Source of the DNA: Oceanicaulis sp. MMSF_3324 | GTDB lineage: Bacteria > Pseudomonadota > Alphaproteobacteria > Caulobacterales > Maricaulaceae | NCBI RefSeq assembly: GCF_030733545.1 | Contig: NZ_JASHIU010000001.1 | Span: 496,001 to 560,000 of the forward strand | Direction: 5' to 3' | Length of the DNA: 64,000 nt | In this document: positions 1-64,000 of the stretch, piece after piece | Layout: each line of letters starts with the position of its first letter | Position numbering within the stretch: position 1 is the stretch's first letter | Translations under genes and position numbers: made by a program | Notes under the pieces: model-generated | What the model was told of the DNA's origin: nothing | What the model saw: only the letters and a program-made list of their open reading frames with translations | Database searches by the model: none

Positions 1-926
1 CCGTCCGTCAAAGGCCCGATCTCCGGATTCAATCGGGTCCACGCATCCGACACGGCGGTGTTCAGTCCATCCATGGTGTGCGTATCAGGTGAGCCTTCGG
101 CCTGCGCTTGGATCCGACTGGTCGCGATGTCGATCGTGCGAGCAAATACGAAGGGATCGCCATCCACGGTATGGACCTGAAAATCGAGGTAGCGCACCGG
201 CGGATCGATCCAGCGCTCATCGAGGCAATAGGCGCTCTCGGGGTCGAGCTTCCGCAGTGCGACGTCGAGGCGCGGCAGCACGGCGCCGTCCATTGAAAGG
301 CGCAGGCGGACTCTGACGCTCTCTTCTCCTCGCACTGACGTCTCGATGTAGTCCAATAGCGACAGGTTGTCCGCGGGGATCATGCCGCGCTCGGCCATCG
401 CGTTGGCGAGCGCGGCCGCTTCCGGGCGCAAACCACGATCAGGCGGCGGAGGCGGCGCGTCATCCACGCAGCCCTCAAAGCGCGTCTCCACCGGCGTGTT
501 GAGCGTCAGCCATACGGGCCGTGTTACACGGCTTACGCCATCGGTCGCGATGAGGCCGCCGCGCAGATTGCGATCCGCGTCCAGCGTCAGCCGCATGTCC
601 CGAGCGACCCCGTCGCCCATGTCGATCGGTCCGGACCATGTCCGATCGTCCATCGCCTCCTGATACAGCGTTACGGTCGTGCCTTGAATGATCAGTGTCA
701 TGGCGCGCCCGCACTGGCCCATGCGCAGCTCCGCCCGTGTCCGGATCGCGTCACCGACCGGGATCGACATGGCGCCGGCGACCATGTTTCCCTGCCCTGT
801 GGCTGCGGAATAGCCGCCATTGCAGGGGACAAAACGGAAACTGTCCTGGGCTGCCGACAGGCCCGGGAAACCGGCCGTAAGCAGAAGTGGGACGATGAGG
901 CCCGTGCCGATCCGTTTCCCAATCAT
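1..926 (-). CDS. Exported protein of unknown function, 3' end outside window
   Basis: The reading frame is open from an ATG at 926 to the left edge of the window (308 codons visible, no stop), so the gene is partial. The N-terminus has a basic start (MIGKR), a hydrophobic stretch and a likely signal peptidase site after SAA, so the product should be exported. Residues about 30-142 contain two cysteines (C35, C72) and resemble the C-terminal domain of the protein encoded at 1819-2673: both have C-x-G-x-Y, then an A-x-M stretch, then a second cysteine followed by beta-strand-like sequence. A proline run follows near residue 158. An in-frame ATG at 929 is an alternative start; GGTGGG lies just upstream. 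I do not recognise a named family. It heads a minus-strand row of exported proteins. Confidence 0.7.
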   Translation of the reverse strand, partial: MIGKRIGTGLIVPLLLTAGFPGLSAAQDSFRFVPCNGGYSAATGQGNMVAGAMSIPVGDAIRTRAELRMGQCGRAMTLIIQGTTVTLYQEAMDDRTWSGPIDMGDGVARDMRLTLDADRNLRGGLIATDGVSRVTRPVWLTLNTPVETRFEGCVDDAPPPPPDRGLRPEAAALANAMAERGMIPADNLSLLDYIETSVRGEESVRVRLRLSMDGAVLPRLDVALRKLDPESAYCLDERWIDPPVRYLDFQVHTVDGDPFVFARTIDIATSRIQAQAEGSPDTHTMDGLNTAVSDAWTRLNPEIGPLTD

Positions 927-985
927 CATCCCACCCCGTCAGCATCCGTGTTGAACATGCGCCAATGCCGTCCGCGTCCGGCGTC

Positions 986-1750
986 TCATGGCGTGCTGGA
1001 CAGGCTCGCCGGATCGACGCCCTCCAGGATCAGGCCATTGTCGATCGCGCAGCCGACCATCTGCGTCAGATACATTTGCACCCGCTCCGGACTATTGCCC
1101 GTAATCTGAATGCCGTAGGGCCCCAACTGGGTCGAGCCCGGAGCCATTTTCATCACGGGGTATCCATAGGGGCCAGAGTCCAGCATCGCGCTGCGCATCG
1201 CTTCGTTGTCCAACATCATGGACATGTACTCGGCGCTGTCAGCGCTTTCGGTGACCCGGATGGTGATCATGTTGGATGGATCGGAAAAGCCCTGCTCGCC
1301 CGGGGCAATCCCGTGGTCGTAATACTCGTAGAAGATTTCTGCGCGTGCGTCGCTGATCGGGTTTTCAACCCTGCCGAAATCACTCCGGATGGCCCAGCCG
1401 TCCATGGGCGGCGGGATGAGGCTGACCAGATCCGTGCAGGGGCCATAATCCCAGCTGACATTCTGAAAGACCGGTTGTGAGGTGACGAATTCGTCCATTG
1501 GTCCCTCGAAATCGCTGAACCGGCGTCTGTCTTCGGCCTCAGCCATGTCGTCGCGCGCCATGATCGCGTCCATGGCGGCGCGGGCGTCCACCACCGTGTA
1601 GGGTTCCGATATCAGCGGTTGGGCCGTCATGTCCTGCGCCTGCGCCGTAGAGGCGTGTCCGAGTGCAAACACGGCGCATAGGCCGAACTGCGCCAGCGCG
1701 CGTCTTGCGGGTGTAGAGGTCTTTCGTTTTTCCAACGGAGCATGCGTCAT
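986..1750 (-). CDS. Exported protein of unknown function (254 aa)
   Basis: The N-terminus has a long basic segment, a hydrophobic core (about residues 20-33) and a likely cleavage site after AQA at 36-38, so it is predicted to be exported. GAGGAC upstream of the ATG at 1750 serves as ribosome binding site. The mature part has one cysteine early (C105, in PCTDLVSLIPPPMDGW) and one near the end. The C-x(6)-LIP-x(2-3)-DG[WY] stretch also occurs in the lipoprotein encoded at 3972-4667 (ECAGELAPLIPAMPDGY). Both then continue with alternating strand-like sequence, so I infer a distant shared fold. No enzymatic motif is visible. Family and function are unknown to me. Confidence 0.75.
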   Translation of the reverse strand: MTHAPLEKRKTSTPARRALAQFGLCAVFALGHASTAQAQDMTAQPLISEPYTVVDARAAMDAIMARDDMAEAEDRRRFSDFEGPMDEFVTSQPVFQNVSWDYGPCTDLVSLIPPPMDGWAIRSDFGRVENPISDARAEIFYEYYDHGIAPGEQGFSDPSNMITIRVTESADSAEYMSMMLDNEAMRSAMLDSGPYGYPVMKMAPGSTQLGPYGIQITGNSPERVQMYLTQMVGCAIDNGLILEGVDPASLSSTP

Positions 1751-1818
1751 CAGGATGTCCTCTTGTCTCGAGCCGTAATCGATTGCCGGTGTCCTGCGGT
1801 CTCAGATGAAGGGCGGTT

Positions 1819-2673
1819 CTATTGCGGTGGCGCGTAGCCCGCCTCCGGGCCGCAGCCGATGAGCGGGGCAGGTTGGCCGCCGACGCGGGTCAGGGTGAGG
1901 TCGCGCGAGACCGTGATGTTTGCGTCTCTGGCTTGCAGGTTGCCGGTCACGCTCAGATCAGCATGGCAGGTCAGCGAATATGTGAGGGTTTGCCCCTCCT
2001 CGCCCTGAACGGAACCAAGATAGGCGCCATCAGCTTGCCGGACGAGATCGACGCTGCGCCCCTCGACGATGACCCGCATCTGCGCAGTGCAGGCCGAGGT
2101 CGAGATCCGAGCTGACGTGGTTTCTGGCCGTCCCATCGCCATGCCATTGGATAAGCGCGGCTGGCCCAGCAACACGCTGTAATCGCCTGAGCACCAGACC
2201 CGCGCAGAGCCGTCACCAGTGGAACCGCCGACGCCCGCAGGCGGCCCTGCAGCCGGCGTGCCGCCCGGCTCGCCGACACCGTCCCGTTCAAGCGGGCCCA
2301 CAAGCGTCAGTGTCGGGACCTCACTGCGCAATGTCTGCGCGGTGACGAGCGACAAGGCGGGCGCCTCCACCCGCAGTTCCACCAGCTCTGGGGGGGCGGC
2401 AAGCGTGAGCGGCGGCGCTTCAATCCTCAGGTCTTCTGGTACAGGTGGGCCGGCGAGCGTGAGGCCTGGAGTTTCCACCTTTATTGTGAGCGGCTCGGCC
2501 GGGCCGGCAAGTGTTAGGCTTGGCGTCGACACCCTCAGGGCTTGTGGCTCGGGCTGGCCGACAAGCGTTAGAGTATCCGTCTCAATGCGTAGCGACTCTT
2601 GCGCGTGAACGTCGCCGTCTGGCGTCGAGACAAAGCCCATGGCGCTCAAAAGAGACGCGATTATCCAGCGCAT
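1819..2673 (-). CDS. Exported repeat protein of unknown function (284 aa)
   Basis: A signal peptide (hydrophobic residues 4-15, probable cleavage after AQ at about 24-25) precedes six tandem 18-residue units at residues 28-132 with the pattern L-R-[IV]-x-[TA]-x-x-L-T-L-[VA]-[GA]-P. A Pro/Gly-rich linker (133-156) follows. The C-terminal domain (157-262) carries C161, C195 and C236, with C274 close to the end, and resembles the N-terminal domain of the protein at 1-926. The repeats alternate polar and hydrophobic residues and probably form short beta strands, perhaps a solenoid or surface stalk; that is inference. The start overlaps the stop of the upstream gene by 13 bases, which suggests translational coupling. 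Confidence 0.75.
   Translation of the reverse strand: MRWIIASLLSAMGFVSTPDGDVHAQESLRIETDTLTLVGQPEPQALRVSTPSLTLAGPAEPLTIKVETPGLTLAGPPVPEDLRIEAPPLTLAAPPELVELRVEAPALSLVTAQTLRSEVPTLTLVGPLERDGVGEPGGTPAAGPPAGVGGSTGDGSARVWCSGDYSVLLGQPRLSNGMAMGRPETTSARISTSACTAQMRVIVEGRSVDLVRQADGAYLGSVQGEEGQTLTYSLTCHADLSVTGNLQARDANITVSRDLTLTRVGGQPAPLIGCGPEAGYAPPQ
2278..2592 (-). repeat. Six tandem 54-bp (18-residue) coding repeats
   Basis: Six degenerate in-frame units begin at residues 28, 46, 64, 82, 100 and 115 of the protein at 1819-2673. Five units are 18 residues and the fifth is 15. Each begins L-R or I-K, has a central LTL or LSL, and most end with G-P or A-P. The units differ enough that DNA-level slippage is not recent. 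Confidence 0.85.
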
Positions 2674-3203
2674 TCAGGCGACCCGACAGTCATCGCGCCA
2701 TCGCTCTCAATCGTACCGCGAATGATGGAACAGGTGCCGGCCATGGCGGGAGGGACAGGTCTCCACGCGTTCTCGCCGCCGGTTTGGAAGGGGGCGGATG
2801 TTCGGTCCTGCTCGCCTGGAAGAGAGGCGATCAGCGTGTCTGTCATGAACACGCAGATCCACTCCAACTGGCCGTCGGGCTCTGCGGCCAGAAGATTGCC
2901 CAGCGGATAAACCGGGGTGTCCAACTCGACGGTATATTGGCTTCGATCCGGGGTCGCGCGTGCATCGACGACTGTGTGCTCGATGCCCCCAAGAAACTCG
3001 GTTTCCAGAATCTGATCTTCGAGTTCAGAGGTAAAGCCGCAAAAAAGGCTTATGCCGTCATCAAAGACCTCGAAATCGCCGGTGATTTCCAGCGGGACCA
3101 CAAAGGTTATGCGCGCATCACCCATCTCCTGGCTTTCGGCGGATGGCGCGAGGATCAGCGCAAATGTCGAGGCGAGAAGGGCAGGCCGGAGAAGTAAGGG
3201 CAT
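2661..3203 (-). CDS. Exported protein of unknown function (180 aa)
   Basis: I place the start at 3203 rather than an upstream in-frame codon at 3266, because the 3203 ATG begins a clean signal peptide (MPLLLRPALLASTFALIL, cleavage near AES) and has AGTGGAA at ribosome-binding distance. The mature protein is acidic with four cysteines (in LFCGF, WICVF, GTCSI and PECAG), suggesting two disulfides in the periplasm. There is no recognisable domain. Its stop overlaps the start of the downstream repeat protein by 13 bases, so the two are probably co-expressed. Confidence 0.7.
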   Translation of the reverse strand: MPLLLRPALLASTFALILAPSAESQEMGDARITFVVPLEITGDFEVFDDGISLFCGFTSELEDQILETEFLGGIEHTVVDARATPDRSQYTVELDTPVYPLGNLLAAEPDGQLEWICVFMTDTLIASLPGEQDRTSAPFQTGGENAWRPVPPAMAGTCSIIRGTIESDGAMTVGSPECAG

Positions 3204-3317
3204 ATCAGTTCCACTTCTAAACAGTTGCGAAAGGTCGCTGGGGAGCTGGCCGGATGAGCAATCCATTGCGCTAATACGGAACGTCGCCCGGGATCATCCG
3301 TGTCAGGACGAACACGA

Positions 3318-3833
3318 TCACTGGGCGCGCTCCATATGCGCCATCAAGCGCTGCATGAGCTCAGGATCCGACCACCGGCGCGAATTCGCTTCGAGCACGC
3401 CGCAGGCCTGGGAAACCTCGATATTGCGCTCTTCCACGTCTTCAGGCATGCCCACGGTCAGAAACGCCCGGTCCACCTCTCCGGTCATGAGCGCGATCAT
3501 GGTGATGCTGTCATCCTCGCGCAGCCGTTCCAACGCGACTTCAGTCTGCTCCAGCGCGATGGCCATGTTTTCGAGCTCGCCGGATTCGGCATAGGTATCG
3601 TAGACGCAAGCGGCGGCCTCGCGATCAACCTCATCCCACTCCGGCGAACCGATATACTGGGCGAGTTCAGGGTCCGTGCGCGTGTAAATCAGCTGAAAGG
3701 CGTCCAGAAACTCCTCGCCGACAGTTTCATAATGCTCCAGCGCCTGTGCGCGCGGCATTTGCTCGAAATCGGATTGTGCGTTTGCACCCGCTGACAGGCC
3801 AGCGGCGAGAACAAGGGCAGTGAACACACGCAT
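3318..3833 (-). CDS. Exported alpha-helical protein of unknown function (171 aa)
   Basis: The N-terminus is a typical signal peptide (MRVFTALVLAAGLSAGANAQ, cleavage after NAQ or NA). AAAGGAG lies upstream of the ATG at 3833, a strong ribosome binding site. The mature part is acidic and predicted mostly helical, with two cysteines (in AACVYD and QACGVL) that could form a disulfide. It is the first gene of the minus-strand row 3833-to-1; the 138-base gap to the plus-strand lipoprotein at 3972 should hold divergent promoters. No family is recognised. Confidence 0.72.
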   Translation of the reverse strand: MRVFTALVLAAGLSAGANAQSDFEQMPRAQALEHYETVGEEFLDAFQLIYTRTDPELAQYIGSPEWDEVDREAAACVYDTYAESGELENMAIALEQTEVALERLREDDSITMIALMTGEVDRAFLTVGMPEDVEERNIEVSQACGVLEANSRRWSDPELMQRLMAHMERAQ

Positions 3834-3971
3834 GAAGGCGCTCCTTTAATGGCGGTCTGGAGCATGGCTAGCAGGTCTTGTTCGTGCGGGCGTACGTCAT
3901 ATGACCGATGGCGTAGTGGGGGCACGCACAGATGATGGCGTCTGAATCACGAGCCATCAGGGTCCAGATCC

Positions 3972-4667
3972 ATGTTGCGAAGCCTTTGCCTGCTCACTTC
4001 AATCGCGGCGCTGACCGCCTGCTCACCCGGCGATGCCGGCGCAAATGCGGGCGCGGGGCAGGGGTGCCCACCGGAAGTTGGAAATGGCGTTCTGGTGAAC
4101 CAGCGTGTGAGTGTTGAGCAGGCCATGCCCTTTACTCAGTGGCGGGATGACTATCCGCCGCTTGAGTGCGCGGGTGAGCTTGCGCCGCTGATTCCGGCCA
4201 TGCCCGATGGCTATGCGCTGGCGCCGAGCGTCATGACGCAGCCGCCCCTGATGGGTGACGATCACGTCGCCATGACGCTGGGCGTGCCGTCGGACCCGCG
4301 CACCACGCCGGATGGAACCGCCATTGCGCCCACCGAAGTGCTGATGTTCGAGATCATCCGCTATGAACCGGAAGAGATCGCGCAGTTCCGCCAATGGTTT
4401 GACGCCAATCCGGGCAGCTATAGACAGCTCTCGATTGAGGGCCGGGACATCATGATGGCCCCGGCTGGTGCGACACTGGTCCCGGGCCGCACGACCCGGA
4501 TCGGCGCGGGCATGACCCGCTTTCTTGGCGAGGATCTCGTCCTGCAGGTGAGTTACACCAATATGTTCGACGATCAGCGCAGCGGCGCGCTTGAACGTGG
4601 AGACACCGATGGCGCCCGTCTCATGCTCGATATTCTCGATCTTGCTGAGGCGGAGGGGTTGCTATGA
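3972..4667 (+). CDS. Putative lipoprotein of unknown function (231 aa)
   Basis: The first 17 residues form a lipoprotein signal with lipobox LTAC (C17), so the protein should be lipid-anchored. The mature protein starts with a Gly/Ala-rich linker. C66 lies in the stretch ECAGELAPLIPAMPDGY, which resembles a stretch in the exported protein at 986-1750, and the rest is alternating strand and helix. I see no catalytic motif. The gene overlaps the next one by four bases (ATGA), so they form a translationally coupled pair. Confidence 0.75.
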   Translation: MLRSLCLLTSIAALTACSPGDAGANAGAGQGCPPEVGNGVLVNQRVSVEQAMPFTQWRDDYPPLECAGELAPLIPAMPDGYALAPSVMTQPPLMGDDHVAMTLGVPSDPRTTPDGTAIAPTEVLMFEIIRYEPEEIAQFRQWFDANPGSYRQLSIEGRDIMMAPAGATLVPGRTTRIGAGMTRFLGEDLVLQVSYTNMFDDQRSGALERGDTDGARLMLDILDLAEAEGLL

Positions 4668-6187
4668 TGCGCGCAGGTGTCCTGGCGGCGACAGCGATGA
4701 TCGCGATTGTCCTGCCAACAGCCGAAGCTCAAGACGGGCAGGCGATGGCGCTCTGCGGCAGCTTGGACCGGCCCAATATCGACTGTGCCTGTGTGGCGCG
4801 AAACGTGGCCCAGCACCGCGCGATCGCCCCGAGCGATGCCGCGTCTGATCTCGTTATTGCGCGTTATGCCCATGCGCTCGGTCAGGACGGTGAGCCTGTT
4901 GATGCCGCGTTTGAGCGTGTCGTGCAAAGCGGATCAGGTCCAAGCGCGATCCTGGATATGGAGCGCGCCTTTGATCAGCTCGGCGGTGCGCTGGAGACGA
5001 TCGAAGACTTTGAGGGTCAGTGTGTCATCGGCGGCGCGCCGCAGGCCGCGCCGCCCCAGCCTGAAGCCGATTCTGTTGCGGCCCGGTTTGCGAACAGCTG
5101 CATCGATGCGGCGGGGGCCGGGTCAGCGCGCGCCTGCGGGTGCGAGGCCGCGATGTTCGAGGATCTGGCGGGCTCTGAAGGGTTGGAAGCCTATCTGTTG
5201 TCCTTTTCGCTCTATCCCGATGACCCGTCTGAAAATCCTGCTGGCGTGCGTGCCGAACAGATGGGTGTCAGCCCGGAGCGGTTCGAGGCGCTTGAGCAGG
5301 AGGCGCGTGGGGCCATCGCTCCACGGCAGAACGCGGTGAGGAATTACTGCACCGCCATGATCTGGGCCGATGATGCGCCCGGCTTCAGCCAGGCTGAACG
5401 CGCCGCGGTCGGGGCGCAGGCGGTGTCGCGCGCTGAAGGCGGTGGCGTCGCCCAACGCGAGATGGAAGCCGCGATGATCGAGGCCGGGGAAGAGGCTCGG
5501 GCACGGGCCCGAGCGGCGCGTGAGGGCGGTGATCTGGACATCCCCGAGAATGACCGCACGCGGGCCGCCCTGGGGGAGGCTGAAGCCATGAGCGCCGCGT
5601 CTGTCCTGCAGCAAGGTTGTTCCGGGTCTGACGCCTATTGCCGGTGCCTGACCACTCGCTTTGACCAGGCCGTGGGCGGAGCCAGCGAAGGTGCTCGCAT
5701 GCTGGCGGCCATGACGCTGGTCGGGGATGGACTGGATGAAGCCACGGCAACGCGCGCGGCGCGTTCCGCCGATGCCCGCGCGCAGGCCGAACTCGGCCAA
5801 GTGTTCCCCCGGGTCATGAACATTCCCGGACAGTGCGAGGCTGAGGCGGATGCAAGCGCTTTGACTGAGGCCGCTGACGCGGCGCGTGGGAGCGGGGCTC
5901 CGCGTGAGCGCTATCTGGCGCTGTGCGAAGTGCAGCATGGCGAGGATGCTGCAGATGTTTGCGCGTGTGCCGCCAATCATTTCGAGACCCATCTCAACGT
6001 CGACGAGTTTGACCTGCTCATTCGCATTCAGGCCGCGGACCTTGAAGGTCAGGGTGGGTTCGAAGCCTTTGCTGATGGTCTGGGGATGAGCGAAGCTGAG
6101 GCTGGACGTGCGCTGGCGACCAATCCCAACTTGATGGGAGCAATGATGGAAGTGCAGAGCGCCTGCATGACCGGCGGGTATCAGTAA
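4664..6187 (+). CDS. Exported protein with four cysteine modules, unknown function (507 aa)
   Basis: The protein has a signal peptide (MMRAGVLAATAMIAIVLPTAEAQ). It then shows four copies of a C-x(n)-C-x-C motif, each followed 60-100 residues later by a further cysteine: near residue 31 (CGSLDRPNIDCAC), near 146 (CIDAAGAGSARACGC), near 322 (CSGSDAYCRC) and near 424 (CEVQHGEDAADVCAC). The spacing and the helical, Ala/Glu-rich filler suggest an ancestral module of roughly 100 residues duplicated to four. Disulfide-stabilised helical bundles or metal sites are possible; neither is proved. The start overlaps the lipoprotein stop by four bases, and GGAGGGG upstream is the ribosome binding site. Confidence 0.78.
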   Translation: MMRAGVLAATAMIAIVLPTAEAQDGQAMALCGSLDRPNIDCACVARNVAQHRAIAPSDAASDLVIARYAHALGQDGEPVDAAFERVVQSGSGPSAILDMERAFDQLGGALETIEDFEGQCVIGGAPQAAPPQPEADSVAARFANSCIDAAGAGSARACGCEAAMFEDLAGSEGLEAYLLSFSLYPDDPSENPAGVRAEQMGVSPERFEALEQEARGAIAPRQNAVRNYCTAMIWADDAPGFSQAERAAVGAQAVSRAEGGGVAQREMEAAMIEAGEEARARARAAREGGDLDIPENDRTRAALGEAEAMSAASVLQQGCSGSDAYCRCLTTRFDQAVGGASEGARMLAAMTLVGDGLDEATATRAARSADARAQAELGQVFPRVMNIPGQCEAEADASALTEAADAARGSGAPRERYLALCEVQHGEDAADVCACAANHFETHLNVDEFDLLIRIQAADLEGQGGFEAFADGLGMSEAEAGRALATNPNLMGAMMEVQSACMTGGYQ

Positions 6188-6224
6188 GCGCCCCCAACGG
6201 TTTGGGCCTGTATTTCTGCATGTG

Positions 6225-6252
6225 TTGAATTTCGTGCGTATAGCGCTAGTAT
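6225..6252 (+). promoter_or_regulatory. Candidate sigma-70 promoter for the LuxR-hydrolase gene
   Basis: TTGAAT at 6225-6230 and TAGTAT at 6247-6252 are separated by 16 bases, placing a start point about 30 bases before the ATG at 6290. This is the only good match in the 102-base gap; it is by-eye evidence only. Confidence 0.4.
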
Positions 6253-6289
6253 CCATCTAGGGTAGTGGAGTGGGCAGGTCAGATCCTCG

Positions 6290-8026
6290 ATGCAGGACAA
6301 TGAGGGGGACGTGACGACGACCGCGCTTCATTTTGTGGAGGCGCTGTATGCGGCCGCCACGGGCCGGTCCGGCTATGATGAAATCTTCGCCCCGTTTGAC
6401 GATCATCTCAATGCGCGCGCGCGTGCGGACAAGCTGACCGATCCGGGCTGGCTGGACTCCCTCAATCGACATTTTGAACGCGCCGCCGAGGTTTATGAGC
6501 TTTCGATCCAGGCCCATGCCGATTCTCCGGCGGCCTTTGTGGAACGGTTCCGCCAACCCGCCCTCATTTTCGACGCCAGACTGGAAATTCTGGCTCAGAA
6601 CGCCGCGTTTTCAGCCCTTTTGGACCTCAAGGTTGGTGACCGGCTGAGCGATGCTGCGCTGGGCGATGATGCGGGCTCTACGCTGGTGGAGGCTCCAGAG
6701 CTTCTGGACAAGACCGTCGACCAGCGTCGTCTTCTGATTCCGGTTTATCTCCACGATGACGCCGCGCCGGATCTGTTCATCGCCGAACGCATGCTGCCGC
6801 GGGCCTACGCCAAGGCGCGCACGGCTGAATACGTGCTCATATGCGCACGCACCAGCTGGCACCCGGCGATCGCCGAACTTCTGAGCACGGCCTTCCAACT
6901 CACCGATGCCGAGCTGGACCTGACGCGCCGCTTGCTTGAAGGCGCAGATCTGAAACAGATCGCGCAATCGCGCGGGCGCTCGCTGCGCACGGTCAGAACC
7001 CAGATGAACAGCGTGCTCAGCAAGACCCAGAGCCAGGACCAGAAGCGCCTGGTGCGTCTGGTGGCCGGGCTGATGCAAACAGGGGAGGTCGAGCCCGACC
7101 ACCCCGATTCCGGGCCGCGCGCCCGACGCATCGCGTCCAGCGCCATCACGCGCCACAAAAGCCGTCTGGCCTCCATGAAGCTACACGATGGGCGGCGCCT
7201 GGCGTATGCCGAGTATGGCGATCTTGAGGGTGAGACGGTGCTGATGCTCCAGCCCACGACGACTCCGACCCAGCCAGAGCCGGTCCGAAAAGCCATGGCG
7301 CAGAAAGGCCTCCACGTCATCGCGCCCTACCGGCCCGGCTCGGGCCTCAGTGATACGCGCTCACCCAAGGATGGGCCGCAGGCGCTGGCCGAAGATTATG
7401 TTCAATTGCTGGATGCCCTGGAGATCGAGGCCTGCACGCTGGTCGGCCATTGCAGTGGCGGGCTGTACGCCCTGGCGGCGGCTCAGCGTCTGGGTGCACG
7501 CGCCCGACGCGCTGTCATGCTCGATGTTGGGGCTCCGGTGGTCTCGGTGAGCGAGCTCATCCGTTTGCCTTCCGCACCGCGTCGGACATTTCTGCCCGCA
7601 CGCCTGTTTCCCCAGGCGCTGATTGCGCCTCACCGTATGGTCGCTGCCGACTTCAACAAGGATGAGGCCGGCGAACAGCGCACGGTGGAATATTTCTTTG
7701 AGGGGTCACCAAAAGAGCAAGAGCGCGTGCGCACCGATTCATACTTTTACTCGGTGACGCGGGACAATATCGCCTATTCCTTCGAGAATGTGCCAAGGCT
7801 TGTGGAGGATGTCTGCCGCTGGGTCAGCAACTGGGAAAGCCTTATCACCGAGGCCAAGCTGCCCGTGCACTTCATCCACGGTTCTGAAAACACGATTTTT
7901 CCAGTGGGCAAGCTGGAAGCCTTTGTCCGCAAGCATAACCACACCACGCTCACAGTGGTCGATGGCGAAGGCCAGCTGCTGCTGTATGCAGCGCCTGATC
8001 AAGTGGCGCAGGCCATCGCTGACTAG
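6290..8026 (+). CDS. LuxR-type HTH / alpha-beta hydrolase fusion (578 aa)
   Basis: Three parts are visible. Residues about 88-185 look like a PAS fold (LIFDARLEILAQNAAFSAL). Residues 204-260 are a LuxR-type helix-turn-helix (LTDAELDLTRRLLEG followed by IAQSRGRSLRTVRTQMNSVL). Residues 296-578 are an alpha/beta hydrolase with nucleophile elbow GHCSGG (S389). Where active hydrolases carry the catalytic His (usually a GxGH-like context near the C-terminus), this protein reads VVDGEGQLLLY, with Gln562 at the expected position, so the hydrolase fold may bind rather than cleave its ligand. I infer a transcription regulator sensing a small molecule through the hydrolase domain. It is monocistronic, with short gaps on both sides. 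Confidence 0.8.
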   Translation: MQDNEGDVTTTALHFVEALYAAATGRSGYDEIFAPFDDHLNARARADKLTDPGWLDSLNRHFERAAEVYELSIQAHADSPAAFVERFRQPALIFDARLEILAQNAAFSALLDLKVGDRLSDAALGDDAGSTLVEAPELLDKTVDQRRLLIPVYLHDDAAPDLFIAERMLPRAYAKARTAEYVLICARTSWHPAIAELLSTAFQLTDAELDLTRRLLEGADLKQIAQSRGRSLRTVRTQMNSVLSKTQSQDQKRLVRLVAGLMQTGEVEPDHPDSGPRARRIASSAITRHKSRLASMKLHDGRRLAYAEYGDLEGETVLMLQPTTTPTQPEPVRKAMAQKGLHVIAPYRPGSGLSDTRSPKDGPQALAEDYVQLLDALEIEACTLVGHCSGGLYALAAAQRLGARARRAVMLDVGAPVVSVSELIRLPSAPRRTFLPARLFPQALIAPHRMVAADFNKDEAGEQRTVEYFFEGSPKEQERVRTDSYFYSVTRDNIAYSFENVPRLVEDVCRWVSNWESLITEAKLPVHFIHGSENTIFPVGKLEAFVRKHNHTTLTVVDGEGQLLLYAAPDQVAQAIAD

Positions 8027-8112
8027 GCTCCGTCATACATCAACTGACGTATTCCAACCGGAGGCAATTGTCGGGACGATTATTGCGTCACTTGGAACGT
8101 CAGGGGAGCCTC

Positions 8113-8643
8113 ATGGCAAAAGCTATCTCGCGTCGCCGCTTCGCCCTCGGAACGGCTGTTCTCGCCGCCGGCGCCACAATCGCACCCGTGGCCTTCGCTG
8201 AAGGACGAGGGGGCTCCGTGTCAATCCGATTTGAAGGCGTTGAGCGCCTGGAGGGGCTCTCTGGCGAAGCCTTGCGTCGCGCTCTGGCGCGGCGATTGTC
8301 AATCATAGTGGAAACAGACGCCGAAGCCGTGGAAGCCAGCCTCATTGCCGTTCGGATCAGCTCAGAGGGTGAGGTGGACGTCTTTCAATCCCGGTCGATG
8401 AGACTTCAGAGAGGGCGGTCCAGGCTTCCGGGCCCTCGCGCCTTTCCCGGTCAGAATTTCTTCCCCGGTGAGATGCAGTTTCCAGGCGAAATGCAGTTTC
8501 CGGGTGAAATGCGATACCCCGAGCGGGGTGCGAGTGAGCATGCCGTGGAGGCCGCCCGCAGGGCCCTTGATCGAAGCGGCGGTTGGTTTTTCGTCGTCGT
8601 CGCTGGCGAGGACATGAGCGCAAGTGGCGCTGCCCTTGGCTAA
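8113..8643 (+). CDS. Tat-exported protein with hexapeptide repeats (176 aa)
   Basis: I use the ATG at 8113, which has AGGGGAG upstream and starts directly before a twin-arginine signal (SRRRFALGTAVLAAGATIAP), rather than a TTG at 8068. The mature protein begins with a strand/helix segment (about 35-105). It then has four tandem hexapeptides of the form FPG(E/Q)(M/N)(Q/F/R) at residues 111-134, and ends with a helix and strand (AVEAARRALDR, WFFVVVAG). A Tat signal usually means export of a folded or cofactor-bearing protein. No known family is recognised. Its stop codon TAA is followed immediately by the ATG of the flavoprotein gene, so the two are probably made together. Confidence 0.72.
   Translation: MAKAISRRRFALGTAVLAAGATIAPVAFAEGRGGSVSIRFEGVERLEGLSGEALRRALARRLSIIVETDAEAVEASLIAVRISSEGEVDVFQSRSMRLQRGRSRLPGPRAFPGQNFFPGEMQFPGEMQFPGEMRYPERGASEHAVEAARRALDRSGGWFFVVVAGEDMSASGAALG
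8443..8514 (+). repeat. Four tandem 18-bp coding repeats (FPGEMQ-type)
   Basis: Four in-frame 18-base units encode FPGQNF, FPGEMQ, FPGEMQ and FPGEMR. Units two to four are nearly identical in DNA, so slipped-strand copy-number change is plausible. Confidence 0.85.
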
Positions 8644-9546
8644 ATGGATGCATTGATCGTCGGTGCGGGACTCTCCGGATGCCTTTCAGCGTTGATGTTG
8701 AAAGAAGCTGGCGCGACATGTCGCGTGATCGACTCTGGCTCGCGCGATAGTCTCGGCTTCGCCGCCGACCACGCTCATCGCTTTAAACCTGAAGATCTGG
8801 ACGATTGCGCCGCGCTTCTCGGCGTTCCCTCCTGGGAGCTCGCCTCGTGCGGTCGCGCGTCTCTATTGAGGCGATTGCGGTCGGCTGTCGAAGGGAGCTC
8901 TGATGTCCTTTGGGAGCAGCGCCTGGAGAGCCTTTCGGGTGCACTGAGAGGCTGGAAAGCAAGCGTCGCGTCTCGCAGCCTGGACCCGGTGGAACGTGTG
9001 ATCGACGCCAGTGGCGGCAGCTATGCTGCTGCTGAAATGGCGACGCGCGCGGGCGGTGGCGTTTTGAAGATCTCTCATTTGGAAGACCGATGGATTTACA
9101 ATAGCTGGCGTTTGATCTCGCCCGATTTGCAACCGCGTGGCGCAGAACTTGGATCTGGCTTCATTCTGGTGGGCAACGATGGAGGCGAGGTATTGGTGAC
9201 CGCTGCGGTTCCGGCGGAAGAGTCGTGTGAGCTTGAAGCCATGAGCCGCCACGTCGAACAGGCGCTTGGCCTGCGACGAGGCGCTTTGCACCGAACGGGT
9301 GTCCAATATGGCGGCTCAGCCCTGACCCGTAGCCATATTTCATCAGACTGCGCAGTTCTGGGCGTGGGCGATGCCTTGATTAGAACGCCCCCTCGTTTTG
9401 GGGACGGGCTGCACCATGCCCTGGAAACTGCACGATACGCGTCTTTGAGTTCCATTACGGAAGCATCGCAGTCTCTCGCGAGATATGCGGACCAAATCTG
9501 GAGCGGGACGACACTCGCAATGGCCTTTGAAAAGGCGCATTGGTAA
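8644..9546 (+). CDS. Small FAD-binding flavoprotein, monooxygenase-like (300 aa)
   Basis: The N-terminus has the Rossmann dinucleotide motif GAGLSG at residues 7-12 (ALIVGAGLSGCLSALMLKEAG) followed by an acidic strand end (VIDSG). Near the C-terminus, VLGVGDALIRTPPRFGDGLHHALETA matches the second FAD motif (GD-x(n)-P-x-x-G-x-G-x-x-x-A) of flavin monooxygenases, lycopene cyclases and geranylgeranyl reductases. At 300 residues it is shorter than most members (350-450), so the substrate domain is reduced. The substrate is unknown. The gene starts at the base after the stop of the Tat-exported repeat protein. Confidence 0.7.
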   Translation: MDALIVGAGLSGCLSALMLKEAGATCRVIDSGSRDSLGFAADHAHRFKPEDLDDCAALLGVPSWELASCGRASLLRRLRSAVEGSSDVLWEQRLESLSGALRGWKASVASRSLDPVERVIDASGGSYAAAEMATRAGGGVLKISHLEDRWIYNSWRLISPDLQPRGAELGSGFILVGNDGGEVLVTAAVPAEESCELEAMSRHVEQALGLRRGALHRTGVQYGGSALTRSHISSDCAVLGVGDALIRTPPRFGDGLHHALETARYASLSSITEASQSLARYADQIWSGTTLAMAFEKAHW

Positions 9547-9906
9547 CCGCCCCGTCATCAGGACATTCGTTGTATCGCAAGCCGGCCAACGGGCCCATTC
9601 GCCCATCAGACGATGGATGTGGCCCCGATTGAAATCTGGCAGGCAAGCAACAAGAGCCGGTACGAACTGTCGTGCACAAGAATACAACAATGCGAGCTTA
9701 AGTGTCTGTTTAGGTGGGGTTTCAGGGGGTTTATCTCGTCTCACACTCTCTCCCTCCCCCTAGATTTTCCTGTCATCAAAGTCTGTCTGGCTGTTCCGCG
9801 ATTTGCGCCGCGGCTGATCCGATCGGGGGCGAGGGCGTCGTCGCGCCAAGGAACGGATTCGCCCACGTATCGTTATTCCTCCAGACCACACTGGAAGGTT
9901 CACGAC
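9547..9906 (+). other. 360-base intergenic stretch without a recognised gene
   Basis: Reading continues in the frame of the downstream GST-like gene from about 9613, but that extension has no homology-like features and no ribosome binding site. A pyrimidine-rich segment (about 9737-9772) is the only unusual composition. I see no tRNA, hairpin terminator or convincing promoter. Confidence 0.5.
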
Positions 9907-11121
9907 ATGGCTTTGACGTACACGCTTATCGGAACGCCGTTTTCCGCCGCCACGGTGAAGGCGCGCCTGTTCTTGCGCTGGGCGAACCTGCCGATGACGG
10001 AAAAACCCGCCACGCTGAATGTGGTGCAGACCTACATCAAACCCAGGCTGAAAAGCGTCGCGACGCCGGTCATCGTGTGTTCGGATCAGCATGCCTATAC
10101 CGATACGCGGCTGCTGCTGGACAGCTTGCGCCGTGACCATGCCGCCCGGACCGTGCATCCCGACACGCCCGCTCAGCGCTTCGCCAGCGACCTTCTGGAA
10201 GCGTGGTCGGATTCACGCTTCTCTCGACAGGCGGACTACCTGTTCTGGGTGTGCGAACGCGAGCAGGCGGAAGCGCGTCTGACCCGGTTTCTCGAGACCG
10301 ATACGCCAGCCGATCTCGCAGCGCGGCAAGCCCGCCTTGTCGTGGCGCAGCTCAACCAGCATTTCTCCAAGCGGGGCCTTGATGAGCAGGTGGCGGACAG
10401 TGTGAAAGCCCAGCTGCAGGCATCGCTTGAACGTCTGGACAAGGCGCTGGGCGACAGCCCGTTCCTGTTTGGCGAGCGGCCGGCCATGGCCGAGTTCAGC
10501 CTGGCGGGCGCCCTGCAGGTGATCTCCACAACGCAAGCGGGCTCGGACATGCTGGACAAACACCCGCGCTTGAAGACCTGGCGCACCCGTCTGAGCGGGA
10601 TTGATGGTCTGGCGCAGGGCGCGCATCGCAAGGCGAGCTCGAGCCCCTCGGCCTTCATGCAGCTGATGCGTCATGTGGCGCAGGATTTCGTGCCGCAAGC
10701 GCTCGACAGCGCCACGGCCGTCTCGGATTGGGCCGAGGCCAATCCCGGCGCCCGGGCGCTACCCGACCAGATTACGCTGGGCGGTATTCGCCATCACGCT
10801 TCGCGCCGCAAATCGGTCGCCAATGCGGTCTGGTCGCCGCGCGACGCTTACTGGCTGTCCCGGCTGGGCGATCTGGCGCGTCCCAGGAACGGGATCGAGA
10901 ACGCCGAGCAATATCGCCTGCTCAAGACGATTGGCCTGTTGCCCATGCGTGAGTTCACGCCGCCCAGAGAGATCGTCGCCCAGAATTACAGGCTGGAACT
11001 GACCCTGCGCGACGTGAAATCCGACGCCAATCACAGCTCCCTGCATGCGGTGGAGAACGCTCTTCTGGCCGTGCGGCAATCCTCGTCCGATATCGCGGAA
11101 CTCACCGCCATACACGTCTAG
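9907..11121 (+). CDS. Glutathione S-transferase family protein with long C-terminal extension (404 aa)
   Basis: I choose the ATG at 9907 (AAGG about 8 bases upstream) over in-frame codons further up, because it begins the thioredoxin-like domain (ALTYTLIGTPFSAATVKARLFLRW). The GST C-terminal helical domain follows (LDKALGDSPFLFGERPAMAEFSLAGAL). A normal GST ends near residue 230; here a further 170 residues follow, with conserved-looking stretches such as VWSPRDAYWLSRLGDLARP. I read this as a GST fold used in binding rather than a standard detoxifying enzyme; the function is unproven. It converges on the Anbu gene with only 16 bases between the stops. Confidence 0.75.
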   Translation: MALTYTLIGTPFSAATVKARLFLRWANLPMTEKPATLNVVQTYIKPRLKSVATPVIVCSDQHAYTDTRLLLDSLRRDHAARTVHPDTPAQRFASDLLEAWSDSRFSRQADYLFWVCEREQAEARLTRFLETDTPADLAARQARLVVAQLNQHFSKRGLDEQVADSVKAQLQASLERLDKALGDSPFLFGERPAMAEFSLAGALQVISTTQAGSDMLDKHPRLKTWRTRLSGIDGLAQGAHRKASSSPSAFMQLMRHVAQDFVPQALDSATAVSDWAEANPGARALPDQITLGGIRHHASRRKSVANAVWSPRDAYWLSRLGDLARPRNGIENAEQYRLLKTIGLLPMREFTPPREIVAQNYRLELTLRDVKSDANHSSLHAVENALLAVRQSSSDIAELTAIHV

Positions 11122-11137
11122 GCGCGATAGCCTCTGA

Positions 11138-11869
11138 TCAGAACGTGTAGTCGGGCAACGCCTTGATGGATTCGCGGATGGATTCCGACCAGGCTTCGGC
11201 CAGGCTCTGGAAATAGGCGTCATCACTGGTGATGCGGCGCTCGCGCCCCAGGGTGAGGCTGTCAGTCTCATAGGTCAGCAGATCAAGCGGCATGCCCACC
11301 GACAGATTGGCGCGCAGCGTGGACTCAAACGACAGCATGAGCAGTTTCACGCAGTCGGTGAATTGCATCTGCGGATCATAGCCGCGGATCAGGATCGGCC
11401 GGCCGTACTTGGTTTCGCCAATCTGGAAATAAGGCGTCTCATCAGACGCTTCGATGAAATTGCCTTCGGGATAGACCAGAAACAGGCGCGGCTCCGAGCC
11501 GGCGATCTGCCCGCCCACGGTGATGGTCGCACTGAATGGGGAATCCGCCGCCGGTCCGTGACCCGATTGCGCCGCCACAACCTCCTTGAGGGTGTCGCCG
11601 ACCAATTTGGCGACCTGGAACATGGTCGGGACTTCGAGAATGCCCGGATTGCGGTCCGATGGGGCTTTCATGCGCTCATCGAGCAGGCTGATCACCGCCT
11701 GGGTCGTCGCCAGATTGCCGGCCGTCTGAAGTACGATGACCCGCTCGCCGGGCGTCGACCAGGTGAACATCTTCTTGAAAGTCGAGACATTATCCACACC
11801 CGCATTGGTGCGCGTGTCCGACATGAAGACCAGGCCCTTATTGATGCGCATGCCAACGCAATAGGTCAT
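11138..11869 (-). CDS. Anbu proteasome-like peptidase (243 aa)
   Basis: The N-terminus MTYCVGMRINKGLVFMSDTR matches the beta-subunit fold of 20S proteasomes in the Anbu (ancestral beta subunit) form, where Thr2 becomes the catalytic N-terminal threonine after Met removal; SDTRTNAGVDN is typical of this family. Length 243 fits. Anbu assembles into ring or open-ring particles of unknown substrate in the cytoplasm. The neighbours (transglutaminase, alpha-E and ATP-grasp proteins upstream on the same strand) are the classic Anbu cluster. It is the last gene of that run, 36 bases after the transglutaminase stop. Confidence 0.93.
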   Translation of the reverse strand: MTYCVGMRINKGLVFMSDTRTNAGVDNVSTFKKMFTWSTPGERVIVLQTAGNLATTQAVISLLDERMKAPSDRNPGILEVPTMFQVAKLVGDTLKEVVAAQSGHGPAADSPFSATITVGGQIAGSEPRLFLVYPEGNFIEASDETPYFQIGETKYGRPILIRGYDPQMQFTDCVKLLMLSFESTLRANLSVGMPLDLLTYETDSLTLGRERRITSDDAYFQSLAEAWSESIRESIKALPDYTF

Positions 11870-11905
11870 GTTGATTCGGTTCCTGCGTGCAGACTGTGTT
11901 CTGCG

Positions 11906-12706
11906 TTACTGCTGAACCTGTAGGCTGACAATCATGAATTCTTCGCTTCCCCCATAGACGAAACCGGCAATGGGGGCGGCCTGCATGGAATCGAGCCCGG
12001 TGGCGATCCGGACATATTTTTCGTCCGGAGAGATCTGGTTGGAGACGTCAAACCCGACCCAACCCAGCCCGTCCACATGCACTTCCGCCCAGGCATGACT
12101 GGCTTCCTGTTCGGTGCGGTCCGTCATCAAGAGGTATCCGCTGACATAGCGGGCGGGAAAGCCGAGCGCCCGGGCGATGGCGATGAAGATCTGGGCGTGG
12201 TCCTGGCAGACGCCGCTGCCGGTGCTGACGGCGATCTCGGCGGTCGTACCCACATGGGTGGTGTTGGTGTCATAGCTGACACGCTCGGCGATGAAGCCCA
12301 GCAAGGCGTGCAGGCGCGCAATGGGGTCGGTCTCGCCGGGCTGAAATTCCGCGATCATTTGCGACAGGTCCGGGCCCGGTCGGGTCCGGTCAGTCTGAGA
12401 CAGGTAATGCCAGAGCGGGACATGGCCGGTATGGGGGCCGAACACGCCGGATGTGTTCTGGGTCTCCACCTCGCCCGTGCTGGTGATCTCAACGAACTCG
12501 GTGTTGCGTTCCACGCTGAGCAGGCTCACCTCATTGCCGTGCTGATCGGTGAAGCTGGCTTCAGCCGTCGCGCCGCCCAGATCCAGCGACCAGTCGATGA
12601 CGGTTTGGGTGGGCCCTGATTGCGGCGTCAGCCGGATCTGTTGCAGCGCATAGGGCACCGGGTGGCTGTATTCGTATCGTGTCTTGTGGCTGATCTTCAG
12701 GCGCAT
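11906..12706 (-). CDS. Transglutaminase-like cysteine peptidase of the Anbu cluster (266 aa)
   Basis: The N-terminal part (KISHKTRYEYSHPV) is the bacterial transglutaminase-associated domain. The catalytic core shows Cys in GSGVCQDHAQ, His in ASHAWAEVHVDG and Asp in VGFDVSNQ, so the papain-like triad is intact. Family members of this type are thought to cleave or form isopeptide/amide bonds, and the neighbouring ATP-grasp protein could make such a bond. The gene starts three bases after the alpha-E gene stop. Confidence 0.92.
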   Translation of the reverse strand: MRLKISHKTRYEYSHPVPYALQQIRLTPQSGPTQTVIDWSLDLGGATAEASFTDQHGNEVSLLSVERNTEFVEITSTGEVETQNTSGVFGPHTGHVPLWHYLSQTDRTRPGPDLSQMIAEFQPGETDPIARLHALLGFIAERVSYDTNTTHVGTTAEIAVSTGSGVCQDHAQIFIAIARALGFPARYVSGYLLMTDRTEQEASHAWAEVHVDGLGWVGFDVSNQISPDEKYVRIATGLDSMQAAPIAGFVYGGSEEFMIVSLQVQQ

Positions 12707-12709
12707 GGG

Positions 12710-13651
12710 CTACTCGTTAAATCTGAAGTCGATTTCGATCTGGCGGCCGATGGCGTTGTTCTTGATCAGGAACTCGCCCAGAAATTCGTGAAGGCCGCTT
12801 TTGAAGATCGAGCCGATCTCTTCCGCCTGAAGCGATTCAAGCAGCGGCCGCGCCAGGTCCAGCGCCTTGTTGGGCTGGCCGTACATCCGCGACAAATCCT
12901 CCAGTATGCGGGTGCTGTCCGAGCAGCAGTACAGCAGCGAGCGGGGCAGTTGCTGGTTGAAGATCAGGAATTCGGCGATCTTGCTGGGCGAGGACTCCCC
13001 GCCATACAGCAGGTTGAATGCACGCGCCGCCGAGGCCGATCGCAAGATGGTCTCCCATTGCACATTGTCGAGCGAGGAGCCCACGGCGGCCGATGACGGC
13101 AGCAGCACGAAATACTTCACGTCCAGAATGCGGGCCGTATTGTCGGCGCGCTCGATCCGGGTGCCGAGCCGGGCGAACAGGAACACGTCATTGCGCAGGG
13201 CCGTGCCGTGCCAGGCGCCGCGCACCAGCGCACTCGACTTGCGAATAGCGCCCAGCACATTGGGCAGCTCGCTCATCTCGACGGGTTTGGCGAGCAATTC
13301 CTGCAAGGCCAGCCAGGCTTCGTTGGTGCTTTCCCAGACTTCCCGCGTCAGCGCCGTCCGCACCGAACGCGCATTGGTCCGGGCCGCCTTGAAGACGCAC
13401 AGGACGCTGGCGGGATTGTCGGGGTCGCGCAGCAGGAAATCGATGACGTTTTCGGCGTTGAAAACCTTATGGCGCTCCTTGAAGGCGGGTTCGCATCCCG
13501 CGGTCCGGACAATGGAGGCCCATTCGTTCTGGCCCGACGCCTGACGGGTCAGGGCCATCCGGAACCCCGTCTCGATCAGCCGGGCGGTGTTCTCGCTGCG
13601 TTCAAGCTGGCGGAACATCCAGAACAGGCCGTTTGCGGTTGATCCCAGCAT
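12710..13651 (-). CDS. Alpha-E domain protein (DUF403), Anbu cluster (313 aa)
   Basis: The protein is all-helical, with the family hallmark near its start (MLGSTANGLFWMFRQLERSENTARLIE) and a typical length. Alpha-E proteins are nearly always found next to circularly permuted ATP-grasp proteins and transglutaminases. A role as scaffold or substrate adaptor for peptide modification has been proposed from genome context only. The gene lies four bases after the ATP-grasp gene and three before the transglutaminase gene, so the four genes read as one operon. Confidence 0.92.
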   Translation of the reverse strand: MLGSTANGLFWMFRQLERSENTARLIETGFRMALTRQASGQNEWASIVRTAGCEPAFKERHKVFNAENVIDFLLRDPDNPASVLCVFKAARTNARSVRTALTREVWESTNEAWLALQELLAKPVEMSELPNVLGAIRKSSALVRGAWHGTALRNDVFLFARLGTRIERADNTARILDVKYFVLLPSSAAVGSSLDNVQWETILRSASAARAFNLLYGGESSPSKIAEFLIFNQQLPRSLLYCCSDSTRILEDLSRMYGQPNKALDLARPLLESLQAEEIGSIFKSGLHEFLGEFLIKNNAIGRQIEIDFRFNE

Positions 13652-13655
13652 GGGC

Positions 13656-15068
13656 CTAGTCCTCCAGTATCCAGGTGTCTTTCGTGCCGCCGCCCTGGCT
13701 GGAATTGACCACCAGGGAGCCTTCCTTCATGGCCACGCGGGTCAGCCCGCCCGGCGTGATGTCGACCCCGTTGGGCGAGACGAGCACGAAGGGGCGCAAA
13801 TCCACATGGCGGGGCGCCAGCCCGGCCTCGGTCAGGATCGGCACGGTCGACAGGGCCAGGGTCGGCTGGGCGATATAGCCCTCGGGCTTGGCCTTGAGCT
13901 TGTCGCGGAAGGCCGCGATCTCCTTGGCGCTGGCCGCCGGCCCGACCAGCATGCCGTACCCGCCCGAGCCATGCACTTCCTTGACGACCAGCTCCTCAAG
14001 ATTGTCGAGCACATAGGCGAGGGAGTCCGGCTCCGAACAGCGCCAGGTCGGCACATTGTTCAGCAAGGGGCTGGACCCGGTGTAGAACTCGACAATGTCA
14101 GGCATGTACGAGTACAGCGCCTTGTCGTCGGAAATGCCGGTGCCTGGCGCGTTGGCGATGGTGATGCCGCCGGCGCGATAGATGTCGAAAATGCCCGGCA
14201 CGCCGAGCATGGACTCCGGATTGAAGTTCAGCGGGTCGAGATAGTCGTCATCGACCCGGCGATAGATGACATCGATCGGGGTGTAGCCTCGCGTGGTGCG
14301 CATGGTCACCCGGCCATCCACCACCCGCAGGTCATGGCCCTCCACCAGCTCCACGCCCATCTGGTCGGCCAGGAAGGCGTGTTCGTAATAGGCGGAATTG
14401 TGGATGCCTGGCGTCAGCACGGCGATGACCGGCTGGCCCTTGCACGCGGGCGGCGCGCATTGGGACAGCGAGCGTCGCAGATTGCGCGGATAATCGCTGA
14501 TCGAGGCGACATTTATGTTGGAGAACAATTCGGGGAACATGTGCAGCATGGTTTCCCGGTTCTCCAGCATGTAGGAGACGCCCGACGGCGTGCGCGCATT
14601 GTCCTCCAGGACATAGAACTCATCCTTGCCCGTCCGGACGAGATCGACCCCGACGATATGAGTGTAGACGCCGCCGCCGGGCTCCACCCCCATCATCTGG
14701 GGCAGGAAGGCTTCGTTATTGGCGATCAGGCTTTGCGGAAGCCGACCCGCCTTCAGGATTTCCTGGTCATGGTAGATGTCGTGAAGAAAGGCGTTGAGCG
14801 CGACGACGCGCTGCTCGATGCCCTTGGACAGTCGGGCCCATTCCTTGGCCGAGATGATCCGGGGCACCTGATCGAAGGGGATAAGGCGTTCGTCAGCTTT
14901 TTCTTCGGAGTAGACATTGAAGGTGATGCCGGTTCTTCGGAAGAACTCATCGGCTTCCTGTGACTTGTCCCTCAGTGAATCGAGGTTCCGGCTCTTCATC
15001 CATTTGACGTAATCTTCGTAGGGTTCGCGGGCCTTGCCGTCGTCAGACTGAAGTTCATTGAAAAACAC
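13656..15068 (-). CDS. Circularly permuted ATP-grasp protein, Anbu cluster (470 aa)
   Basis: This is a COG2308-type protein: residues IKDVYHD-like (FLHDIYHDQEILKAGRLP), GVDLVRTGKDEFYVLEDNARTPSGVSYMLENR and VVKEVHGSGGYGMLVGP are characteristic ATP-grasp motifs in permuted order. The family likely ligates an amine to a carboxylate with ATP. The start is a GTG at 15068 with AAGGA seven bases upstream. It is the first gene of the four-gene Anbu operon and has an unusually AT-rich upstream region. Confidence 0.92.
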   Translation of the reverse strand: MFFNELQSDDGKAREPYEDYVKWMKSRNLDSLRDKSQEADEFFRRTGITFNVYSEEKADERLIPFDQVPRIISAKEWARLSKGIEQRVVALNAFLHDIYHDQEILKAGRLPQSLIANNEAFLPQMMGVEPGGGVYTHIVGVDLVRTGKDEFYVLEDNARTPSGVSYMLENRETMLHMFPELFSNINVASISDYPRNLRRSLSQCAPPACKGQPVIAVLTPGIHNSAYYEHAFLADQMGVELVEGHDLRVVDGRVTMRTTRGYTPIDVIYRRVDDDYLDPLNFNPESMLGVPGIFDIYRAGGITIANAPGTGISDDKALYSYMPDIVEFYTGSSPLLNNVPTWRCSEPDSLAYVLDNLEELVVKEVHGSGGYGMLVGPAASAKEIAAFRDKLKAKPEGYIAQPTLALSTVPILTEAGLAPRHVDLRPFVLVSPNGVDITPGGLTRVAMKEGSLVVNSSQGGGTKDTWILED

Positions 15069-15126
15069 AGCATATCCTTCGAAGTGAAAACGCGTGGAGA
15101 GACCTAAGTATTTTTATTATTTGTTC

Positions 15127-15147
15127 TGACGGAGATTTTCCCCGTCA
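15127..15147 (-). promoter_or_regulatory. Inverted repeat in the AT-rich promoter region of the Anbu operon
   Basis: TGACGG (15127-15132) and CCGTCA (15142-15147) form a perfect 6+6 inverted repeat with a nine-base spacer. The surrounding 15069-15242 interval is much more AT-rich than the genes. It may be an operator or simply promoter DNA; no regulator is identified. Confidence 0.35.
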
Positions 15148-15242
15148 CATGAGATTAACAGATTTTAAATTGATATGACTAGGACGCATAATATTTTTAT
15201 TGGTTGCACCGGGCTCGCGGCCCATGCGCCTTGTCGCTGTCT

Positions 15243-16190
15243 TCAAAACACAGAGAGATTGGTCTCGTGAGAGAAGACTTCCAGCGCCCGTGTGCCCGCC
15301 AGGGAGTTGCCCAGCTCATCAAGCTCGGGCGACCAGACACAAATCGAGTAATGGCCCGGAATAACGGCTGCGATGCCCCCGCCCACCCCGGATTTGGCGG
15401 GAATGCCCACGCGATAGGCGAAATTTCCCACACCGTCATAAAGCCCGCAGGTCAGGAGCAGGGAATTGATCCGCTTGGCGCGCAGGGCCGGCATGAGCGT
15501 CTGGCCGGTCAGGGGATGCTGACCCGCTGCCGCCAAAGGCAGAAAGGCCCGGGCGACATCCCGACAGGTCATGGCGATGGAACACTGCCGGTAATAGGCG
15601 GCCAGGGTGTCATCCACGTCTGCGACCAGATTGCCCTGACTTTTCAGTAGGTGGGCGATCGCGGCATTGCGATGGCCGCTTTCCTCTTCGGAATCCGCCA
15701 CTTCCTCATCGATATAGATGTCGTCGCAATTGGCGTATTTGCGCACCAGGCTCAGGATCTGCAGGACAGGACTGACGAAATGGCTGGTGATGACATCGGT
15801 GACGACGATCGCCCCGGCATTGATGAAGGGGTTACGCGGCAATCCCCGTTCGGATTCCAGCTGGACGAGCGAATTGAAGGCGTTGCCGGACGGTTCGCGC
15901 CCCACGCGCTCCCAGACGCTGGCGGCGCCGGGTGATTGCAGGGCGAGGGCCAGGGTGAAGACCTTGGAAATGCTCTGGATGGAAAAGGAGGTGTCGCTCT
16001 GACCGACCGTGAACTCGGTCCCGTCCACGCCGCAGACGGCCATGCCGAACTGGTCGGGGTTGATGCGGGCGAGGGCGGGTATGTAATCGGCCACATGCCC
16101 CTGGCCGATCAGCTTTTGAGCCTCTTGTGCGCATTCGTCCAAAATCGATGAAAGATCATGGTCCGCGTGTGTCATGCCCTGGGCATCCAT
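15243..16190 (-). CDS. glsA: Glutaminase A
   Basis: The enzyme hydrolyses L-glutamine to glutamate and ammonia. Its beta-lactamase-like fold is evident: the S-x-x-K catalytic pair lies in FSIQSISKVF, followed by GREPSGNAFNS, PFINAGAI and the later stretches CSIAMTCRDVARA, KSGVGGGI and VWSPELDELGNS, all typical of GlsA. Length 315 fits the family (about 305-330). The first ATG (16190) has a poor ribosome binding site; an ATG five codons later, preceded by AGGG, is an alternative. It has the same strand as the Anbu operon and lies upstream of it, with 174 bases between. Confidence 0.93.
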   Translation of the reverse strand: MDAQGMTHADHDLSSILDECAQEAQKLIGQGHVADYIPALARINPDQFGMAVCGVDGTEFTVGQSDTSFSIQSISKVFTLALALQSPGAASVWERVGREPSGNAFNSLVQLESERGLPRNPFINAGAIVVTDVITSHFVSPVLQILSLVRKYANCDDIYIDEEVADSEEESGHRNAAIAHLLKSQGNLVADVDDTLAAYYRQCSIAMTCRDVARAFLPLAAAGQHPLTGQTLMPALRAKRINSLLLTCGLYDGVGNFAYRVGIPAKSGVGGGIAAVIPGHYSICVWSPELDELGNSLAGTRALEVFSHETNLSVF

Positions 16191-16355
16191 GCTGGAGCGG
16201 GTTTGAGACTATGAGCGGTAGTCGATCTTGCCGGTTCTAACAACATGGCGCGTGGGCCGGTCGATCAGCGAGAAGGCTCATGCGTCGGCCTGGCGTCAGA
16301 CTTTTCGCGGGCGCCCCTGTGATCCGCTGGCGTTAATGTTACGTAGGGGAGTGCC

Positions 16356-17468
16356 ATGAAGCATTCACTGATCCCGCTTGCGCTCGCAGCATGCGTCGTT
16401 TCCGCATGTTCTGATGGCACCGCCTCCCAGTCGCGCCCGGATGCGGCGCGCTCTGAGCGAAGTGTGGGCGTCATCGCCCAGGAAGTCGTGGTGGAACGCG
16501 AGGCCGAGCGGATCGAAGCGCTCGGCACGGCGCGCGCCATGGCCAGCGCCACCATTTATTCTGAAGCCGCCGGTGAGGTGGAAAGCGTTGAATTCAGCGC
16601 TGGCGACCGTGTGCAAGCGGGCGATGTGCTGATCCGGCTGGAAGCCGACGAGCAGCGACTGGATTTGCGCCTAGCTCAGGTGGCCGTGCGTGAAGCGGAA
16701 CAATTGCTGGCGCGCTATCGCCGGATTGAAGATACGGGCGCGGTGTCTGACAGCCAGATCGATGAGGCGGTCACCGCGCTCGAGGCGGCCCAGATCGAGG
16801 TGGAGCAGGCTGAAGTCGAGCTGGCGCGCCGCATTGTACGCGCCCCGTTCGACGGCTTTGTCGGCTTGACCGATATCGATGCCGGAGCCCGGGTGACGAC
16901 CACCACCGTGATCACTGAGCTTGATGATCGCACCGCGCTCTATGTGGACTTCAATCCGCCTGAACAGGTGTTCGGTCGGATCGAGGTCGGCGATGTGGTC
17001 AGCGCCCAGCCCTTCGCCGGCGCGGACCGCGCCTATGACGCCGAAGTCATCAATGTGGACAGCCGCATTGATCCGACCGCCCGGACGTTCACCGTGCGGG
17101 CGCGCCTGGAAAATCGCGATGACCAATTGCGTCCGGGCATGAGCTTTTCGGTCCAGTTCGAACTGCTTTCCGATGCCTGGCCGGTCGTGCCCGAAGCCGC
17201 GATCAGCTGGGGCAGCGACGGCGCCTATGTCTGGATCATCCGCGAAGGGCGCGCCTTGCAGGAACCGATCACGCTGGTTCAGCGCCGGCAGGGCACGGTT
17301 CTGGTCAATGGCGCCTTCGGTGCAGGCGACCTCGTCGTGGCCGAAGGCGTGCAGCGCATGCGTGAGGGCGCGCCGGTTGAGCTGATTGAAACCCGTCAGG
17401 CGCAAGTCACCTCGCCGGTGGCCGCCTGGCCGTCCGGGGATGCGGTTCAGGAGGCGGATGCGCAATGA
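16356..17468 (+). CDS. RND efflux periplasmic adaptor lipoprotein (370 aa)
   Basis: A lipoprotein signal ends at lipobox VSAC (C18), anchoring the protein to the inner membrane. The barrel-sandwich half-motif (AAGEVESVEFSAGDRVQAGDVLIRLEADE), the helical hairpin (about 105-150) and the return motif (RIVRAPFDGFVGLTDIDAGARV) identify an HlyD/AcrA-type membrane fusion protein. The C-terminal part fits the membrane-proximal domain. AGGGGAG lies upstream of the start. The stop overlaps the pump gene start by four bases, so it belongs to a three-gene efflux operon. The substrate cannot be read from sequence. Confidence 0.93.
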   Translation: MKHSLIPLALAACVVSACSDGTASQSRPDAARSERSVGVIAQEVVVEREAERIEALGTARAMASATIYSEAAGEVESVEFSAGDRVQAGDVLIRLEADEQRLDLRLAQVAVREAEQLLARYRRIEDTGAVSDSQIDEAVTALEAAQIEVEQAEVELARRIVRAPFDGFVGLTDIDAGARVTTTTVITELDDRTALYVDFNPPEQVFGRIEVGDVVSAQPFAGADRAYDAEVINVDSRIDPTARTFTVRARLENRDDQLRPGMSFSVQFELLSDAWPVVPEAAISWGSDGAYVWIIREGRALQEPITLVQRRQGTVLVNGAFGAGDLVVAEGVQRMREGAPVELIETRQAQVTSPVAAWPSGDAVQEADAQ

Positions 17469-20400
17469 CACCGCCCGGATCCGATCTCCCGGCGCTCGCC
17501 GTTAAACGCCCCATCCTGGCGGTGGTGCTCAACCTGCTCGTGGTGATCGCCGGACTGGCCGCCCTGCTGGCAGTGGAAGTGCGCGAGCTGCCCGATGTGG
17601 ACCGTCCGATCGCCACCGTGCGCGCGGTGCTGCCGGGCGCTGCGCCTGAAACCGTGGACGCCGAAGTCACAAGCGTTCTGGAAGGGGCGGCGGCCCGGGT
17701 CAGCGGGGTTCGGGAGATCCGGTCTTCCAGTGAAGAGAACAGCGCGCGCATCCGTGTCGAGTTCAATCCCGGCGTGGATCTGGACAACGCCGCCTCGGAC
17801 CTGCGCGAAGCGGTCAGCCAGGTCAGCCGGCGTCTGCCCGATCGGGTCGAACAGGTCAGCGTGGTCAAGGCCGATGATGACGCCGAAGCGATTGTCAGTC
17901 TGGCGGTGGTCAGCGACGTCTATGACCAGCAAGAGCTGACGCGCTTGATCGAGAACGACATCGTGCCCGAGCTGACCGCCATTGACGGCGTGGCGACGGT
18001 GAACCTGTCCGGTGATCGGGGCCAGCAATTGCGCGTGGTCATCGATCCCATCCGTCTGAGCCGGTTCGGCCTGACCGTGGGTGATGTGGCCGACGCCCTG
18101 CGCCAGGCCCCGTTTGACGTGCCGGTGGGCAGTTTCCGGTCAACGGACCAGCAGCTGATTGTGCGCGCAGAGGCCACCGCGGCGACCCCTGTACGGGTCA
18201 AGGCGGTGATCATCCAGGACCAGACACGTGTGGGCGATGTGGCCGAAGCCTTCTTCGCCCCGGCCGACGCCACCAGCTTCACCCGGCTTGATGGCCGGGA
18301 CGTGATCGGCATCGGGGTCATTCGCCAGGCCCGGTCCAACACGATCAATATTTCCGACGCGGTGCAGGAGCGCGTGGCGCAGCTCAATGACCGTTTTGAT
18401 GATCTGGAGATCACGGTCACGTCTGACGAGGCCGAATTCATCCGCGAATCCGTCCAGGAAGTGCTTCTGACCCTCACCATCACGGTGCTCATCGTGGTGG
18501 GCGTGATCTGGCTGTTCCTGGGCAAGTTCCGGGCAACGCTGATCCCGTCCGCGGCCATCCCGGCAGCTCTTGTGGGCGCGATTGCGGGGCTGTGGCTCTT
18601 TGGTTTCTCGATCAACATCCTCACCTTGCTGGCGCTGGTGCTGGCCACCGGGTTGATCGTGGACGACGCCATTGTCGTGCTTGAGAACATTCACCGCCTC
18701 CAGTCCAAGGGCGTGGGACGCCGCGCCGCCGCCGTCATCGGCTCGCGCCAGGTGTTCTTCGCCGTGGTTGCCACAACGGCGGTGCTGGTGGCGGTCTTTG
18801 TGCCGATCTCCTTCCTGCCGTCCACGGCGGGCCGCTTGTTCCGCGAGTTCGGCTTCCTGCTCGCACTCGCCGTGATCATTTCATCCTTCGTCGCTCTGAC
18901 GGTCGTGCCCGCGTTCGCGGCGCGCCTCGACCTGACCTCCGGTGATGACAAGACCGGCCCGATCCGGCGCGCTGGCGGCGTCTTCTCACGCACCTATGCA
19001 CGCTTGATCCGCAAGGCGCTGGATCATCCCTGGGCTACTACCGGGATTTGCGTTCTGGCCGCAGGCGGCGCGGTCTTCGCCGCCATGGGTCTCGATCGTG
19101 AGCTGACCCCGGAAGAGGATCGCGGGGTGGTCTATGTCTGGGCGGGCGGGCCGGATGGCGTCGGTCTTGATTACATGGACCGACAGGCGGACCGCATCGA
19201 AGCCATTCTCCAGCCCTATATCGAGAGCGGCGAGATTGAATCCCTGCTCACCGTGGTGGGGCGCTGGGACCCGAACCGCATCTTCATCACCGCGCCGCTC
19301 GCGCCCTATGGCGAACGCACCCGCAGCCAGTCTGAAATCGCCGCCGAGCTGCGCGGCCCGCTGTCGGAAATTCCCGGCGTGCGCGCCAGCGCCTTCGGAC
19401 GCGGCGGTTTGAGCTTTGGCGGTGGCGGGGGGCAGCGCGACGGCATCGAGGTGTCCCTGACCGGGGGCGATTACCCCTCGATCTTTGAAGCCACACGCGC
19501 CCTGGCGGACCGGCTGGATGCGGAATCTCAGATCCTCGACAATCCCGAGATCAGCTATGAGCCCACCCAGCCCCAGCTTTCCATCCAGATTGATCGCCGC
19601 CGCGCGGCGGATCTGGGGGTGCCGCTGGATCAGCTCTCGGTCACGCTGCGCGCCATGGTGGATGGCGAAAACCTCGTCGATCTCAACGTCAATGACCGCG
19701 TGATACCCATTGTGCTGGAAAGCGAGACGGGCGCCGTGCAGGATCCGGCGGATCTGCGCAATCTCTATGTGCGCGCCAATTCCGGCGAGTTGATCCCGCT
19801 TTCAGCGCTGACCACCATTGTGGAAGAGGGCGTAGCGGCCGAGCTTGATCGCACCGAACAGCGCCGGGCCATCGAGCTTGAAGCCGACATTGTCGGCGGT
19901 GCGACCATCGCCGAAGCGGCCGAGGAAATGCGTCGCCTGGCCGATGAGACGCTGCCTGACGACATCGAGCTATTGTTTGAAGGCGAGGCGGAAACCCTGA
20001 ACCAGGCGACCCGGGATCTGATCCTGACCTATGTCTTCGCGCTGGTGATCGTCTTCCTGGTGCTCGCGGCGCAGTTTGAAAGCCTGACCGGCCCGCTCGT
20101 GGTCATGCTCACCGTGCCCTTCGCCCTGGCGGCGGCGGTCTATGCGCTCTTCTTTACGGGTACATCGCTCAATATCTTCTCCCAGATCGGGCTGGTCATG
20201 CTGATCGGTCTGATGGCGAAGAACGGCATTCTGGTGGTGGAATTCGCCGATCAGCTGCGCGCCGAAGGCAAGTCCGTCCGGGCGGCGATCGAGGAAGCCG
20301 CGATCATTCGCCTGCGTCCGATCGCCATGACCCTGATCTCGACGGTTCTGGGCGCCTTGCCGCTGATCCTCGCCACGGGCGCCGGGGCTCAGGCCCGGGT

Positions 20401-20587
20401 TTCCATTGGCTGGACCGTGTTTGGCGGGCTGGGGCTGGCTGCGGCCTTCACCCTGTTCCTGACCCCGGTGGTCTATCTGGGACTGGCGCGGTTCGGCTCG
20501 CCACGCGCGGCGGCGGAAGCCCGGCTGGCGTCCGAGCTCGACGCGGCGGACGCCATAGTGCTCAGCGACAACGGACCGGCGGAATGA
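17465..20587 (+). CDS. RND efflux pump inner-membrane transporter (1040 aa)
   Basis: This is an AcrB-type proton-driven drug/solute antiporter. Its length and topology (TM1 at about 14-32, a large periplasmic loop, TM2-6 at about 330-470, a second loop, TM8-12 at about 855-1010) match the family. The TM4 motif GLIVDDAIVVLENI carries the two aspartates of proton relay, and GLMAKNGILVVEFA is the second-half counterpart with the essential lysine. It belongs to the hydrophobe/amphiphile (HAE1-like) branch by these motifs. It overlaps both neighbours by four bases (ATGA), consistent with stoichiometric translation of the tripartite pump. Confidence 0.95.
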   Translation: MTPPGSDLPALAVKRPILAVVLNLLVVIAGLAALLAVEVRELPDVDRPIATVRAVLPGAAPETVDAEVTSVLEGAAARVSGVREIRSSSEENSARIRVEFNPGVDLDNAASDLREAVSQVSRRLPDRVEQVSVVKADDDAEAIVSLAVVSDVYDQQELTRLIENDIVPELTAIDGVATVNLSGDRGQQLRVVIDPIRLSRFGLTVGDVADALRQAPFDVPVGSFRSTDQQLIVRAEATAATPVRVKAVIIQDQTRVGDVAEAFFAPADATSFTRLDGRDVIGIGVIRQARSNTINISDAVQERVAQLNDRFDDLEITVTSDEAEFIRESVQEVLLTLTITVLIVVGVIWLFLGKFRATLIPSAAIPAALVGAIAGLWLFGFSINILTLLALVLATGLIVDDAIVVLENIHRLQSKGVGRRAAAVIGSRQVFFAVVATTAVLVAVFVPISFLPSTAGRLFREFGFLLALAVIISSFVALTVVPAFAARLDLTSGDDKTGPIRRAGGVFSRTYARLIRKALDHPWATTGICVLAAGGAVFAAMGLDRELTPEEDRGVVYVWAGGPDGVGLDYMDRQADRIEAILQPYIESGEIESLLTVVGRWDPNRIFITAPLAPYGERTRSQSEIAAELRGPLSEIPGVRASAFGRGGLSFGGGGGQRDGIEVSLTGGDYPSIFEATRALADRLDAESQILDNPEISYEPTQPQLSIQIDRRRAADLGVPLDQLSVTLRAMVDGENLVDLNVNDRVIPIVLESETGAVQDPADLRNLYVRANSGELIPLSALTTIVEEGVAAELDRTEQRRAIELEADIVGGATIAEAAEEMRRLADETLPDDIELLFEGEAETLNQATRDLILTYVFALVIVFLVLAAQFESLTGPLVVMLTVPFALAAAVYALFFTGTSLNIFSQIGLVMLIGLMAKNGILVVEFADQLRAEGKSVRAAIEEAAIIRLRPIAMTLISTVLGALPLILATGAGAQARVSIGWTVFGGLGLAAAFTLFLTPVVYLGLARFGSPRAAAEARLASELDAADAIVLSDNGPAE

Positions 20588-21960
20588 TGCAAATGTCCCG
20601 TGCCCTTCTGGCGGCAGCGACGCTGGCCCTGCCTGGCTGCATGGCCGGCCCGGACTATGCGCCGCCGCAGACGCCGGAGCCCGAGCAATTCTCACGCCCG
20701 CTTGAACACGATGCGTCCCGACCCGCCGAGGCAGCCTGGTGGTCCGGTTTCGAAGATCCCACGCTCGCCACGGTGGTGAATGAGGCGCTGGCCGCCAATC
20801 TCGACATCGCCCAAGCCGCCCAGCGACTGATCGCCACCGAAGCCCTTCTGGGCGCGGCGCGTTCGGACTTTCTCCCCACGGTGGATGGCGGGCTGTCCTT
20901 TACGGCGCGCAGCTCCGGCGCCGACAGTGCTTCAGCCTCGCTCTCCTTCTCTCAGGTGCTGGACATCAATGGGCGCTTGCGTCGCGCTGAGGACCGGGCC
21001 CAGGCTCAGGTGCTGGCCAGCACGTATGAGCTTGAGGATTTGCGCCGCCTGACTGCCGCCTCCGCAGCGACGCTCTATGTCCAGCTGCGGCGCGCCCGTT
21101 CGCGCCTGGCGCTTCTGGACGCGTCGCTCGACCTGCAACAGCGCACGCTCGACATTGTTCAAAGTCGGGCCGAAGCAGGCCTGTCGGCTGATCTGGATGT
21201 TCGCCGTGCGGCGGCGGATCTGGCGCGGACACGGGCGCAACGCGGCGCCTTGCAGCTTCAGGAAACCCGCGCGCTCAATGGCCTCGCCGTACTTCTGGGC
21301 CGGTCGCCGGGCCAGCCGATCGCCTTTCTCGAAGATATCGGCTCGCGGCAGAGCGATGCGCTTGAGCTGGGCTATGGGGCCGCGATTGATATCGGCGCGC
21401 CCGCCGCGCTGATCCAGCGGCGGCCCGATCTGCGCGCCGCCGAGGCGCGCCTCGTCGCAGCGACGGCGAATATCGGGGTTCAGGCCGCCGAGCTTTATCC
21501 CTCCCTGCGCTTGCCCGGCGCCGTCAGCACCGATCTTGATGAGGGATTGTCGACGGACCTGACCGCCAGCCTCAGTGCGGTGCTGGATATTCCGCTGTTT
21601 GATTTTGGGCGCCGACAGGCCGAGCTGACCGCCGCCGAGGCTCAGGCGGCTGAAGCTGCGCTCGCCTATCAGAATGTGGTTCTTGGGGCGCTGGAAGAGG
21701 TTGAAACGGGGCTCGTCGCCATCGAGAGCGTGCAGGCGCGTCTCGATGATCTGGGGATCGCCGTGGTCGAGGGCGAACGCGCCTATGACCAGCTCAACGC
21801 GCTCTATCGGGAAGGGCTGGCGAGCTTCATCGACGTTCTGGACGCGCAACGCACCCTGATCGGCAACCGCGAAGCGCTGGTGGATACCCAGGCGGATCTG
21901 GCGCTCGCCGTGATCGACCTCAATGTCGCGCTGGCGGCGCCGACCGGGCCGGGCGCGTAA
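20584..21960 (+). CDS. Outer-membrane efflux channel lipoprotein, TolC/NodT family (458 aa)
   Basis: The signal ends in lipobox LPGC (C19). The mature N-terminus GPDYAPPQTPEPEQF is the usual start of NodT-type channels (MxGPDYxxP). The two structural repeats of outer membrane efflux proteins follow, with LIQRRPDLRAAEARLVAATANIGV and LYREGLASFIDVLDAQRTL as landmark stretches. It completes the efflux system with the adaptor and pump upstream. No adjacent regulator gene is present in the 96-base gap that follows. Confidence 0.94.
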   Translation: MMQMSRALLAAATLALPGCMAGPDYAPPQTPEPEQFSRPLEHDASRPAEAAWWSGFEDPTLATVVNEALAANLDIAQAAQRLIATEALLGAARSDFLPTVDGGLSFTARSSGADSASASLSFSQVLDINGRLRRAEDRAQAQVLASTYELEDLRRLTAASAATLYVQLRRARSRLALLDASLDLQQRTLDIVQSRAEAGLSADLDVRRAAADLARTRAQRGALQLQETRALNGLAVLLGRSPGQPIAFLEDIGSRQSDALELGYGAAIDIGAPAALIQRRPDLRAAEARLVAATANIGVQAAELYPSLRLPGAVSTDLDEGLSTDLTASLSAVLDIPLFDFGRRQAELTAAEAQAAEAALAYQNVVLGALEEVETGLVAIESVQARLDDLGIAVVEGERAYDQLNALYREGLASFIDVLDAQRTLIGNREALVDTQADLALAVIDLNVALAAPTGPGA

Positions 21961-22056
21961 GCCTCGCCTCACGCTGTCGCCTTGGCGGAGCTGGCTCCGC
22001 AGTCTAGCTTGCGCGTCGACTGAGTCCGAACGGGCCAGAACAGGGGAGTTTTCGGT

Positions 22057-23427
22057 ATGCGGATTATTGTCAGCATGGTCCTGGCCGCCGGCCTGACCGG
22101 GGCGGCGAGCGCGCAGGTCGCGCCGCCATCTGAAGTGTTGGACGTGCATGATCATGTGGCCGCAGTGTCGGCGGAGCGGATCGAGCAGGACATCACCACA
22201 TTGGTCAGCTTCGGCACACGTCATACGGCGTCCGAAACCGAGAGCGACACGCGCGGCATCGGCGCGGCGCGGCGATGGATCTATGACGAGTTCGAGCGCA
22301 TTTCCGCAGAGTGCGGCGGCTGCCTTGAGGTCATGTATGTCTCCGAAACCATCAGCGGCGAGCGTCGTATTCCCGATCCGGTCGACGTGGTTTCGGTCAT
22401 CGCCATTCAGCGCGGCACGCTCGATCCGGACCGGATGGTGGTGATGTCGGGCGATATCGACAGCCGGGCCTCCGATGTCATGGACGCCGAGATCGATGCG
22501 CCGGGCGCCAATGACAACGCGTCCGGCGTGGCCGGCGTGCTTGAAGCCGCGCGCGTCCTGACCCAGGACGAGTTCGCCGGCTCGATCATGTATGCGGCCC
22601 TCGCCGGTGAAGAGCAGGGCCTGTTCGGCGGACGCATCGTGGCCGATTACGCGCTTGAACAGGGCTGGCGGCTCAAGGCGGTCATCAACAATGACATGAT
22701 CGGCAATAGCGCCGGCATTGATGGCGTGGTGAACAACAGCACCGCGCGGGTCTTTTCCGAAGGCACGCGCGCGACGGAGACGCCCGAGGAAGCGCGCATC
22801 CGCCGCTTCACCGGCGGCGAAGTGGATTCCCCGTCGCGCAATCTGGCGCGCTTCATTGACCGCACCGCAGACCAGTATGTGCCCAACCTTGATGTGATGA
22901 TGGTCTACCGTCTCGACCGGTTCGGGCGCGGCGGCCACCATCGTCCGTTCAATGAGGCGGGCATGCCGGGCGTGCGGATCATGGAGACCCATGAAGACTA
23001 TAACCGCCAGCATCAGGATATCCGGGTCGAGGACGGCATCGAGTATGGCGATGTGCTCGAAGCGGTGGATTTTGACTATGCCGCCAAGCTGACCGGGCTC
23101 AATGTCGCCACCCTCGCCCAGCTGGCGGGCGCGCCGCCCTTCCCCGCGGAGGTGAGCATTTCCGGCGCCGTCCAGCCGTCCACCACGCTCAGCTGGGCCC
23201 GGCCCGAGGGCGAACAAGCGGACAATCTGATGGGGTATCGCATCTACTGGCGTCTTACCGATGCGCCGCAATGGACCCATAGCCGCTATGTGGGCGATGT
23301 GACCGAATACACGCTCGAGAACATCGTGATCGACAATTACTATTTCGGCGTCTCGTCCGTGGCGCCGGACGGCTCGGAAAGCCCGGTGGTCTTCCCTGGC
23401 CCGGCCGGCTCCTTCGGCGGCTATTAA
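22057..23427 (+). CDS. Exported M28-family peptidase with C-terminal FnIII-like domain (456 aa)
   Basis: The protein has a signal peptide (MRIIVSMVLAAGLTGAASAQ). The M28 core includes GANDNASGVAG (D153, bridging ligand), ALAGEEQGLFGG (E185/E186), VINNDMIGNS and the final ligand region METHEDYNRQHQ. The first zinc ligand is normally His in a GxHxD motif; here the stretch reads SGDIDSR with Asp133 at that place, so metal binding may be altered. The C-terminal 85 residues (STTLSWARPEG to VSSVAPDGSESP) look like a fibronectin type III fold. The AGGGGAG-like sequence upstream supports the start at 22057. Likely periplasmic or secreted aminopeptidase or carboxypeptidase; substrate unknown. Confidence 0.85.
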   Translation: MRIIVSMVLAAGLTGAASAQVAPPSEVLDVHDHVAAVSAERIEQDITTLVSFGTRHTASETESDTRGIGAARRWIYDEFERISAECGGCLEVMYVSETISGERRIPDPVDVVSVIAIQRGTLDPDRMVVMSGDIDSRASDVMDAEIDAPGANDNASGVAGVLEAARVLTQDEFAGSIMYAALAGEEQGLFGGRIVADYALEQGWRLKAVINNDMIGNSAGIDGVVNNSTARVFSEGTRATETPEEARIRRFTGGEVDSPSRNLARFIDRTADQYVPNLDVMMVYRLDRFGRGGHHRPFNEAGMPGVRIMETHEDYNRQHQDIRVEDGIEYGDVLEAVDFDYAAKLTGLNVATLAQLAGAPPFPAEVSISGAVQPSTTLSWARPEGEQADNLMGYRIYWRLTDAPQWTHSRYVGDVTEYTLENIVIDNYYFGVSSVAPDGSESPVVFPGPAGSFGGY

Positions 23428-23459
23428 GGCGACTGGCCCATCAGCTGTGAACAGGAAAG

Positions 23460-23484
23460 GCCTGCCGCTCCCGGCGGGCTTTTT
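23460..23484 (+). terminator. Rho-independent terminator after the M28 peptidase gene
   Basis: GCCTGCCG (23460-23467) pairs with CGGCGGGC (23472-23479, one G-U) around a four-base loop, followed by five T. It lies 33 bases after the stop codon. Confidence 0.85.
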
Positions 23485-23552
23485 CATGGGCGATTGCTGC
23501 ACCTGCAGCGTGTTTTCATTGCGTCGCGCGCGATGAGGGTTACACCCCCCTG

Positions 23553-25148
23553 ATGCTTACGATCTCAAATCTCGACTACCGCATCGGCGCCCGCTCGCTG
23601 TTTGAAAACGCCTCGGCGCAAATCTCCAGCGGCTGGAAGGTCGGTCTGGTGGGGCGCAACGGCACGGGCAAGTCCACCTTGCTGCGGCTGATCCGAGAGG
23701 AGATCGACCAGCCTTCGCCCGACTCCCCGATCCGTTTGATCAAGGGTGCGCGTATGGGCTGGGTGGCGCAGGAGGTGGAGGCGTCTGACGATACGATCCT
23801 CGATGTGGTTCTCGCCACCGATGAGGAACGCCATGCCCTGATGCAGGAGGCGGAGACCGCCACCGATCCTGACCGCATTGGCGAGATACACATGCGGCTC
23901 GCCGATATCGACGCCTGGTCCGCCGAAGCGCGGGCCGCCGAGGTTCTGATGGGTCTGGGATTTACGGACGCAGACCTGTATCGGCCCACGCGGGAGTTCT
24001 CGGGCGGCTGGCGCATGCGCGCGGCCATCGCCGGCGTGCTGTTTTCCGAACCGGACCTGTTGCTGCTCGATGAGCCGACCAACTATCTCGACCTCGAGGG
24101 CGCGGCCTGGCTTGAGAGCTATCTGAAGAAATATCCTCACACCGTCCTGATCGTCAGCCACGACCGGGAAATGCTGAACCGCTGCGTCACCCATACGCTG
24201 GCGCTCGAACACCAACAGCTTACCATCTCGCCGGGCGGCTATGACGCCTGGCTGAAGCTGCGCGCCGCCAAGACCGCGCTTCTGGAAAGCCAGCGCGCCA
24301 AGCAGGAAGCCGATCGCGCGCACCTTCAGGCCTTCATTGATCGCTTCGGCGCCAAGGCGTCCAAGGCCAGCCAGGCCCAGTCGCGGGTGAAGCGGCTTGA
24401 AAAGATGCAGGAAATCACCATTCCCATCGCCGAGCGGACAACGCCGTTCTCTTTCCCCAGCTCGGCGGACACGTTGTCTCCGCCGCTCTTGCAATTGCGC
24501 GATGCTGATGTGGGCTATGGCGAGGATGCGGTGATCCTCAAGGGCGTCGACCTGCGGCTCGATCCCGAAGACCGGATCGCCATTGTCGGCGCCAACGGTC
24601 AGGGCAAGACCACCTTGGTCAAGTCCATCGCCGAACGCCTGCCGCTCCTGTCCGGGGATCGCACCGCGCCGCGCGCCTTGCGGATCGGGTATTTCTCGCA
24701 AGATCAGATGGATGAACTGCGCGAGGGCGAGACCGTCCTGCAGCACGTTCAGGACGCCCTGCCCCAGGGGTCGCCGGAATCCAAGCAGCGCGCCGCGGCC
24801 GCCGCCATGGGCTTTCCCCATGAGAAGGTCGGCACCAAGATCGAGAAGCTGTCAGGCGGCGAGAAGGTGCGCTTGCTGCTGGGACTGATGGCGATGGAGA
24901 AGCCGCACGTGCTCATCCTCGACGAACCCACCTCGCACCTGGATATCGATAGCCGGGAGGCGCTGGTCTACGCGCTCAACGACTATAAGGGCGCCGTGAT
25001 CCTCATCACCCACGATGTCTATCTGGCCGAGGGCACGGCCGATCAGCTCTGGCTGGTCAATCAGGGGCGCGCCAGCCGCTATGACGGCGATCTCAACGAC
25101 TACCGCAAGCTGATCCTCCAGGCGGACCGGGGCACGATCAAGGTCTAG
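23553..25148 (+). CDS. ABC-F family ATPase (531 aa)
   Basis: Two ABC domains are present without membrane segments. The first has Walker A GRNGTGKS, signature FSGGWRMR and Walker B LLLLDEPTNYLDLE. The second has Walker A GANGQGKTT, signature LSGGEKVR and Walker B VLILDEPTSHLDID. The linker between them (about 245-300) is charged and helical, typical of ABC-F proteins that act on ribosomes (Uup/YheS/EttA type). Length 531 fits. The exact subgroup cannot be assigned by eye. Its stop overlaps that of the converging MFS gene. Confidence 0.93.
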   Translation: MLTISNLDYRIGARSLFENASAQISSGWKVGLVGRNGTGKSTLLRLIREEIDQPSPDSPIRLIKGARMGWVAQEVEASDDTILDVVLATDEERHALMQEAETATDPDRIGEIHMRLADIDAWSAEARAAEVLMGLGFTDADLYRPTREFSGGWRMRAAIAGVLFSEPDLLLLDEPTNYLDLEGAAWLESYLKKYPHTVLIVSHDREMLNRCVTHTLALEHQQLTISPGGYDAWLKLRAAKTALLESQRAKQEADRAHLQAFIDRFGAKASKASQAQSRVKRLEKMQEITIPIAERTTPFSFPSSADTLSPPLLQLRDADVGYGEDAVILKGVDLRLDPEDRIAIVGANGQGKTTLVKSIAERLPLLSGDRTAPRALRIGYFSQDQMDELREGETVLQHVQDALPQGSPESKQRAAAAAMGFPHEKVGTKIEKLSGGEKVRLLLGLMAMEKPHVLILDEPTSHLDIDSREALVYALNDYKGAVILITHDVYLAEGTADQLWLVNQGRASRYDGDLNDYRKLILQADRGTIKV

Positions 25149-26443
25149 GGCGCGCTTGCCTGGGTCTGCTCCTCGGCCTCTCCGGCTTCTTCCACGGCGG
25201 TTTCCGCCCAGTATTCGCCGGCGGAGATCGCCGCCGGGGCCATGAGATAATCCTCGGTGCTGTCCGGCGCTTCGCGGCGGGTGATGCGGTAGACGGCATA
25301 GGCGCTGAGCGCCAGGCAGAGCGCGATGAGATAATAGGCGAACCCGTTGGTGCCGAACGCGCCCATCAGGACGCCCGTGCCCAGCGGACCCAGCATGGCG
25401 CCTCCGCCATAGACCATGACCAGTGCGCTGGAGGCCGGGGTCATCTGGTCCACATCCAGCCAGTCATGGGTGTGCGCCATCGACAGCGGGTAGAGGGTCA
25501 TGGTCAGCCCGCCGGCCAGAAAGCCCGCCAGGGTCAGGGCCAGCAAGCCCTGTTCGGCGGCCATGGGCATCATCGCCGCGATCACTGCGGCGGTGGCTGC
25601 GACGCCCGCAATGACATAGCGGCGATCGGTCGTGTCAGACAGCCGCCCGATGGGCCATTGCAGGACTGCGCCGCCCACCAGGCAGGCGGCCATGAACAGC
25701 GACACGCCGCCCACTTCAAAGCCCAGTCGGCGCGCATACACCGCGCCCATGCCCAGAATGATGCCGTTGGCGACGCCGGCGCAGAAGCTGCCGGTCAGGC
25801 CCAGAGGGGAGATCGAGAACAGCTTGCGCAGGGTCAGGCGTTCCACATCCAGGGTGAAGTGGGGCTGCGGGGCGGAGCTCAGCAGGATCGGCACCAGGGC
25901 GCCTGAAATGATGATCGACGAGAAGACATAGAGCGTCAGGCTCGAGGTCGAGGCGACGTTCAGAAGGCCCTGGCCGACGGCGAGGCTGCCATGGGTGATG
26001 ATCATGTAGATGGCCAGCAAGGCGCCGCGATAGGTGTTCGAGCTCTCCCGGTTGAGCCAGCTTTCGGCCACCACGTAGAGACCAGCGAAGCTGAAGCCGG
26101 TGAGAAAGCGCATGCCCGCCCAGACCCAGGGGTCGATGATCAGGCCGTGCACGAGAATGGCGATGGAGCCCAGCGAGGCGAGCGCCGCGAAGGTTCGCAC
26201 ATGGCCTACCCGGCCGATCAGGCGTTCAGCGCCTGCAGATCCGGCGAAGAAACCCGCGAAATAGGCGGTCATGACCAGACCGGTCAGGGCCGAGGAGAAG
26301 CCTGAATCTTCCGCCACCACGCCCAGAAGCGTGCCCTGCAGGCCATTGCCCGCCAGCAGCAGCGCAATACCCAGCAAGAGCGCCCACAATTGCAGGACGG
26401 AATGGAAGAGGCTGCGCTCGCTCGGGGTTTCGGTGAGGCTCAT
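25145..26443 (-). CDS. Major facilitator superfamily transporter (432 aa)
   Basis: The sequence shows twelve hydrophobic segments with the MFS loop 2-3 motif region (GSAGAERLIGRVGHVRTFAA) and a second-half counterpart (WPIGRLSDTTDRRYV). The family resembles the YcaD/UMF-type group with a conserved VVAESWLNRESSNTYRG stretch. The C-terminal tail is Ala/Glu-rich and cytoplasmic. It is single-gene, tail to tail with the ABC-F gene with no terminator between. The substrate is unknown. Confidence 0.9.
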   Translation of the reverse strand: MSLTETPSERSLFHSVLQLWALLLGIALLLAGNGLQGTLLGVVAEDSGFSSALTGLVMTAYFAGFFAGSAGAERLIGRVGHVRTFAALASLGSIAILVHGLIIDPWVWAGMRFLTGFSFAGLYVVAESWLNRESSNTYRGALLAIYMIITHGSLAVGQGLLNVASTSSLTLYVFSSIIISGALVPILLSSAPQPHFTLDVERLTLRKLFSISPLGLTGSFCAGVANGIILGMGAVYARRLGFEVGGVSLFMAACLVGGAVLQWPIGRLSDTTDRRYVIAGVAATAAVIAAMMPMAAEQGLLALTLAGFLAGGLTMTLYPLSMAHTHDWLDVDQMTPASSALVMVYGGGAMLGPLGTGVLMGAFGTNGFAYYLIALCLALSAYAVYRITRREAPDSTEDYLMAPAAISAGEYWAETAVEEAGEAEEQTQASAP

Positions 26444-26514
26444 GGCTGAACTCCTTCGCCACAGAACCGCGCGTGTGCCGCAATCCGGCGCGCCGCGTCA
26501 ATCACGAACACGGG

Positions 26515-26817
26515 CTAGGGTTTCCCATTGGGAACAGAGACGATCCAGACGCCGTCCACCTGATCGACCAGGTGTCCGCCCAGCGCGCGCGCCTTGGCGC
26601 GGTCCGGGCAGCCGACAAGGTCAGCCGTATGATCGAGATAATTGCTGGTGGCGGCGGTTTCGCCCAGGCGTCGGCAGGGCGCGCCAGACACGGGATAGCC
26701 GTCCCCGAAGGCGCCGACCGAGGCTGGAAAGACAAAAGCGTGCGAGTTTGAAGATGCTGCGCAGCCGCCCAGTAACAGAACAAGCACCCCTGTCAGGGCG
26801 AAAGTCGGATTAGGCAT
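26515..26817 (-). CDS. Small putative lipoprotein (100 aa)
   Basis: The first 19 residues are a lipoprotein signal with lipobox LGGC ([19 protein letters not shown]). AAAGGG lies upstream of the ATG at 26817. The mature part (81 residues) ends with a hydrophobic strand-like region ([18 protein letters not shown]) and includes two cysteines (APCRRL, LVGCPD). The stretch [18 protein letters not shown] is reminiscent of small YgdI/peptidase-inhibitor-like lipoproteins, but I cannot assign a family. Confidence 0.65.
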
Positions 26818-26897
26818 GGCGAACCCTTTCTGGCGTCACCCGCGCGAACCTGATCAGTCTGACCGTGGTTCGCGCGGGAGAGCAAGAGGTGACGGGT

Positions 26898-29387
26898 TCA
26901 GTTCAGGCCCAGACGCGCCCCGCTGTCACAGTGAAAACAGCCATCCGCACCGATCGGGCTGCCGGGCGGGATGTCGGTGTTGGGGACAGACACCGTCCGG
27001 CCTTCATCAATGGCGGTCAGACCCGCCCCGATCATGGCGGACAGGGCCGTGGCCTGATCCGGACCGATAGACGAGCGACGACCGGACAGCTCGGCTTGCA
27101 AACCGTCGAGCCGATGCCGGGCGAGGCGCGCCGCGCTGGGCGTCGTGCTGGCCGCTGTGGTGAGCAGCTGGCTCACATATTCGCTCTGCAGCGCTTGCCG
27201 GATGGGGCGCAGCCGGGCGGCTTCATCACGCGGGGCGTCAAACAGAACCGCTTCAATGCGTTCGAAGACTGTCTCGGGCGCCAACCCGTTCGCGTGGCGG
27301 GCGCTTTGTTCCTCCATGCGCGCCATACGCGCGGGCGCCAGCATGGCGTCAAGCGTGATCCGGCCCGCGGCCGCGGCGGCGTTCGCCCGGCTGAAGGCCG
27401 GATACTGATCGCTTTCAAACTGTTCGCGCCGCGCGATCGGATCATAATCAGCAAAGGGCGAAGGCGTCAGAAGCTGCAAGGTCTCATCGGCGATGTCGAG
27501 CATGCCGGGCTCAAGGGTTGCAGCGAGCGCATCCAGGGCGGCGCGCTGACGGGCCGGATCGTAATCGGTGACGCCTTCCACGCCGGGACCGTTGATTTCA
27601 TAGGCGAACAGGACCCCGCCCAGCGCCTTGGCGGCGGCTTCCACCTGGTAGCGGTGATACAGATAGATCGGCGGGAAGACGTTGCGGATCTCGCTGAGCG
27701 GCAGGCCTTGCGCCATCACGTCGGTTCCGAACCGCTCGAGAGCCGCCTCGCGCACGACCAGCGTGTCATTGAGCATGGCCACCGGGTCCGCGCCATTGTC
27801 CCAGAGATTGGCCAGCGGGTGGCCCGAATTGTTGCCGCGGGCGTGCCGGTCGGAAATGTACAAGAGGCCATCCGCACGCGCCTGTTGGAGAATGGCGGCG
27901 AGGCCCGCCTGCTCGGAGGCCTCATCCGGATATTGCGAATACAGCCAGGCGATGGAGGCGATGTCCCATTCCCCGATGCCCACATCATAGGCCTGAGAGG
28001 AGTCAAACCCGGTCTCCTGGTCAAAACGGATGAGCGGGGCGGGGTAATCCATCACCGAGGCGCGATCATTGGTGCTGGCCGCGAAGTTGTGCATCAGGCC
28101 CAGCGTATGACCGATTTCGTGGGCGGAGAGCTGCCGCACGCGCGCGAGCGCCAGCTCCAGCGGGTCGTCCGCTGCGCCCGTGCCGGTCTGCTCGACCCCC
28201 ATCAGGCCTTCGAAGATGCGGCGATCCTGACGGACGCGCTGACTGCCCAGGATCACATGACCTTTCAGGATCTCGCCCGTGCGCGGATCGACGACCGAGG
28301 CGCCATAGGACCAGCCGCGGGTCTGACGGTGCACCCACTGGATGGCATTGTAGCGTGAATCGAGGGGGTGAACGCCTTCGGGCAGACGCTCCACGCGATA
28401 GGCGTCTTCAAAGCCGGCCGCTTCAAACGCTTCGGCCCACCAGTTGCCGCCTTCGATCAGGGCTTGCTGGATCAGTTCGGGCGCGCCGCGATCCACGTAA
28501 TAGACGATGGGTTCGATCACCGGGCCAGACGGCGCGGACGGGTCCGCCCGCTCCAGGCGATGGCGCTGGGCGTAGCCGCGTTGCAGCGGGGCGTCCAGCG
28601 GGGTCGCCATATCATAGCGCGTCATCTCGAAGGCGCCGCTGCGCGGGTCAGAGGCGCGGGTCTCATATCCGGCTTCAGGCAAAGCGATGAAGGAGTGGTG
28701 TACAGTCAGGGTCACCGCTTCGGGATAGGGCGCAGTCGCACGCACTTCCGCGCCGGGGTCGCTGGCTGTCAGGGTCAGCAGTGCATCGATCTCGATATTC
28801 TCGGGAAAGCTCAGAAGGCTCTCGGCCAGCGGAGCGCTGCGTTCGGTATCGACCGAGAAACCGCCTTGCCCCGCACTGCTCAATCGGCCTGCTGCATCAA
28901 TGGGATCGCGTTTGAGAAAGCCGGACAGGTCGATGAGAATTTCGCCATTGGCCCGTTCAGCCAGGATGTCGGTGCGCCAGATGACGGAGCGGGCAAAGGA
29001 TTGGGCCGTGGCCGCCTGTTCATCCGCGCCCGCGCCCAGGGCGGCATAGCGCGTGTTTTCGAACTCCGCGAAGACAGCGTCGCCAACGCGCGAAAAGCGC
29101 AGGATCCAGGTGTCGGTCCCAAGACCCCGGTCCAGTCCCACAGGGTTGGAGCCCAGCCCGGAAGTCAGGCGCGCGGTATAGATCATCCGGCCCAGACTGC
29201 CGTCGTCCGAGGGGGAGAGCGCCGCCAGTACCTGCCCTTTGGACGCATCGGGATAGAGGGCGATCAGGCCCTCTTTCCGCTCAAGCCCCTCCACGCTTTC
29301 CGCGAAGCTCGCAGTGTCCTGGGACAATGCCTGGGCGCCGGACAGGCTCAGGCACAGCGCCAAAGCGCCGGTGATCACTCTCATCAT
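26898..29387 (-). CDS. Exported zinc-dependent metalloprotease (829 aa)
   Basis: A signal peptide (MMRVITGALALCLSLSGAQALSQ) is followed by a strand-rich N-terminal half. The catalytic centre HEIGHTLGLMHNF, at about residues 423-435, is the HExxHxxGxxH zinc motif of the metzincin type. The overall arrangement (LARVRQLSAHEIGHTLGL, then DYPAPLIRFD and VGIGEWDIASIAWLYSQYP) matches large bacterial metalloproteases carrying DUF5117/DUF4953-type regions. It is predicted to act in the periplasm or outside the cell. It is not in an operon with its neighbours: gaps are 80 and 231 bases. Confidence 0.9.
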   Translation of the reverse strand: MMRVITGALALCLSLSGAQALSQDTASFAESVEGLERKEGLIALYPDASKGQVLAALSPSDDGSLGRMIYTARLTSGLGSNPVGLDRGLGTDTWILRFSRVGDAVFAEFENTRYAALGAGADEQAATAQSFARSVIWRTDILAERANGEILIDLSGFLKRDPIDAAGRLSSAGQGGFSVDTERSAPLAESLLSFPENIEIDALLTLTASDPGAEVRATAPYPEAVTLTVHHSFIALPEAGYETRASDPRSGAFEMTRYDMATPLDAPLQRGYAQRHRLERADPSAPSGPVIEPIVYYVDRGAPELIQQALIEGGNWWAEAFEAAGFEDAYRVERLPEGVHPLDSRYNAIQWVHRQTRGWSYGASVVDPRTGEILKGHVILGSQRVRQDRRIFEGLMGVEQTGTGAADDPLELALARVRQLSAHEIGHTLGLMHNFAASTNDRASVMDYPAPLIRFDQETGFDSSQAYDVGIGEWDIASIAWLYSQYPDEASEQAGLAAILQQARADGLLYISDRHARGNNSGHPLANLWDNGADPVAMLNDTLVVREAALERFGTDVMAQGLPLSEIRNVFPPIYLYHRYQVEAAAKALGGVLFAYEINGPGVEGVTDYDPARQRAALDALAATLEPGMLDIADETLQLLTPSPFADYDPIARREQFESDQYPAFSRANAAAAAGRITLDAMLAPARMARMEEQSARHANGLAPETVFERIEAVLFDAPRDEAARLRPIRQALQSEYVSQLLTTAASTTPSAARLARHRLDGLQAELSGRRSSIGPDQATALSAMIGAGLTAIDEGRTVSVPNTDIPPGSPIGADGCFHCDSGARLGLN

Positions 29388-29535
29388 GGTCTTGCTCCCC
29401 TTGGCGCGTGTCGCGCTCTTGGGGAAGGCTAGCCAGACGGGCCCGATTTGAACAGGGGCGGACGCGCCGAGGTCTGGTTTTATGACGTTTGAGCGATGGC
29501 TCGCCTGGCTGAGGAACGGAGGTGTAAGCAGAAAC

Positions 29536-29560
29536 CGGGCGGCCGCTTGGCGACCGCCCG
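29536..29560 (-). terminator. GC hairpin after the YHS-protein gene
   Basis: CGGGCGG (29536-29542) pairs with CCGCCCG (29554-29560). On the minus strand it is followed by GTTTC, a weak T tract. It lies about 60 bases beyond the stop of the gene ending at 29619, within a 231-base gap that otherwise shows nothing recognisable. Confidence 0.4.
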
Positions 29561-29618
29561 ATCTGGCGTCCGGGCAAGGGGAGGGGAAACCTTGCCCTGT
29601 CAGGGATGGGGGAGGCCC

Positions 29619-30104
29619 CTACAGGTCGGACGCGGCAGTATGTTCGATCTCGGTCCAGTTGCGCTCGGCGCTCGCCAGGGTGCCGGCTTCGTCATTGAGG
29701 AAGTTGCGCAGGATTTCCTCGTTCACGAAGACATAGAGCTGGCCGTCGCGCACGGCGGAGAACCGCGGATCACCATCCAGCTTCTTGCCCAGCGCGACGC
29801 CGACGGCGCAGAAGCCGCCATAGGCGGGGATGTATTGCTCGGGATTGCGACGGAAGGTGCGCAGATTGGCGCGGCTGGCGAAGTAATAGGCGACGCCCTC
29901 ATGCACGGCGGCGAACTCGGCCGTGCCGTCAAGGCGAATGCCGGTCTCGATCAGCGCGACCGGGTCCGAGCCATGAAGGCCCAGCGGCGCCCCGGCCAGG
30001 GTATAGCCCGTGGACACATTGTTCTCGTCTTCCGCCAGAGCGGCCGGAGCGGTGAAAGCGACCAGCACGAGGCCGATCAGAGCAGTGGAAATCAGGGTCT
30101 TCAT
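29619..30104 (-). CDS. Exported YHS-domain protein (161 aa)
   Basis: The ATG at 30104 is chosen because AGGAGAGAGA is positioned upstream and the signal peptide starts there (MKTLISTALIGLVLVAFTAP). The YHS-like domain spans about residues 40-105 (GSDPVALIETGIRLDGTAEF, GVAYYFASRANLRTFRRNPEQY, PAYGGFCA), with C97-region cysteine and several tyrosines usually linked to metal binding. Members of this family are small periplasmic proteins of unclear function, often called YHS domain-containing (seleno)proteins. A GC hairpin follows the gene. Confidence 0.85.
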   Translation of the reverse strand: MKTLISTALIGLVLVAFTAPAALAEDENNVSTGYTLAGAPLGLHGSDPVALIETGIRLDGTAEFAAVHEGVAYYFASRANLRTFRRNPEQYIPAYGGFCAVGVALGKKLDGDPRFSAVRDGQLYVFVNEEILRNFLNDEAGTLASAERNWTEIEHTAASDL

Positions 30105-30257
30105 GGTCTCTCTCCTGAGCACGCGCCGGGGGGAAGCGCGCGGGATGTGAAGGTCGCAACGCCTTCGGTCAGCTCAGGTAGGAGAGACGAAATAAGCGCC
30201 TGTCTGTAGACGGAATTCTCCCTAAAGGATTGTACGGTCGGGGGTGTCCCCTATGGC

Positions 30258-31679
30258 TCAGCCGGTCGCCGCTGCGCCTTCATCGAGCGATTTCATATAC
30301 TCGAACAGCTTGCCGACCGCTGCCGGAGCGGTTTTGCGCATGGACTGGAGAAGCTCTGTTTTTTCAACATCCTCCGGTCCGATCTCGCTCAGAAGTTTGC
30401 TGAAACCGTCCAGCCGGTTTTCCCGCAGCCACGCGCGCAGCTCCGGGATCTGGCTCCAATTGTACTGGTTCATCATGTAGGCGGCGGTGAAGCGGATGAA
30501 GTCGGTATCGTGATTGGGCAGGGGCACGACGGCGCACAGCCGGTTCTGCTCGGCTTCATCATCAAAGGCGGCTTCGATATGAGCGATGAAGGCGGCGCTG
30601 AACACCGGCTGGTAGGACCGAACCATCTGCAGCACCAGAATGTCGCCCTGGAAGACCGGAGCGATGGCGTCATTGACCACGGCTCGCGCCGAACAATCGA
30701 CCAGAACGGTGTCGGGCGTGATGGCGATTTCGCCTTGATCAAGGGTCACCGTGTCTGTCGTGATGGTCTTGACCCGGCCCTTGCGGACGATGTTGCGGAC
30801 CTGGCGCAGCGCCGCGACCTCATCGCGCGAAACAGTCGCGCCATGGAACATGGACGGGCGCACATCCGGATCGATGCGCAGGAAATACCCGGCCGCCTCC
30901 AGCCGGTCGAACATGTCCTCGATGCTGGTGGAGTTCGCGATCGCCTCGAACTGACGCGCCTGGGCGCCGATGGTGTCAAAGAAGAAGTCCGGCCCGGTCT
31001 GGGTGTTGCGCCGGTCGAGCAACCAGCCGTCGCGCGGCATGATCCAGGTGATCAGGTCGGGGTCCACCCGGTGCTCCAGCAACCACAGAACCGTGTCGAT
31101 GGCTGTCTTGCCCGCCCCGATGATCACGAACCCATCGGGCTTGCGCTGGATCTTCGGCAGGTCATTGGGTGGCATGAACCAGGCGTCGGCGGAGACGGTG
31201 AATTTTGGCGTGTGCGTGGAGGGCACAGAGGTTTTCAGATAAGTGGCGTCCACCGTCTTGCGCCGGGCCGTCACCTCGAAGACCTCCCCGCTCAGCACAT
31301 GCTCGAACCGGCCTTCGCCCAGATACCGGCACATCGGGAAGAACCGCACCCGGCCTGAAGGCAGGAAGGTGTGGTTCATCACCTGCTGATAATAGGCCAG
31401 CACCTCATCGCCGCTGGCGAGATCGCCCATGCCCTTGTTCAGGCCGACCTTGTCGGTCTCGCCCCGGCTCAGCTCCTTAGAGGAGACGCCATAAAAGCTC
31501 GAGGGCTGGTGCAAGGTGACGAAGGGGTAGGCGTGGTTCCAGTGTCCGCCCGGCTTGGCGTTCTGATCGACGATGATGATGTCCGCATCGGTCTCGGTCA
31601 GGATGACGTCGGTGAAGGCCATGCCCATGGCGCCGCCGCCAATGACCAGATAATCAGTCTCAAGATGTGTGATCGCCAT
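30258..31679 (-). CDS. NAD(P)/FAD-binding flavoprotein (473 aa)
   Basis: The N-terminal dinucleotide motif YLVIGGGAMGMAF is followed by an acidic residue (IIIVDQNAKPGGHW), fitting FAD. A second Rossmann motif FVIIGAGKTAIDTVLWLLE near residue 195 fits NAD(P)H, as in flavin-containing monooxygenases. The stretch VTLHQPSSFYGVSS is common in this uncharacterised group. It is divergent from a TetR-family gene with a 111-base gap holding a palindrome, so I infer repression by that regulator; the inducer and substrate are unknown. Confidence 0.83.
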   Translation of the reverse strand: MAITHLETDYLVIGGGAMGMAFTDVILTETDADIIIVDQNAKPGGHWNHAYPFVTLHQPSSFYGVSSKELSRGETDKVGLNKGMGDLASGDEVLAYYQQVMNHTFLPSGRVRFFPMCRYLGEGRFEHVLSGEVFEVTARRKTVDATYLKTSVPSTHTPKFTVSADAWFMPPNDLPKIQRKPDGFVIIGAGKTAIDTVLWLLEHRVDPDLITWIMPRDGWLLDRRNTQTGPDFFFDTIGAQARQFEAIANSTSIEDMFDRLEAAGYFLRIDPDVRPSMFHGATVSRDEVAALRQVRNIVRKGRVKTITTDTVTLDQGEIAITPDTVLVDCSARAVVNDAIAPVFQGDILVLQMVRSYQPVFSAAFIAHIEAAFDDEAEQNRLCAVVPLPNHDTDFIRFTAAYMMNQYNWSQIPELRAWLRENRLDGFSKLLSEIGPEDVEKTELLQSMRKTAPAAVGKLFEYMKSLDEGAAATG

Positions 31680-31735
31680 GAGTCGCCTCCCCGCGACGGC
31701 CCGCCCGATATTGGAGGTTCGGGTTGAGCCTGATC

Positions 31736-31748
31736 ATAACAGTGTTAT
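31736..31748. promoter_or_regulatory. Palindromic operator candidate for the TetR regulator
   Basis: ATAACA-G-TGTTAT is a perfect 13-base palindrome centred in the gap between the flavoprotein gene and the divergent TetR gene. This arrangement, and the ATAAC...GTTAT form, are usual for TetR-family operators. TATACAA overlapping its right end could be a -10 element for the TetR gene. Confidence 0.65.
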
Positions 31749-31790
31749 ACAAATGTCAGGGGCAAATCCCGTCCCGTCAAGGCTGAAGCA

Positions 31791-32369
31791 ATGAGCGACG
31801 CGAAATCCAAGATCATGCAGGCGGCGTCAAAGCTGTTTCTGGAGGGCGGTTACAAGGCGCTCAGCGTGCGCGCCATCGCGCGCGAGGCGGGCGTTTCAAC
31901 CATCGGGATCTACAGCCATTTTGATGGCAAGCAGGGTATTCTCGACGCGCTTTACATTGAAGGCTTCGCACAGGTGGAGGCGACCTGCGCCCTGCCTGAC
32001 GGCGTGACGGATCGGGACGCGGCGATTGAAACGGTGGTGCGCCAGTATCTGCGCAGCGTTCAGGCCCATGAGGCCCATTACCGGCTGATCTTTGGCGAGC
32101 AATCGCCCGATTTCAGCCCGTCCGAAGACGCTCGCAAGGCCGGGGCGCAAGCCTTTGCCCGGCTACTGGAGCGCTCTGCGGAATTCCTGCCCGACCATTC
32201 CGCGGACGAGGTGCGCAATGCGGCGCTGGAGATCTGGGCGCTGATCCATGGCTTTGTCAGCCTGCGCCAGCATGTGACGGCGCTGAAGACGCAAAGCACG
32301 GACTGGGAAGACCAAGTGGTCCGGGCGGTGCGCATTCACGTCGCCGCCCTGGATCAGACCCGGTCCTGA
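31791..32369 (+). CDS. TetR/AcrR family transcriptional regulator (192 aa)
   Basis: The first 50 residues are the TetR DNA-binding domain: [49 protein letters not shown] contains the helix-turn-helix. The rest is the variable ligand and dimer domain (helical). Length 192 is typical. It probably represses itself and the divergent flavoprotein gene through the palindrome at 31736-31748. Confidence 0.92.
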   Translation: MSDAKSKIMQAASKLFLEGGYKALSVRAIAREAGVSTIGIYSHFDGKQGILDALYIEGFAQVEATCALPDGVTDRDAAIETVVRQYLRSVQAHEAHYRLIFGEQSPDFSPSEDARKAGAQAFARLLERSAEFLPDHSADEVRNAALEIWALIHGFVSLRQHVTALKTQSTDWEDQVVRAVRIHVAALDQTRS

Positions 32370-32371
32370 CG

Positions 32372-32391
32372 CCGCCTTCCGGAGGCGGTTT
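32372..32391. terminator. Bidirectional hairpin between tetR-type gene and ilvD
   Basis: CCGCCT (32372-32377) pairs with AGGCGG (32383-32388) around a five-base loop, then TTTCGCT on the plus strand. It sits between two converging genes. Confidence 0.6.
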
Positions 32392-32404
32392 CGCTAAACG
32401 CGCT

Positions 32405-34087
32405 CTAGTCGAACGGGAAGCTCGTCACCGCGCCATCGGAAGCGGAGTGGACGAGCCGGGCGTATTTGGCGAATGCGCCGGTGCGGTATTTGGGTTCGGG
32501 CGGGGTGAAGCCCTGGGCCATGCGCGCCTTCAGATCCGCCTTCACATCGATGCGGCGGTTCTCGATATCGATGGTGATCACGTCGCCGGTCTTCACAAAG
32601 GCGATGGGCCCGCCATGGGCGGCTTCGGGCGCCACATGGCCGACCATGAAGCCATAGGTCGCGCCGGAGAAGCGGCCATCGGTCATCAGCGCCACGTCAT
32701 CGCCCAGGCCTGCGCCCTGAATGGCGGCGGTAACCGCCAGCATTTCGCGCATGCCCGGCCCGCCTGCGGGGCCCTCATTACGGATGACGACCACATCACC
32801 CTTCTCGATCCCGCCCGAGTTGACCGCCGCAAAGCAGTCCTCCTCGCAATCAAACACCTTGGCGGGACCTTCAAAGAACAACCGGTCATGACCGGCGAGC
32901 TTGGCGACACAGCCTTCAGGCGCCAGATCGCCGTAGAGCACGCCGAACCCGCCGCGCGGTTTGAGCGGTTTGTCAGCGGACAGGATGACGTCCTGACCTG
33001 GCGTTTCAGCCGCCAGTTCGGCTTCCTCGAACAAGGATTTGCCGGTGACGGTGGGGGCGTCCTCGATCATATCCGCTGCCTTGAGCCGTTGCAGCAGAAG
33101 GCGCGCGCCGCCCGCCGCCGCCATGTCGGGCGCCATATAGCGTCCGCCGGGCTTGAGGTCGGCGATGACCGGGGTGGTCCGGCTGACCGCGTCGAAGACA
33201 TCGATATCGAACTGGTCGCGGGTCACGCCGGCTTCGCGCGCAATGGCCAGAAGATGCAGCACCGCGTTGGTGGACCCGGCCGTGGCGGTCACGGCCGCCG
33301 CAGCGTTTCTTAGCGAAGCCGGGGTTATGATCTGACGCGGACGCCGATCGGCCTTCAGCGCCTCGACGACCGCCTGACCGGCCTGGCGGGCGGCGTCGGG
33401 TTTGTCGGGGTGGACAGCGGGTATGTCATTGAGCCCCATCGGGGACAGACCCAGAGCCGACAGCGCGAGCGCCATGGTGTTGGCGGTGAACTGGCCCCCA
33501 CAGGCGCCCGCGCCCGGGCAGGCGGCCTTTTCCACTTCCATAAGCTCGTCTTCGCTGATCTTGCCCGCCGCACAGGCCCCCACAGCTTCGAACACGTCCT
33601 GAATGGTCACGGCCTTGTCGCCCAGCTTGCCGGGCATGATCGAGCCGCCATAGAGCACAACGCTGGGCAGGTTCAGCCGCGCCGCCGCCATCGCTGCGCC
33701 GGGCAGGGTCTTGTCACAGCCTACCAGGAACAGCACCGCGTCCAGGCAATGCCCGCGCACCGCCAGTTCGGCGGAATCCGCGACGCAATCGCGGCTCATC
33801 AGGCTGGCGCGCATGCCTTCGGTGCCCATGGAGATGCCATCGGTGACCACGATGGTGTTGAAATCCACCGCCGTGCCGCCGGCTGCTTCAATCCCGGCGC
33901 GGGCATGATCAGCGAGGCCCTGAAGGTGCATGTTGCAGGGCGTGACGCTGGTCCAGGTGTTGACGATGGCGATCATGGGCTTGGCCATGCGTTCATCATC
34001 ATATCCGGCGGCGCGCAGCATGGCGCGAGCCGGGGCGCGGGCCGGCCCCTGGATCAGTGTGTGAGAGGGGCGTTTGTTATCGGTCAT
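32405..34087 (-). CDS. ilvD: Dihydroxy-acid dehydratase
   Basis: The enzyme removes water from 2,3-dihydroxy-3-methyl acids in valine and isoleucine synthesis (third common step). Iron-sulfur ligands are visible in [14 protein letters not shown] and [17 protein letters not shown], with the family motifs [15 protein letters not shown] and [20 protein letters not shown]. Length 560 fits IlvD. It lies six bases after thrC on the same strand, so threonine supply and a branched-chain step are transcribed together, under the Thr/Ile leader far upstream. The remaining ilv and leu genes are in the divergent operon. Confidence 0.96.
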
Positions 34088-34093
34088 TTGAAA

Positions 34094-35395
34094 TCAGGCC
34101 GTTTCGTTCAGGGCGTTCAATTGCGTTTTGAGGGCGTCGAGATCCGCCGCGCAGGGTTCGAACCGGGTGGAGCGGTCCAGAACTTCGGCAAGCGCCGGAG
34201 ATGGCGCGATCGTCTGCCCGATCAGCGGCTCGACAATATCGGCGAACTTGTAGGGGTGCGCTGTCGCTGCGATCACCCAGGGGCGGGCGTGCAGATCAAA
34301 CTCGCGCATTCGCGCCAGCGCCTCGGCGCCGACCGCGGAGTGCGGGCACCAGACATAGCCCGAGCGCTCATAGTCCGCCTTGATCCGGGCGCGAATGGCG
34401 CGGTCTTCCACCAGCTCCACCGACAGGCGGGCCGCATCGTCGGGCAAGGCGTCCAGGCGTTCGAAATTGCTCGGCGCGCCCACATCCATGGCGTTGGCGA
34501 GGGTGGCGATCGAAGCGCGCGGCTCATACCGGCCCGAGATCGCCCAGTCCGCCAGCGTCCGGTTGGCGTTGGTGGCGAGCACGATCGGCCCCCAGGGCGC
34601 CCCCATATGACGGGCCCAGATGGCGGCGACGCCGTGGCCGAGATTGCCGGTGGGGATGATCAGTCCGGGTTTGACGCCGTTCTTCTCATAGGCCTGTCGT
34701 GCGGCCCAGGCCATGTAGGCGGCCTGAGGCAAAAGGCGGGCGATATTGATGGAATTGGCGCTGGTCAGATTGTGTGCATCGCTGAGCGCCCGGTCGGAAA
34801 AGGCCGCTTTGACCATGCGCTGACAGGCATCGAAATCGCCTTCGACTTCCAGCGCCGTCACCGGGGCGTTCCAGCAGGTGAGCTGGCGCTTCTGGAACCC
34901 GGATATCCGTCCCTTGGCATACAGGATCACCGCCCGCACGCCCTTGCGGCCTTCCGCGGCGCAGCCCACGGCCCCGCCGGTGTCGCCTGACGTGGCGGCC
35001 AGAACGGTGAAGGGATGCGCCGGATCGCCGAGCCGGTCCAGGCACCGCATCAGAAAGCGCGCGCCCACATCCTTGAACGCGCCGGTCGGGCCGTGAAACA
35101 GCTCAAGCGCGAACACGCCAGGCCGTCCGGGGAAGGGGTTCACCAGCGGCACGTCAAAGTCATAGGTTTCGTTGACCAGCTCGGGCAAGGCGCTTTCCAG
35201 AGCGTCTCCCTTGAAGAAAGGCTCGAACAGGGCGAGCGCGGTCTCCTCCAGGCTGGTTTGCGCCGTCAGTCCGCTCAGTTGGCCTTCGGGAAACGCATCG
35301 GGGATGAACAGGCCGCCATCCCCCGCGAGACCGATCCGGATGGCTTCGGAGATCGAGCCGGCGCTGGCGCTGTTACGGGTTGAGATCAGGCGCAT
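34094..35395 (-). CDS. thrC: Threonine synthase
   Basis: This PLP enzyme converts O-phosphohomoserine to threonine. The N-terminus MRLISTRNSASAGSISEAIRIGLAGDGGLFIP and the lysine motif LFHGPTGAFKDVGARF are typical of long-type threonine synthase, as is TSGDTGGAV. Length 433 is normal. The start overlaps the end of thrB by 10 bases, indicating coupling. Confidence 0.96.
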   Translation of the reverse strand: MRLISTRNSASAGSISEAIRIGLAGDGGLFIPDAFPEGQLSGLTAQTSLEETALALFEPFFKGDALESALPELVNETYDFDVPLVNPFPGRPGVFALELFHGPTGAFKDVGARFLMRCLDRLGDPAHPFTVLAATSGDTGGAVGCAAEGRKGVRAVILYAKGRISGFQKRQLTCWNAPVTALEVEGDFDACQRMVKAAFSDRALSDAHNLTSANSINIARLLPQAAYMAWAARQAYEKNGVKPGLIIPTGNLGHGVAAIWARHMGAPWGPIVLATNANRTLADWAISGRYEPRASIATLANAMDVGAPSNFERLDALPDDAARLSVELVEDRAIRARIKADYERSGYVWCPHSAVGAEALARMREFDLHARPWVIAATAHPYKFADIVEPLIGQTIAPSPALAEVLDRSTRFEPCAADLDALKTQLNALNETA

Positions 35396-36348
35396 GCTTC
35401 TGGCTCCTCGGCCGGTTCAAGGCGCACGCCGGTGCTGTTGAGCGATGCGCGATAGGCTTTGGCCTTGCGCCCTGCACGGTCAAAGGCGCGCGCCATGGCG
35501 GTCTCTACCGCTTCGGCGTCAAAATCGGCCGCCCAGGCGAAAATCGACGGCCCCGAGCCGGAAAACGAACAGCCCAGGGCGCCCGCTTCCAGCGCAGCAG
35601 CCTTCACGTCGCGCATTTCGGGCAGCAGAAAGGCGCGCTGGGGTTCGATCAGCACATCATCGAGGCCCGCCCGGATCAGTTCGAGATCCGATGTCGCACA
35701 GCCCAGGGTGAACGCTCCCAGACGCCGGGCGTGTTCCACCGCGGTCTGAAGGGGCGCGTCGGGCTGAAGCACGTCCCGGGCGGCCTGGGTTTCGGTTTTC
35801 GCATCGGGATGAAACAGGATGGCCGTGACGCCCTGGGGCGCGGGCATGGGTTTGACGATCGCTGGATCAAGCTGGGCGGCGATCACCAGCCCACCCAGAA
35901 GCGAGGCCATGACATTGTCCCAGGGGGGCGGATCGGCGCTGGCGCGCTCGCCTTCCAGCGCAAACGGCAAGAGCTCGGCGGTGGAAAACGGCTTGTCCAG
36001 GAGCGCGTTGACCGCTGCGGCGGCCGCCACGGCGCTGGCGGCGGACCCGCCCATGCCAGCGCTGATCGGCACGCCTTTCTTGACGTCCAGGCGCACGCCG
36101 AACGGCGCTTTCACCGCTTGCAGGACCGCCTGGGCGGCCCGTAACGCCGTGTTGCGCATGGGGTCTTCGGGCAGTTTGGACATCAGGCCGCTGACCTCGC
36201 CCAAACGCACGCCCTGTTGGCTCTCCCTATGGGCGGTCACTTCGTCCCGGGCGGCGTCAAACGCTTGTCCCAGGACATCAAATCCAACCCCGACATTGCC
36301 AATGCTGGCCGGGGCGCTGGCGCGCGCATGCATACTCATCAGACCCAC
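35386..36348 (-). CDS. thrB: Homoserine kinase (GHMP type)
   Basis: The enzyme phosphorylates homoserine. It belongs to the GHMP kinase family: ASIGNVGVGFDVLGQAFD near the start and the ATP-binding motif PISAGMGGSAASAVAAAAAVN, with the C-terminal GCSFSGSGPSIFAWA. Length 320 fits (E. coli ThrB is 310). The annotated start is a GTG at 36348 with AGAGGA five bases upstream; ATGs at 36339 and 36333 are alternatives and place the start closer to the family consensus. It is 12 bases after thrA. Confidence 0.95.
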   Translation of the reverse strand: MGLMSMHARASAPASIGNVGVGFDVLGQAFDAARDEVTAHRESQQGVRLGEVSGLMSKLPEDPMRNTALRAAQAVLQAVKAPFGVRLDVKKGVPISAGMGGSAASAVAAAAAVNALLDKPFSTAELLPFALEGERASADPPPWDNVMASLLGGLVIAAQLDPAIVKPMPAPQGVTAILFHPDAKTETQAARDVLQPDAPLQTAVEHARRLGAFTLGCATSDLELIRAGLDDVLIEPQRAFLLPEMRDVKAAALEAGALGCSFSGSGPSIFAWAADFDAEAVETAMARAFDRAGRKAKAYRASLNSTGVRLEPAEEPEACA

Positions 36349-36360
36349 TCGTCCTCTTGC

Positions 36361-38145
36361 TCAGGCGCTGCGCAACGCATCGTCCGCCCGCAAAGGGGGT
36401 CGAACGGACGATGCGTGCGCGGGCGCGGCGCCATCACACGCCCAAGCCCGACGGATGTCCATCATGTCACCGAAAACAGCCGCAGCCGTGGGCCAGCGTC
36501 CCGCGCCCTTGCCCTGCAGGCTGTGCACCTGACCATCCGACAAGGTCAGCAGGAACCGGTTCTCCTCATTGCGGGCGCCGGCCAGGGCGTGGTCCTGGGG
36601 CACGGCCCGGACCTGGACTTCAGCGTCCACAGCGCCGCCGGCGGTCAACTTGCAACAACCGATCTGCTTGAAGACCTCGCCGTTCATCAAGGCGTCCTGA
36701 GCCTGTTTGGCCGACACTTCGCTCAGCGATTGTTTGGCGATGCGTTTAGGCGGCAGGTCCACGCCAAACGCTTCCCGGATCAGAATGGACAGCTTGTCCG
36801 CGGCGTCATGCCCGTCCACATCGGCGCTGGGGTCGGCTTCGGCGAAGCCCATGCGCTGGGCTTCGGCGACCGCGTCCTCGAACGCTCGCCCCTTGCCCAG
36901 CTGGTCGAGGATGAAATTGCCGGTGCCGTTCATGACGCCTTCAACGGCGACCACGCCGTGTTCCTTAAGCTCGGACAGGCGCTCCAGAACCACGACGCCC
37001 CCGCCCACGGAGGCGGAATACATCAGATGCGCGCCGCCGGACTTCGCCGCCTGGTGCAGGGCTTCGTAATGCTTGGCGACGGCGGCCTTGTTGGCGGTGA
37101 CCACATGCTGGCCATTGCGCAGAACCGGCATCATGACCGAGGCCGGGCCGTCCGCTCCGCCCATCATCTCGACCACGAGATCGGGTTCGCCGGCCAGCGC
37201 GGCATGCGGATCAGAGGTGAACACCGCGCGGCGGTCATCGGCGCGGGAGCCCACATTGCGCACCAGCACGGGATTGAGCTCGAACAGTTCGGGATGGCTG
37301 AGCACATGATCCAGCACGCCCGACCCCACGGCGCCGCAGCCCAGAAGCGCGACCTTCATGGGGCCGCGATGGCGCAGGCGGCCGATGACGGCGGGGCCCG
37401 AAGCGATCCGGGTGGCTTCGCTGGCGCCCATGGCGGCGACCTCGACCACGAGATCGGCGGCCTTGGCGGCCTCGATGGCCTTGGGCTGGATCAGGCCGCG
37501 GCTGGCGTCCATGGCCTGGTCATAATCGAGCGCGTCATAGCGCTGGGCGTGCGGATCCTTGGCCGGGTCATCGGTGTAGACCCCGTCCACATCCTTGATC
37601 AGGCGCACCCGGTTGGCGCCCGCCTTCACGGCGAAAAAAACGGCGGTCAGATCAGTGCCGCCCCGGCCCAGCGTCGCGGCGCCATGCTCGGCATGACAGG
37701 CGGTGAAGCCCGGCAGTACGACCGCGTCCGCCTCCTCCAGCGAGCCGGCGAGCGCGTCGGCGTCAAACTCGCTGAGATTGGCGTCCATGGGATCGCCTTC
37801 CGCCATCAGGCCGATTTCATGCGGGTCGAGCACCTTCGCCTTCAGCCCGAGCCGTGACAGGGCGAGGCCCATCAGCGCGGCGGAGCGGAATTCGCCGAGC
37901 CGGGCGAGGCGGGCGGTGATGTCGGGGAAGGGGCCGCCGCCATTGGCGTCGGCCTGGGCCAGAAGCTGATCGGTTTCGCCTTTCAGGGCCGAAACGATGA
38001 CGATGGTTTTCTCCCCCGCCCGGACATGGCGGTAGATCTCTGCGCCGGCCGCGGCGTAGTCGGTCTCCGAGGTCAGCACCGAGCCGCCGAACTTGAGAAC
38101 GCAAAGGCCTTTCGGGGCGGAGGAAACGTTAAGCTGGGGATCCAT
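36361..38145 (-). CDS. thrA: Aspartokinase-homoserine dehydrogenase fusion lacking ACT domains (594 aa)
   Basis: Residues 14-255 are the aspartokinase domain: VLKFGGS (17-22), TLGRGGTDLTA (159-169) and IKDVDGVYTDDP (183-194). The homoserine dehydrogenase part starts at about residue 263 (MKVALLGCGAVGSGVLDH) and includes VMNGTGNFILDQL and FAEADPSADVDGHDAADK. E. coli ThrA (about 820 residues) has two ACT domains of roughly 200 residues between these parts; here the kinase runs straight into the dehydrogenase, so allosteric threonine inhibition by ACT is lost. I chose ATG 38145 (AAGGA at nine bases) over an upstream in-frame ATG at 38199 that would overlap the attenuator terminator. It is the first structural gene of the thr-ilvD operon. 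Confidence 0.94.
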   Translation of the reverse strand: MDPQLNVSSAPKGLCVLKFGGSVLTSETDYAAAGAEIYRHVRAGEKTIVIVSALKGETDQLLAQADANGGGPFPDITARLARLGEFRSAALMGLALSRLGLKAKVLDPHEIGLMAEGDPMDANLSEFDADALAGSLEEADAVVLPGFTACHAEHGAATLGRGGTDLTAVFFAVKAGANRVRLIKDVDGVYTDDPAKDPHAQRYDALDYDQAMDASRGLIQPKAIEAAKAADLVVEVAAMGASEATRIASGPAVIGRLRHRGPMKVALLGCGAVGSGVLDHVLSHPELFELNPVLVRNVGSRADDRRAVFTSDPHAALAGEPDLVVEMMGGADGPASVMMPVLRNGQHVVTANKAAVAKHYEALHQAAKSGGAHLMYSASVGGGVVVLERLSELKEHGVVAVEGVMNGTGNFILDQLGKGRAFEDAVAEAQRMGFAEADPSADVDGHDAADKLSILIREAFGVDLPPKRIAKQSLSEVSAKQAQDALMNGEVFKQIGCCKLTAGGAVDAEVQVRAVPQDHALAGARNEENRFLLTLSDGQVHSLQGKGAGRWPTAAAVFGDMMDIRRAWACDGAAPAHASSVRPPLRADDALRSA

Positions 38146-38200
38146 CGGATCAGTCCTTCTTGGTTCGTTTGGGTGGCGAGCCGGTTGGGTTCGAAGCATG

Positions 38201-38234
38201 AAAAAACCCGCTCGCCGGTTTCGGGGAGCGGGTT
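38201..38234 (-). terminator. Attenuator terminator of the thr operon
   Basis: On the minus strand AACCCGCTC pairs with GAGCGGGTT (38226-38234 with 38205-38213), followed by a run of T (six A at 38201-38206 on the plus strand). It lies 35 bases after the leader peptide stop and 56 bases before thrA. A competing helix between CGGGGCGG (plus-strand 38280-38287 complement) and CCG-CU-CCCCG in the terminator's 5' arm is possible and would serve as antiterminator. Confidence 0.85.
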
Positions 38235-38269
38235 GGTGTTGGGTTGAATGTTTGCGCCTTGTGTCGCGC

Positions 38270-38419
38270 TCAGCCCGTACCGCCCCGCCCTCGAGTAAGG
38301 GTGGTGGTAATGGTGGTAATGGTGGTGGTGAGCGCGGTGGAGATGGCGCATACGCCAGCCGTCACGGTTGTCACCGTGCTCGTCTGGGCGCTGTGCTGGA
38401 CCTGCGGGAAGCGGGTCAT
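38270..38419 (-). CDS. thrL: Threonine operon leader peptide (49 aa)
   Basis: The ATG at 38419 has AGGAG eight bases upstream. The 49-residue peptide begins MTRFPQVQHSAQ and contains the regulatory run LTTTITTITTTLT at residues 30-42 (nine Thr and two Ile), with six further Thr before it. A hairpin and U-run follow. The E. coli thr leader has the same Thr/Ile-rich organisation, so I infer ribosome-mediated attenuation: scarce threonyl- or isoleucyl-tRNA stalls the ribosome on the run and prevents terminator formation. The other frames of this stretch read His/Tyr-rich or Val-rich and have no such context. It controls thrA-thrB-thrC-ilvD, which feed both threonine and isoleucine. Confidence 0.88.
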   Translation of the reverse strand: MTRFPQVQHSAQTSTVTTVTAGVCAISTALTTTITTITTTLTRGRGGTG

Positions 38420-38463
38420 GAATCATCTCCTGGACGTGCTGCAAGTGCGCAGCGTCGAGCGCA

Positions 38464-38492
38464 ACGTGACTGGCTTTTCCACAGCCCGTCAA
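38464..38492 (-). promoter_or_regulatory. Candidate promoter of the thr operon
   Basis: On the minus strand TTGACG (complement of 38487-38492) and TCACGT (complement of 38464-38469) are separated by 17 bases. Transcription would start near 38457, about 38 bases before the leader ATG. The -35 box is strong; the -10 is weak, as is common in alphaproteobacteria. Confidence 0.45.
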
Positions 38493-38749
38493 CCGGCCCC
38501 CTGTGGCTTGAAAAGCACAATTATCGCGCCGGCCTCGAAAAATAAGCCTTTAAACTACTGAAAAAAATAGCGGAAAATTTTTTCTGAGTTGTTCGGACAT
38601 TTAGGTGTTGCGCGATGCAGCATTTCGGCCTTACGGTTTTTGCACAGCCCGGCGAGACGGAACCCGTCCTATCGCCGGACATCTTTCGCGCGTCATTTCC
38701 GACCCGTCCCGGGTGATCTGGCGCAGTGTTGAAACCGGGAGACAGCGCC

Positions 38750-38878
38750 ATGCGCGACGCGAAGACCCAGACCCTGACCCAGGACGCCCAGCGGATCGCT
38801 GCGGTGGCCGGCTCGGTCGTACTTCTTGTCGTCGTACTGCTTATTACCACCCACGGTGGAGCGGCGGCGCCTGTCTGA
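38750..38878 (+). CDS. Branched-chain operon leader peptide (42 aa)
   Basis: GGGAGA lies seven bases upstream of the ATG at 38750. The peptide starts [14 protein letters not shown] and contains [13 protein letters not shown] at residues 23-35: five Val, four Leu and one Ile in a row, then two Thr. A strong hairpin-U terminator follows at 38910-38939. This is the layout of ilv attenuation leaders (ribosome stalls when charged Val, Leu or Ile tRNA is scarce). It precedes ilvC by 124 bases and controls the eight-gene ilv-leu operon. It lies about 330 bases from the divergent thr leader. Confidence 0.9.
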
Positions 38879-38940
38879 CGGTAACGAACACACCTCAGAC
38901 CCAAGCAAACCCCCGCTCCACACCGGAGCGGGGGTTTTTC
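38856..38940 (+). terminator. Attenuator of the ilv-leu operon with competing antiterminator
   Basis: Terminator: CCCCCGCTCC (38910-38919) pairs with GGAGCGGGGG (38925-38934), then TTTTT. Antiterminator: GTGGAGCGG (38856-38864) is a perfect nine-base complement of CCGCTCCAC (38913-38921), inside the terminator's 5' arm. Protector: CCACC (38847-38851) pairs with GGTGG (38855-38859). A ribosome held on the Val/Leu/Ile codons (about 38816-38845) would cover the protector arm and let the antiterminator form. All three helices are read directly from the sequence. Confidence 0.88.
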
Positions 38941-39002
38941 TTTGCCTCACCCCCAAGCCCGAACCCGAACCTGCCCCAAACGCCACGGAAAGACTGACCA
39001 TC

Positions 39003-40016
39003 ATGACCCGGATCTACACCGACGACGACGCCAGCGCAGAAGCCCTCAAGGGCGGCCCCATCGCCATTATCGGCTATGGCAGCCAGGGCCGCGCCCATGC
39101 CCGCAATCTTCGCGACTCCGGTCATGAGGTGATTGTCGGCGCCCGTCCCGGCGGCGGCGCCGAAGCCAAGGCCAAGTCCGACGGCTTTGACGTCTTCACC
39201 CCTGCCGAAGCCGCCAAAGCCGCCAGCTTCGTGGCGCTCCTGACGCCGGATATGAGCCACAAGGATGTCTACGAGTGCGATATCGCCCCGCAAATGTCGC
39301 CGGGCGATACGCTGATGGTGGCCCATGGCTTCTCGATCCATTACGGCCAGATCCGTCCGCGCACCGATATCGACGTGGTCCTGGTGGCGCCCAAGGGGCC
39401 GGGGGATCTCGTCCGCCGCGAATTCGAGATCGGTCGCGGCGTGCCGTCGCTCTTCGCGATCTACCAGGATTCCTCCGGCGCCGCGCGCGAGAAGGCGCTG
39501 GCCTATTGCAAGGGCAATGGCGGCACGGCCGGCGGCGCGATCGAGACGAGCTTCGCGGAAGAAACCGAAACCGATCTGTTCGGCGAGCAGGCCGTTCTGT
39601 GCGGCGGTGCGTCCGAGCTGGTCGCCGCCGGTTACCAGACCCTGGTGGATGCCGGCTATCAGCCTGAAATCGCTTACTTTGAGTGCCTGCACGAGCTCAA
39701 GCTGATCGTCGACCTGCTGTATGAGGGCGGCATCTCGCGCATGCATGATTTCATCTCCGAAACCGCCAAGTACGGCGATCTGGTGTCGGGCCCGCGGGTC
39801 ATCAATGACGAGACCAAGGCGCGGATGCGCGAGGTCCTGACCGACATCCAGTCGGGCAAGTTCGCCCGTGACTGGATCGTGGAGAACCAGGCCGGCAAGC
39901 CGCAATACGACGCCCTGCTGCGCGCGGACCTGAACCAGGACATCGAGAAAACCGGCGCCCGTCTGCGCGCCCGCATGGCCTGGCTGCAACCCGGCGCCAA
40001 TGCCGGCCAAGCCTAG
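39003..40016 (+). CDS. ilvC: Ketol-acid reductoisomerase (class I)
   Basis: The enzyme converts acetolactate or acetohydroxybutyrate to the dihydroxy acid, using NADPH. The N-terminal [28 protein letters not shown] is the cofactor motif, and [28 protein letters not shown] and [19 protein letters not shown] give the Mg-binding knotted domain. Length 337 is class I. The start is the ATG at 39003, which begins the family N-terminus; reading upstream in frame would run into the attenuator. It is the first gene of the ilv-leu operon. Confidence 0.97.
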
Positions 40017-40037
40017 CGCGCACCAAGGAGCCTGATC

Positions 40038-41732
40038 ATGACCGCCCAGCCCAAAGCCGCACCCGCCGCCACCCTTCATCGCACCGGCGCCCATCTGGTC
40101 GTCGAAGCGCTGCGGGCGCAGGGCGTATCGAAGGTGTTCGGCTATCCCGGCGGGGCGATCATGCCGGTGTATGACGCCCTGCCCGGCTCCGGGCTGGAGC
40201 ATATCCTGGTGCGGCATGAGCAGGCGGCGGCGCTGGCCGCGGACGCCTATGCCCGGGTGTCGGGCAAAGTGGGCGTGTGCCTGGCCACCTCCGGCCCCGG
40301 CGCGACCAATCTCGTGACCGGCATCGCCAACGCGTTTCTGGATTCGGTGCCCATGGTGGCGATCACCGGCCAGGTGGCCACGCCGCTGATGGGCACGGAT
40401 GCGTTTCAGGAAATCGACGTGTTCGGCATCACCCTGCCCATCGTCAAACATTCCTTCCTGGTCAGGGATGCCAAGGACATCCCCGAAATCTTCGCCGAAG
40501 CTTTCGAGCTGGCGAAGCGCGGGCGACCCGGACCGGTTCTGATCGACCTGCCCAAAGACGTCACCCAGGCGTCCGGGGCGTTCCCCTCAGCCGATCAGAC
40601 GGTCCGGGCGCCTGTCAGTCCAATCCCGTCAGACCCCGCTCCCATCGCTCAGGCCGAAGCCCTGATGGCTCAGGCCAAGCGGCCGGTTCTGTATATCGGC
40701 GGCGGCGTGACCCTGGCCAAGGCCGAAGAGGCCCTGCGCCGGTTTTACAGCCGCACGCGTATTCCAGCGGTTGCGACCCTGAAAGGCCTGGGCGCCCTTC
40801 CGACCGACGCGCCGGGCTTTCTGGGCATGCTGGGCATGCACGGGACGAAAGCGGCCAATCTGGCGGTGGATGAAAGCGATCTGCTGATCTGCGTCGGCGC
40901 GCGATTTGACGACCGGGCGACGGGCAAGCTCGACACCTTCGCGCCGAATGCCCGGATCATCCACTTTGATACGGACACTTCTGAAATCTCCAAACTGCGC
41001 GACGCGGATGTGGGTTTGACCGGTGACCTGGCCGAAACCCTGGATCGTCTGGAGCCGGGCGTTCTGAGTATTGAGCCTTGGCGTCAGCGCTGCGCCGAGG
41101 CGGCCGAGCGCTGGGCCATGCGCTATGACGCGCCCGGCTCTGGCATCTATGCGCCCAAGCTGCTCAAAGACCTGTCCGAAAAGGCGGGCGACAAGGCCAT
41201 CTTCACCTGTGATGTGGGCCAGCACCAGATGTGGGTGGCCCAGCATTGCCGGTTTTCCCGGCCTCAGGCGCATCTGACCAGCGCGGGTCTGGGAACCATG
41301 GGCTATGGCCTGCCCGCCGGCATTGGCGCGCTCATGGCCGAGCCCGATGCGACCGTGATCACCGTATCGGGTGATGGCTCGATCATGATGAACATTCACG
41401 AGCTGGCCACCCTGCGCCGCTATCGCCTGCCGCTGAAGATCGTGCTGCTGGACAACTCTCAGCTGGGCATGGTCCGGCAGTGGCAGCAGCTGTTCTACGA
41501 CGAGAATTTTTCCGAGGTGGACCTGTTTGACAATCCCGACTTCGCCGCCGTGGCGCGGGCGTTCGGGATCGAGGCCTTCACCCTGGACCAGCGCGAACAC
41601 GCGCCCGCCGCCATTGAGCGGCTCCTGAACACGAACGGGCCGATCCTGTGCCATGTGCGCATCGACCCGCGTGAGAATGTCTGGCCGCTGGTGCCGCCGG
41701 GCAAATCCAATGCTGACATGATGGAGGCCTGA
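40038..41732 (+). CDS. ilvB: Acetolactate synthase, large (catalytic) subunit
   Basis: This TPP enzyme condenses pyruvate with pyruvate or 2-oxobutyrate. Visible motifs: [34 protein letters not shown] near the N-terminus, and the TPP-binding [18 protein letters not shown] with [13 protein letters not shown]. Length 564 is typical. AAGGAG is upstream of the ATG at 40038. It lies three bases before the small-subunit gene. Confidence 0.96.
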
Positions 41733-41735
41733 TCC

Positions 41736-42002
41736 ATGACAGACCGGATCGAGATCGAATTTCGCCCCAGTGAAGGCGCGATCCTGCGTCTGATCGGGCT
41801 CGTAGAGCGTCGCGGCTTTGAAGTGCGCGGCGTGGAGCTGCCGCAGATGAACACCCAGTCCGATGCGCGCATGGACCTGACCGTCCAGCCGCGCGATGCG
41901 GGCCGAAAAATGAGCACGCTGTGCGCCCAGATTTCCAAGATCTACGGCGTGAGCGCCGTGCGTTCGGCCAGCCTGACCCCAGCGTATGAGGCGGCGTCAT
42001 GA
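41736..42002 (+). CDS. ilvM: Acetolactate synthase small subunit, short IlvM-like
   Basis: The 88-residue protein is one ACT domain (RIEIEFRPSEGAILRLIGLVERRGFEVRGVELP) followed by a short tail. It is much shorter than the IlvN/IlvH type with its second domain (about 160 residues), and is close to IlvM of E. coli isozyme II (87). The regulatory subunit should bind the IlvB product. It overlaps leuA by four bases. Confidence 0.88.
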   Translation: MTDRIEIEFRPSEGAILRLIGLVERRGFEVRGVELPQMNTQSDARMDLTVQPRDAGRKMSTLCAQISKIYGVSAVRSASLTPAYEAAS

Positions 42003-43588
42003 CCAAGCCTGCAAGCCCTGTCACGATTTTTGACACCACCTTGCGCGATGGCGAGCAAGCTCCCGGTTATTCCATGACCGAAGCGGGCAAGCTGAGCGTT
42101 GCGCGCGCCTTGCAGGCGTTGAAAGTGGATGTGATCGAAGCCGGTTTCGCCGCGGCCAGCCCGGGCGATTTCCGAGCGGTGGAACGCATTGCGCGCGAGA
42201 TTGACGGCCCCGCCATCTGTTCGCTGGCGCGCACCACGCCCGGTGATATCGAGGCGGCGGCGCGGGCGCTGAAAGACGCGCCACGAAAGCGCCTGCACAT
42301 CTTCCTGGGGACGAGCCCGCTGCATCGCGAGTTCAAGCTGAACATGACGCCTGATCAGGTCCTGACCCGCATCAAGGAGATGACCGAGCTGGCGCGCACC
42401 CATTGCGATGATGTGGAGTTTTCCGCCGAGGACGCCATTCGCACCGAGCGCGGCTTCCTGGTCGAAGCGCTTTCCATCGCCGCCGAAGCCGGGGCGAAGA
42501 CGCTGAACGTGCCCGACACGGTGGGCTATTCCACGCCGGACGAGATCTATCAGCTGTTCAAGCATCTCAGCGAGAAGGTCTCGAAGGCGAAGGACGTGGT
42601 GTTCTCCGCTCACTGCCATGACGATCTGGGCATGGCGGTCGCCAATTCGCTGGCCGCCGTGCGCGGCGGGGCGCGTCAGATCGAGTGCACGGTCAATGGC
42701 ATAGGCGAACGGGCGGGCAATTGCGCGCTCGAAGATGCGGTCATGGCGATCCGCACCCGTCGGGACGTGTTCAACCTGACCACCAATATCGACACCCGCC
42801 AGATCATGGCGGCCAGCCGGGCGCTGAGCAAGGCGACCAACACTCACCCGCCGCGCAACAAGGCCATCGTCGGCGCCAACGCCTTCGCCCATGAATCCGG
42901 CATTCACCAGCATGGCGTGCTGGCGAACCGGGAGACCTACGAGATCATGAAGCCCGAGGATGTCGGGCTGAACTCGAACCAGATCGTTCTGGGCAAACAC
43001 TCGGGCAAGCACGCCCTGGCCGCGCGCGCCAAGCAGTTGGGCTGGACCCTGGAAGGCGAGCAGATGCAGGCCGCCTTCGAGGCGTTCAAGGCGCTGGCCG
43101 ACGACATCGGACTGGTGGATTCAGGGCAATTGTCAGCCCTGCTGGAGCGCCTTGAAAGCGGCGCACAAGGGGAGGCTGAATTGTGGACCCTCAAGCGCAT
43201 TGATATCCGCGCCCCGCTCTCGCCCAAGGATCATCCGGTCGCCCGGATCGAGATGGAACATGCCCGCCGCGGTCAGGTGACCGACATCGCCAGCGCGCCG
43301 GGCGCGCTGGACGCCGCTTATCGCGCGGTCAGCCAGATCATGGAAACCCCGGCCCGGGTCGAGGATATCGAGATGCAGTACGTCGCCGCCGATCCCGATG
43401 ACACCGGAGACGACGGCCAGGGCGCAGATGTCCTGGTCGATCTCAAGGCCAGCGTGAACGGAGAGATCTTCTCCGGACGCGCCCGCGCCCGCGACATCAT
43501 TCCCGCTTGCGTCACCGCCTATATCGACGCGCTCAACAATGCCTGCGCCGTCCAGCGACGCCGCAAGGCCGACGCCCACGCCGCCTAG
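41999..43588 (+). CDS. leuA: 2-Isopropylmalate synthase
   Basis: The enzyme starts the leucine branch. The N-terminus [17 protein letters not shown] and the downstream motifs [14 protein letters not shown] and [39 protein letters not shown] identify the catalytic barrel. The C-terminal LeuA dimerisation domain (about 400-520: [16 protein letters not shown] to [17 protein letters not shown]) is present, so leucine feedback is likely retained. Length 529 is typical. The start overlaps ilvM by four bases. Confidence 0.97.
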
Positions 43589-43600
43589 AGGACTGACCCC

Positions 43601-44569
43601 ATGTCGATCAATCAAGTTGAATATATCTGGCGCAATGGCGCGCTCATTCCCTGGGCGGATGCGCAGGTTCACGTGCTGTCGCACGCCCTGCACTATGGCA
43701 CTTCGTTCTTCGAAGGCATTCGCAGCTATGACACGCCGGCGGGCCCGGCGGTGTTTCGCCTGACCGATCACGTCAAACGGCTGATCGATTCCGCGCGCAT
43801 CTATTCCATCGATCTGCCCTACACGGCCGAAGAGCTGGCCGAAGCGTGCAAGCAGGTGTTGCGTGAGAACGATCTGGGCTCGGCCTATCTGCGCCCGGTC
43901 AGCTTTATCGGTTATGGCTCCATTGGCGTCGTGCCCGCCGCGGAAACGCCAATCGACACCTATATCGCGGCCTTCCCCTGGGGCGCCTATCTGGGCGAGG
44001 ACGCCCGGACCCGGGGCGTGGATGTGTGCGTGTCGAGCTGGAACCGCATGGCGCCGAACACGGCGCCCACCGGCGCCAAGGCCGGCGGCAATTACCTGTC
44101 GAGCTATCTGATCAGCCGGGAAGCAAAATCGCGCGGCTATGCGGAAGGCATCGGCCTGGATGTGGACGGTCGTCTGTCCGAAGGCGCCGGCGAGAACCTG
44201 TTCGTGGTCAAGGACGGCAAGCTGATGACGCCGCCCGCCAGCTCCTCGATCCTGCAGGGCATCACCCGCGACAGCGTGATCCGTCTGGCCAAGCGCGAAG
44301 GCCTTGAAGTGGTTGAACAGACCCTGCCGCGCGAGATGCTGTATCTGTGCGACGAGGCCTTCTTCACCGGCACCGCCGCCGAGGTCACCCCGATCCGATC
44401 CATCGACGACAAGACGACCCGGTCCGCCGGGGCGGGCCCGGTCACCAAGCTGATCATGGACCGCTTCTTCGGACTGTTCGAAGGCCGCACCCAGGATGAC
44501 TGGGGCTGGCTGGAGCCCGTAAACGCCCAAGCCCAGGAGACAGGACATGAAAACGCCGTCGCCGTCTGA
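43601..44569 (+). CDS. ilvE: Branched-chain amino-acid aminotransferase
   Basis: This PLP enzyme performs the last step for Val, Leu and Ile. [29 protein letters not shown] contains the catalytic lysine (GAKAGGNYL) and [25 protein letters not shown] is the family signature. Length 322 (about 308 in E. coli). The gene overlaps the start of leuC by 23 bases. It sits between leuA and leuC in the operon. Confidence 0.96.
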
Positions 44570-45986
44570 CACGTCCCCCAAAACCCTGTTCGAAAAGGTC
44601 TGGGACTTACACCTCATTGAGCCCGAGACCGAGGCCGCGCCGGCCCTGGTCTATGTCGACCTGCATCTCATCCATGAGGTGACCAGCCCGCAGGCCTTCA
44701 CTGCGCTCGAGGAGCGGGGCCTGAAGGTGCGTCGTCCCGACCGGGTGTTCGGCACGCTCGATCATTCCACGCCCACCACCCCGCGCACGCCGGGCGCCAA
44801 GCCGATCTACATCAATGCGGCGGCGAAGAAGCAGGTGGAGACGCTGGAAGACAATTGCCGCCGGCATGGCATTCGCCTGGCGGGCTGGGACAGCCCGGAG
44901 CGGGGCATCGTCCATGTGATCGGGCCAGAGCTGGGCCTGACCCAGCCGGGCATGACCATTGTCTGCGGCGACAGCCACACCTCGACCCATGGCGCGTTCG
45001 GCGCGCTGGCCTTTGGCATCGGCACAACCGAGGTGGGCCATGTGCTGGCGACGCAATCGCTGTTGCAGTCCAAGCCCAAGACCATGCGCGTCACCGTGGA
45101 TGGTCGTCTGCCCCATGGCGTGGGCGGCAAGGATCTGATCCTCGCCATCATCGCCGAGTTGGGTGCGGGCGGCGCCGCCGGCCATGTCATCGAGTATGCC
45201 GGGGCCGCGATTGAAGCGCTGTCGATGGAAGAGCGAATGACGGTCTGCAACATGTCCATCGAGGCGGGCGCCCGCGCGGGCATGATCGCGCCGGACGCCA
45301 CCACTTTCGCCTGGCTGGAAGGCCGCAAGCACGCCCCCAAGGGCGCGGCCTGGGAAGCGGCGAAATCGCGCTGGGCCGGTCTCAAATCCGACCCGGACGC
45401 CGTGTTTGACGCCGAAGTGCGGCTGGACGGATCCAAGCTGGCGCCCATGGTCACCTGGGGCGACAGCCCCGACATGGCTGCTCCCATCGACGCGTCCGTG
45501 CCGCGGGCGCCTGAAGGTCCGGCCGCCGAAGCGCTGAGCTATATGGGCTTCAAGGCGGGCGAGGCGCTGATGGGTGAGACCATCGATGCGGTCTTCATCG
45601 GCTCCTGCACCAATGCCCGCCTGTCCGATCTGCGCGAAGCGGCGGCGGTCATCGCCGGGCGTCATGTGAAACAGGGCGTGCGCATGCTGGTCGTGCCGGG
45701 CTCCGAAGAGGTCAAGCGCCAGGCCGAGGCGGAAGGGCTGGACGCCATCTTCCGCACCGCGGGGGCGGAGTGGCGCGAACCGGGCTGTTCCATGTGCATC
45801 GCCATGAACGGCGATACCGGATTGGCCGGAGAACGCATCGTCTCCACCTCGAACCGCAATTTCGCCGGCCGTCAGGGCCGGGGCGTGCGCACCATCCTGG
45901 CGAGCCCGGCGACCGCCGCCGCGTCCGCCATCGCCGGGGCCATCGCCGATCCGCGTCGCATCCTGGAGGCGTCCCATGCTCAGTGA
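44547..45986 (+). CDS. leuC: 3-Isopropylmalate dehydratase large subunit
   Basis: This is an aconitase-family enzyme of the leucine branch. [13 protein letters not shown] near the start, [42 protein letters not shown] and [14 protein letters not shown] supply the substrate and 4Fe-4S cysteine motifs. Length 479 is typical. AGGAGACAGG lies upstream of the ATG, inside the end of ilvE, so the genes overlap and are coupled. Confidence 0.97.
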
Positions 45987-46554
45987 ACCGATCAAGGCCA
46001 TTACGGCGCGCAGCTTCGTGATCCGGGATTCCAATGTGGACACCGACCAGATCATTCCCGCGCGCTTTCTGACCACCACCGAGCGCGGCGCGCTGGCGGA
46101 CGCCTGTTTTCATGACTGGCGTTTCACGCCGGAGGGCGCGCCGACCGACCACCCGCTCAACCGGGTGGACCGGGACACGCAGCGCATCCTGATTGCGGGC
46201 GACAATTTCGGCTGCGGGTCCTCGCGGGAACATGCGCCTTGGGCGCTGCGCGATTTCGGCGTCGAGGCCGTGATCACCTCGCGCGCGGCGGACATCTTCA
46301 AGTCCAACGCGCTCAAGAACGGCCTTGTCGTGTGCGAGATCGACGAAGCGGCCCATGCGGCTTTGCTCGACCGTGAAGACCTTGAGGTCACCGTGGATGT
46401 GGTCAACCAGACTATCACGGCGGGCAATATCACCGCGAGCTTCAAGCTCGACCCCTTCGCCCGCACCTGCCTGATCGAGGGGGTGGATCCGCTGGGCTAT
46501 ATCCTCAACCAGTCCGACGCGATTGCGCGCTTCGAGCAGGAGCATGCGGCATGA
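45976..46554 (+). CDS. leuD: 3-Isopropylmalate dehydratase small subunit
   Basis: The protein has the swivel-domain motifs [19 protein letters not shown] and [25 protein letters not shown]. Length 192 is normal. It forms the active enzyme with LeuC. The start lies 11 bases inside the end of leuC, and its stop overlaps leuB by four bases. Confidence 0.97.
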
Positions 46555-47618
46555 GCCAATCCATCCTGATCCTGCCCGGCGACGGCATTGGCCCCGAAGT
46601 CGCCAGCGCGGCGAAAACCTGTCTTGAAGCGGTCGCGGCATTGGAAGGGCTGGACTTCACCTTCTCCGAAGCACCGTTCGGCGGTGCGGGGATTGATGCC
46701 TGCGGCGAGCCCTTGCCCGATGAGACCCTGGAAGCCGCGCAAGCCGCGGATGCGGTGTTTCTCGGCGCGGTCGGCGGACCGCAATGGGATGGCGGCGCCC
46801 AGCGGCCCGAGCAGGGGCTTCTGGGCTTGCGCAAGGCGCTGGGCCTGTTCGCCAATCTGCGCCCGGTCAAGGTCTTCAAGGGGCTGGAGCATCTTTCCCC
46901 CCTTAAGGCGGACCGGGTGGCCGGCGCGGACGTGCTGATTGTGCGCGAGCTGACGGGCGGGATGTATTTCGGCGAGAAGCGCGAAGGCGATGACGAGGCC
47001 TTTGATGGCTGTTCGTATTCCCGCGCGGAGGTCAGCCGCATCGCCGAGATCGGGTTCAAGGCGGCGCAGGGGCGCAAGGGCAAGCTCACCAGCGTGGACA
47101 AGGCCAATGTTCTCGCCACCTCCCGGCTCTGGCGCCAGACGGTCAACGATCTGGCGTCGGATTATCCCGATGTGTCGGTGGATCATTTGTATGTGGACGC
47201 GGCGGCGATGGCGCTGGTGACCGGACCGACCCGGTTTGACGTCATCGTGACCGAGAACCTGTTCGGCGACATCCTGTCCGATGAAGCCGCAGTGGTGGCG
47301 GGCTCGATCGGGCTTCTGGGCTCGGCGAGCCTGGGCGCGTCAGGACTGGGGCTCTTTGAACCGATCCATGGCAGCGCGCCCGATATTGCGGGACAGGACA
47401 AGGCGAACCCGTCTGGCGCCATCGCCAGCGCAGCCATGCTGCTGCGGTATGGCCTGAACCAGCCCAAGGCCGCCGATCGTCTGGAGGCGGCTTTGGAGGC
47501 CGCGCTGCTCAGTGATGAGCGCACCGCGGATCTGGGCGGGAGCGCCAGCGGCTCCGCCTTTGCAGGCGCCGTGCTGCGGCAGATCGAAAAGGCGGGCGCG
47601 TTCGAGCCCGCCGAGTAG
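46551..47618 (+). CDS. leuB: 3-Isopropylmalate dehydrogenase
   Basis: This NAD-dependent oxidative decarboxylase completes the leucine branch. ILPGDGIGPEVASAAKTCLEAV, RELTGGMYFGEKREG, DKANVLATSRLWRQTV and TENLFGDILSDEAAVVAGSIGLL are its substrate and metal motifs. Length 355 is typical. It is the last gene of the ilv-leu operon; a converging SDR gene begins nine bases further with no obvious terminator. Confidence 0.97.
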   Translation: MSQSILILPGDGIGPEVASAAKTCLEAVAALEGLDFTFSEAPFGGAGIDACGEPLPDETLEAAQAADAVFLGAVGGPQWDGGAQRPEQGLLGLRKALGLFANLRPVKVFKGLEHLSPLKADRVAGADVLIVRELTGGMYFGEKREGDDEAFDGCSYSRAEVSRIAEIGFKAAQGRKGKLTSVDKANVLATSRLWRQTVNDLASDYPDVSVDHLYVDAAAMALVTGPTRFDVIVTENLFGDILSDEAAVVAGSIGLLGSASLGASGLGLFEPIHGSAPDIAGQDKANPSGAIASAAMLLRYGLNQPKAADRLEAALEAALLSDERTADLGGSASGSAFAGAVLRQIEKAGAFEPAE

Positions 47619-47627
47619 AAGCAAGGG

Positions 47628-48461
47628 TCAGTCGGCCATGGGCCGGCTGGCCCGCTTCTTGATGAAGTTCCAGTATTTGATCGGGAAGATGCGCTCCATG
47701 ATGGCGAGCGTATGGGCGTCCTTGCCCACCAGCACGCGCGGCAAGCGGCGCTCCACGCCCCGAAGAATGATTTCGGCCGCTTCGGGCGGCGGCATGACCA
47801 GGCCTTCCTTGGCCATTTTCTTCACCGCCTTGAGCTCGGCTTCGGTCATGTCGGCGGGCTTTTTCGCATCCTCGGCGATCTGGGTGTTCACCCCGCCTGG
47901 ATGAATGGTCGTCACCCCGATGGAGGTGCCTTCAAGCTCGTGCATCAGGGCGTTGGAGAAGCCGCGCACCGCGAACTTGGCCGAGGAATAGGCGGTCTGG
48001 CCCGCCGGGGCGACGATGCCGAAGATCGAGGAGACATTGACGAGCTGGGCGGTGTCCGCCTGCTGCATGAGCGGCATGAAGGCGCGGGTCATGCGCACCA
48101 CGCCATAGAAGTTGATGTTCATCAGCCATTCGAAATCATCATCGGTGACCCGGTCGAACGTGCCGCCCAGCGCCACGCCGGCATTGTTGAACAGGCCATG
48201 CACCGCGCCATGCTCACGCTCGACCGCCTGGGCGAACGCCTGGATCTGGTTCTTGTCAGCGACGTCCACGGTATGCGTCGTCACCTTGATTTCATTGCTT
48301 TTGAGCTCGGCTGCAACGGTTTCTAGGCGCGCTTCATTGATGTCGGCGAGCGCCAGGTTTGCGCCCCGGGCGGCCAGTCCTGCCGCAAGCGCGGCGCCGA
48401 TGCCGCTGCCAGCGCCGGTGATGACCGCGGTGCGGCCCTTGAAATCGAGATGACGAGTCAT
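47628..48461 (-). CDS. Short-chain dehydrogenase/reductase (277 aa)
   Basis: The NAD(P) motif TGAGSGIGAALAAGLA is followed by DINEARLETV (Asp at the strand end, suggesting NAD preference), NNAGVALGG and the catalytic S..YxxxK in TAYSSAKFAVRGFSNAL. The C-terminal segment beyond the core (ILRGVERRLPRVLVGKDAHTLAIMERIFPIKYW) is typical of the SDR group often found near acyl or lipid genes; the substrate is unknown. The promoter region holds a perfect palindrome (48494-48508). Confidence 0.88.
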   Translation of the reverse strand: MTRHLDFKGRTAVITGAGSGIGAALAAGLAARGANLALADINEARLETVAAELKSNEIKVTTHTVDVADKNQIQAFAQAVEREHGAVHGLFNNAGVALGGTFDRVTDDDFEWLMNINFYGVVRMTRAFMPLMQQADTAQLVNVSSIFGIVAPAGQTAYSSAKFAVRGFSNALMHELEGTSIGVTTIHPGGVNTQIAEDAKKPADMTEAELKAVKKMAKEGLVMPPPEAAEIILRGVERRLPRVLVGKDAHTLAIMERIFPIKYWNFIKKRASRPMAD

Positions 48462-48493
48462 GCTCTCCCCCTGAGATTATTGCCGGTTTTGAT

Positions 48494-48508
48494 GTGAACG
48501 CTGTTCAC
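48494..48508. promoter_or_regulatory. Palindromic operator candidate upstream of the SDR gene
   Basis: GTGAAC-GCT-GTTCAC is a perfect 15-base palindrome located 33 bases upstream of the SDR start in the gap between two divergent genes. The form suits a TetR-family or similar dimeric regulator. No regulator gene is nearby, so the regulator, if any, acts from elsewhere. Confidence 0.5.
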
Positions 48509-48629
48509 CCCGGAGTTTTGGGCAGAGTTTCAGAGTTTTCAGCCCCTGTCCATCAGGGGGTGATCTTGTCAGCGCTCGGAAATGGGATCACAGTCGGAAT
48601 ACACACAATAAATATAGGGAGGAGTTCGC

Positions 48630-49427
48630 ATGGTTACGCTGGAGAAAGTCCGCCGCGATGCGCCCTGGGCCTGGATCAAGGGCGCGATCGACGACATGCG
48701 CGCTGCGCCCTTCCTGTCCATTGGCTATGGCATCGTGTTCACGGTGATCGGCCTGTTGATCACCGTCGGCCTGTGGGCGCTGGGCCAAGGCGCGGTGGTT
48801 CCCGTCATGATGGGCGGGTTCGCGCTGGTGGCGCCGGCCTCGGCCATCGGCATCTACCGGATCAGCCAGATGCGCGATCACGGCAAGACGCCGGGGCTCT
48901 GGGATTTCTGGTCCATTCCGGCCGGACGGTTCACCCAGCTGGCGCTTCTGAGCGTCCTGATGCTGGTGTTCTTCCTGACCTGGGCGCGGTTGGCGCAGAT
49001 GATGTTCGCGCTCTTTACCCATGAGGCCGATTTCCGCCTCGACAGCTTCCTGCCCTTCCTGTTCACCGATGTGCAGGGCGTCATGCTGATGGCGATCGGC
49101 ACGCTGGTGGGCGCATCTTTGGCGCTGGTGGCCTTCACGGTCTCCGCGCTCTCCTTCCCCATGATGGTGGATCAGGATGTGGACGCGGTCACAGCCGTCG
49201 TCGCCTCGATCAAGGCGGTGAAGGAACAGCCCGAGGTCATGCTGGTCTGGGCGTGGATCATCGCCTTTGCGACCGGGGCGGGCCTCGCCCTGTTCGGGGT
49301 CGGCATCGCCATCACCTTCCCGCTCATCGCCCATGCCAGCTGGCGCGCCTACAAGGATTTCAATCCGCGCCCCAAGCCGAGCGCCAAGGAAGTCGAGGCG
49401 CGACTGGCGGACAACAATCAGGCCTGA
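48630..49427 (+). CDS. DUF2189-type inner-membrane protein (265 aa)
   Basis: The start MVTLEKVRRDAPWAWIKGAIDDMRAAPFLSIGYGIVFTVIG and the whole layout match the DUF2189 membrane family. Hydrophobic segments are at about 35-60, 63-85, 115-140, 155-185 and 210-235. GGAGG precedes the ATG. No function is known; members are often found near the cytochrome cbb3/cytochrome oxidase genes of alphaproteobacteria, and here the gene converges on ccoS. Confidence 0.75.
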   Translation: MVTLEKVRRDAPWAWIKGAIDDMRAAPFLSIGYGIVFTVIGLLITVGLWALGQGAVVPVMMGGFALVAPASAIGIYRISQMRDHGKTPGLWDFWSIPAGRFTQLALLSVLMLVFFLTWARLAQMMFALFTHEADFRLDSFLPFLFTDVQGVMLMAIGTLVGASLALVAFTVSALSFPMMVDQDVDAVTAVVASIKAVKEQPEVMLVWAWIIAFATGAGLALFGVGIAITFPLIAHASWRAYKDFNPRPKPSAKEVEARLADNNQA

Positions 49428-49450
49428 TCCCTTGTGCAGGCATGCATGAA

Positions 49451-49480
49451 AAAAGCCCCGGCGGAAGGCCGGGGCTTTTT
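49451..49480. terminator. Bidirectional terminator between the DUF2189 gene and ccoS
   Basis: GCCCCGGC (49455-49462) pairs with GCCGGGGC (49468-49475) around a five-base loop, with AAAA before and TTTTT after, so it works in both directions for two converging genes. Confidence 0.9.
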
Positions 49481-49490
49481 GCGTTTCGGA

Positions 49491-49661
49491 CTAGTGCTCG
49501 TCCTCATCATCGACGATGGGACCGTCATCATCGATCAGGATGCGTTCGGCGGCGCCGTCGAGATCATCATACTGACCCGACTTCATCGCCCAGAAGAAAC
49601 CCAGAAGACCGGCGGCGCCAAGCGCCAGCGCGGCGGGGATCAGCCATAACAGTGCGGTCAT
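49491..49661 (-). CDS. ccoS: Cytochrome cbb3 oxidase assembly protein CcoS (56 aa)
   Basis: The 56-codon frame (ATG at 49661, TAG at 49491) starts MTALLWLIPAALALGAAGLL and continues GFFWAMKSGQYDDLDGAAERIL, with a single membrane segment followed by the characteristic FFWAxxxGQYDDLDGxAxRIL stretch of CcoS and an acidic tail. CcoS is needed for cofactor insertion into cbb3 oxidase. The start overlaps the ccoI stop by four bases. It is easy to miss because of its size. Confidence 0.95.
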   Translation of the reverse strand: MTALLWLIPAALALGAAGLLGFFWAMKSGQYDDLDGAAERILIDDDGPIVDDEDEH

Positions 49662-51883
49662 GCGCGCCAGAGCCTCAATGCGTTGGCCATCACCACGAGC
49701 GAGCTGGCGGACATGGCGATGGCGGCCACCAGCGGGGTGACCAGGCCAAACACCGCCAGCGGTACGGCGATGACATTATAGATGTTGGCGAGGGCGAAAT
49801 TCTCCATCATCCGCGCCTTTGCGGCCCGGGCGATCTCGACCGCGCGGGGCAGGGCGGCCAGCCGGTCGCCCTGGATGACAAGATCCGCCGCCGAGCGTGA
49901 AATGTCCGCCGCCGTTCCCATCGAGACCGACACATGAGCGGTGGCCAGCGCTGGCGCGTCATTGATCCCGTCACCCACCATGATGGGGGCGTCCCCGGCC
50001 TCATTCAGGGCGGTGATGCGTGCGATCTTGTCCTGGGGCTTCAACCCGGCCTGATAGCGATCAAGACCCAATGCATGCGCGGCGGCGGCGACGGGCGCTT
50101 CACGGTCACCTGAGAGAAGCTCGACCGGCAGGCCCTGCGCCTTGAGCCCGGACACCGCTTCGGGCGCATCGGACCGCAATCCATCCGCGAAGACAAAGCG
50201 CACCGGCGCTTCGCCTTCGACCAGCAGCCAGGCTTCGAGCACCGATGGGTCGGAGTCTTGGCCCTGTTTTTCAAGGCCAAGCCAGCTGGCGGAGCCGAAC
50301 TGGATCACGGCGCCCTCCGCCGTGCCGGTCAGACCGCCGCCCGCGATTTCCTGAAGGTCGTCCGCCAGCGGGCCGGGGCCTGCTGCATCGGCGACGGCGC
50401 GGGAAATGGGATGGCGCGAGCCGCGCGCCAGACGGGCGGCGAGATTGAGCGCGCGGGGTGAGATGTCCTCGCGATTGATCAGGCTGGGTCGGCCGAGCGT
50501 CAGCGTGCCGGTCTTGTCGAACACCACCGATTTCGCTTCAGCCAGCCGTTCCAGCGCATCGCCGGATTTGACCAGCACGCCCTCGCCATAGAGCCGGCCG
50601 GACGCCACCACCTGGACCGCAGGCACCACCAGCGCCAGCGCGCAAGGGCAGGTGATGATCAGCACGGCGATGGCGTTCATCACCGCGTCGTGGACGTTTC
50701 CGGTGACGGCGAGCCAGCCGATGAGCGTGACAAGCGCCATGATGAAGACGCCCGGCACATAGGCGCGGGCGGCCTTGTCGGCATAGCGGACATAGCGCGA
50801 GCGGCCCTGCTCGCCCGCTTCCACAAGTCGCGCGATTTCCGCCAGCAGAGAATCGTCGCGCGCCGCCGTGGCTTTCACTGTTAAAGGCGCGTTGAGATTG
50901 ATCATGCCCGAATAGACCGTTCCGCCCGGCTCGAGGGTTTGCGGCTGGGTTTCCCCTGTCACCAGAGCGGCGTCGAGCTCGCCCCGGCCTTCAGTGATCA
51001 CGCCATCCACCGGCATGCGGTCGCCCGGTGCGATGCGCAGCAGATCGCCCGGTTTCACGTCGCGCGCGGGAACAGCCTTGATCGCGCCATCCGGTTCGAT
51101 GCGATGCGCGATCCGGGCCTGGAGCGCGGCGAGATCGCGTGCGGCCTGGCCGGCGCGGGCGCGCAAGCGCACATCGAGATAGCGCCCGATAAGCAGGAAG
51201 AACAACAGCATGATCGCCGCGTCGAAATAGGCGGCGCCATGGCCCAGGGCCGTTTCATAGATCGACAGGCCACACGCCAGCAGCACCGCCAGCGAGATCG
51301 GCAGGTCCATGTTCACATTGCGCGTTTTCACGCCGACAATGGCATTCTTGAAGAAGGGCCAGCCCGCATAGGCGACGGCGGGCAGGGCGATCAGCCCCGA
51401 GATCCAGTGCATGAGCGTGATGGTGGCCAGACTCATCTCGCCCTCGCCCGCCCAGACCGAAATGGACAGGAGCATCACATTGGCCGAGGCGAAGCCCGCC
51501 ACGCCGAGCGCGCGCAGCAGGCGCTTTTCCTCGTCCGATTTGGGGTCATCGGCTGCTTCGGGCTGATAGGGCCGGGCGCGATAGCCCAGATGCTCCAACC
51601 GACCGACAATCTGTTCCGCGGTCGCGTCCGCGCCGGTGAATTTCACCGCCAGACGCCCCGTGGAGAGGTTCAATCGGGCGCGTTTGACGCCCTCGAGCTG
51701 TTGCAGCCCGTCCTCGATCTTGACGATGCAGGCCGCACAATGGGCGCCTTCAACCGCAAGGTCGATGGCCTTGCTGTCTTCGGTTTCACGCACAAAGGCG
51801 GTGATCTCGTCCCCGTGCGCGGAGGCGGACAGCCCCGCCGTCGCCGCGATGTCGGGGCCGAGGCCGGGTTCTACTGACGCCAC
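49658..51883 (-). CDS. ccoI: Copper-type P1B ATPase CcoI
   Basis: The N-terminal metal-binding domain has GAHCAACIVKIE (C49 and C52). The membrane part contains the CPC motif (TCPCALALV, about residues 408-416), the phosphorylation motif DKTGTLT (about 454-460) and GDGINDAPALATA. Length 741 fits. CcoI (FixI) supplies copper for the cbb3 oxidase CuB site. The gene overlaps ccoH (13 bases) and ccoS (four bases), all on the minus strand. Confidence 0.96.
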   Translation of the reverse strand: MASVEPGLGPDIAATAGLSASAHGDEITAFVRETEDSKAIDLAVEGAHCAACIVKIEDGLQQLEGVKRARLNLSTGRLAVKFTGADATAEQIVGRLEHLGYRARPYQPEAADDPKSDEEKRLLRALGVAGFASANVMLLSISVWAGEGEMSLATITLMHWISGLIALPAVAYAGWPFFKNAIVGVKTRNVNMDLPISLAVLLACGLSIYETALGHGAAYFDAAIMLLFFLLIGRYLDVRLRARAGQAARDLAALQARIAHRIEPDGAIKAVPARDVKPGDLLRIAPGDRMPVDGVITEGRGELDAALVTGETQPQTLEPGGTVYSGMINLNAPLTVKATAARDDSLLAEIARLVEAGEQGRSRYVRYADKAARAYVPGVFIMALVTLIGWLAVTGNVHDAVMNAIAVLIITCPCALALVVPAVQVVASGRLYGEGVLVKSGDALERLAEAKSVVFDKTGTLTLGRPSLINREDISPRALNLAARLARGSRHPISRAVADAAGPGPLADDLQEIAGGGLTGTAEGAVIQFGSASWLGLEKQGQDSDPSVLEAWLLVEGEAPVRFVFADGLRSDAPEAVSGLKAQGLPVELLSGDREAPVAAAAHALGLDRYQAGLKPQDKIARITALNEAGDAPIMVGDGINDAPALATAHVSVSMGTAADISRSAADLVIQGDRLAALPRAVEIARAAKARMMENFALANIYNVIAVPLAVFGLVTPLVAAIAMSASSLVVMANALRLWRA

Positions 51884-52365
51884 AACTCGCGCTCCAGCAC
51901 GAACGGCGTGTCCGCGTCCACAGCTTCGGCATGCAAGGTCCAGTTGCCCTCGGTGACAGCCTCGACCGGGGCGGAATAGACGCCCGGCCGGGCTTCGGTG
52001 AACGCCAGCGCATGATCCAGATCGGTATTGGCCGGATGGCGCAGGGCGCCCGTCAGTTCAAGACCCATCACCGGCTGGTCCTCGGCGTCGGCGACCCGGA
52101 TCAGAACCCGATCGTCCGCCAGATTGACCGCTGCAGTCCAGCCCAGCGCCGCCTGGGCGCGCCGTTGGGCGATGACGTCATTATACTCCAGCCCCTGAAC
52201 ATAGGAGCGGCGCTGGTCCTCTCCGGGGAAGGATCTCACCGCCAGCGAGATGAAAACCGTGTTCACCGCGATGATGGTGGCGAAGAACATGATCATCCCC
52301 GCCAGCACGTGCCAGCCGGTGATGCGGAAGCCGGAAGCGCCCTGTCGGGCCGTATAGTCGGTCAT
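51871..52365 (-). CDS. ccoH: Cytochrome cbb3 oxidase assembly protein CcoH (FixH)
   Basis: The protein has one N-terminal membrane segment (GWHVLAGMIMFFATIIAVNTVFISLAV) and a periplasmic domain with FPGEDQRRSYVQGLEYND, typical of FixH/CcoH. Length 164 fits. CcoH is required for stable assembly of the cbb3 oxidase. It overlaps ccoG by four bases and ccoI by 13. Confidence 0.94.
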   Translation of the reverse strand: MTDYTARQGASGFRITGWHVLAGMIMFFATIIAVNTVFISLAVRSFPGEDQRRSYVQGLEYNDVIAQRRAQAALGWTAAVNLADDRVLIRVADAEDQPVMGLELTGALRHPANTDLDHALAFTEARPGVYSAPVEAVTEGNWTLHAEAVDADTPFVLERELWRQ

Positions 52366-53855
52366 CGGATCTCTCCGGTCTGGAAGGCGGAACGGGTCTG
52401 CGCCTGATCCCCGGTCTCCGTGTCGGTGACGATAAAGGTCAGGGGTTCGGACGGCGCATCCACCGCATCACGCGGCAAGGTGACAAACACGCGGAAATCC
52501 TGCGTCTGGTCTGCGCCGACTTCAAGCTGACGAGATGTCTCATCTGCGCCCAGCACCCGGACCGCCATGGCGGGATCGCCTTCGATGGCCAGTTCATAGG
52601 TGCGCGTCTCGCCGGTCTTGTTCAGGACCGTCAGGGTATAGCCATTGCGCACCGAGCCGTCGGACAGGCGCACATAGTTCGGGCTGCGGTCACGATAGGC
52701 GTTCAGATCCAGCACCGCCCGGTTCATCAGGCTGAACAGCATGATCCCGCCCACGGCGGCGATCAGCACGGCGTACAGAACGGTCCGGGGACGCAGGAAG
52801 CGGTAGCGCGGCTTGAGGTCCTTGGCCCGGCGGTCGACATTGTCCTGGCTGTCATAGGCGATCAGCCCCTTGGGGCGACCGATCTTGGCCATGATGTCAT
52901 CGCAGGCGTCGATGCACAGCGCGCAATTGATGCATTCGAGCTGGTCGCCGTCGCGAATGTCGATGCCCATCGGGCAGGCGGCGACGCAGGCCTTGCAGTC
53001 GATGCAGTCGCCCCGGCCTTCCCAGCTCTCGCCCTTCTTGTGCCGGCCGCGCGGCTCGCCGCGATCCACGCGATAGGTCACGCTCAGCGCTTCCTTGTCG
53101 ATCAGCGCGCCCTGGATGCGCGGCCAGGGGCACATATAGGTGCAGACCTGCTCGCGCATGGTGCCGGCGAGCACATAGGTGGTGAAGGTCAGCACACCGA
53201 AGAAGATATAGCTGGTCAGCGCGGCCTGGCCGGTGACGAAATTGTTCACCACCGCGAAGGCGTCGTGGAAATACAGGATCCAGGCGCCGCCTGTAGCGGC
53301 GGCGATCAGGAGCCAGACGGCGTGCTTGCCGACCTTGCGCCAGGCCTTGTTGAAGCTCCATTCGGCGCGGTCGAGCATGATGCGCTTGTTGCGATCGCCC
53401 TCGAACAGGCGCTCGACGGCGATGAACAGATCGGTCCAGACGGTCTGCGGGCAGGCATAGCCGCACCAGACCCGGCCAAACAGCGAGGTGACGAGAAACA
53501 GCGCCAGCGCCGACAGGATCAAGAGGCCGGTGATGTAATAGACTTCCTGGGGCCAGATCTCGATGAAGAAGAAGTAGAAGCGGGCATTGGCGAAATCCAC
53601 CAGCACCGCCTGGTCCGGCGCGCCCGGCCCCCGGTCCCAGCGCAGGAAGGGCAGGATGTAATAGACGCCCAGCGCAAGGGCCATGAAGACCCATTTGCCC
53701 AGACGGAACTTGCCGTGGACCAGCTTGGGGTAGATGGGTTCGCGTTTTTTGTAGAGCTCGCGCGAATGGGCGGCGTTCACCGCAACCGCGTCATGGCGTT
53801 CAACACCATCGGCGGCCTGTTCCCGAGCTTCGGGACGATTTTTGATCAGGTTCAT
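52362..53855 (-). CDS. ccoG: Cytochrome cbb3 assembly protein CcoG (FixG), iron-sulfur membrane protein
   Basis: The protein has about five to six membrane segments and a loop with two 4Fe-4S motifs of the C-x2-C-x2-C-x3-CP type: DCIDCKACVAACPMGID and ECINCALCIDACD (about residues 282-318). The VWCGYACPQTVWTDLF motif near residue 135 is CcoG-specific. The C-terminal domain is periplasmic and Ig-like. Length 497 fits. CcoG reduces Cu(II) for cbb3 biogenesis according to work on other species. It lies 102 bases after ccoP, with an inverted repeat between. Confidence 0.96.
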   Translation of the reverse strand: MNLIKNRPEAREQAADGVERHDAVAVNAAHSRELYKKREPIYPKLVHGKFRLGKWVFMALALGVYYILPFLRWDRGPGAPDQAVLVDFANARFYFFFIEIWPQEVYYITGLLILSALALFLVTSLFGRVWCGYACPQTVWTDLFIAVERLFEGDRNKRIMLDRAEWSFNKAWRKVGKHAVWLLIAAATGGAWILYFHDAFAVVNNFVTGQAALTSYIFFGVLTFTTYVLAGTMREQVCTYMCPWPRIQGALIDKEALSVTYRVDRGEPRGRHKKGESWEGRGDCIDCKACVAACPMGIDIRDGDQLECINCALCIDACDDIMAKIGRPKGLIAYDSQDNVDRRAKDLKPRYRFLRPRTVLYAVLIAAVGGIMLFSLMNRAVLDLNAYRDRSPNYVRLSDGSVRNGYTLTVLNKTGETRTYELAIEGDPAMAVRVLGADETSRQLEVGADQTQDFRVFVTLPRDAVDAPSEPLTFIVTDTETGDQAQTRSAFQTGEIR

Positions 53856-53891
53856 AGTCTTCTCCGGCCTCCGGCCGCGTTTTCAGACAAT

Positions 53892-53929
53892 AGCGCCATC
53901 TGGCTCGCCCCAGAGAACCAGATGGCGCT
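53892..53929. repeat. Perfect 12-base inverted repeat between ccoP and ccoG
   Basis: AGCGCCATCTGG (53892-53903) and CCAGATGGCGCT (53918-53929) are exact complements around a 14-base loop. No T run follows on either strand, so it is not a standard terminator; it may be an mRNA processing or stability hairpin that separates the oxidase subunit genes from the assembly genes. Confidence 0.75.
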
Positions 53930-53957
53930 TGATAGTCGGACCCGTGCGGGCGCGCCC

Positions 53958-54920
53958 CTAGCGCCCCGCCTCCTGGGTGTTGATCACATCAGCCGCACTG
54001 GCCTCTGTGATGGTCTCGCTTTCACCGCCGCCCAACAGGTAGACGTAAGCGGCGAGGGCGGTGATCACTTCCTCGTCCAGACGGCCTTCCCAGGCCGGCA
54101 TCATGCCGTAGGGACCGCGCCAGATCGTATTGTAGATCTGGTCGCGCGTGCCGCCGTACAGCCATTCCTGGTCCGTCAGGTTCGGCGCGCCCTGGGTGCG
54201 GTCGCCCCGACCGTCAGCGCCATGGCAGGCCGAACACTGGAAGTCGAAGATTTCAGCGCCCATGGTCTGGCCCGCCTCGGTCGGCTCGATCATGTCAGAC
54301 AGGGTCATGACGTAATCGGTGACCGCCGCGATCTCTTCACGGTTCAGAAGCTCGTCGCGGCCATAGGCCGGCATTTGCGAGAAGCGGGTGTCGGGATGGC
54401 TCTCCCAGCGGATGCCCACATGCAGGGTGTGCCGGATCTCGTCGAACGAGCCGCCCCACAGCCAGACATCGTCATTGAGGTTGGGATAGCCGATGAAGCC
54501 CTGGCCGCCTGCGCCGTGGCAGGTGGCGCAATTGTCGCCGAACGCCGAGGAACCCGCCGCGAGGGCGAAGTTCAGAAGGTCCGGATCCGCCTCGATGGCG
54601 CTGATGCCGCCGGTGTCCGCCGCCTCGGTGAGGCGGGTGAACATGGGCGCGCGGCTGGCTTCCAGCTCGGCGACCGCAGCGGCCACATTGGCCCGTTCGG
54701 AGTGATCACGTAGGCCGCGGGTATGCCCGTCCATGCCCGGCAAGGCGGGCCAGGCCGGCATGAAGATCCAGTAGATCACCGACCAGACGATGGAGGCGTA
54801 GAACACCCACACCCACCAGCGCGGCAGCGGGTTGTCTAGCTCCTTGATGCCATCCCATTCATGGCCCGTGGTGTCCACGCCGCTATAGGCGTCGACGTCT
54901 TTCTTGTGCTCGTCAGCCAT
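53958..54920 (-). CDS. ccoP: Cytochrome cbb3 oxidase subunit III (CcoP), di-heme
   Basis: I place the start at 54920 (GGAGGACAAAC upstream), which begins MADEHKKDVDAYSGVDTTGHEWDGIKELDNPLPRWW, the usual CcoP N-terminus. One membrane segment (about 36-57) is followed by two cytochrome c domains with CATCH and CSACH heme sites. Each has a methionine ligand region (FSQMPAYG, GMMPAW). Length 320 is normal. CcoP accepts electrons for the oxidase. It overlaps ccoQ by eight bases. Confidence 0.96.
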   Translation of the reverse strand: MADEHKKDVDAYSGVDTTGHEWDGIKELDNPLPRWWVWVFYASIVWSVIYWIFMPAWPALPGMDGHTRGLRDHSERANVAAAVAELEASRAPMFTRLTEAADTGGISAIEADPDLLNFALAAGSSAFGDNCATCHGAGGQGFIGYPNLNDDVWLWGGSFDEIRHTLHVGIRWESHPDTRFSQMPAYGRDELLNREEIAAVTDYVMTLSDMIEPTEAGQTMGAEIFDFQCSACHGADGRGDRTQGAPNLTDQEWLYGGTRDQIYNTIWRGPYGMMPAWEGRLDEEVITALAAYVYLLGGGESETITEASAADVINTQEAGR

Positions 54921-55101
54921 GTTTGTCCTCCGTGGCCGAGGCGGCGTCCGGGCGTGCATCGTCTTCGAGCGGCACGCGCGCGGCGTCGTCAAACTTGTCC
55001 TGGTTTTTCGGCCAGAGGGCGTAGACCAGCACGCCGGCGAAAAGCGCGACGAAGCCGATCAGCCCCCAGGTCTGTGCGAAGCTTGAAAGCGTTTCGTACA
55101 T
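54913..55101 (-). CDS. ccoQ: Cytochrome cbb3 oxidase subunit CcoQ (62 aa)
   Basis: The small protein has a single membrane segment (TWGLIGFVALFAGVLVYALWP) and then the charged KNQDKFDDAARVPLEDD region, as in other CcoQ proteins. Length 62 is in range. CcoQ stabilises CcoP binding. It is six bases after ccoO. Confidence 0.94.
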   Translation of the reverse strand: MYETLSSFAQTWGLIGFVALFAGVLVYALWPKNQDKFDDAARVPLEDDARPDAASATEDKHG

Positions 55102-55107
55102 GACGGC

Positions 55108-55866
55108 CTACCTCAGGTTCTCGTCGGCGTCGGCCTCATAGGTGGAGAAGTCCACCATGGTGCCGAGCACCTGCAGATACGCGATCAGGGCATCGAGTTC
55201 GGAGATCATCTCCGGATTGCCGTCGAAATCGCGGATCGGCGCGCCCGGATAACGGGCCACGAAGGCGTCATAGCTGGCCGAGAACGGATCGAGCTGGGCT
55301 TCCAGATCGGCTTCCGCGTTCTCGATCATCTCGTCGGTATAGGGCACGCCCAGCCGGCGCAAGGCCCGCAGGCGACCTTCCACGACTTCGGTCTCGAGCC
55401 GCGTGGTCTCCAGGAAGGCGTAGGGCGGCATGATGGATTCAGGCACCACCGAGCGCGGATCGCGCATGTGGTCGCGGTGCCATTCGTCCGAGTACTTGTT
55501 GCCCACCCGGGCGAGATCCGGCCCGGTGCGTTTGGAGCCCCACTGGAAGGGGTGGTCGTACATGCTCTCGGCCGCGAGCGAGTAGTGGCCGTAACGCTCC
55601 ACCTCGTCGCGCAGCGGGCGGACCATCTGGGAGTGGCAATTGTAGCAGCCTTCCCGGATGTAGATGTCCCGGCCCATCAGCGCGAGCGGCGAGTAGGGGC
55701 GCACGCCCTCCACTTCCTCGATGGTTTCATCGAGATAGAAGAGCGGGGCGATTTCCACCAGGCCGCCAATGGAGACGACAGCCAGAACGCCCACGGTGAG
55801 CACCAGCGAGTTCTGCTCGAGAACCTTCTTGTGCCAGCCCCAGATCGGATTTTGTTTTTTCGCCAT
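55108..55866 (-). CDS. ccoO: Cytochrome cbb3 oxidase subunit II (CcoO), mono-heme
   Basis: The N-terminal membrane anchor ([20 protein letters not shown]) precedes [42 protein letters not shown], the CYNCH heme c site and family-specific motif. Length 252 is normal. It is ten bases after ccoN and six before ccoQ. Confidence 0.97.
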
Positions 55867-55876
55867 ATCCGCCTCC

Positions 55877-57535
55877 CTATTCGGCCGGTTGGATAGCGGC
55901 GGACTGCGGGTTCACCGCGTCCTCGGTATCAGCGACATCGCCCTTGATGGTCTTGTAGACATTCCAGGCCATCAGAAGCGCGCCAACGAGATACATCAGG
56001 CCGCCCAGTGCGCGGATGATGTAAGAGGGATGCATGGCCTCGACCGTCTGGACGAAGGAGTATTCCAGGAAGCCCAGCGAGTCGTAGGAGCGCCACATCA
56101 GACCCTGCATGATCCCCGACACCCACATGGAGGTGATGTACAGAAGGATGCCTAGGGTCGCGATCCAGAAGTGCCATTCGATGAGGGCGCGCGAGAACAT
56201 GCCCTTGCGCTTCCACAGCCAGGGCACCAGGCAGTAGATCGCGCCGAAGGAGATGAAGCCCACCCAGCCCAGGGCGCCCGAATGCACGTGGCCAATGGTC
56301 CAGTCAGTGTAGTGCGACAGCGAGTTCACCGCGCGGACCGACATGACCGGGCCTTCAAAGGTCGACATGCCGTAGAAGGCCACCGAGACGACCAGCATGC
56401 GGATCACCGGGTCGGTGCGCAGCTTGTCCCAGGCCCCTGACAGGGTCATCAGGCCGTTGATCATCCCGCCCCAGGACGGCATCCACAGCATGATCGAGAA
56501 GGTCATGCCCAGCGTCTGCGCCCATTCCGGCAGCGCCGTGTAGTGCAGGTGGTGGGGGCCGGCCCAGATATAGATGAAGATCAGCGCCCAGAAGTGGATG
56601 ATCGACAGGCGGTAGGAATAGACCGGCCGCTCGGCCCGCTTGGGGATGAAGTAGTACATGATCGCCAGGAAGCCGGCGGTCAGGAAGAAGCCCACGGCGT
56701 TGTGCCCGTACCACCACTGGGTCAGGGCGTCCTGCACGCCCGAGAAGGCGGCGTAGGAGCGCGAGCCCAGGAAGGAGACCGGCATGGCCAGATTGTTGAC
56801 CACGTGCAGCAGCGCGATGGTCACGATGAAGGCCAGATAGAACCAGTTCGCCACATAGATGTGCGGCTCCTTGCGCTTGGCCAGCGTGCCCAGGAAGACC
56901 AGCAGATACGCCACCCACACAATGGTCAGCCACAGGTCGGCGTACCATTCAGGTTCGGCGTATTCCTTGGACTGGGTGATGCCCAGCAGATAGCCCGTGG
57001 CCGCGACCACGATGAACAGCTGGTAGCCCCAGAACACGAACCAGGGCCACACGCCGCCGGCGAGGCGGGCGCGGGTGGTGCGCTGGACCACGTAGAAGCT
57101 CGTCGCGATCAGCACGTTGCCGCCGAAGGCGAAGATCACCGCGCTGGTGTGCACCGGACGCAGGCGACCGAAGTTGAGCTGGGGCAGCGCGTCCCAGGAC
57201 AGAAGGGCCGGCCAGGCGAGCTGGCAGGCGATGATCACCCCGACCAGCAGGCCCGCGATCGCCCAGAACATGGAGGCGACCACGCCGTACTTGACGATGG
57301 TTTCGTTATACTGGGCCGGGTCGCGTTCGACCCCGCCGCTTGAATAAACGCCGACCATGCCGAACAGGCCCAGCACGAAGCCGAGCCCGATCACCCAGGC
57401 GTGAATTCTCATATTGGCGTCTGCGCCACTGGCTGCTGCAAACAGCGACCAGAGGGCGCCCAGCAGCAGAATGCCGCCGACAATCATAGCATTGGCGTCT
57501 AAGCCGGTTTTGGGTCGTCCCGCGAGCGCGGTCAT
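55877..57535 (-). CDS. ccoN: Cytochrome cbb3 oxidase catalytic subunit I (CcoN)
   Basis: The start at 57535 has GGGAGGGG upstream and begins [17 protein letters not shown]. The protein has about twelve membrane helices with histidines for heme b, heme b3 and CuB ([51 protein letters not shown]). Length 552 fits. This is the high-affinity oxygen-reducing subunit. It is the first gene of the minus-strand cco cluster. No FNR-type TTGAT-N4-ATCAA box is visible upstream. Confidence 0.97.
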
Positions 57536-57768
57536 TTCGCCCCTCCCTGATGAAGGCAATGTCCGTGCGTGTCATCGCTGGGAATGAGGCGACATGAAAG
57601 TATGGCAATATGCCTCAGCGCGAATTCCAGCGAGCCCGCATTATGGTCCATGCCTGTGAGCATGCCTTGTTTTCCTTGGGGTTTTCCAGAAAATTCCCTA
57701 CAAAAATTGTGGATGGCGACACGTTGACACACCCTGGCATGGATGTCGGCCCGCTCCTGGGCGGGCGG

Positions 57769-58440
57769 ATGGAGATTGACTTTCTGGCCGGCCTGATCGC
57801 GGGACTGTCCACCAGCGCCCATTGCCTGGCCATGTGCGGCGGCATCGCCGCGGTGATCGCTCTGGGCGCGGGCGACAGGCAGACAGGCGTGGGGATCAGG
57901 GGGTCACGCCTGCTCGTGGCCCAGCTCGCGCGGATCTCATTGTATCTGATGCTGGGCGTAATCGCCGGCGCGATTGGCTGGGGCCTGCAGGACTCCCGTC
58001 CGCCCGCTGCCTTTCAGGATGTGGCGCGGTACCTGTCCGCCCTGGTGCTGGTCGCCGCCGGGTTTTCCGTCATGGAGATCCCGATTTTCGGCGGCGAGGT
58101 CGGGCGTCTGGGCGCGCGTCTGGCGGCCCCCATCACCAAACGCCTGCACCATCTGCATCGCTTCGGTCCGGTCGGGCTTGGTCTGGTCTGGGGGCTGATG
58201 CCCTGCGCCATGATCTATCTGATGACCTTCTATGCCGGGCTGACGGGCTCACCGGTCCAGGGCGGTCTCGTCATGGCCGGGTTCGGGCTTGGAACCGTGC
58301 CGGCGCTCCTGGCCGTGGGTCTGGGCGCGGGGGCGTTGCAAAGCCTCGCGCGTTCGCTCTGGCTTCGGCTTGTGGCTGGTGGAGCCCTGTTCGCATTGGC
58401 GATCTGGACGGTTCTGACCCCGGGCATGCACGCCCTGTAA
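57769..58440 (+). CDS. TauE/SafE-type membrane protein divergent from ccoN (223 aa)
   Basis: Six hydrophobic segments are visible. The family-specific N-terminal motif LIAGLSTSAHCLAMCGGIA starts at about residue 8, and a second GLVWGLMPCAMIYL motif carries a Cys, which is typical of the COG2836 group often placed beside cbb3 oxidase genes and suspected in metal or thiol handling for cofactor assembly. I choose ATG 57769; an ATG at 57739 in frame is an alternative, and neither has a strong ribosome binding site. Confidence 0.78.
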   Translation: MEIDFLAGLIAGLSTSAHCLAMCGGIAAVIALGAGDRQTGVGIRGSRLLVAQLARISLYLMLGVIAGAIGWGLQDSRPPAAFQDVARYLSALVLVAAGFSVMEIPIFGGEVGRLGARLAAPITKRLHHLHRFGPVGLGLVWGLMPCAMIYLMTFYAGLTGSPVQGGLVMAGFGLGTVPALLAVGLGAGALQSLARSLWLRLVAGGALFALAIWTVLTPGMHAL

Positions 58441-58448
58441 GAAAGCGG

Positions 58449-58477
58449 TTGACCACATATAAAGATATCCTTATATC
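58449..58477 (+). promoter_or_regulatory. Promoter of the met operon with overlapping palindromic operator
   Basis: TTGACC (58449-58454) and TATATC (58472-58477) are 17 bases apart. The sequence ATATAAAGATATCCTTATAT (58457-58476) is a palindrome with a single mismatched pair and covers the spacer and -10. The expected start point (about 58484) coincides with the first base of the SAM-II P1 stem. The palindrome resembles the ATAAAGATATCTTTAT-type operators that I associate with ArsR-family methionine regulators in alphaproteobacteria; that link is from memory. Confidence 0.7.
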
Positions 58478-58483
58478 TCACTA

Positions 58484-58535
58484 CGCGCCGATTTGAGCTT
58501 CAGCTTGCGGGCGCGGAACAAGTGCGGCTAAAGCG
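58484..58535 (+). ncRNA. SAM-II riboswitch (metA/metX-type aptamer)
   Basis: CGCGCC (58484-58489) pairs with GGCGCG (58510-58515) to form P1. The loop holds GATTTGAGC followed by GCTTG, which can pair with CAAGT (58519-58523) to form the pseudoknot, and GCGGCTAAAGCG carries the conserved GCUAAA. The length (about 52 nt), order and conserved GAUUU and GCUAAA elements match the SAM-II class of alphaproteobacteria. It precedes hom-metX-metB. High SAM should lower expression of methionine synthesis genes. Confidence 0.9.
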
Positions 58536-58654
58536 AAGCGTCGAGAATGTTTGGACCGACAGTCCCCCCGTCGCTTCTGGCGCTCTCGACGCACCGCACT
58601 CTCCTTGTTCCGCCCGGAGCGTTTTCACGCCGGCGCCTGTGAAACAAAGGAGAG
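58513..58654 (+). promoter_or_regulatory. Expression platform: switch helix versus Shine-Dalgarno sequestration
   Basis: GCGGAACAAG (58513-58522) is an exact complement of CTTGTTCCGC (58604-58613). It is continued by TGCGG (58523-58527) with CCGCA (58594-58598) and GCGTCGAGA (58538-58546) with TCTCGACGC (58584-58592). This helix uses the P1 3' arm and pseudoknot strand, so it excludes the aptamer. CTCTCCTT (58599-58606), partly within the same strand, is a perfect complement of AAGGAGAG (58647-58654), the hom ribosome binding site. I infer: without SAM the long helix forms and the ribosome site is free; with SAM the anti-Shine-Dalgarno strand blocks it. Confidence 0.75.
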
Positions 58655-58658
58655 CATC

Positions 58659-59636
58659 ATGACTTATCCGGCCGTGCTGGATCGCCCCGCCTTTTCACCT
58701 GCCGCCTCGCCGGTTCGCCCCATGCGCGCGATCATGCTGGGCTGCGGCGTGGTTGGCGGAGGCGTGATCGAGCGTCTGCCGGAAGGGATTGAATTGCTGG
58801 GCATTCTCACCCGTACGCCGCGCCCCGAGGGCGTGTCGGGCTATCCGGTCTTCACCGATCCTGACGCGGTGTTCGCGCTCAAGCCCGAACTGGTCATCGA
58901 GGCATTGCCGGGCGGCGCCGTGGCCGAAGCGCTGGTCGAACGCGCCGTGCGTGAAGGCTGCCATATCGTGACCGCCAACAAGGATGTGGCCGCACGCCGG
59001 CCCGATCTGGTCGCCGAGACCCAGGCGGCCGGACGCACTTTTGCCTGTTCCTCCGCAGTGGCGGGCGGCGCGCCCGTACTTGAAACCGTGGCGCGCCTGC
59101 GGGACAGCGGCGCCAAGGTTGGCCGGGTTCGCGGCGTGCTGAACGGCACGTCCAATTTCGTGCTCGACCGGTTGTCCAATGGCCGCAGCCTCGAGTCGTC
59201 GGTCAAGGAAGCGCAGGATGCCGGGTTCGCCGAAGCCGATCCCAGCGCGGATCTGGATGGTCTGGATGCAGCCAACAAGCTGGCGCTCATCGCGCGCGAA
59301 GCCTGGGGCGTGGACCTGGATCCGGCGTCCATCCCGACCGCGTCGATCCGGGATCTGCCCGCGCATGTGCTGTATGCGGCGCGCCAGGATGGTCGTCGCA
59401 TTCGCCAGGTCGGCTGTCTGACCCGGTCGGTGTCCGGCGTGCGCGCCCAGGTGCGTCTGGAGGCCTTGCCGCTCAATGATCCGCTGTCGCGGGCGCGGGC
59501 GGAAGGCAATGTCGTCGTGCTCCTGCCCGAACGCGGCGCCGAAGTCATCGTGGCGGGCAAGGGCGCTGGCCGCCTGCCCACGGCCGGCAGCCTGATCGGT
59601 GATCTCAACCGCCTCATCAAGGCGCAGCGCTCATGA
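58659..59636 (+). CDS. hom: Homoserine dehydrogenase without ACT domain, methionine operon (325 aa)
   Basis: The start at 58659 has AAAGGAGAG at four bases' spacing. The NAD(P) motif IMLGCGVVGGGVIERL is followed by VTANKDVAARRPDL, GVLNGTSNFVLDRL and FAEADPSADLDGLDAANKLALIA, all signatures of homoserine dehydrogenase. Most bacterial stand-alone Hom proteins have about 430 residues with a C-terminal ACT domain; here the protein ends at residue 325 (LNRLIKAQRS). It is therefore probably not inhibited by threonine, fitting a methionine-dedicated isozyme controlled by the SAM-II element. The stop overlaps metX by four bases. Confidence 0.93.
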   Translation: MTYPAVLDRPAFSPAASPVRPMRAIMLGCGVVGGGVIERLPEGIELLGILTRTPRPEGVSGYPVFTDPDAVFALKPELVIEALPGGAVAEALVERAVREGCHIVTANKDVAARRPDLVAETQAAGRTFACSSAVAGGAPVLETVARLRDSGAKVGRVRGVLNGTSNFVLDRLSNGRSLESSVKEAQDAGFAEADPSADLDGLDAANKLALIAREAWGVDLDPASIPTASIRDLPAHVLYAARQDGRRIRQVGCLTRSVSGVRAQVRLEALPLNDPLSRARAEGNVVVLLPERGAEVIVAGKGAGRLPTAGSLIGDLNRLIKAQRS

Positions 59637-60583
59637 CCGCGACGGCCTCCTCCACAGCCGAGCGATGTCGCACGGCGCAATGGCGCGTGCAGGAATTCAG
59701 CTGCGGCTTTGAACGCCCCCATGGCGGGGGCTGGTCGGATGTGCGCGGTCGGGTGGTCGGTCCCGATGACGGGGCCGTCACCATTGTGCTGGGCGGCATT
59801 TCCGCGGACCGGCGCCTGGTCGAGGATGAAGACGGGCCGGGCTGGTGGTCAGGCGTGGCGGAACCGGGCGGGGCTCTGGACCCGACCCGCCGCCGTCTGG
59901 TCTCGATGGATTATCTCGATGACGCCGCCGAGCCTTTTCCCACCGTGGACGATCAGGCTGCTGCGGTTCTGATGCTGGCGGATACGGCGGGAATTGATCG
60001 CTTTGCGCTGGTCGGCGCCAGCTATGGCGGATCGGTGGGGTTGAGCCTGGCCGCCATGGCGCCCGACCGGGTGAGCCGACTTGATCTGTTGTGCGCCAGT
60101 GCAGGCGTGCATCCCATGACCCAGGGCTTGCGGGCGATCCAGCGCGAAATTCTCAAACTGGCTCTGGATGCGGGCCAGGGCGCGCGCGGCGTGGACATCG
60201 CCCGGCGCCTCGCCATGACGACCTATCGCACGCCCGAAGAGTTCGCTCGCCGCTTCGGCCCGGATGGCGAGCCGGGCGGGGTGGAGGCCTATCTGGCGGC
60301 GCGGGGCGCGGACTATGCCCGGACGGTGACGGCGGAACGCTTCCTGTCGCGCCTGGCGTCCATGGAGGCGGCGGCGCCGGACCTGTCCCGGATCACCTGC
60401 CCGGTGAACCTTTTGGCGTTCACGTCTGATGCGCTGGTGCCGCTGGACGAGATCGAGGCGACCCGCAAGGCGCTGACGGCGTGCGACACCCGGCTGACGG
60501 TGCATGACACGCCTTTCGGCCATGATGGCTTCCTGAAGGAGACCGCGCTCGTGAACGCCTTCCTGGAGGGACGGCATGACTGA
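59633..60583 (+). CDS. metX: Homoserine O-acyltransferase, MetX type (316 aa)
   Basis: This alpha/beta hydrolase fold enzyme transfers an acetyl or succinyl group to homoserine. The nucleophile elbow is GASYGGSVGLSLAAM and the C-terminal histidine motif FGHDGFLKE matches MetX (usual GHDxFL). Acyl-donor preference cannot be read. Length 316 is short for MetX (about 340-400), mainly at the N-terminus. It is coupled to hom (four-base overlap) and metB (eight-base overlap). Confidence 0.9.
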   Translation: MTATASSTAERCRTAQWRVQEFSCGFERPHGGGWSDVRGRVVGPDDGAVTIVLGGISADRRLVEDEDGPGWWSGVAEPGGALDPTRRRLVSMDYLDDAAEPFPTVDDQAAAVLMLADTAGIDRFALVGASYGGSVGLSLAAMAPDRVSRLDLLCASAGVHPMTQGLRAIQREILKLALDAGQGARGVDIARRLAMTTYRTPEEFARRFGPDGEPGGVEAYLAARGADYARTVTAERFLSRLASMEAAAPDLSRITCPVNLLAFTSDALVPLDEIEATRKALTACDTRLTVHDTPFGHDGFLKETALVNAFLEGRHD

Positions 60584-61721
60584 GTTTCGCACGCGGGCGG
60601 TTCGCGCCGGGATCGATTGTGATCCGGGCCATGGCGCCGTTGTCGCGCCGGTCCAGATTTCCAGCGCCTATCGGCGGGCCGATCCGGCCCAGCCCGGCGC
60701 GTTCGATTATGCCCGTACTGGCCAACCCGGTCGGGCTGAACTGGCCACCGCCCTTGCAGCGTTGGAAGGGGCCTCCGGCGCGGTGGTGGCCAGTTCGGGA
60801 ATGGCGGCGATTGATCTGGTGCTCAATCTCCTGCCCAATGGGGCGCGGTTGATCTGCGCCCATGATTGCTATGGCGGGACGCGGCGCCTGATGGATGCGC
60901 GCAGCCAGCAGCGCGGCTTCGACCTTGTCTATGTGGATTGCACCGATGATGCGGCGCTCGAAGCGGCGCTGTGGGACGGCGCCGATCTCGTCTTTCTGGA
61001 AACCCCGTCCAATCCGCGCCTGCGCCTGACCGATCTTCGCACGGCTTGTGTGCGGGCCAAGGCGGCGGGGGCGATCACCGTGGTGGACAATACGGTTCTG
61101 TCCCCCGCGCTTCAGCGTCCGATCGAGCTGGGCGCGGATCTGGTGGTCAGCTCGCTGACCAAGATCATCAACGGCCATTCGGACATGGTGGGCGGCGTGG
61201 TGTGTGCGGCGGACCCGGATCATGTGGAGCAACTGGGCTGGTGGGCCAATGCCGCAGGGGCTGTGGGCGGCGCGTTTGACGCCTTTCTCGTCATGCGTGG
61301 CCTGCGCACCCTGCCGGTTCGGGCGAAGGCGCAATCTGAAAGCGCGCTCGACATCGCAAAACGCCTCGCCGCCCACCCCAAGGTGGCGCGCGTGGACTAT
61401 CCCGGCCTTGAAGATCATCCCGGTCACGCCATCGCCAAGGCCCAGCAGGACGGCTTCGGCCCGCTTATGAGCCTAGAGCTGAAGGGCGGGGCGGAGGCGG
61501 CGCGCCGGTTCGTGCTCTCGCTTGAACTGTTCATCCTGGCCCAGTCGCTGGGCGGGGTGGAAAGTCTGTGCGCCATTCCCGCCACCATGACCCATGCCGC
61601 CATGACGCCCGAGGCGCGCGAAGAGGCGGGTGTTGCCGATGGACTGGTGCGTCTGTCGGTTGGTCTCGAGGCGGCGGATGACCTCTGGGCCGATCTCGAA
61701 CAGGCGCTGGACGGGCTTTAG
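60576..61721 (+). CDS. metB: Cystathionine gamma-synthase / O-acylhomoserine sulfhydrylase type PLP enzyme (381 aa)
   Basis: This is a Cys/Met metabolism PLP protein. VVSSLTKIINGHSDMVGGVV holds the PLP lysine, and FLETPSNPRLRLTDL, VVDNTVLSPALQRPIELGADL and ESLCAIPATMTHAAM are family motifs. Length 381 is typical. Whether it uses cysteine (MetB) or sulfide (MetZ/MetY) is not decidable by eye; its place beside metX supports either. It is the last gene of the met operon. Confidence 0.88.
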   Translation: MTEFRTRAVRAGIDCDPGHGAVVAPVQISSAYRRADPAQPGAFDYARTGQPGRAELATALAALEGASGAVVASSGMAAIDLVLNLLPNGARLICAHDCYGGTRRLMDARSQQRGFDLVYVDCTDDAALEAALWDGADLVFLETPSNPRLRLTDLRTACVRAKAAGAITVVDNTVLSPALQRPIELGADLVVSSLTKIINGHSDMVGGVVCAADPDHVEQLGWWANAAGAVGGAFDAFLVMRGLRTLPVRAKAQSESALDIAKRLAAHPKVARVDYPGLEDHPGHAIAKAQQDGFGPLMSLELKGGAEAARRFVLSLELFILAQSLGGVESLCAIPATMTHAAMTPEAREEAGVADGLVRLSVGLEAADDLWADLEQALDGL

Positions 61722-61878
61722 CGCCCCTGCGCCTTGACCCTCGCGCGCGCAAGGGGTACCGCCGCATGTTGACTGCACTTGTCTGGTGCAGGGCTTCCTC
61801 CGTCAGTGGCATTGTCGCAAGACGCGCCGGTCAGAAGGCGTGGGGAAGCCGTCAGAAACATGTGAGACGAGGATCGAT

Positions 61879-64000
61879 ATGGCCGACGCGACCAAGAGCG
61901 ACGCCCAGAAGGCTGAAGGCGCGAGCGAGCGCCGTTTTCCCGCTGTCCCCGGACCGTCGGAGCTGCCCAAGATCGATGCCGAGATTCTCCAGTTCTGGAA
62001 GGCGGACGGCACCTTCCAGGCGTCGATCGACGAGCGCCCCGAAGACGATCAGTTCGTCTTCTATGACGGCCCGCCCTTCGCCAATGGCCTGCCGCACTAT
62101 GGGCACCTCCTGACCGGTTTCGCCAAGGACGTGATCCCGCGCTTCCAGACCATGAAGGGCAAGCGCGTCGAGCGTCGCTTCGGCTGGGACACGCACGGCC
62201 TGCCGGCTGAACTGTCCGCCGAGAAGGACCTTGGCATTTCCGGGCGCAAGGCCGTCCTGGAAATGGGCATCGACAAGTTCAACGCCGCCGCGCGCGCGGG
62301 CGTGATGAAATATGCCGGCGAGTGGGAGGACTATGTCACCCGCGCCGCGCGCTGGGTCGATTTCGAGAACGACTACAAGACGCTGGACACCGGCTTCATG
62401 GAAAGCGCGCTGTGGGCGTTCAAGCAGCTTTGGGACAAGGGCCTCGTCTACAAGGATTACCGCGTCGTGCCCTATTCCTGGGCCGTGGAATCCCCGCTGT
62501 CGAATTTCGAGACCCGTCTGGACAACTCCTACCGCAACCGCACCGACCCCGCGGTCACCATCGGCTTCGAGCTGAAGGACGGGCAGGGCGAGCTGTCGGG
62601 CGCGAAGATCCTGATCTGGACCACCACGCCCTGGACGTTGCCGTCGAACCTTGCTTGCGCGGCGGGCGCAGACATCACCTACGCGATCATGAAGAAGGGC
62701 GAAGAGCGCTTCATCCTGTCGGTGAACGGGCTGGAGAAATACAAGAAGCAGCTCGAGGGCGCCGAGCAGGTCGGAACCGTGAAAGGCTCCGAGTTGGCGG
62801 GCCTGAAATACCACCCGCCGTTCGATTATTTCGTCGGCTGGGAAAACGCTCACCAGATCCTTCTGGAAGACTTCGTCGTCGATGAGGACGGCACCGGCAT
62901 CGTGCATATGGCGCCGGGCTTTGGCGAGGATGACCTCAATGCCTGCCGCAAGGCGGGCATCGCCGTCGTCGTGCCGGTCGATCAGGCGGGCTGCTACACG
63001 TCCCAGGTGCCGGATTATGAAGGCATGCTGGTGTTTGACGCCAATAAGCCGATCATCCAGCGCATGAAGGAAGAGGGCAAACTCTTCCGCCATGACACCT
63101 ATGACCACAATTATCCGCACTGCTGGCGGACGGACGAACCGCTGATCTACAAGGCGGTGGACAGCTGGTATCTGAAGGTGTCGGACTTCCGCGAGCGGAT
63201 GGTTGAGCTGAACAAGGAGATCAACTGGTCTCCGTCTCACGTCAAGGACGGCATTTTCGGCAACTGGCTCGCCGGCGCGCAGGACTGGAACATCTCCCGC
63301 TCGCGCTTCTGGGGCACGCCGATCCCGGTCTGGGTGTCGGATGATCCGAACTATCCGCGCGTGGATGTCTATGGCTCCATCGAGGAGCTGGAGGCGGAGT
63401 TTGGCGTCAAGGTCACCGACCTGCACCGGCCCTATATCGACGAGCTGACCCGTCCGAACCCGGATGATCCCACCGGCAAGTCCACCATGCGCCGTGTCGA
63501 GGACGTCTTCGACGTGTGGTTTGATTCCGGTTCCATGCCGTATTCGCAGGTCCATTATCCGTTCGAGAACAAGGACTGGTTCGAGGCGAACTTCCCCGCC
63601 GACTTTATTGTCGAGTATGTCGCCCAGACGCGCGGCTGGTTCTACACGTTGATGGTGCTGTCGACGATGCTGTTCGACCGGCCGCCCTTCAAGAACGCGA
63701 TCTGCCATGGCGTGGTGCTCGACGAGAACCGCCAGAAGCTGTCCAAGCGCCTGCGCAACTATCCCGACCCGATGGAGTTCTTTGACCAGTACGGCTCGGA
63801 CGTGATGCGCTGGTTCCTGATCTCCTCTCCCGTTCTGACGGGCGGGGATCTGCTGGTGCCCAAGGAGGGCCGCGAGATCGCTAGCGTGCAGCGCGAAGCC
63901 ATTGCGCCGCTTTTGAACGCGTATTCCTTCTTCTCGCTCTACGCCAATCTCGAGGATCGCCAGCCGCAGATCATCACCTCGGCGACCGATCCGCTGGACC
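61879..64000 (+). CDS. ileS: Isoleucine--tRNA ligase, eukaryote-like class, 3' end outside window
   Basis: The gene runs off the right edge (707 residues visible). The class I HIGH motif reads PHYGH (GPPFANGLPHYGHLLTGFAKD) and the KMSKS motif reads KLSKR (DENRQKLSKRLRNYPDP). The editing domain is present (ILIWTTTPWTLPSNLACAAG). These forms belong to the eukaryote-like IleRS2 class, rather than the KMSKS form of E. coli IleRS1. IleRS2 enzymes are generally much less sensitive to mupirocin. GAGACGAGG is upstream of the ATG at 61879. Confidence 0.93.
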   Translation, partial: MADATKSDAQKAEGASERRFPAVPGPSELPKIDAEILQFWKADGTFQASIDERPEDDQFVFYDGPPFANGLPHYGHLLTGFAKDVIPRFQTMKGKRVERRFGWDTHGLPAELSAEKDLGISGRKAVLEMGIDKFNAAARAGVMKYAGEWEDYVTRAARWVDFENDYKTLDTGFMESALWAFKQLWDKGLVYKDYRVVPYSWAVESPLSNFETRLDNSYRNRTDPAVTIGFELKDGQGELSGAKILIWTTTPWTLPSNLACAAGADITYAIMKKGEERFILSVNGLEKYKKQLEGAEQVGTVKGSELAGLKYHPPFDYFVGWENAHQILLEDFVVDEDGTGIVHMAPGFGEDDLNACRKAGIAVVVPVDQAGCYTSQVPDYEGMLVFDANKPIIQRMKEEGKLFRHDTYDHNYPHCWRTDEPLIYKAVDSWYLKVSDFRERMVELNKEINWSPSHVKDGIFGNWLAGAQDWNISRSRFWGTPIPVWVSDDPNYPRVDVYGSIEELEAEFGVKVTDLHRPYIDELTRPNPDDPTGKSTMRRVEDVFDVWFDSGSMPYSQVHYPFENKDWFEANFPADFIVEYVAQTRGWFYTLMVLSTMLFDRPPFKNAICHGVVLDENRQKLSKRLRNYPDPMEFFDQYGSDVMRWFLISSPVLTGGDLLVPKEGREIASVQREAIAPLLNAYSFFSLYANLEDRQPQIITSATDPLD

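What the first reader, a model, noticed from the sequence alone, without database searches (positions are those of the whole stretch)
58484..58661. SAM-II riboswitch with a readable two-state switch acting on the hom start site
The aptamer is followed by 24 base pairs of long-range complementarity (58513-58546 with 58584-58613), which uses the 3' arm of P1 and the pseudoknot strand and so cannot coexist with the folded aptamer. Part of the same 3' strand (58599-58606) is a perfect eight-base complement of the hom Shine-Dalgarno (58647-58654). This gives a full ON/OFF model: unliganded RNA frees the ribosome site, liganded RNA sequesters it. SAM-II sensors are known; a complete switch with this separate anti-anti-SD helix in front of a homoserine dehydrogenase is, as far as I know, not described.
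Basis: partly seen in the sequence, partly recalled or inferred. Interest (0 to 1): 0.82.

Follow-up and report, generated by a model that had tools for sequence, protein, structure and literature searches.

The report
SAM-II riboswitch gating hom translation
A marine bacterium's methionine operon carries a known type of RNA sensor for S-adenosylmethionine, and the RNA after it looks like a conserved two-way latch that hides or frees the ribosome-binding site, a design we did not find described for this sensor in the papers we could search.

Summary
A SAM-II (Rfam SAM_alpha) aptamer lies at 58475-58551, at 24.8 bits, under the curated cut-off of 36, before a hom-metX-metB-like operon. The long-range helix and the 8-base anti-Shine-Dalgarno are where stated.

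In 39 homologous leaders from five genera, forcing the aptamer makes the ribosome site harder to open: mean coupling 3.7 kcal/mol against 0.4 with shuffled linkers, above the shuffle mean in 39 of 39. Aptamer strand, downstream strand and ribosome site co-vary.

Corrections: 7 of the 24 pairs are compatible with the aptamer; a second anti-aptamer strand (58631-58636) was missed; by predicted energies the unbound fold wins, so control would have to be kinetic; in 23 of 39 leaders little of the anti-SD strand is predicted to move.

SAM-II plus SahR control of hom-metXC in Oceanicaulis is already in print (PMC4239095, passages). Apparently undescribed are the translational latch, its conservation, and a differently aimed strand in another family. 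A new variant of a known kind.

The parts
58449..58477 (+). Promoter-like TTGACC (58449-58454), 17-nt spacer, TATATC (58472-58477)
   Evidence: Read from the sequence and the alignment of 39 upstream regions; the consensus scan found no promoter; inference
58457..58476 (.). SahR-like palindrome inside the promoter-like region
   Evidence: Pattern with up to 2 mismatches found at 3 places in the genome: here, at the start of metF-metH and at the start of metK, genes named by eye from translations; conserved in 39 leaders
58475..58551 (+). SAM-II (RF00521, SAM_alpha) aptamer match
   Evidence: 24.8 bits, E 0.00097, gathering score 36
58484..58489 (+). P1 5' arm
   Evidence: P1 pairs in 99.0% of cells, nearly invariant
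58497..58501 (+). P2 pseudoknot 5' strand
   Evidence: Pairs with 58535-58539; 92.9% of cells paired, 4 of 5 pairs with changes on both sides
58510..58515 (+). P1 3' arm
58513..58527 (+). Aptamer strand captured in the unbound fold (last 3 nt of P1 plus GGAACAAGTGCG-type segment)
   Evidence: Pairs with 58594-58613; co-varies with the downstream strand
58535..58539 (+). P2 pseudoknot 3' strand
58540..58590 (+). Local hairpin (stem 58540-58546/58584-58590) kept in both predicted folds
58594..58613 (+). Swing strand: pairs with the aptamer strand (unbound) or, in part, with the ribosome site (bound)
58599..58606 (+). Anti-Shine-Dalgarno, exact complement of 58647-58654
58631..58636 (+). Second anti-aptamer strand CGGCGC, complementary to 58485-58490 (P1 5' arm)
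   Evidence: Unconstrained fold; in the window itself 65 of 300 shuffles do as well; over 39 leaders below shuffle mean in 31, at the 5% level in 10
58647..58654 (+). Shine-Dalgarno of hom
58659..59636 (+). hom, homoserine dehydrogenase; Pfam shows the NAD-binding and catalytic domains only
59633..60583 (+). metX-like homoserine O-acyltransferase (alpha/beta hydrolase)
   Evidence: best NCBIfam match PRK08775, 238 bits, cut-off 296
60576..61721 (+). metB-like cystathionine gamma-synthase family enzyme
   Evidence: best match TIGR02080, 473 bits, cut-off 504.55

Best explanation
A SAM-II riboswitch controls translation of hom, the first gene of a methionine operon, through a three-strand latch. 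The aptamer is transcribed first. If SAM is present it holds P1 and the P2 pseudoknot; the later swing strand (58594-58613) cannot reach its aptamer partner and pairs with the Shine-Dalgarno and the bases before it: OFF. If SAM is absent, the swing strand invades P1 and takes 58513-58527, the strand 58631-58636 takes the P1 5' arm, and the ribosome site is easier to open: ON. Shown here by computation: the aptamer match, the alternative pairings, their coupling and their co-variation. Inferred: SAM binding, the order of folding, the effect on translation, and kinetic rather than equilibrium control. A SahR-like operator in the promoter would add control by SAH at transcription.
For: RF00521 match. 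P2: 18 cells with double changes and covariation score 0.258, each reached by 0 of 500 shuffles; slid controls score at most 0.086. All 39 fetched leaders of this hom type carry the core. Coupling 3.72 against 0.42 kcal/mol in shuffles, above the shuffle mean in 39 of 39, 0 of 60 shuffled group means as high, also in each of five genera taken alone. Wider ribosome-site definition: 4.66 against 0.57, 38 of 39; a decoy window in mid-linker: mean -1.67, positive in 11 of 39. Permuting aptamer strands among leaders: 0 of 20000 as good; one leader per distinct strand: 0 of 2000 permutations in each of 50 draws. Permuting ribosome sites: own 3.72, permuted mean 1.76, 0 of 20000 as high. No terminator-like site in 58350-58750.
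Against: Score below Rfam's cut-off. P1 is nearly invariant, so its covariation is untested in these leaders; the bare number of P2 pairs with double changes (4) is reached by 145 of 500 shuffles and by one slid control. In only 16 of 39 leaders does more than 30% of the strand that pairs with the ribosome site in the bound fold pair with the aptamer in the free fold; the SD window is more open in the free fold in 35 of 39, often by very little, and less open in 4 (L025, L055, L056, L058). Forcing the aptamer costs 19 kcal/mol in the full leader, and already 8 to 16 before the swing strand is made, more than P2 (about -5) and SAM can easily repay; the constraint bars all aptamer bases from other pairs and ignores triples, so this is an upper bound. 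A foreign aptamer strand fits the linker better than the own one in 23 of 39; in 6 of 39 the mean foreign ribosome site couples at least as well. The coupling test is also positive in f2 metA leaders whose linkers lack this complementarity (1.80 against 0.24, 23 of 30). Leaders are related, so permutation figures are not probabilities.
Confidence: 0.77

Rival explanations
1. Transcription attenuation: SAM-bound aptamer lets a terminator form, as in many SAM-II leaders (intrinsic), or hidden translation start leads to Rho-dependent termination.
For: Terminators are named as the most frequent SAM-II platform in alpha- and beta-Proteobacteria (passages of PMC2258182; PMC1273637). A run of four T (58622-58625) follows GAGCG in the window. 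Rho coupling cannot be excluded from sequence.
Against: 0 terminator-like sites at 58350-58750; no such T run at that place in the nearest relative L002; coupling is specific to the ribosome site, not to a mid-linker window.
Confidence: 0.12
2. Direct occlusion or no expression platform: the aptamer acts alone (its P2 covers a ribosome site), and the downstream complementarity is incidental.
For: Direct occlusion is the described translational mode of SAM-II (PMC10907184, passages; PMC9373788, section).
Against: The hom start is about 120 nt after P2; co-variation and coupling over 39 leaders.
Confidence: 0.07
3. The leader pairings are mainly RNA-stability or folding elements; regulation rests on the SahR-like operator alone and the aptamer is decayed.
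For: SahR-like operator is conserved and the aptamer is below the Rfam cut-off; SAM-II effects on mRNA stability are reported in S. meliloti (abstract of PMC9373788).
Against: The aptamer core is invariant or nearly so across 39 leaders while linkers diverge; P2 co-varies.
Confidence: 0.04

Closest known systems
SAM-II (SAM_alpha, RF00521) riboswitch of Oceanicaulis alexandrii hom-metXC with SahR (PMC4239095, passages seen)
   Same: Same genus, same operon type, same aptamer class, same SahR co-regulation
   Different: The passages seen do not say how the riboswitch acts on the ribosome site; I did not read the whole text
Sargasso Sea metX and S. meliloti metA SAM-II (PMC10907184 passages, PMC9373788 abstract and sections 3 and 5)
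   Same: SAM-II aptamer acting on translation
   Different: There the SD lies inside P2 and is covered directly; here it lies about 110 nt downstream and is covered by a separate strand
SAM-II leaders with terminators, e.g. S. meliloti metZ (PMC9373788 section 5; PMC1273637 passages)
   Same: SAM binding changes the fold of a downstream expression platform
   Different: Terminator there; none found here, the predicted output is ribosome access
Generic sequestor/antisequestor translational riboswitches (PMC2258182, passages seen)
   Same: Same switching logic
   Different: In the passages seen it is stated for riboswitches in general, not shown for SAM-II

Membership tests
SAM-II riboswitch class | P1 stem with the conserved GATTTG, CTTGC and GCTAAA segments in register with RF00521 | tested here: met
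   Full-length alignment 1-79/79; invariant in 39 leaders but for one with GATTTA
SAM-II riboswitch class | P2 pseudoknot supported by covariation | tested here: met
   92.9% of cells paired, covariation score above all 500 shuffles and all slid controls; the count of 4 doubly changed pairs alone is not distinctive, 145 of 500
SAM-II riboswitch class | Location before methionine/SAM genes | tested here: met
   hom-metX-metB-like operon
SAM-II riboswitch class | Binds SAM, rejects SAH | not testable with these tools
   Needs in-line probing or ITC
Rfam RF00521 listing (database cut-off, not a biological feature) | Score of 36 bits or more | tested here: not met
   24.8 bits; same-family relatives score up to 32.2, other families of the order up to 84.2
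Translational sequestor/antisequestor platform | Two exclusive folds, one hiding the ribosome site | tested here: met
   (thermodynamic prediction only; partial in 23 of 39 leaders)
Translational sequestor/antisequestor platform | Ligand-dependent change of translation | not testable with these tools
   Needs a reporter assay
Intrinsic terminator platform | GC-rich hairpin followed by a T run before the gene | tested here: not met
   0 found in 58350-58750; a run of four T exists at 58622-58625
SahR regulon | 20-bp palindromic operator before methionine-cycle genes | tested here: met
   3 sites in the genome at up to 2 mismatches: hom, metF-metH, metK
SahR regulon | A SahR protein in the genome that binds the site | not tested
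   The gene was not looked for

The most novel reading that the evidence does not exclude
SAM-II aptamers in this bacterial order have acquired downstream 'anti-aptamer' strands at least twice, aimed at different parts of the same aptamer: families f1 and f5 at the P1 3' arm plus the GGAACAAG segment, family f4 at the ligand-core CTTGCGGGC; in f1 the ribosome site imitates the aptamer strand so that one swing strand serves both. If so, one tiny pseudoknot aptamer supports several interchangeable translational latches.
Probability: 0.5. Interest if true: 0.62.

Novelty: new variant of a known kind. Interest (0 to 1): 0.5.

Why it matters
SAM-II is a model for direct covering of the ribosome site by a pseudoknot, and is otherwise linked with terminators. 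A conserved latch at a distance would add a third platform that can be tested. With 39 leaders it also gives a natural series for studying how expression platforms evolve around a fixed aptamer, in an operon that also carries a SahR-like operator (SAH at transcription, SAM at translation, if both act as inferred).

Tried and rejected
Terminator reading: set aside for the window after the scan and inspection; Rho not excluded. Direct occlusion: set aside because of distance. The Rfam family search of the own genome returned nothing at E <= 0.001 and its 14 control genomes were empty too, so I used a pattern search (one site in the genome) and the E-value scan. In the order-wide search stricter filters applied and the own genome again gave no match, so its counts are lower bounds.

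A clean negative control was sought in the f2 metA leaders. For strand complementarity it is clean (A3 and core each reach the 5% level in 1 of 30). For the coupling test it is not: 1.80 against 0.24, above shuffle mean in 23 of 30, 12 in the top 5%, so those leaders may use another pairing, and coupling alone does not single out the hom leaders.

Coupling in other groups was underpowered. Given: 15 loci as 'f4 small ORF' (13 f4 and 2 atypical f2), 4 f4 metZ loci, 3 of 7 f5, 4 of 5 f1 non-hom; 3 of 20 f4 loci were not given. My start-codon rule found no start in 10 of 15, 3 of 4 and 1 of 4. Results: 'f4 small ORF' 3.86 against -0.23 (4 of 5 above shuffle mean), f4 metZ 1.20 against 1.19 (n 1), f5 6.63 against -0.08 (3 of 3; one of them -0.0), f1 non-hom 2.51 against 0.38 (2 of 3). 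L099 and L126 had no core match and were dropped.

The second anti-aptamer strand is weaker than the first: 10 of 39 leaders at the 5% level against 19 of 39. Ribosome-site/linker complementarity alone is weak (9 of 39 at the 5% level). In one search, 4 of 7 f5 leaders were used, chosen because their P1 3' flank resembles that of f1; this favours the result.

Full report
What is there. The window comes from an Oceanicaulis-like bacterium: the hom protein matches a named record, Oceanicaulis sp. HTCC2633, at 93%. At 58475-58551 the SAM-II model RF00521 matches over its full length with 24.8 bits, E 0.00097, below the curated cut-off of 36, which is why the standard scan shows nothing. Downstream lie hom (58659-59636), a metX-like acyltransferase (59633-60583) and a metB-like enzyme (60576-61721), with overlapping ends.

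The 24-pair helix (58513-58546 with 58584-58613) and the exact anti-SD octamer (58599-58606 with 58647-58654) are present. Seven of the pairs (58540-58546/58584-58590) form a local hairpin that stays in the fold with the aptamer constrained, so the main switch helix is 58513-58527/58594-58613.

Comparative set. A search of 137 genomes of the family with the hom protein matched in 108. I fetched 39 places in 38 genomes: every place at 46% identity or more, and one at 44% with an open frame of 410 aa (G025). The remaining, lower-scoring places were judged from their identity and mostly longer open frames to be other hom genes and were not fetched. All 39 carry the SAM-II core (38 by the first pattern, L019 with GATTTA). 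The aptamer is nearly invariant. P2 co-varies: covariation score 0.258 and 18 doubly changed cells, each reached by 0 of 500 shuffles, though 4 pairs with double changes are reached by 145 of 500. P1 hardly varies.

Switch test. For each leader I computed the free energy needed to open the SD window (-15 to -5) with the RNA unconstrained and with the aptamer forced (P1 paired, other aptamer bases unavailable). The difference measures how far a folded aptamer closes the ribosome site. Mean 3.72 kcal/mol; with dinucleotide-shuffled linkers 0.42, standard deviation of the group mean 0.27; 39 of 39 above their own shuffle mean. In the five genera separately (15, 7, 2, 3 and 12 leaders), 0 of 60 shuffled group means reach the real mean. 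A wider ribosome-site definition agrees (4.66 against 0.57, 38 of 39), and a mid-linker decoy window gives -1.67, positive in 11 of 39. For the window alone the coupling is 5.99, reached by 8 of 1000 shuffles.

Co-variation. The aptamer strand exists in 14 versions among the 39 leaders. A leader's own strand fits its own linker better than the mean foreign strand in 36 of 39, is best or tied-best in 16 of 39, and no permutation of 20000 does as well. With 48 leaders and 18 versions, one leader per version, none of 2000 permutations in any of 50 draws does as well (4 of 7 f5 leaders were chosen, see Tried and rejected). Examples: GGAAC with GTTCC, GGAAG with CTTCC, CAGGAC with GTCCTG, GAAATAAAT with ATTTATTTC. 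With a foreign ribosome site the coupling falls to 1.71 on average (own better than mean foreign in 33 of 39); permuted mean 1.76, 0 of 20000 permutations as high as 3.72. Relatedness inflates such figures.

Limits. Over 39 leaders the SD window is unpaired at 0.36 in the free and 0.28 in the bound fold, and only in 16 does more than 30% of the bound-state anti-SD strand move to the aptamer in the free state. The aptamer fold costs 8 to 16 kcal/mol before the swing strand is made (3' ends 58541-58595), 24 at 58613, 26 at 58637-58649 and 19 in the full leader. With P2 at about -5 and SAM binding, only a co-transcriptional choice seems able to give OFF, and even the early cost is sizeable; the constraint forbids all other aptamer pairs and ignores triples. 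This is inference; pseudoknots and kinetics were not simulated.

Other families. A search of 299 genomes of the order with RF00521 matched in 96, 62 over the cut-off. From 36 stretches that I chose from its list (34 with a core match) plus 30 f2 loci returned with it, strand complementarity was tested in six groups. f1 non-hom and f5 leaders favour the same aptamer strand as the window (5 of 5 and 7 of 7 below shuffle mean; 4 and 3 at the 5% level). f4 leaders favour the core CTTGCGGGC (17 of 20 below; 14 of 20 at the 5% level), as do two atypical f2 loci (2 of 2). The 30 f2 metA leaders favour neither (1 of 30 each). The coupling test in these groups was small and mixed, and positive in f2.

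Transcription layer. A palindrome at 58457-58476 sits inside a promoter-like TTGACC-17-TATATC. The pattern, at up to 2 mismatches, occurs at two other places in the genome, at the starts of metF-metH and of metK, genes that I named by eye from their translations, and is conserved in the 39 leaders. That this is the SahR site is an inference from the published regulon; the SahR gene was not looked for. Dual SAM_alpha and SahR control of hom-metXC in O. alexandrii was published in 2014 (PMC4239095, passages).

Prior work. SAM-II platforms in what I saw: terminators (passages of PMC1273637 and PMC2258182; sections of PMC9373788) and direct covering of the SD by P2 (passages of PMC10907184; sections of PMC9373788). 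PMC2258182 describes sequestor/antisequestor logic for riboswitches in general; its per-class counts are in a figure I could not see, so some SAM-II leaders may have been so classed. In searches of the open library I saw no description of such a platform for SAM-II; I opened 5 of the listed papers, in part, and subscription papers are not held.

Verdict. Known sensor, known location, apparently undescribed but conserved translational latch: new variant of a known kind.

Noticed in passing
58450-58625 (-): Rfam 'sRNA' family RF02424 (Bp2_287, Burkholderia) matches the minus strand here, 21.6 bits (cut-off 70), and parts of its consensus read as the reverse complement of a SAM-II aptamer; the family may be an antisense-oriented SAM-II leader.
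   Followed up: no
36361-38199 (-): A second homoserine dehydrogenase is fused to an aspartokinase-like N-terminus and followed by a homoserine-kinase-like gene (35386-36348), so the window holds what look like separate threonine-branch and methionine-branch hom genes (the fusion and the kinase were read by eye).
   Followed up: partly
L021 and L062 (G010): One genome carries two short-type hom genes, each with its own SAM-II leader.
   Followed up: no
L101:823-1152 (-) and similar f4 loci: In family f4 a small ORF of about 110 aa (motif LPGLELQH) lies between the SAM-II leader and a metX-like gene; its function is unknown to me.
   Followed up: partly
L055-L058 (g13) leaders: These leaders have a strand of the CAAATCGGCG type aimed at the P1 5' arm and GATTTG and no clear Shine-Dalgarno; the SD window is not more open in the free fold although the coupling energy is positive, 0.25 to 5.14.
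   Followed up: partly
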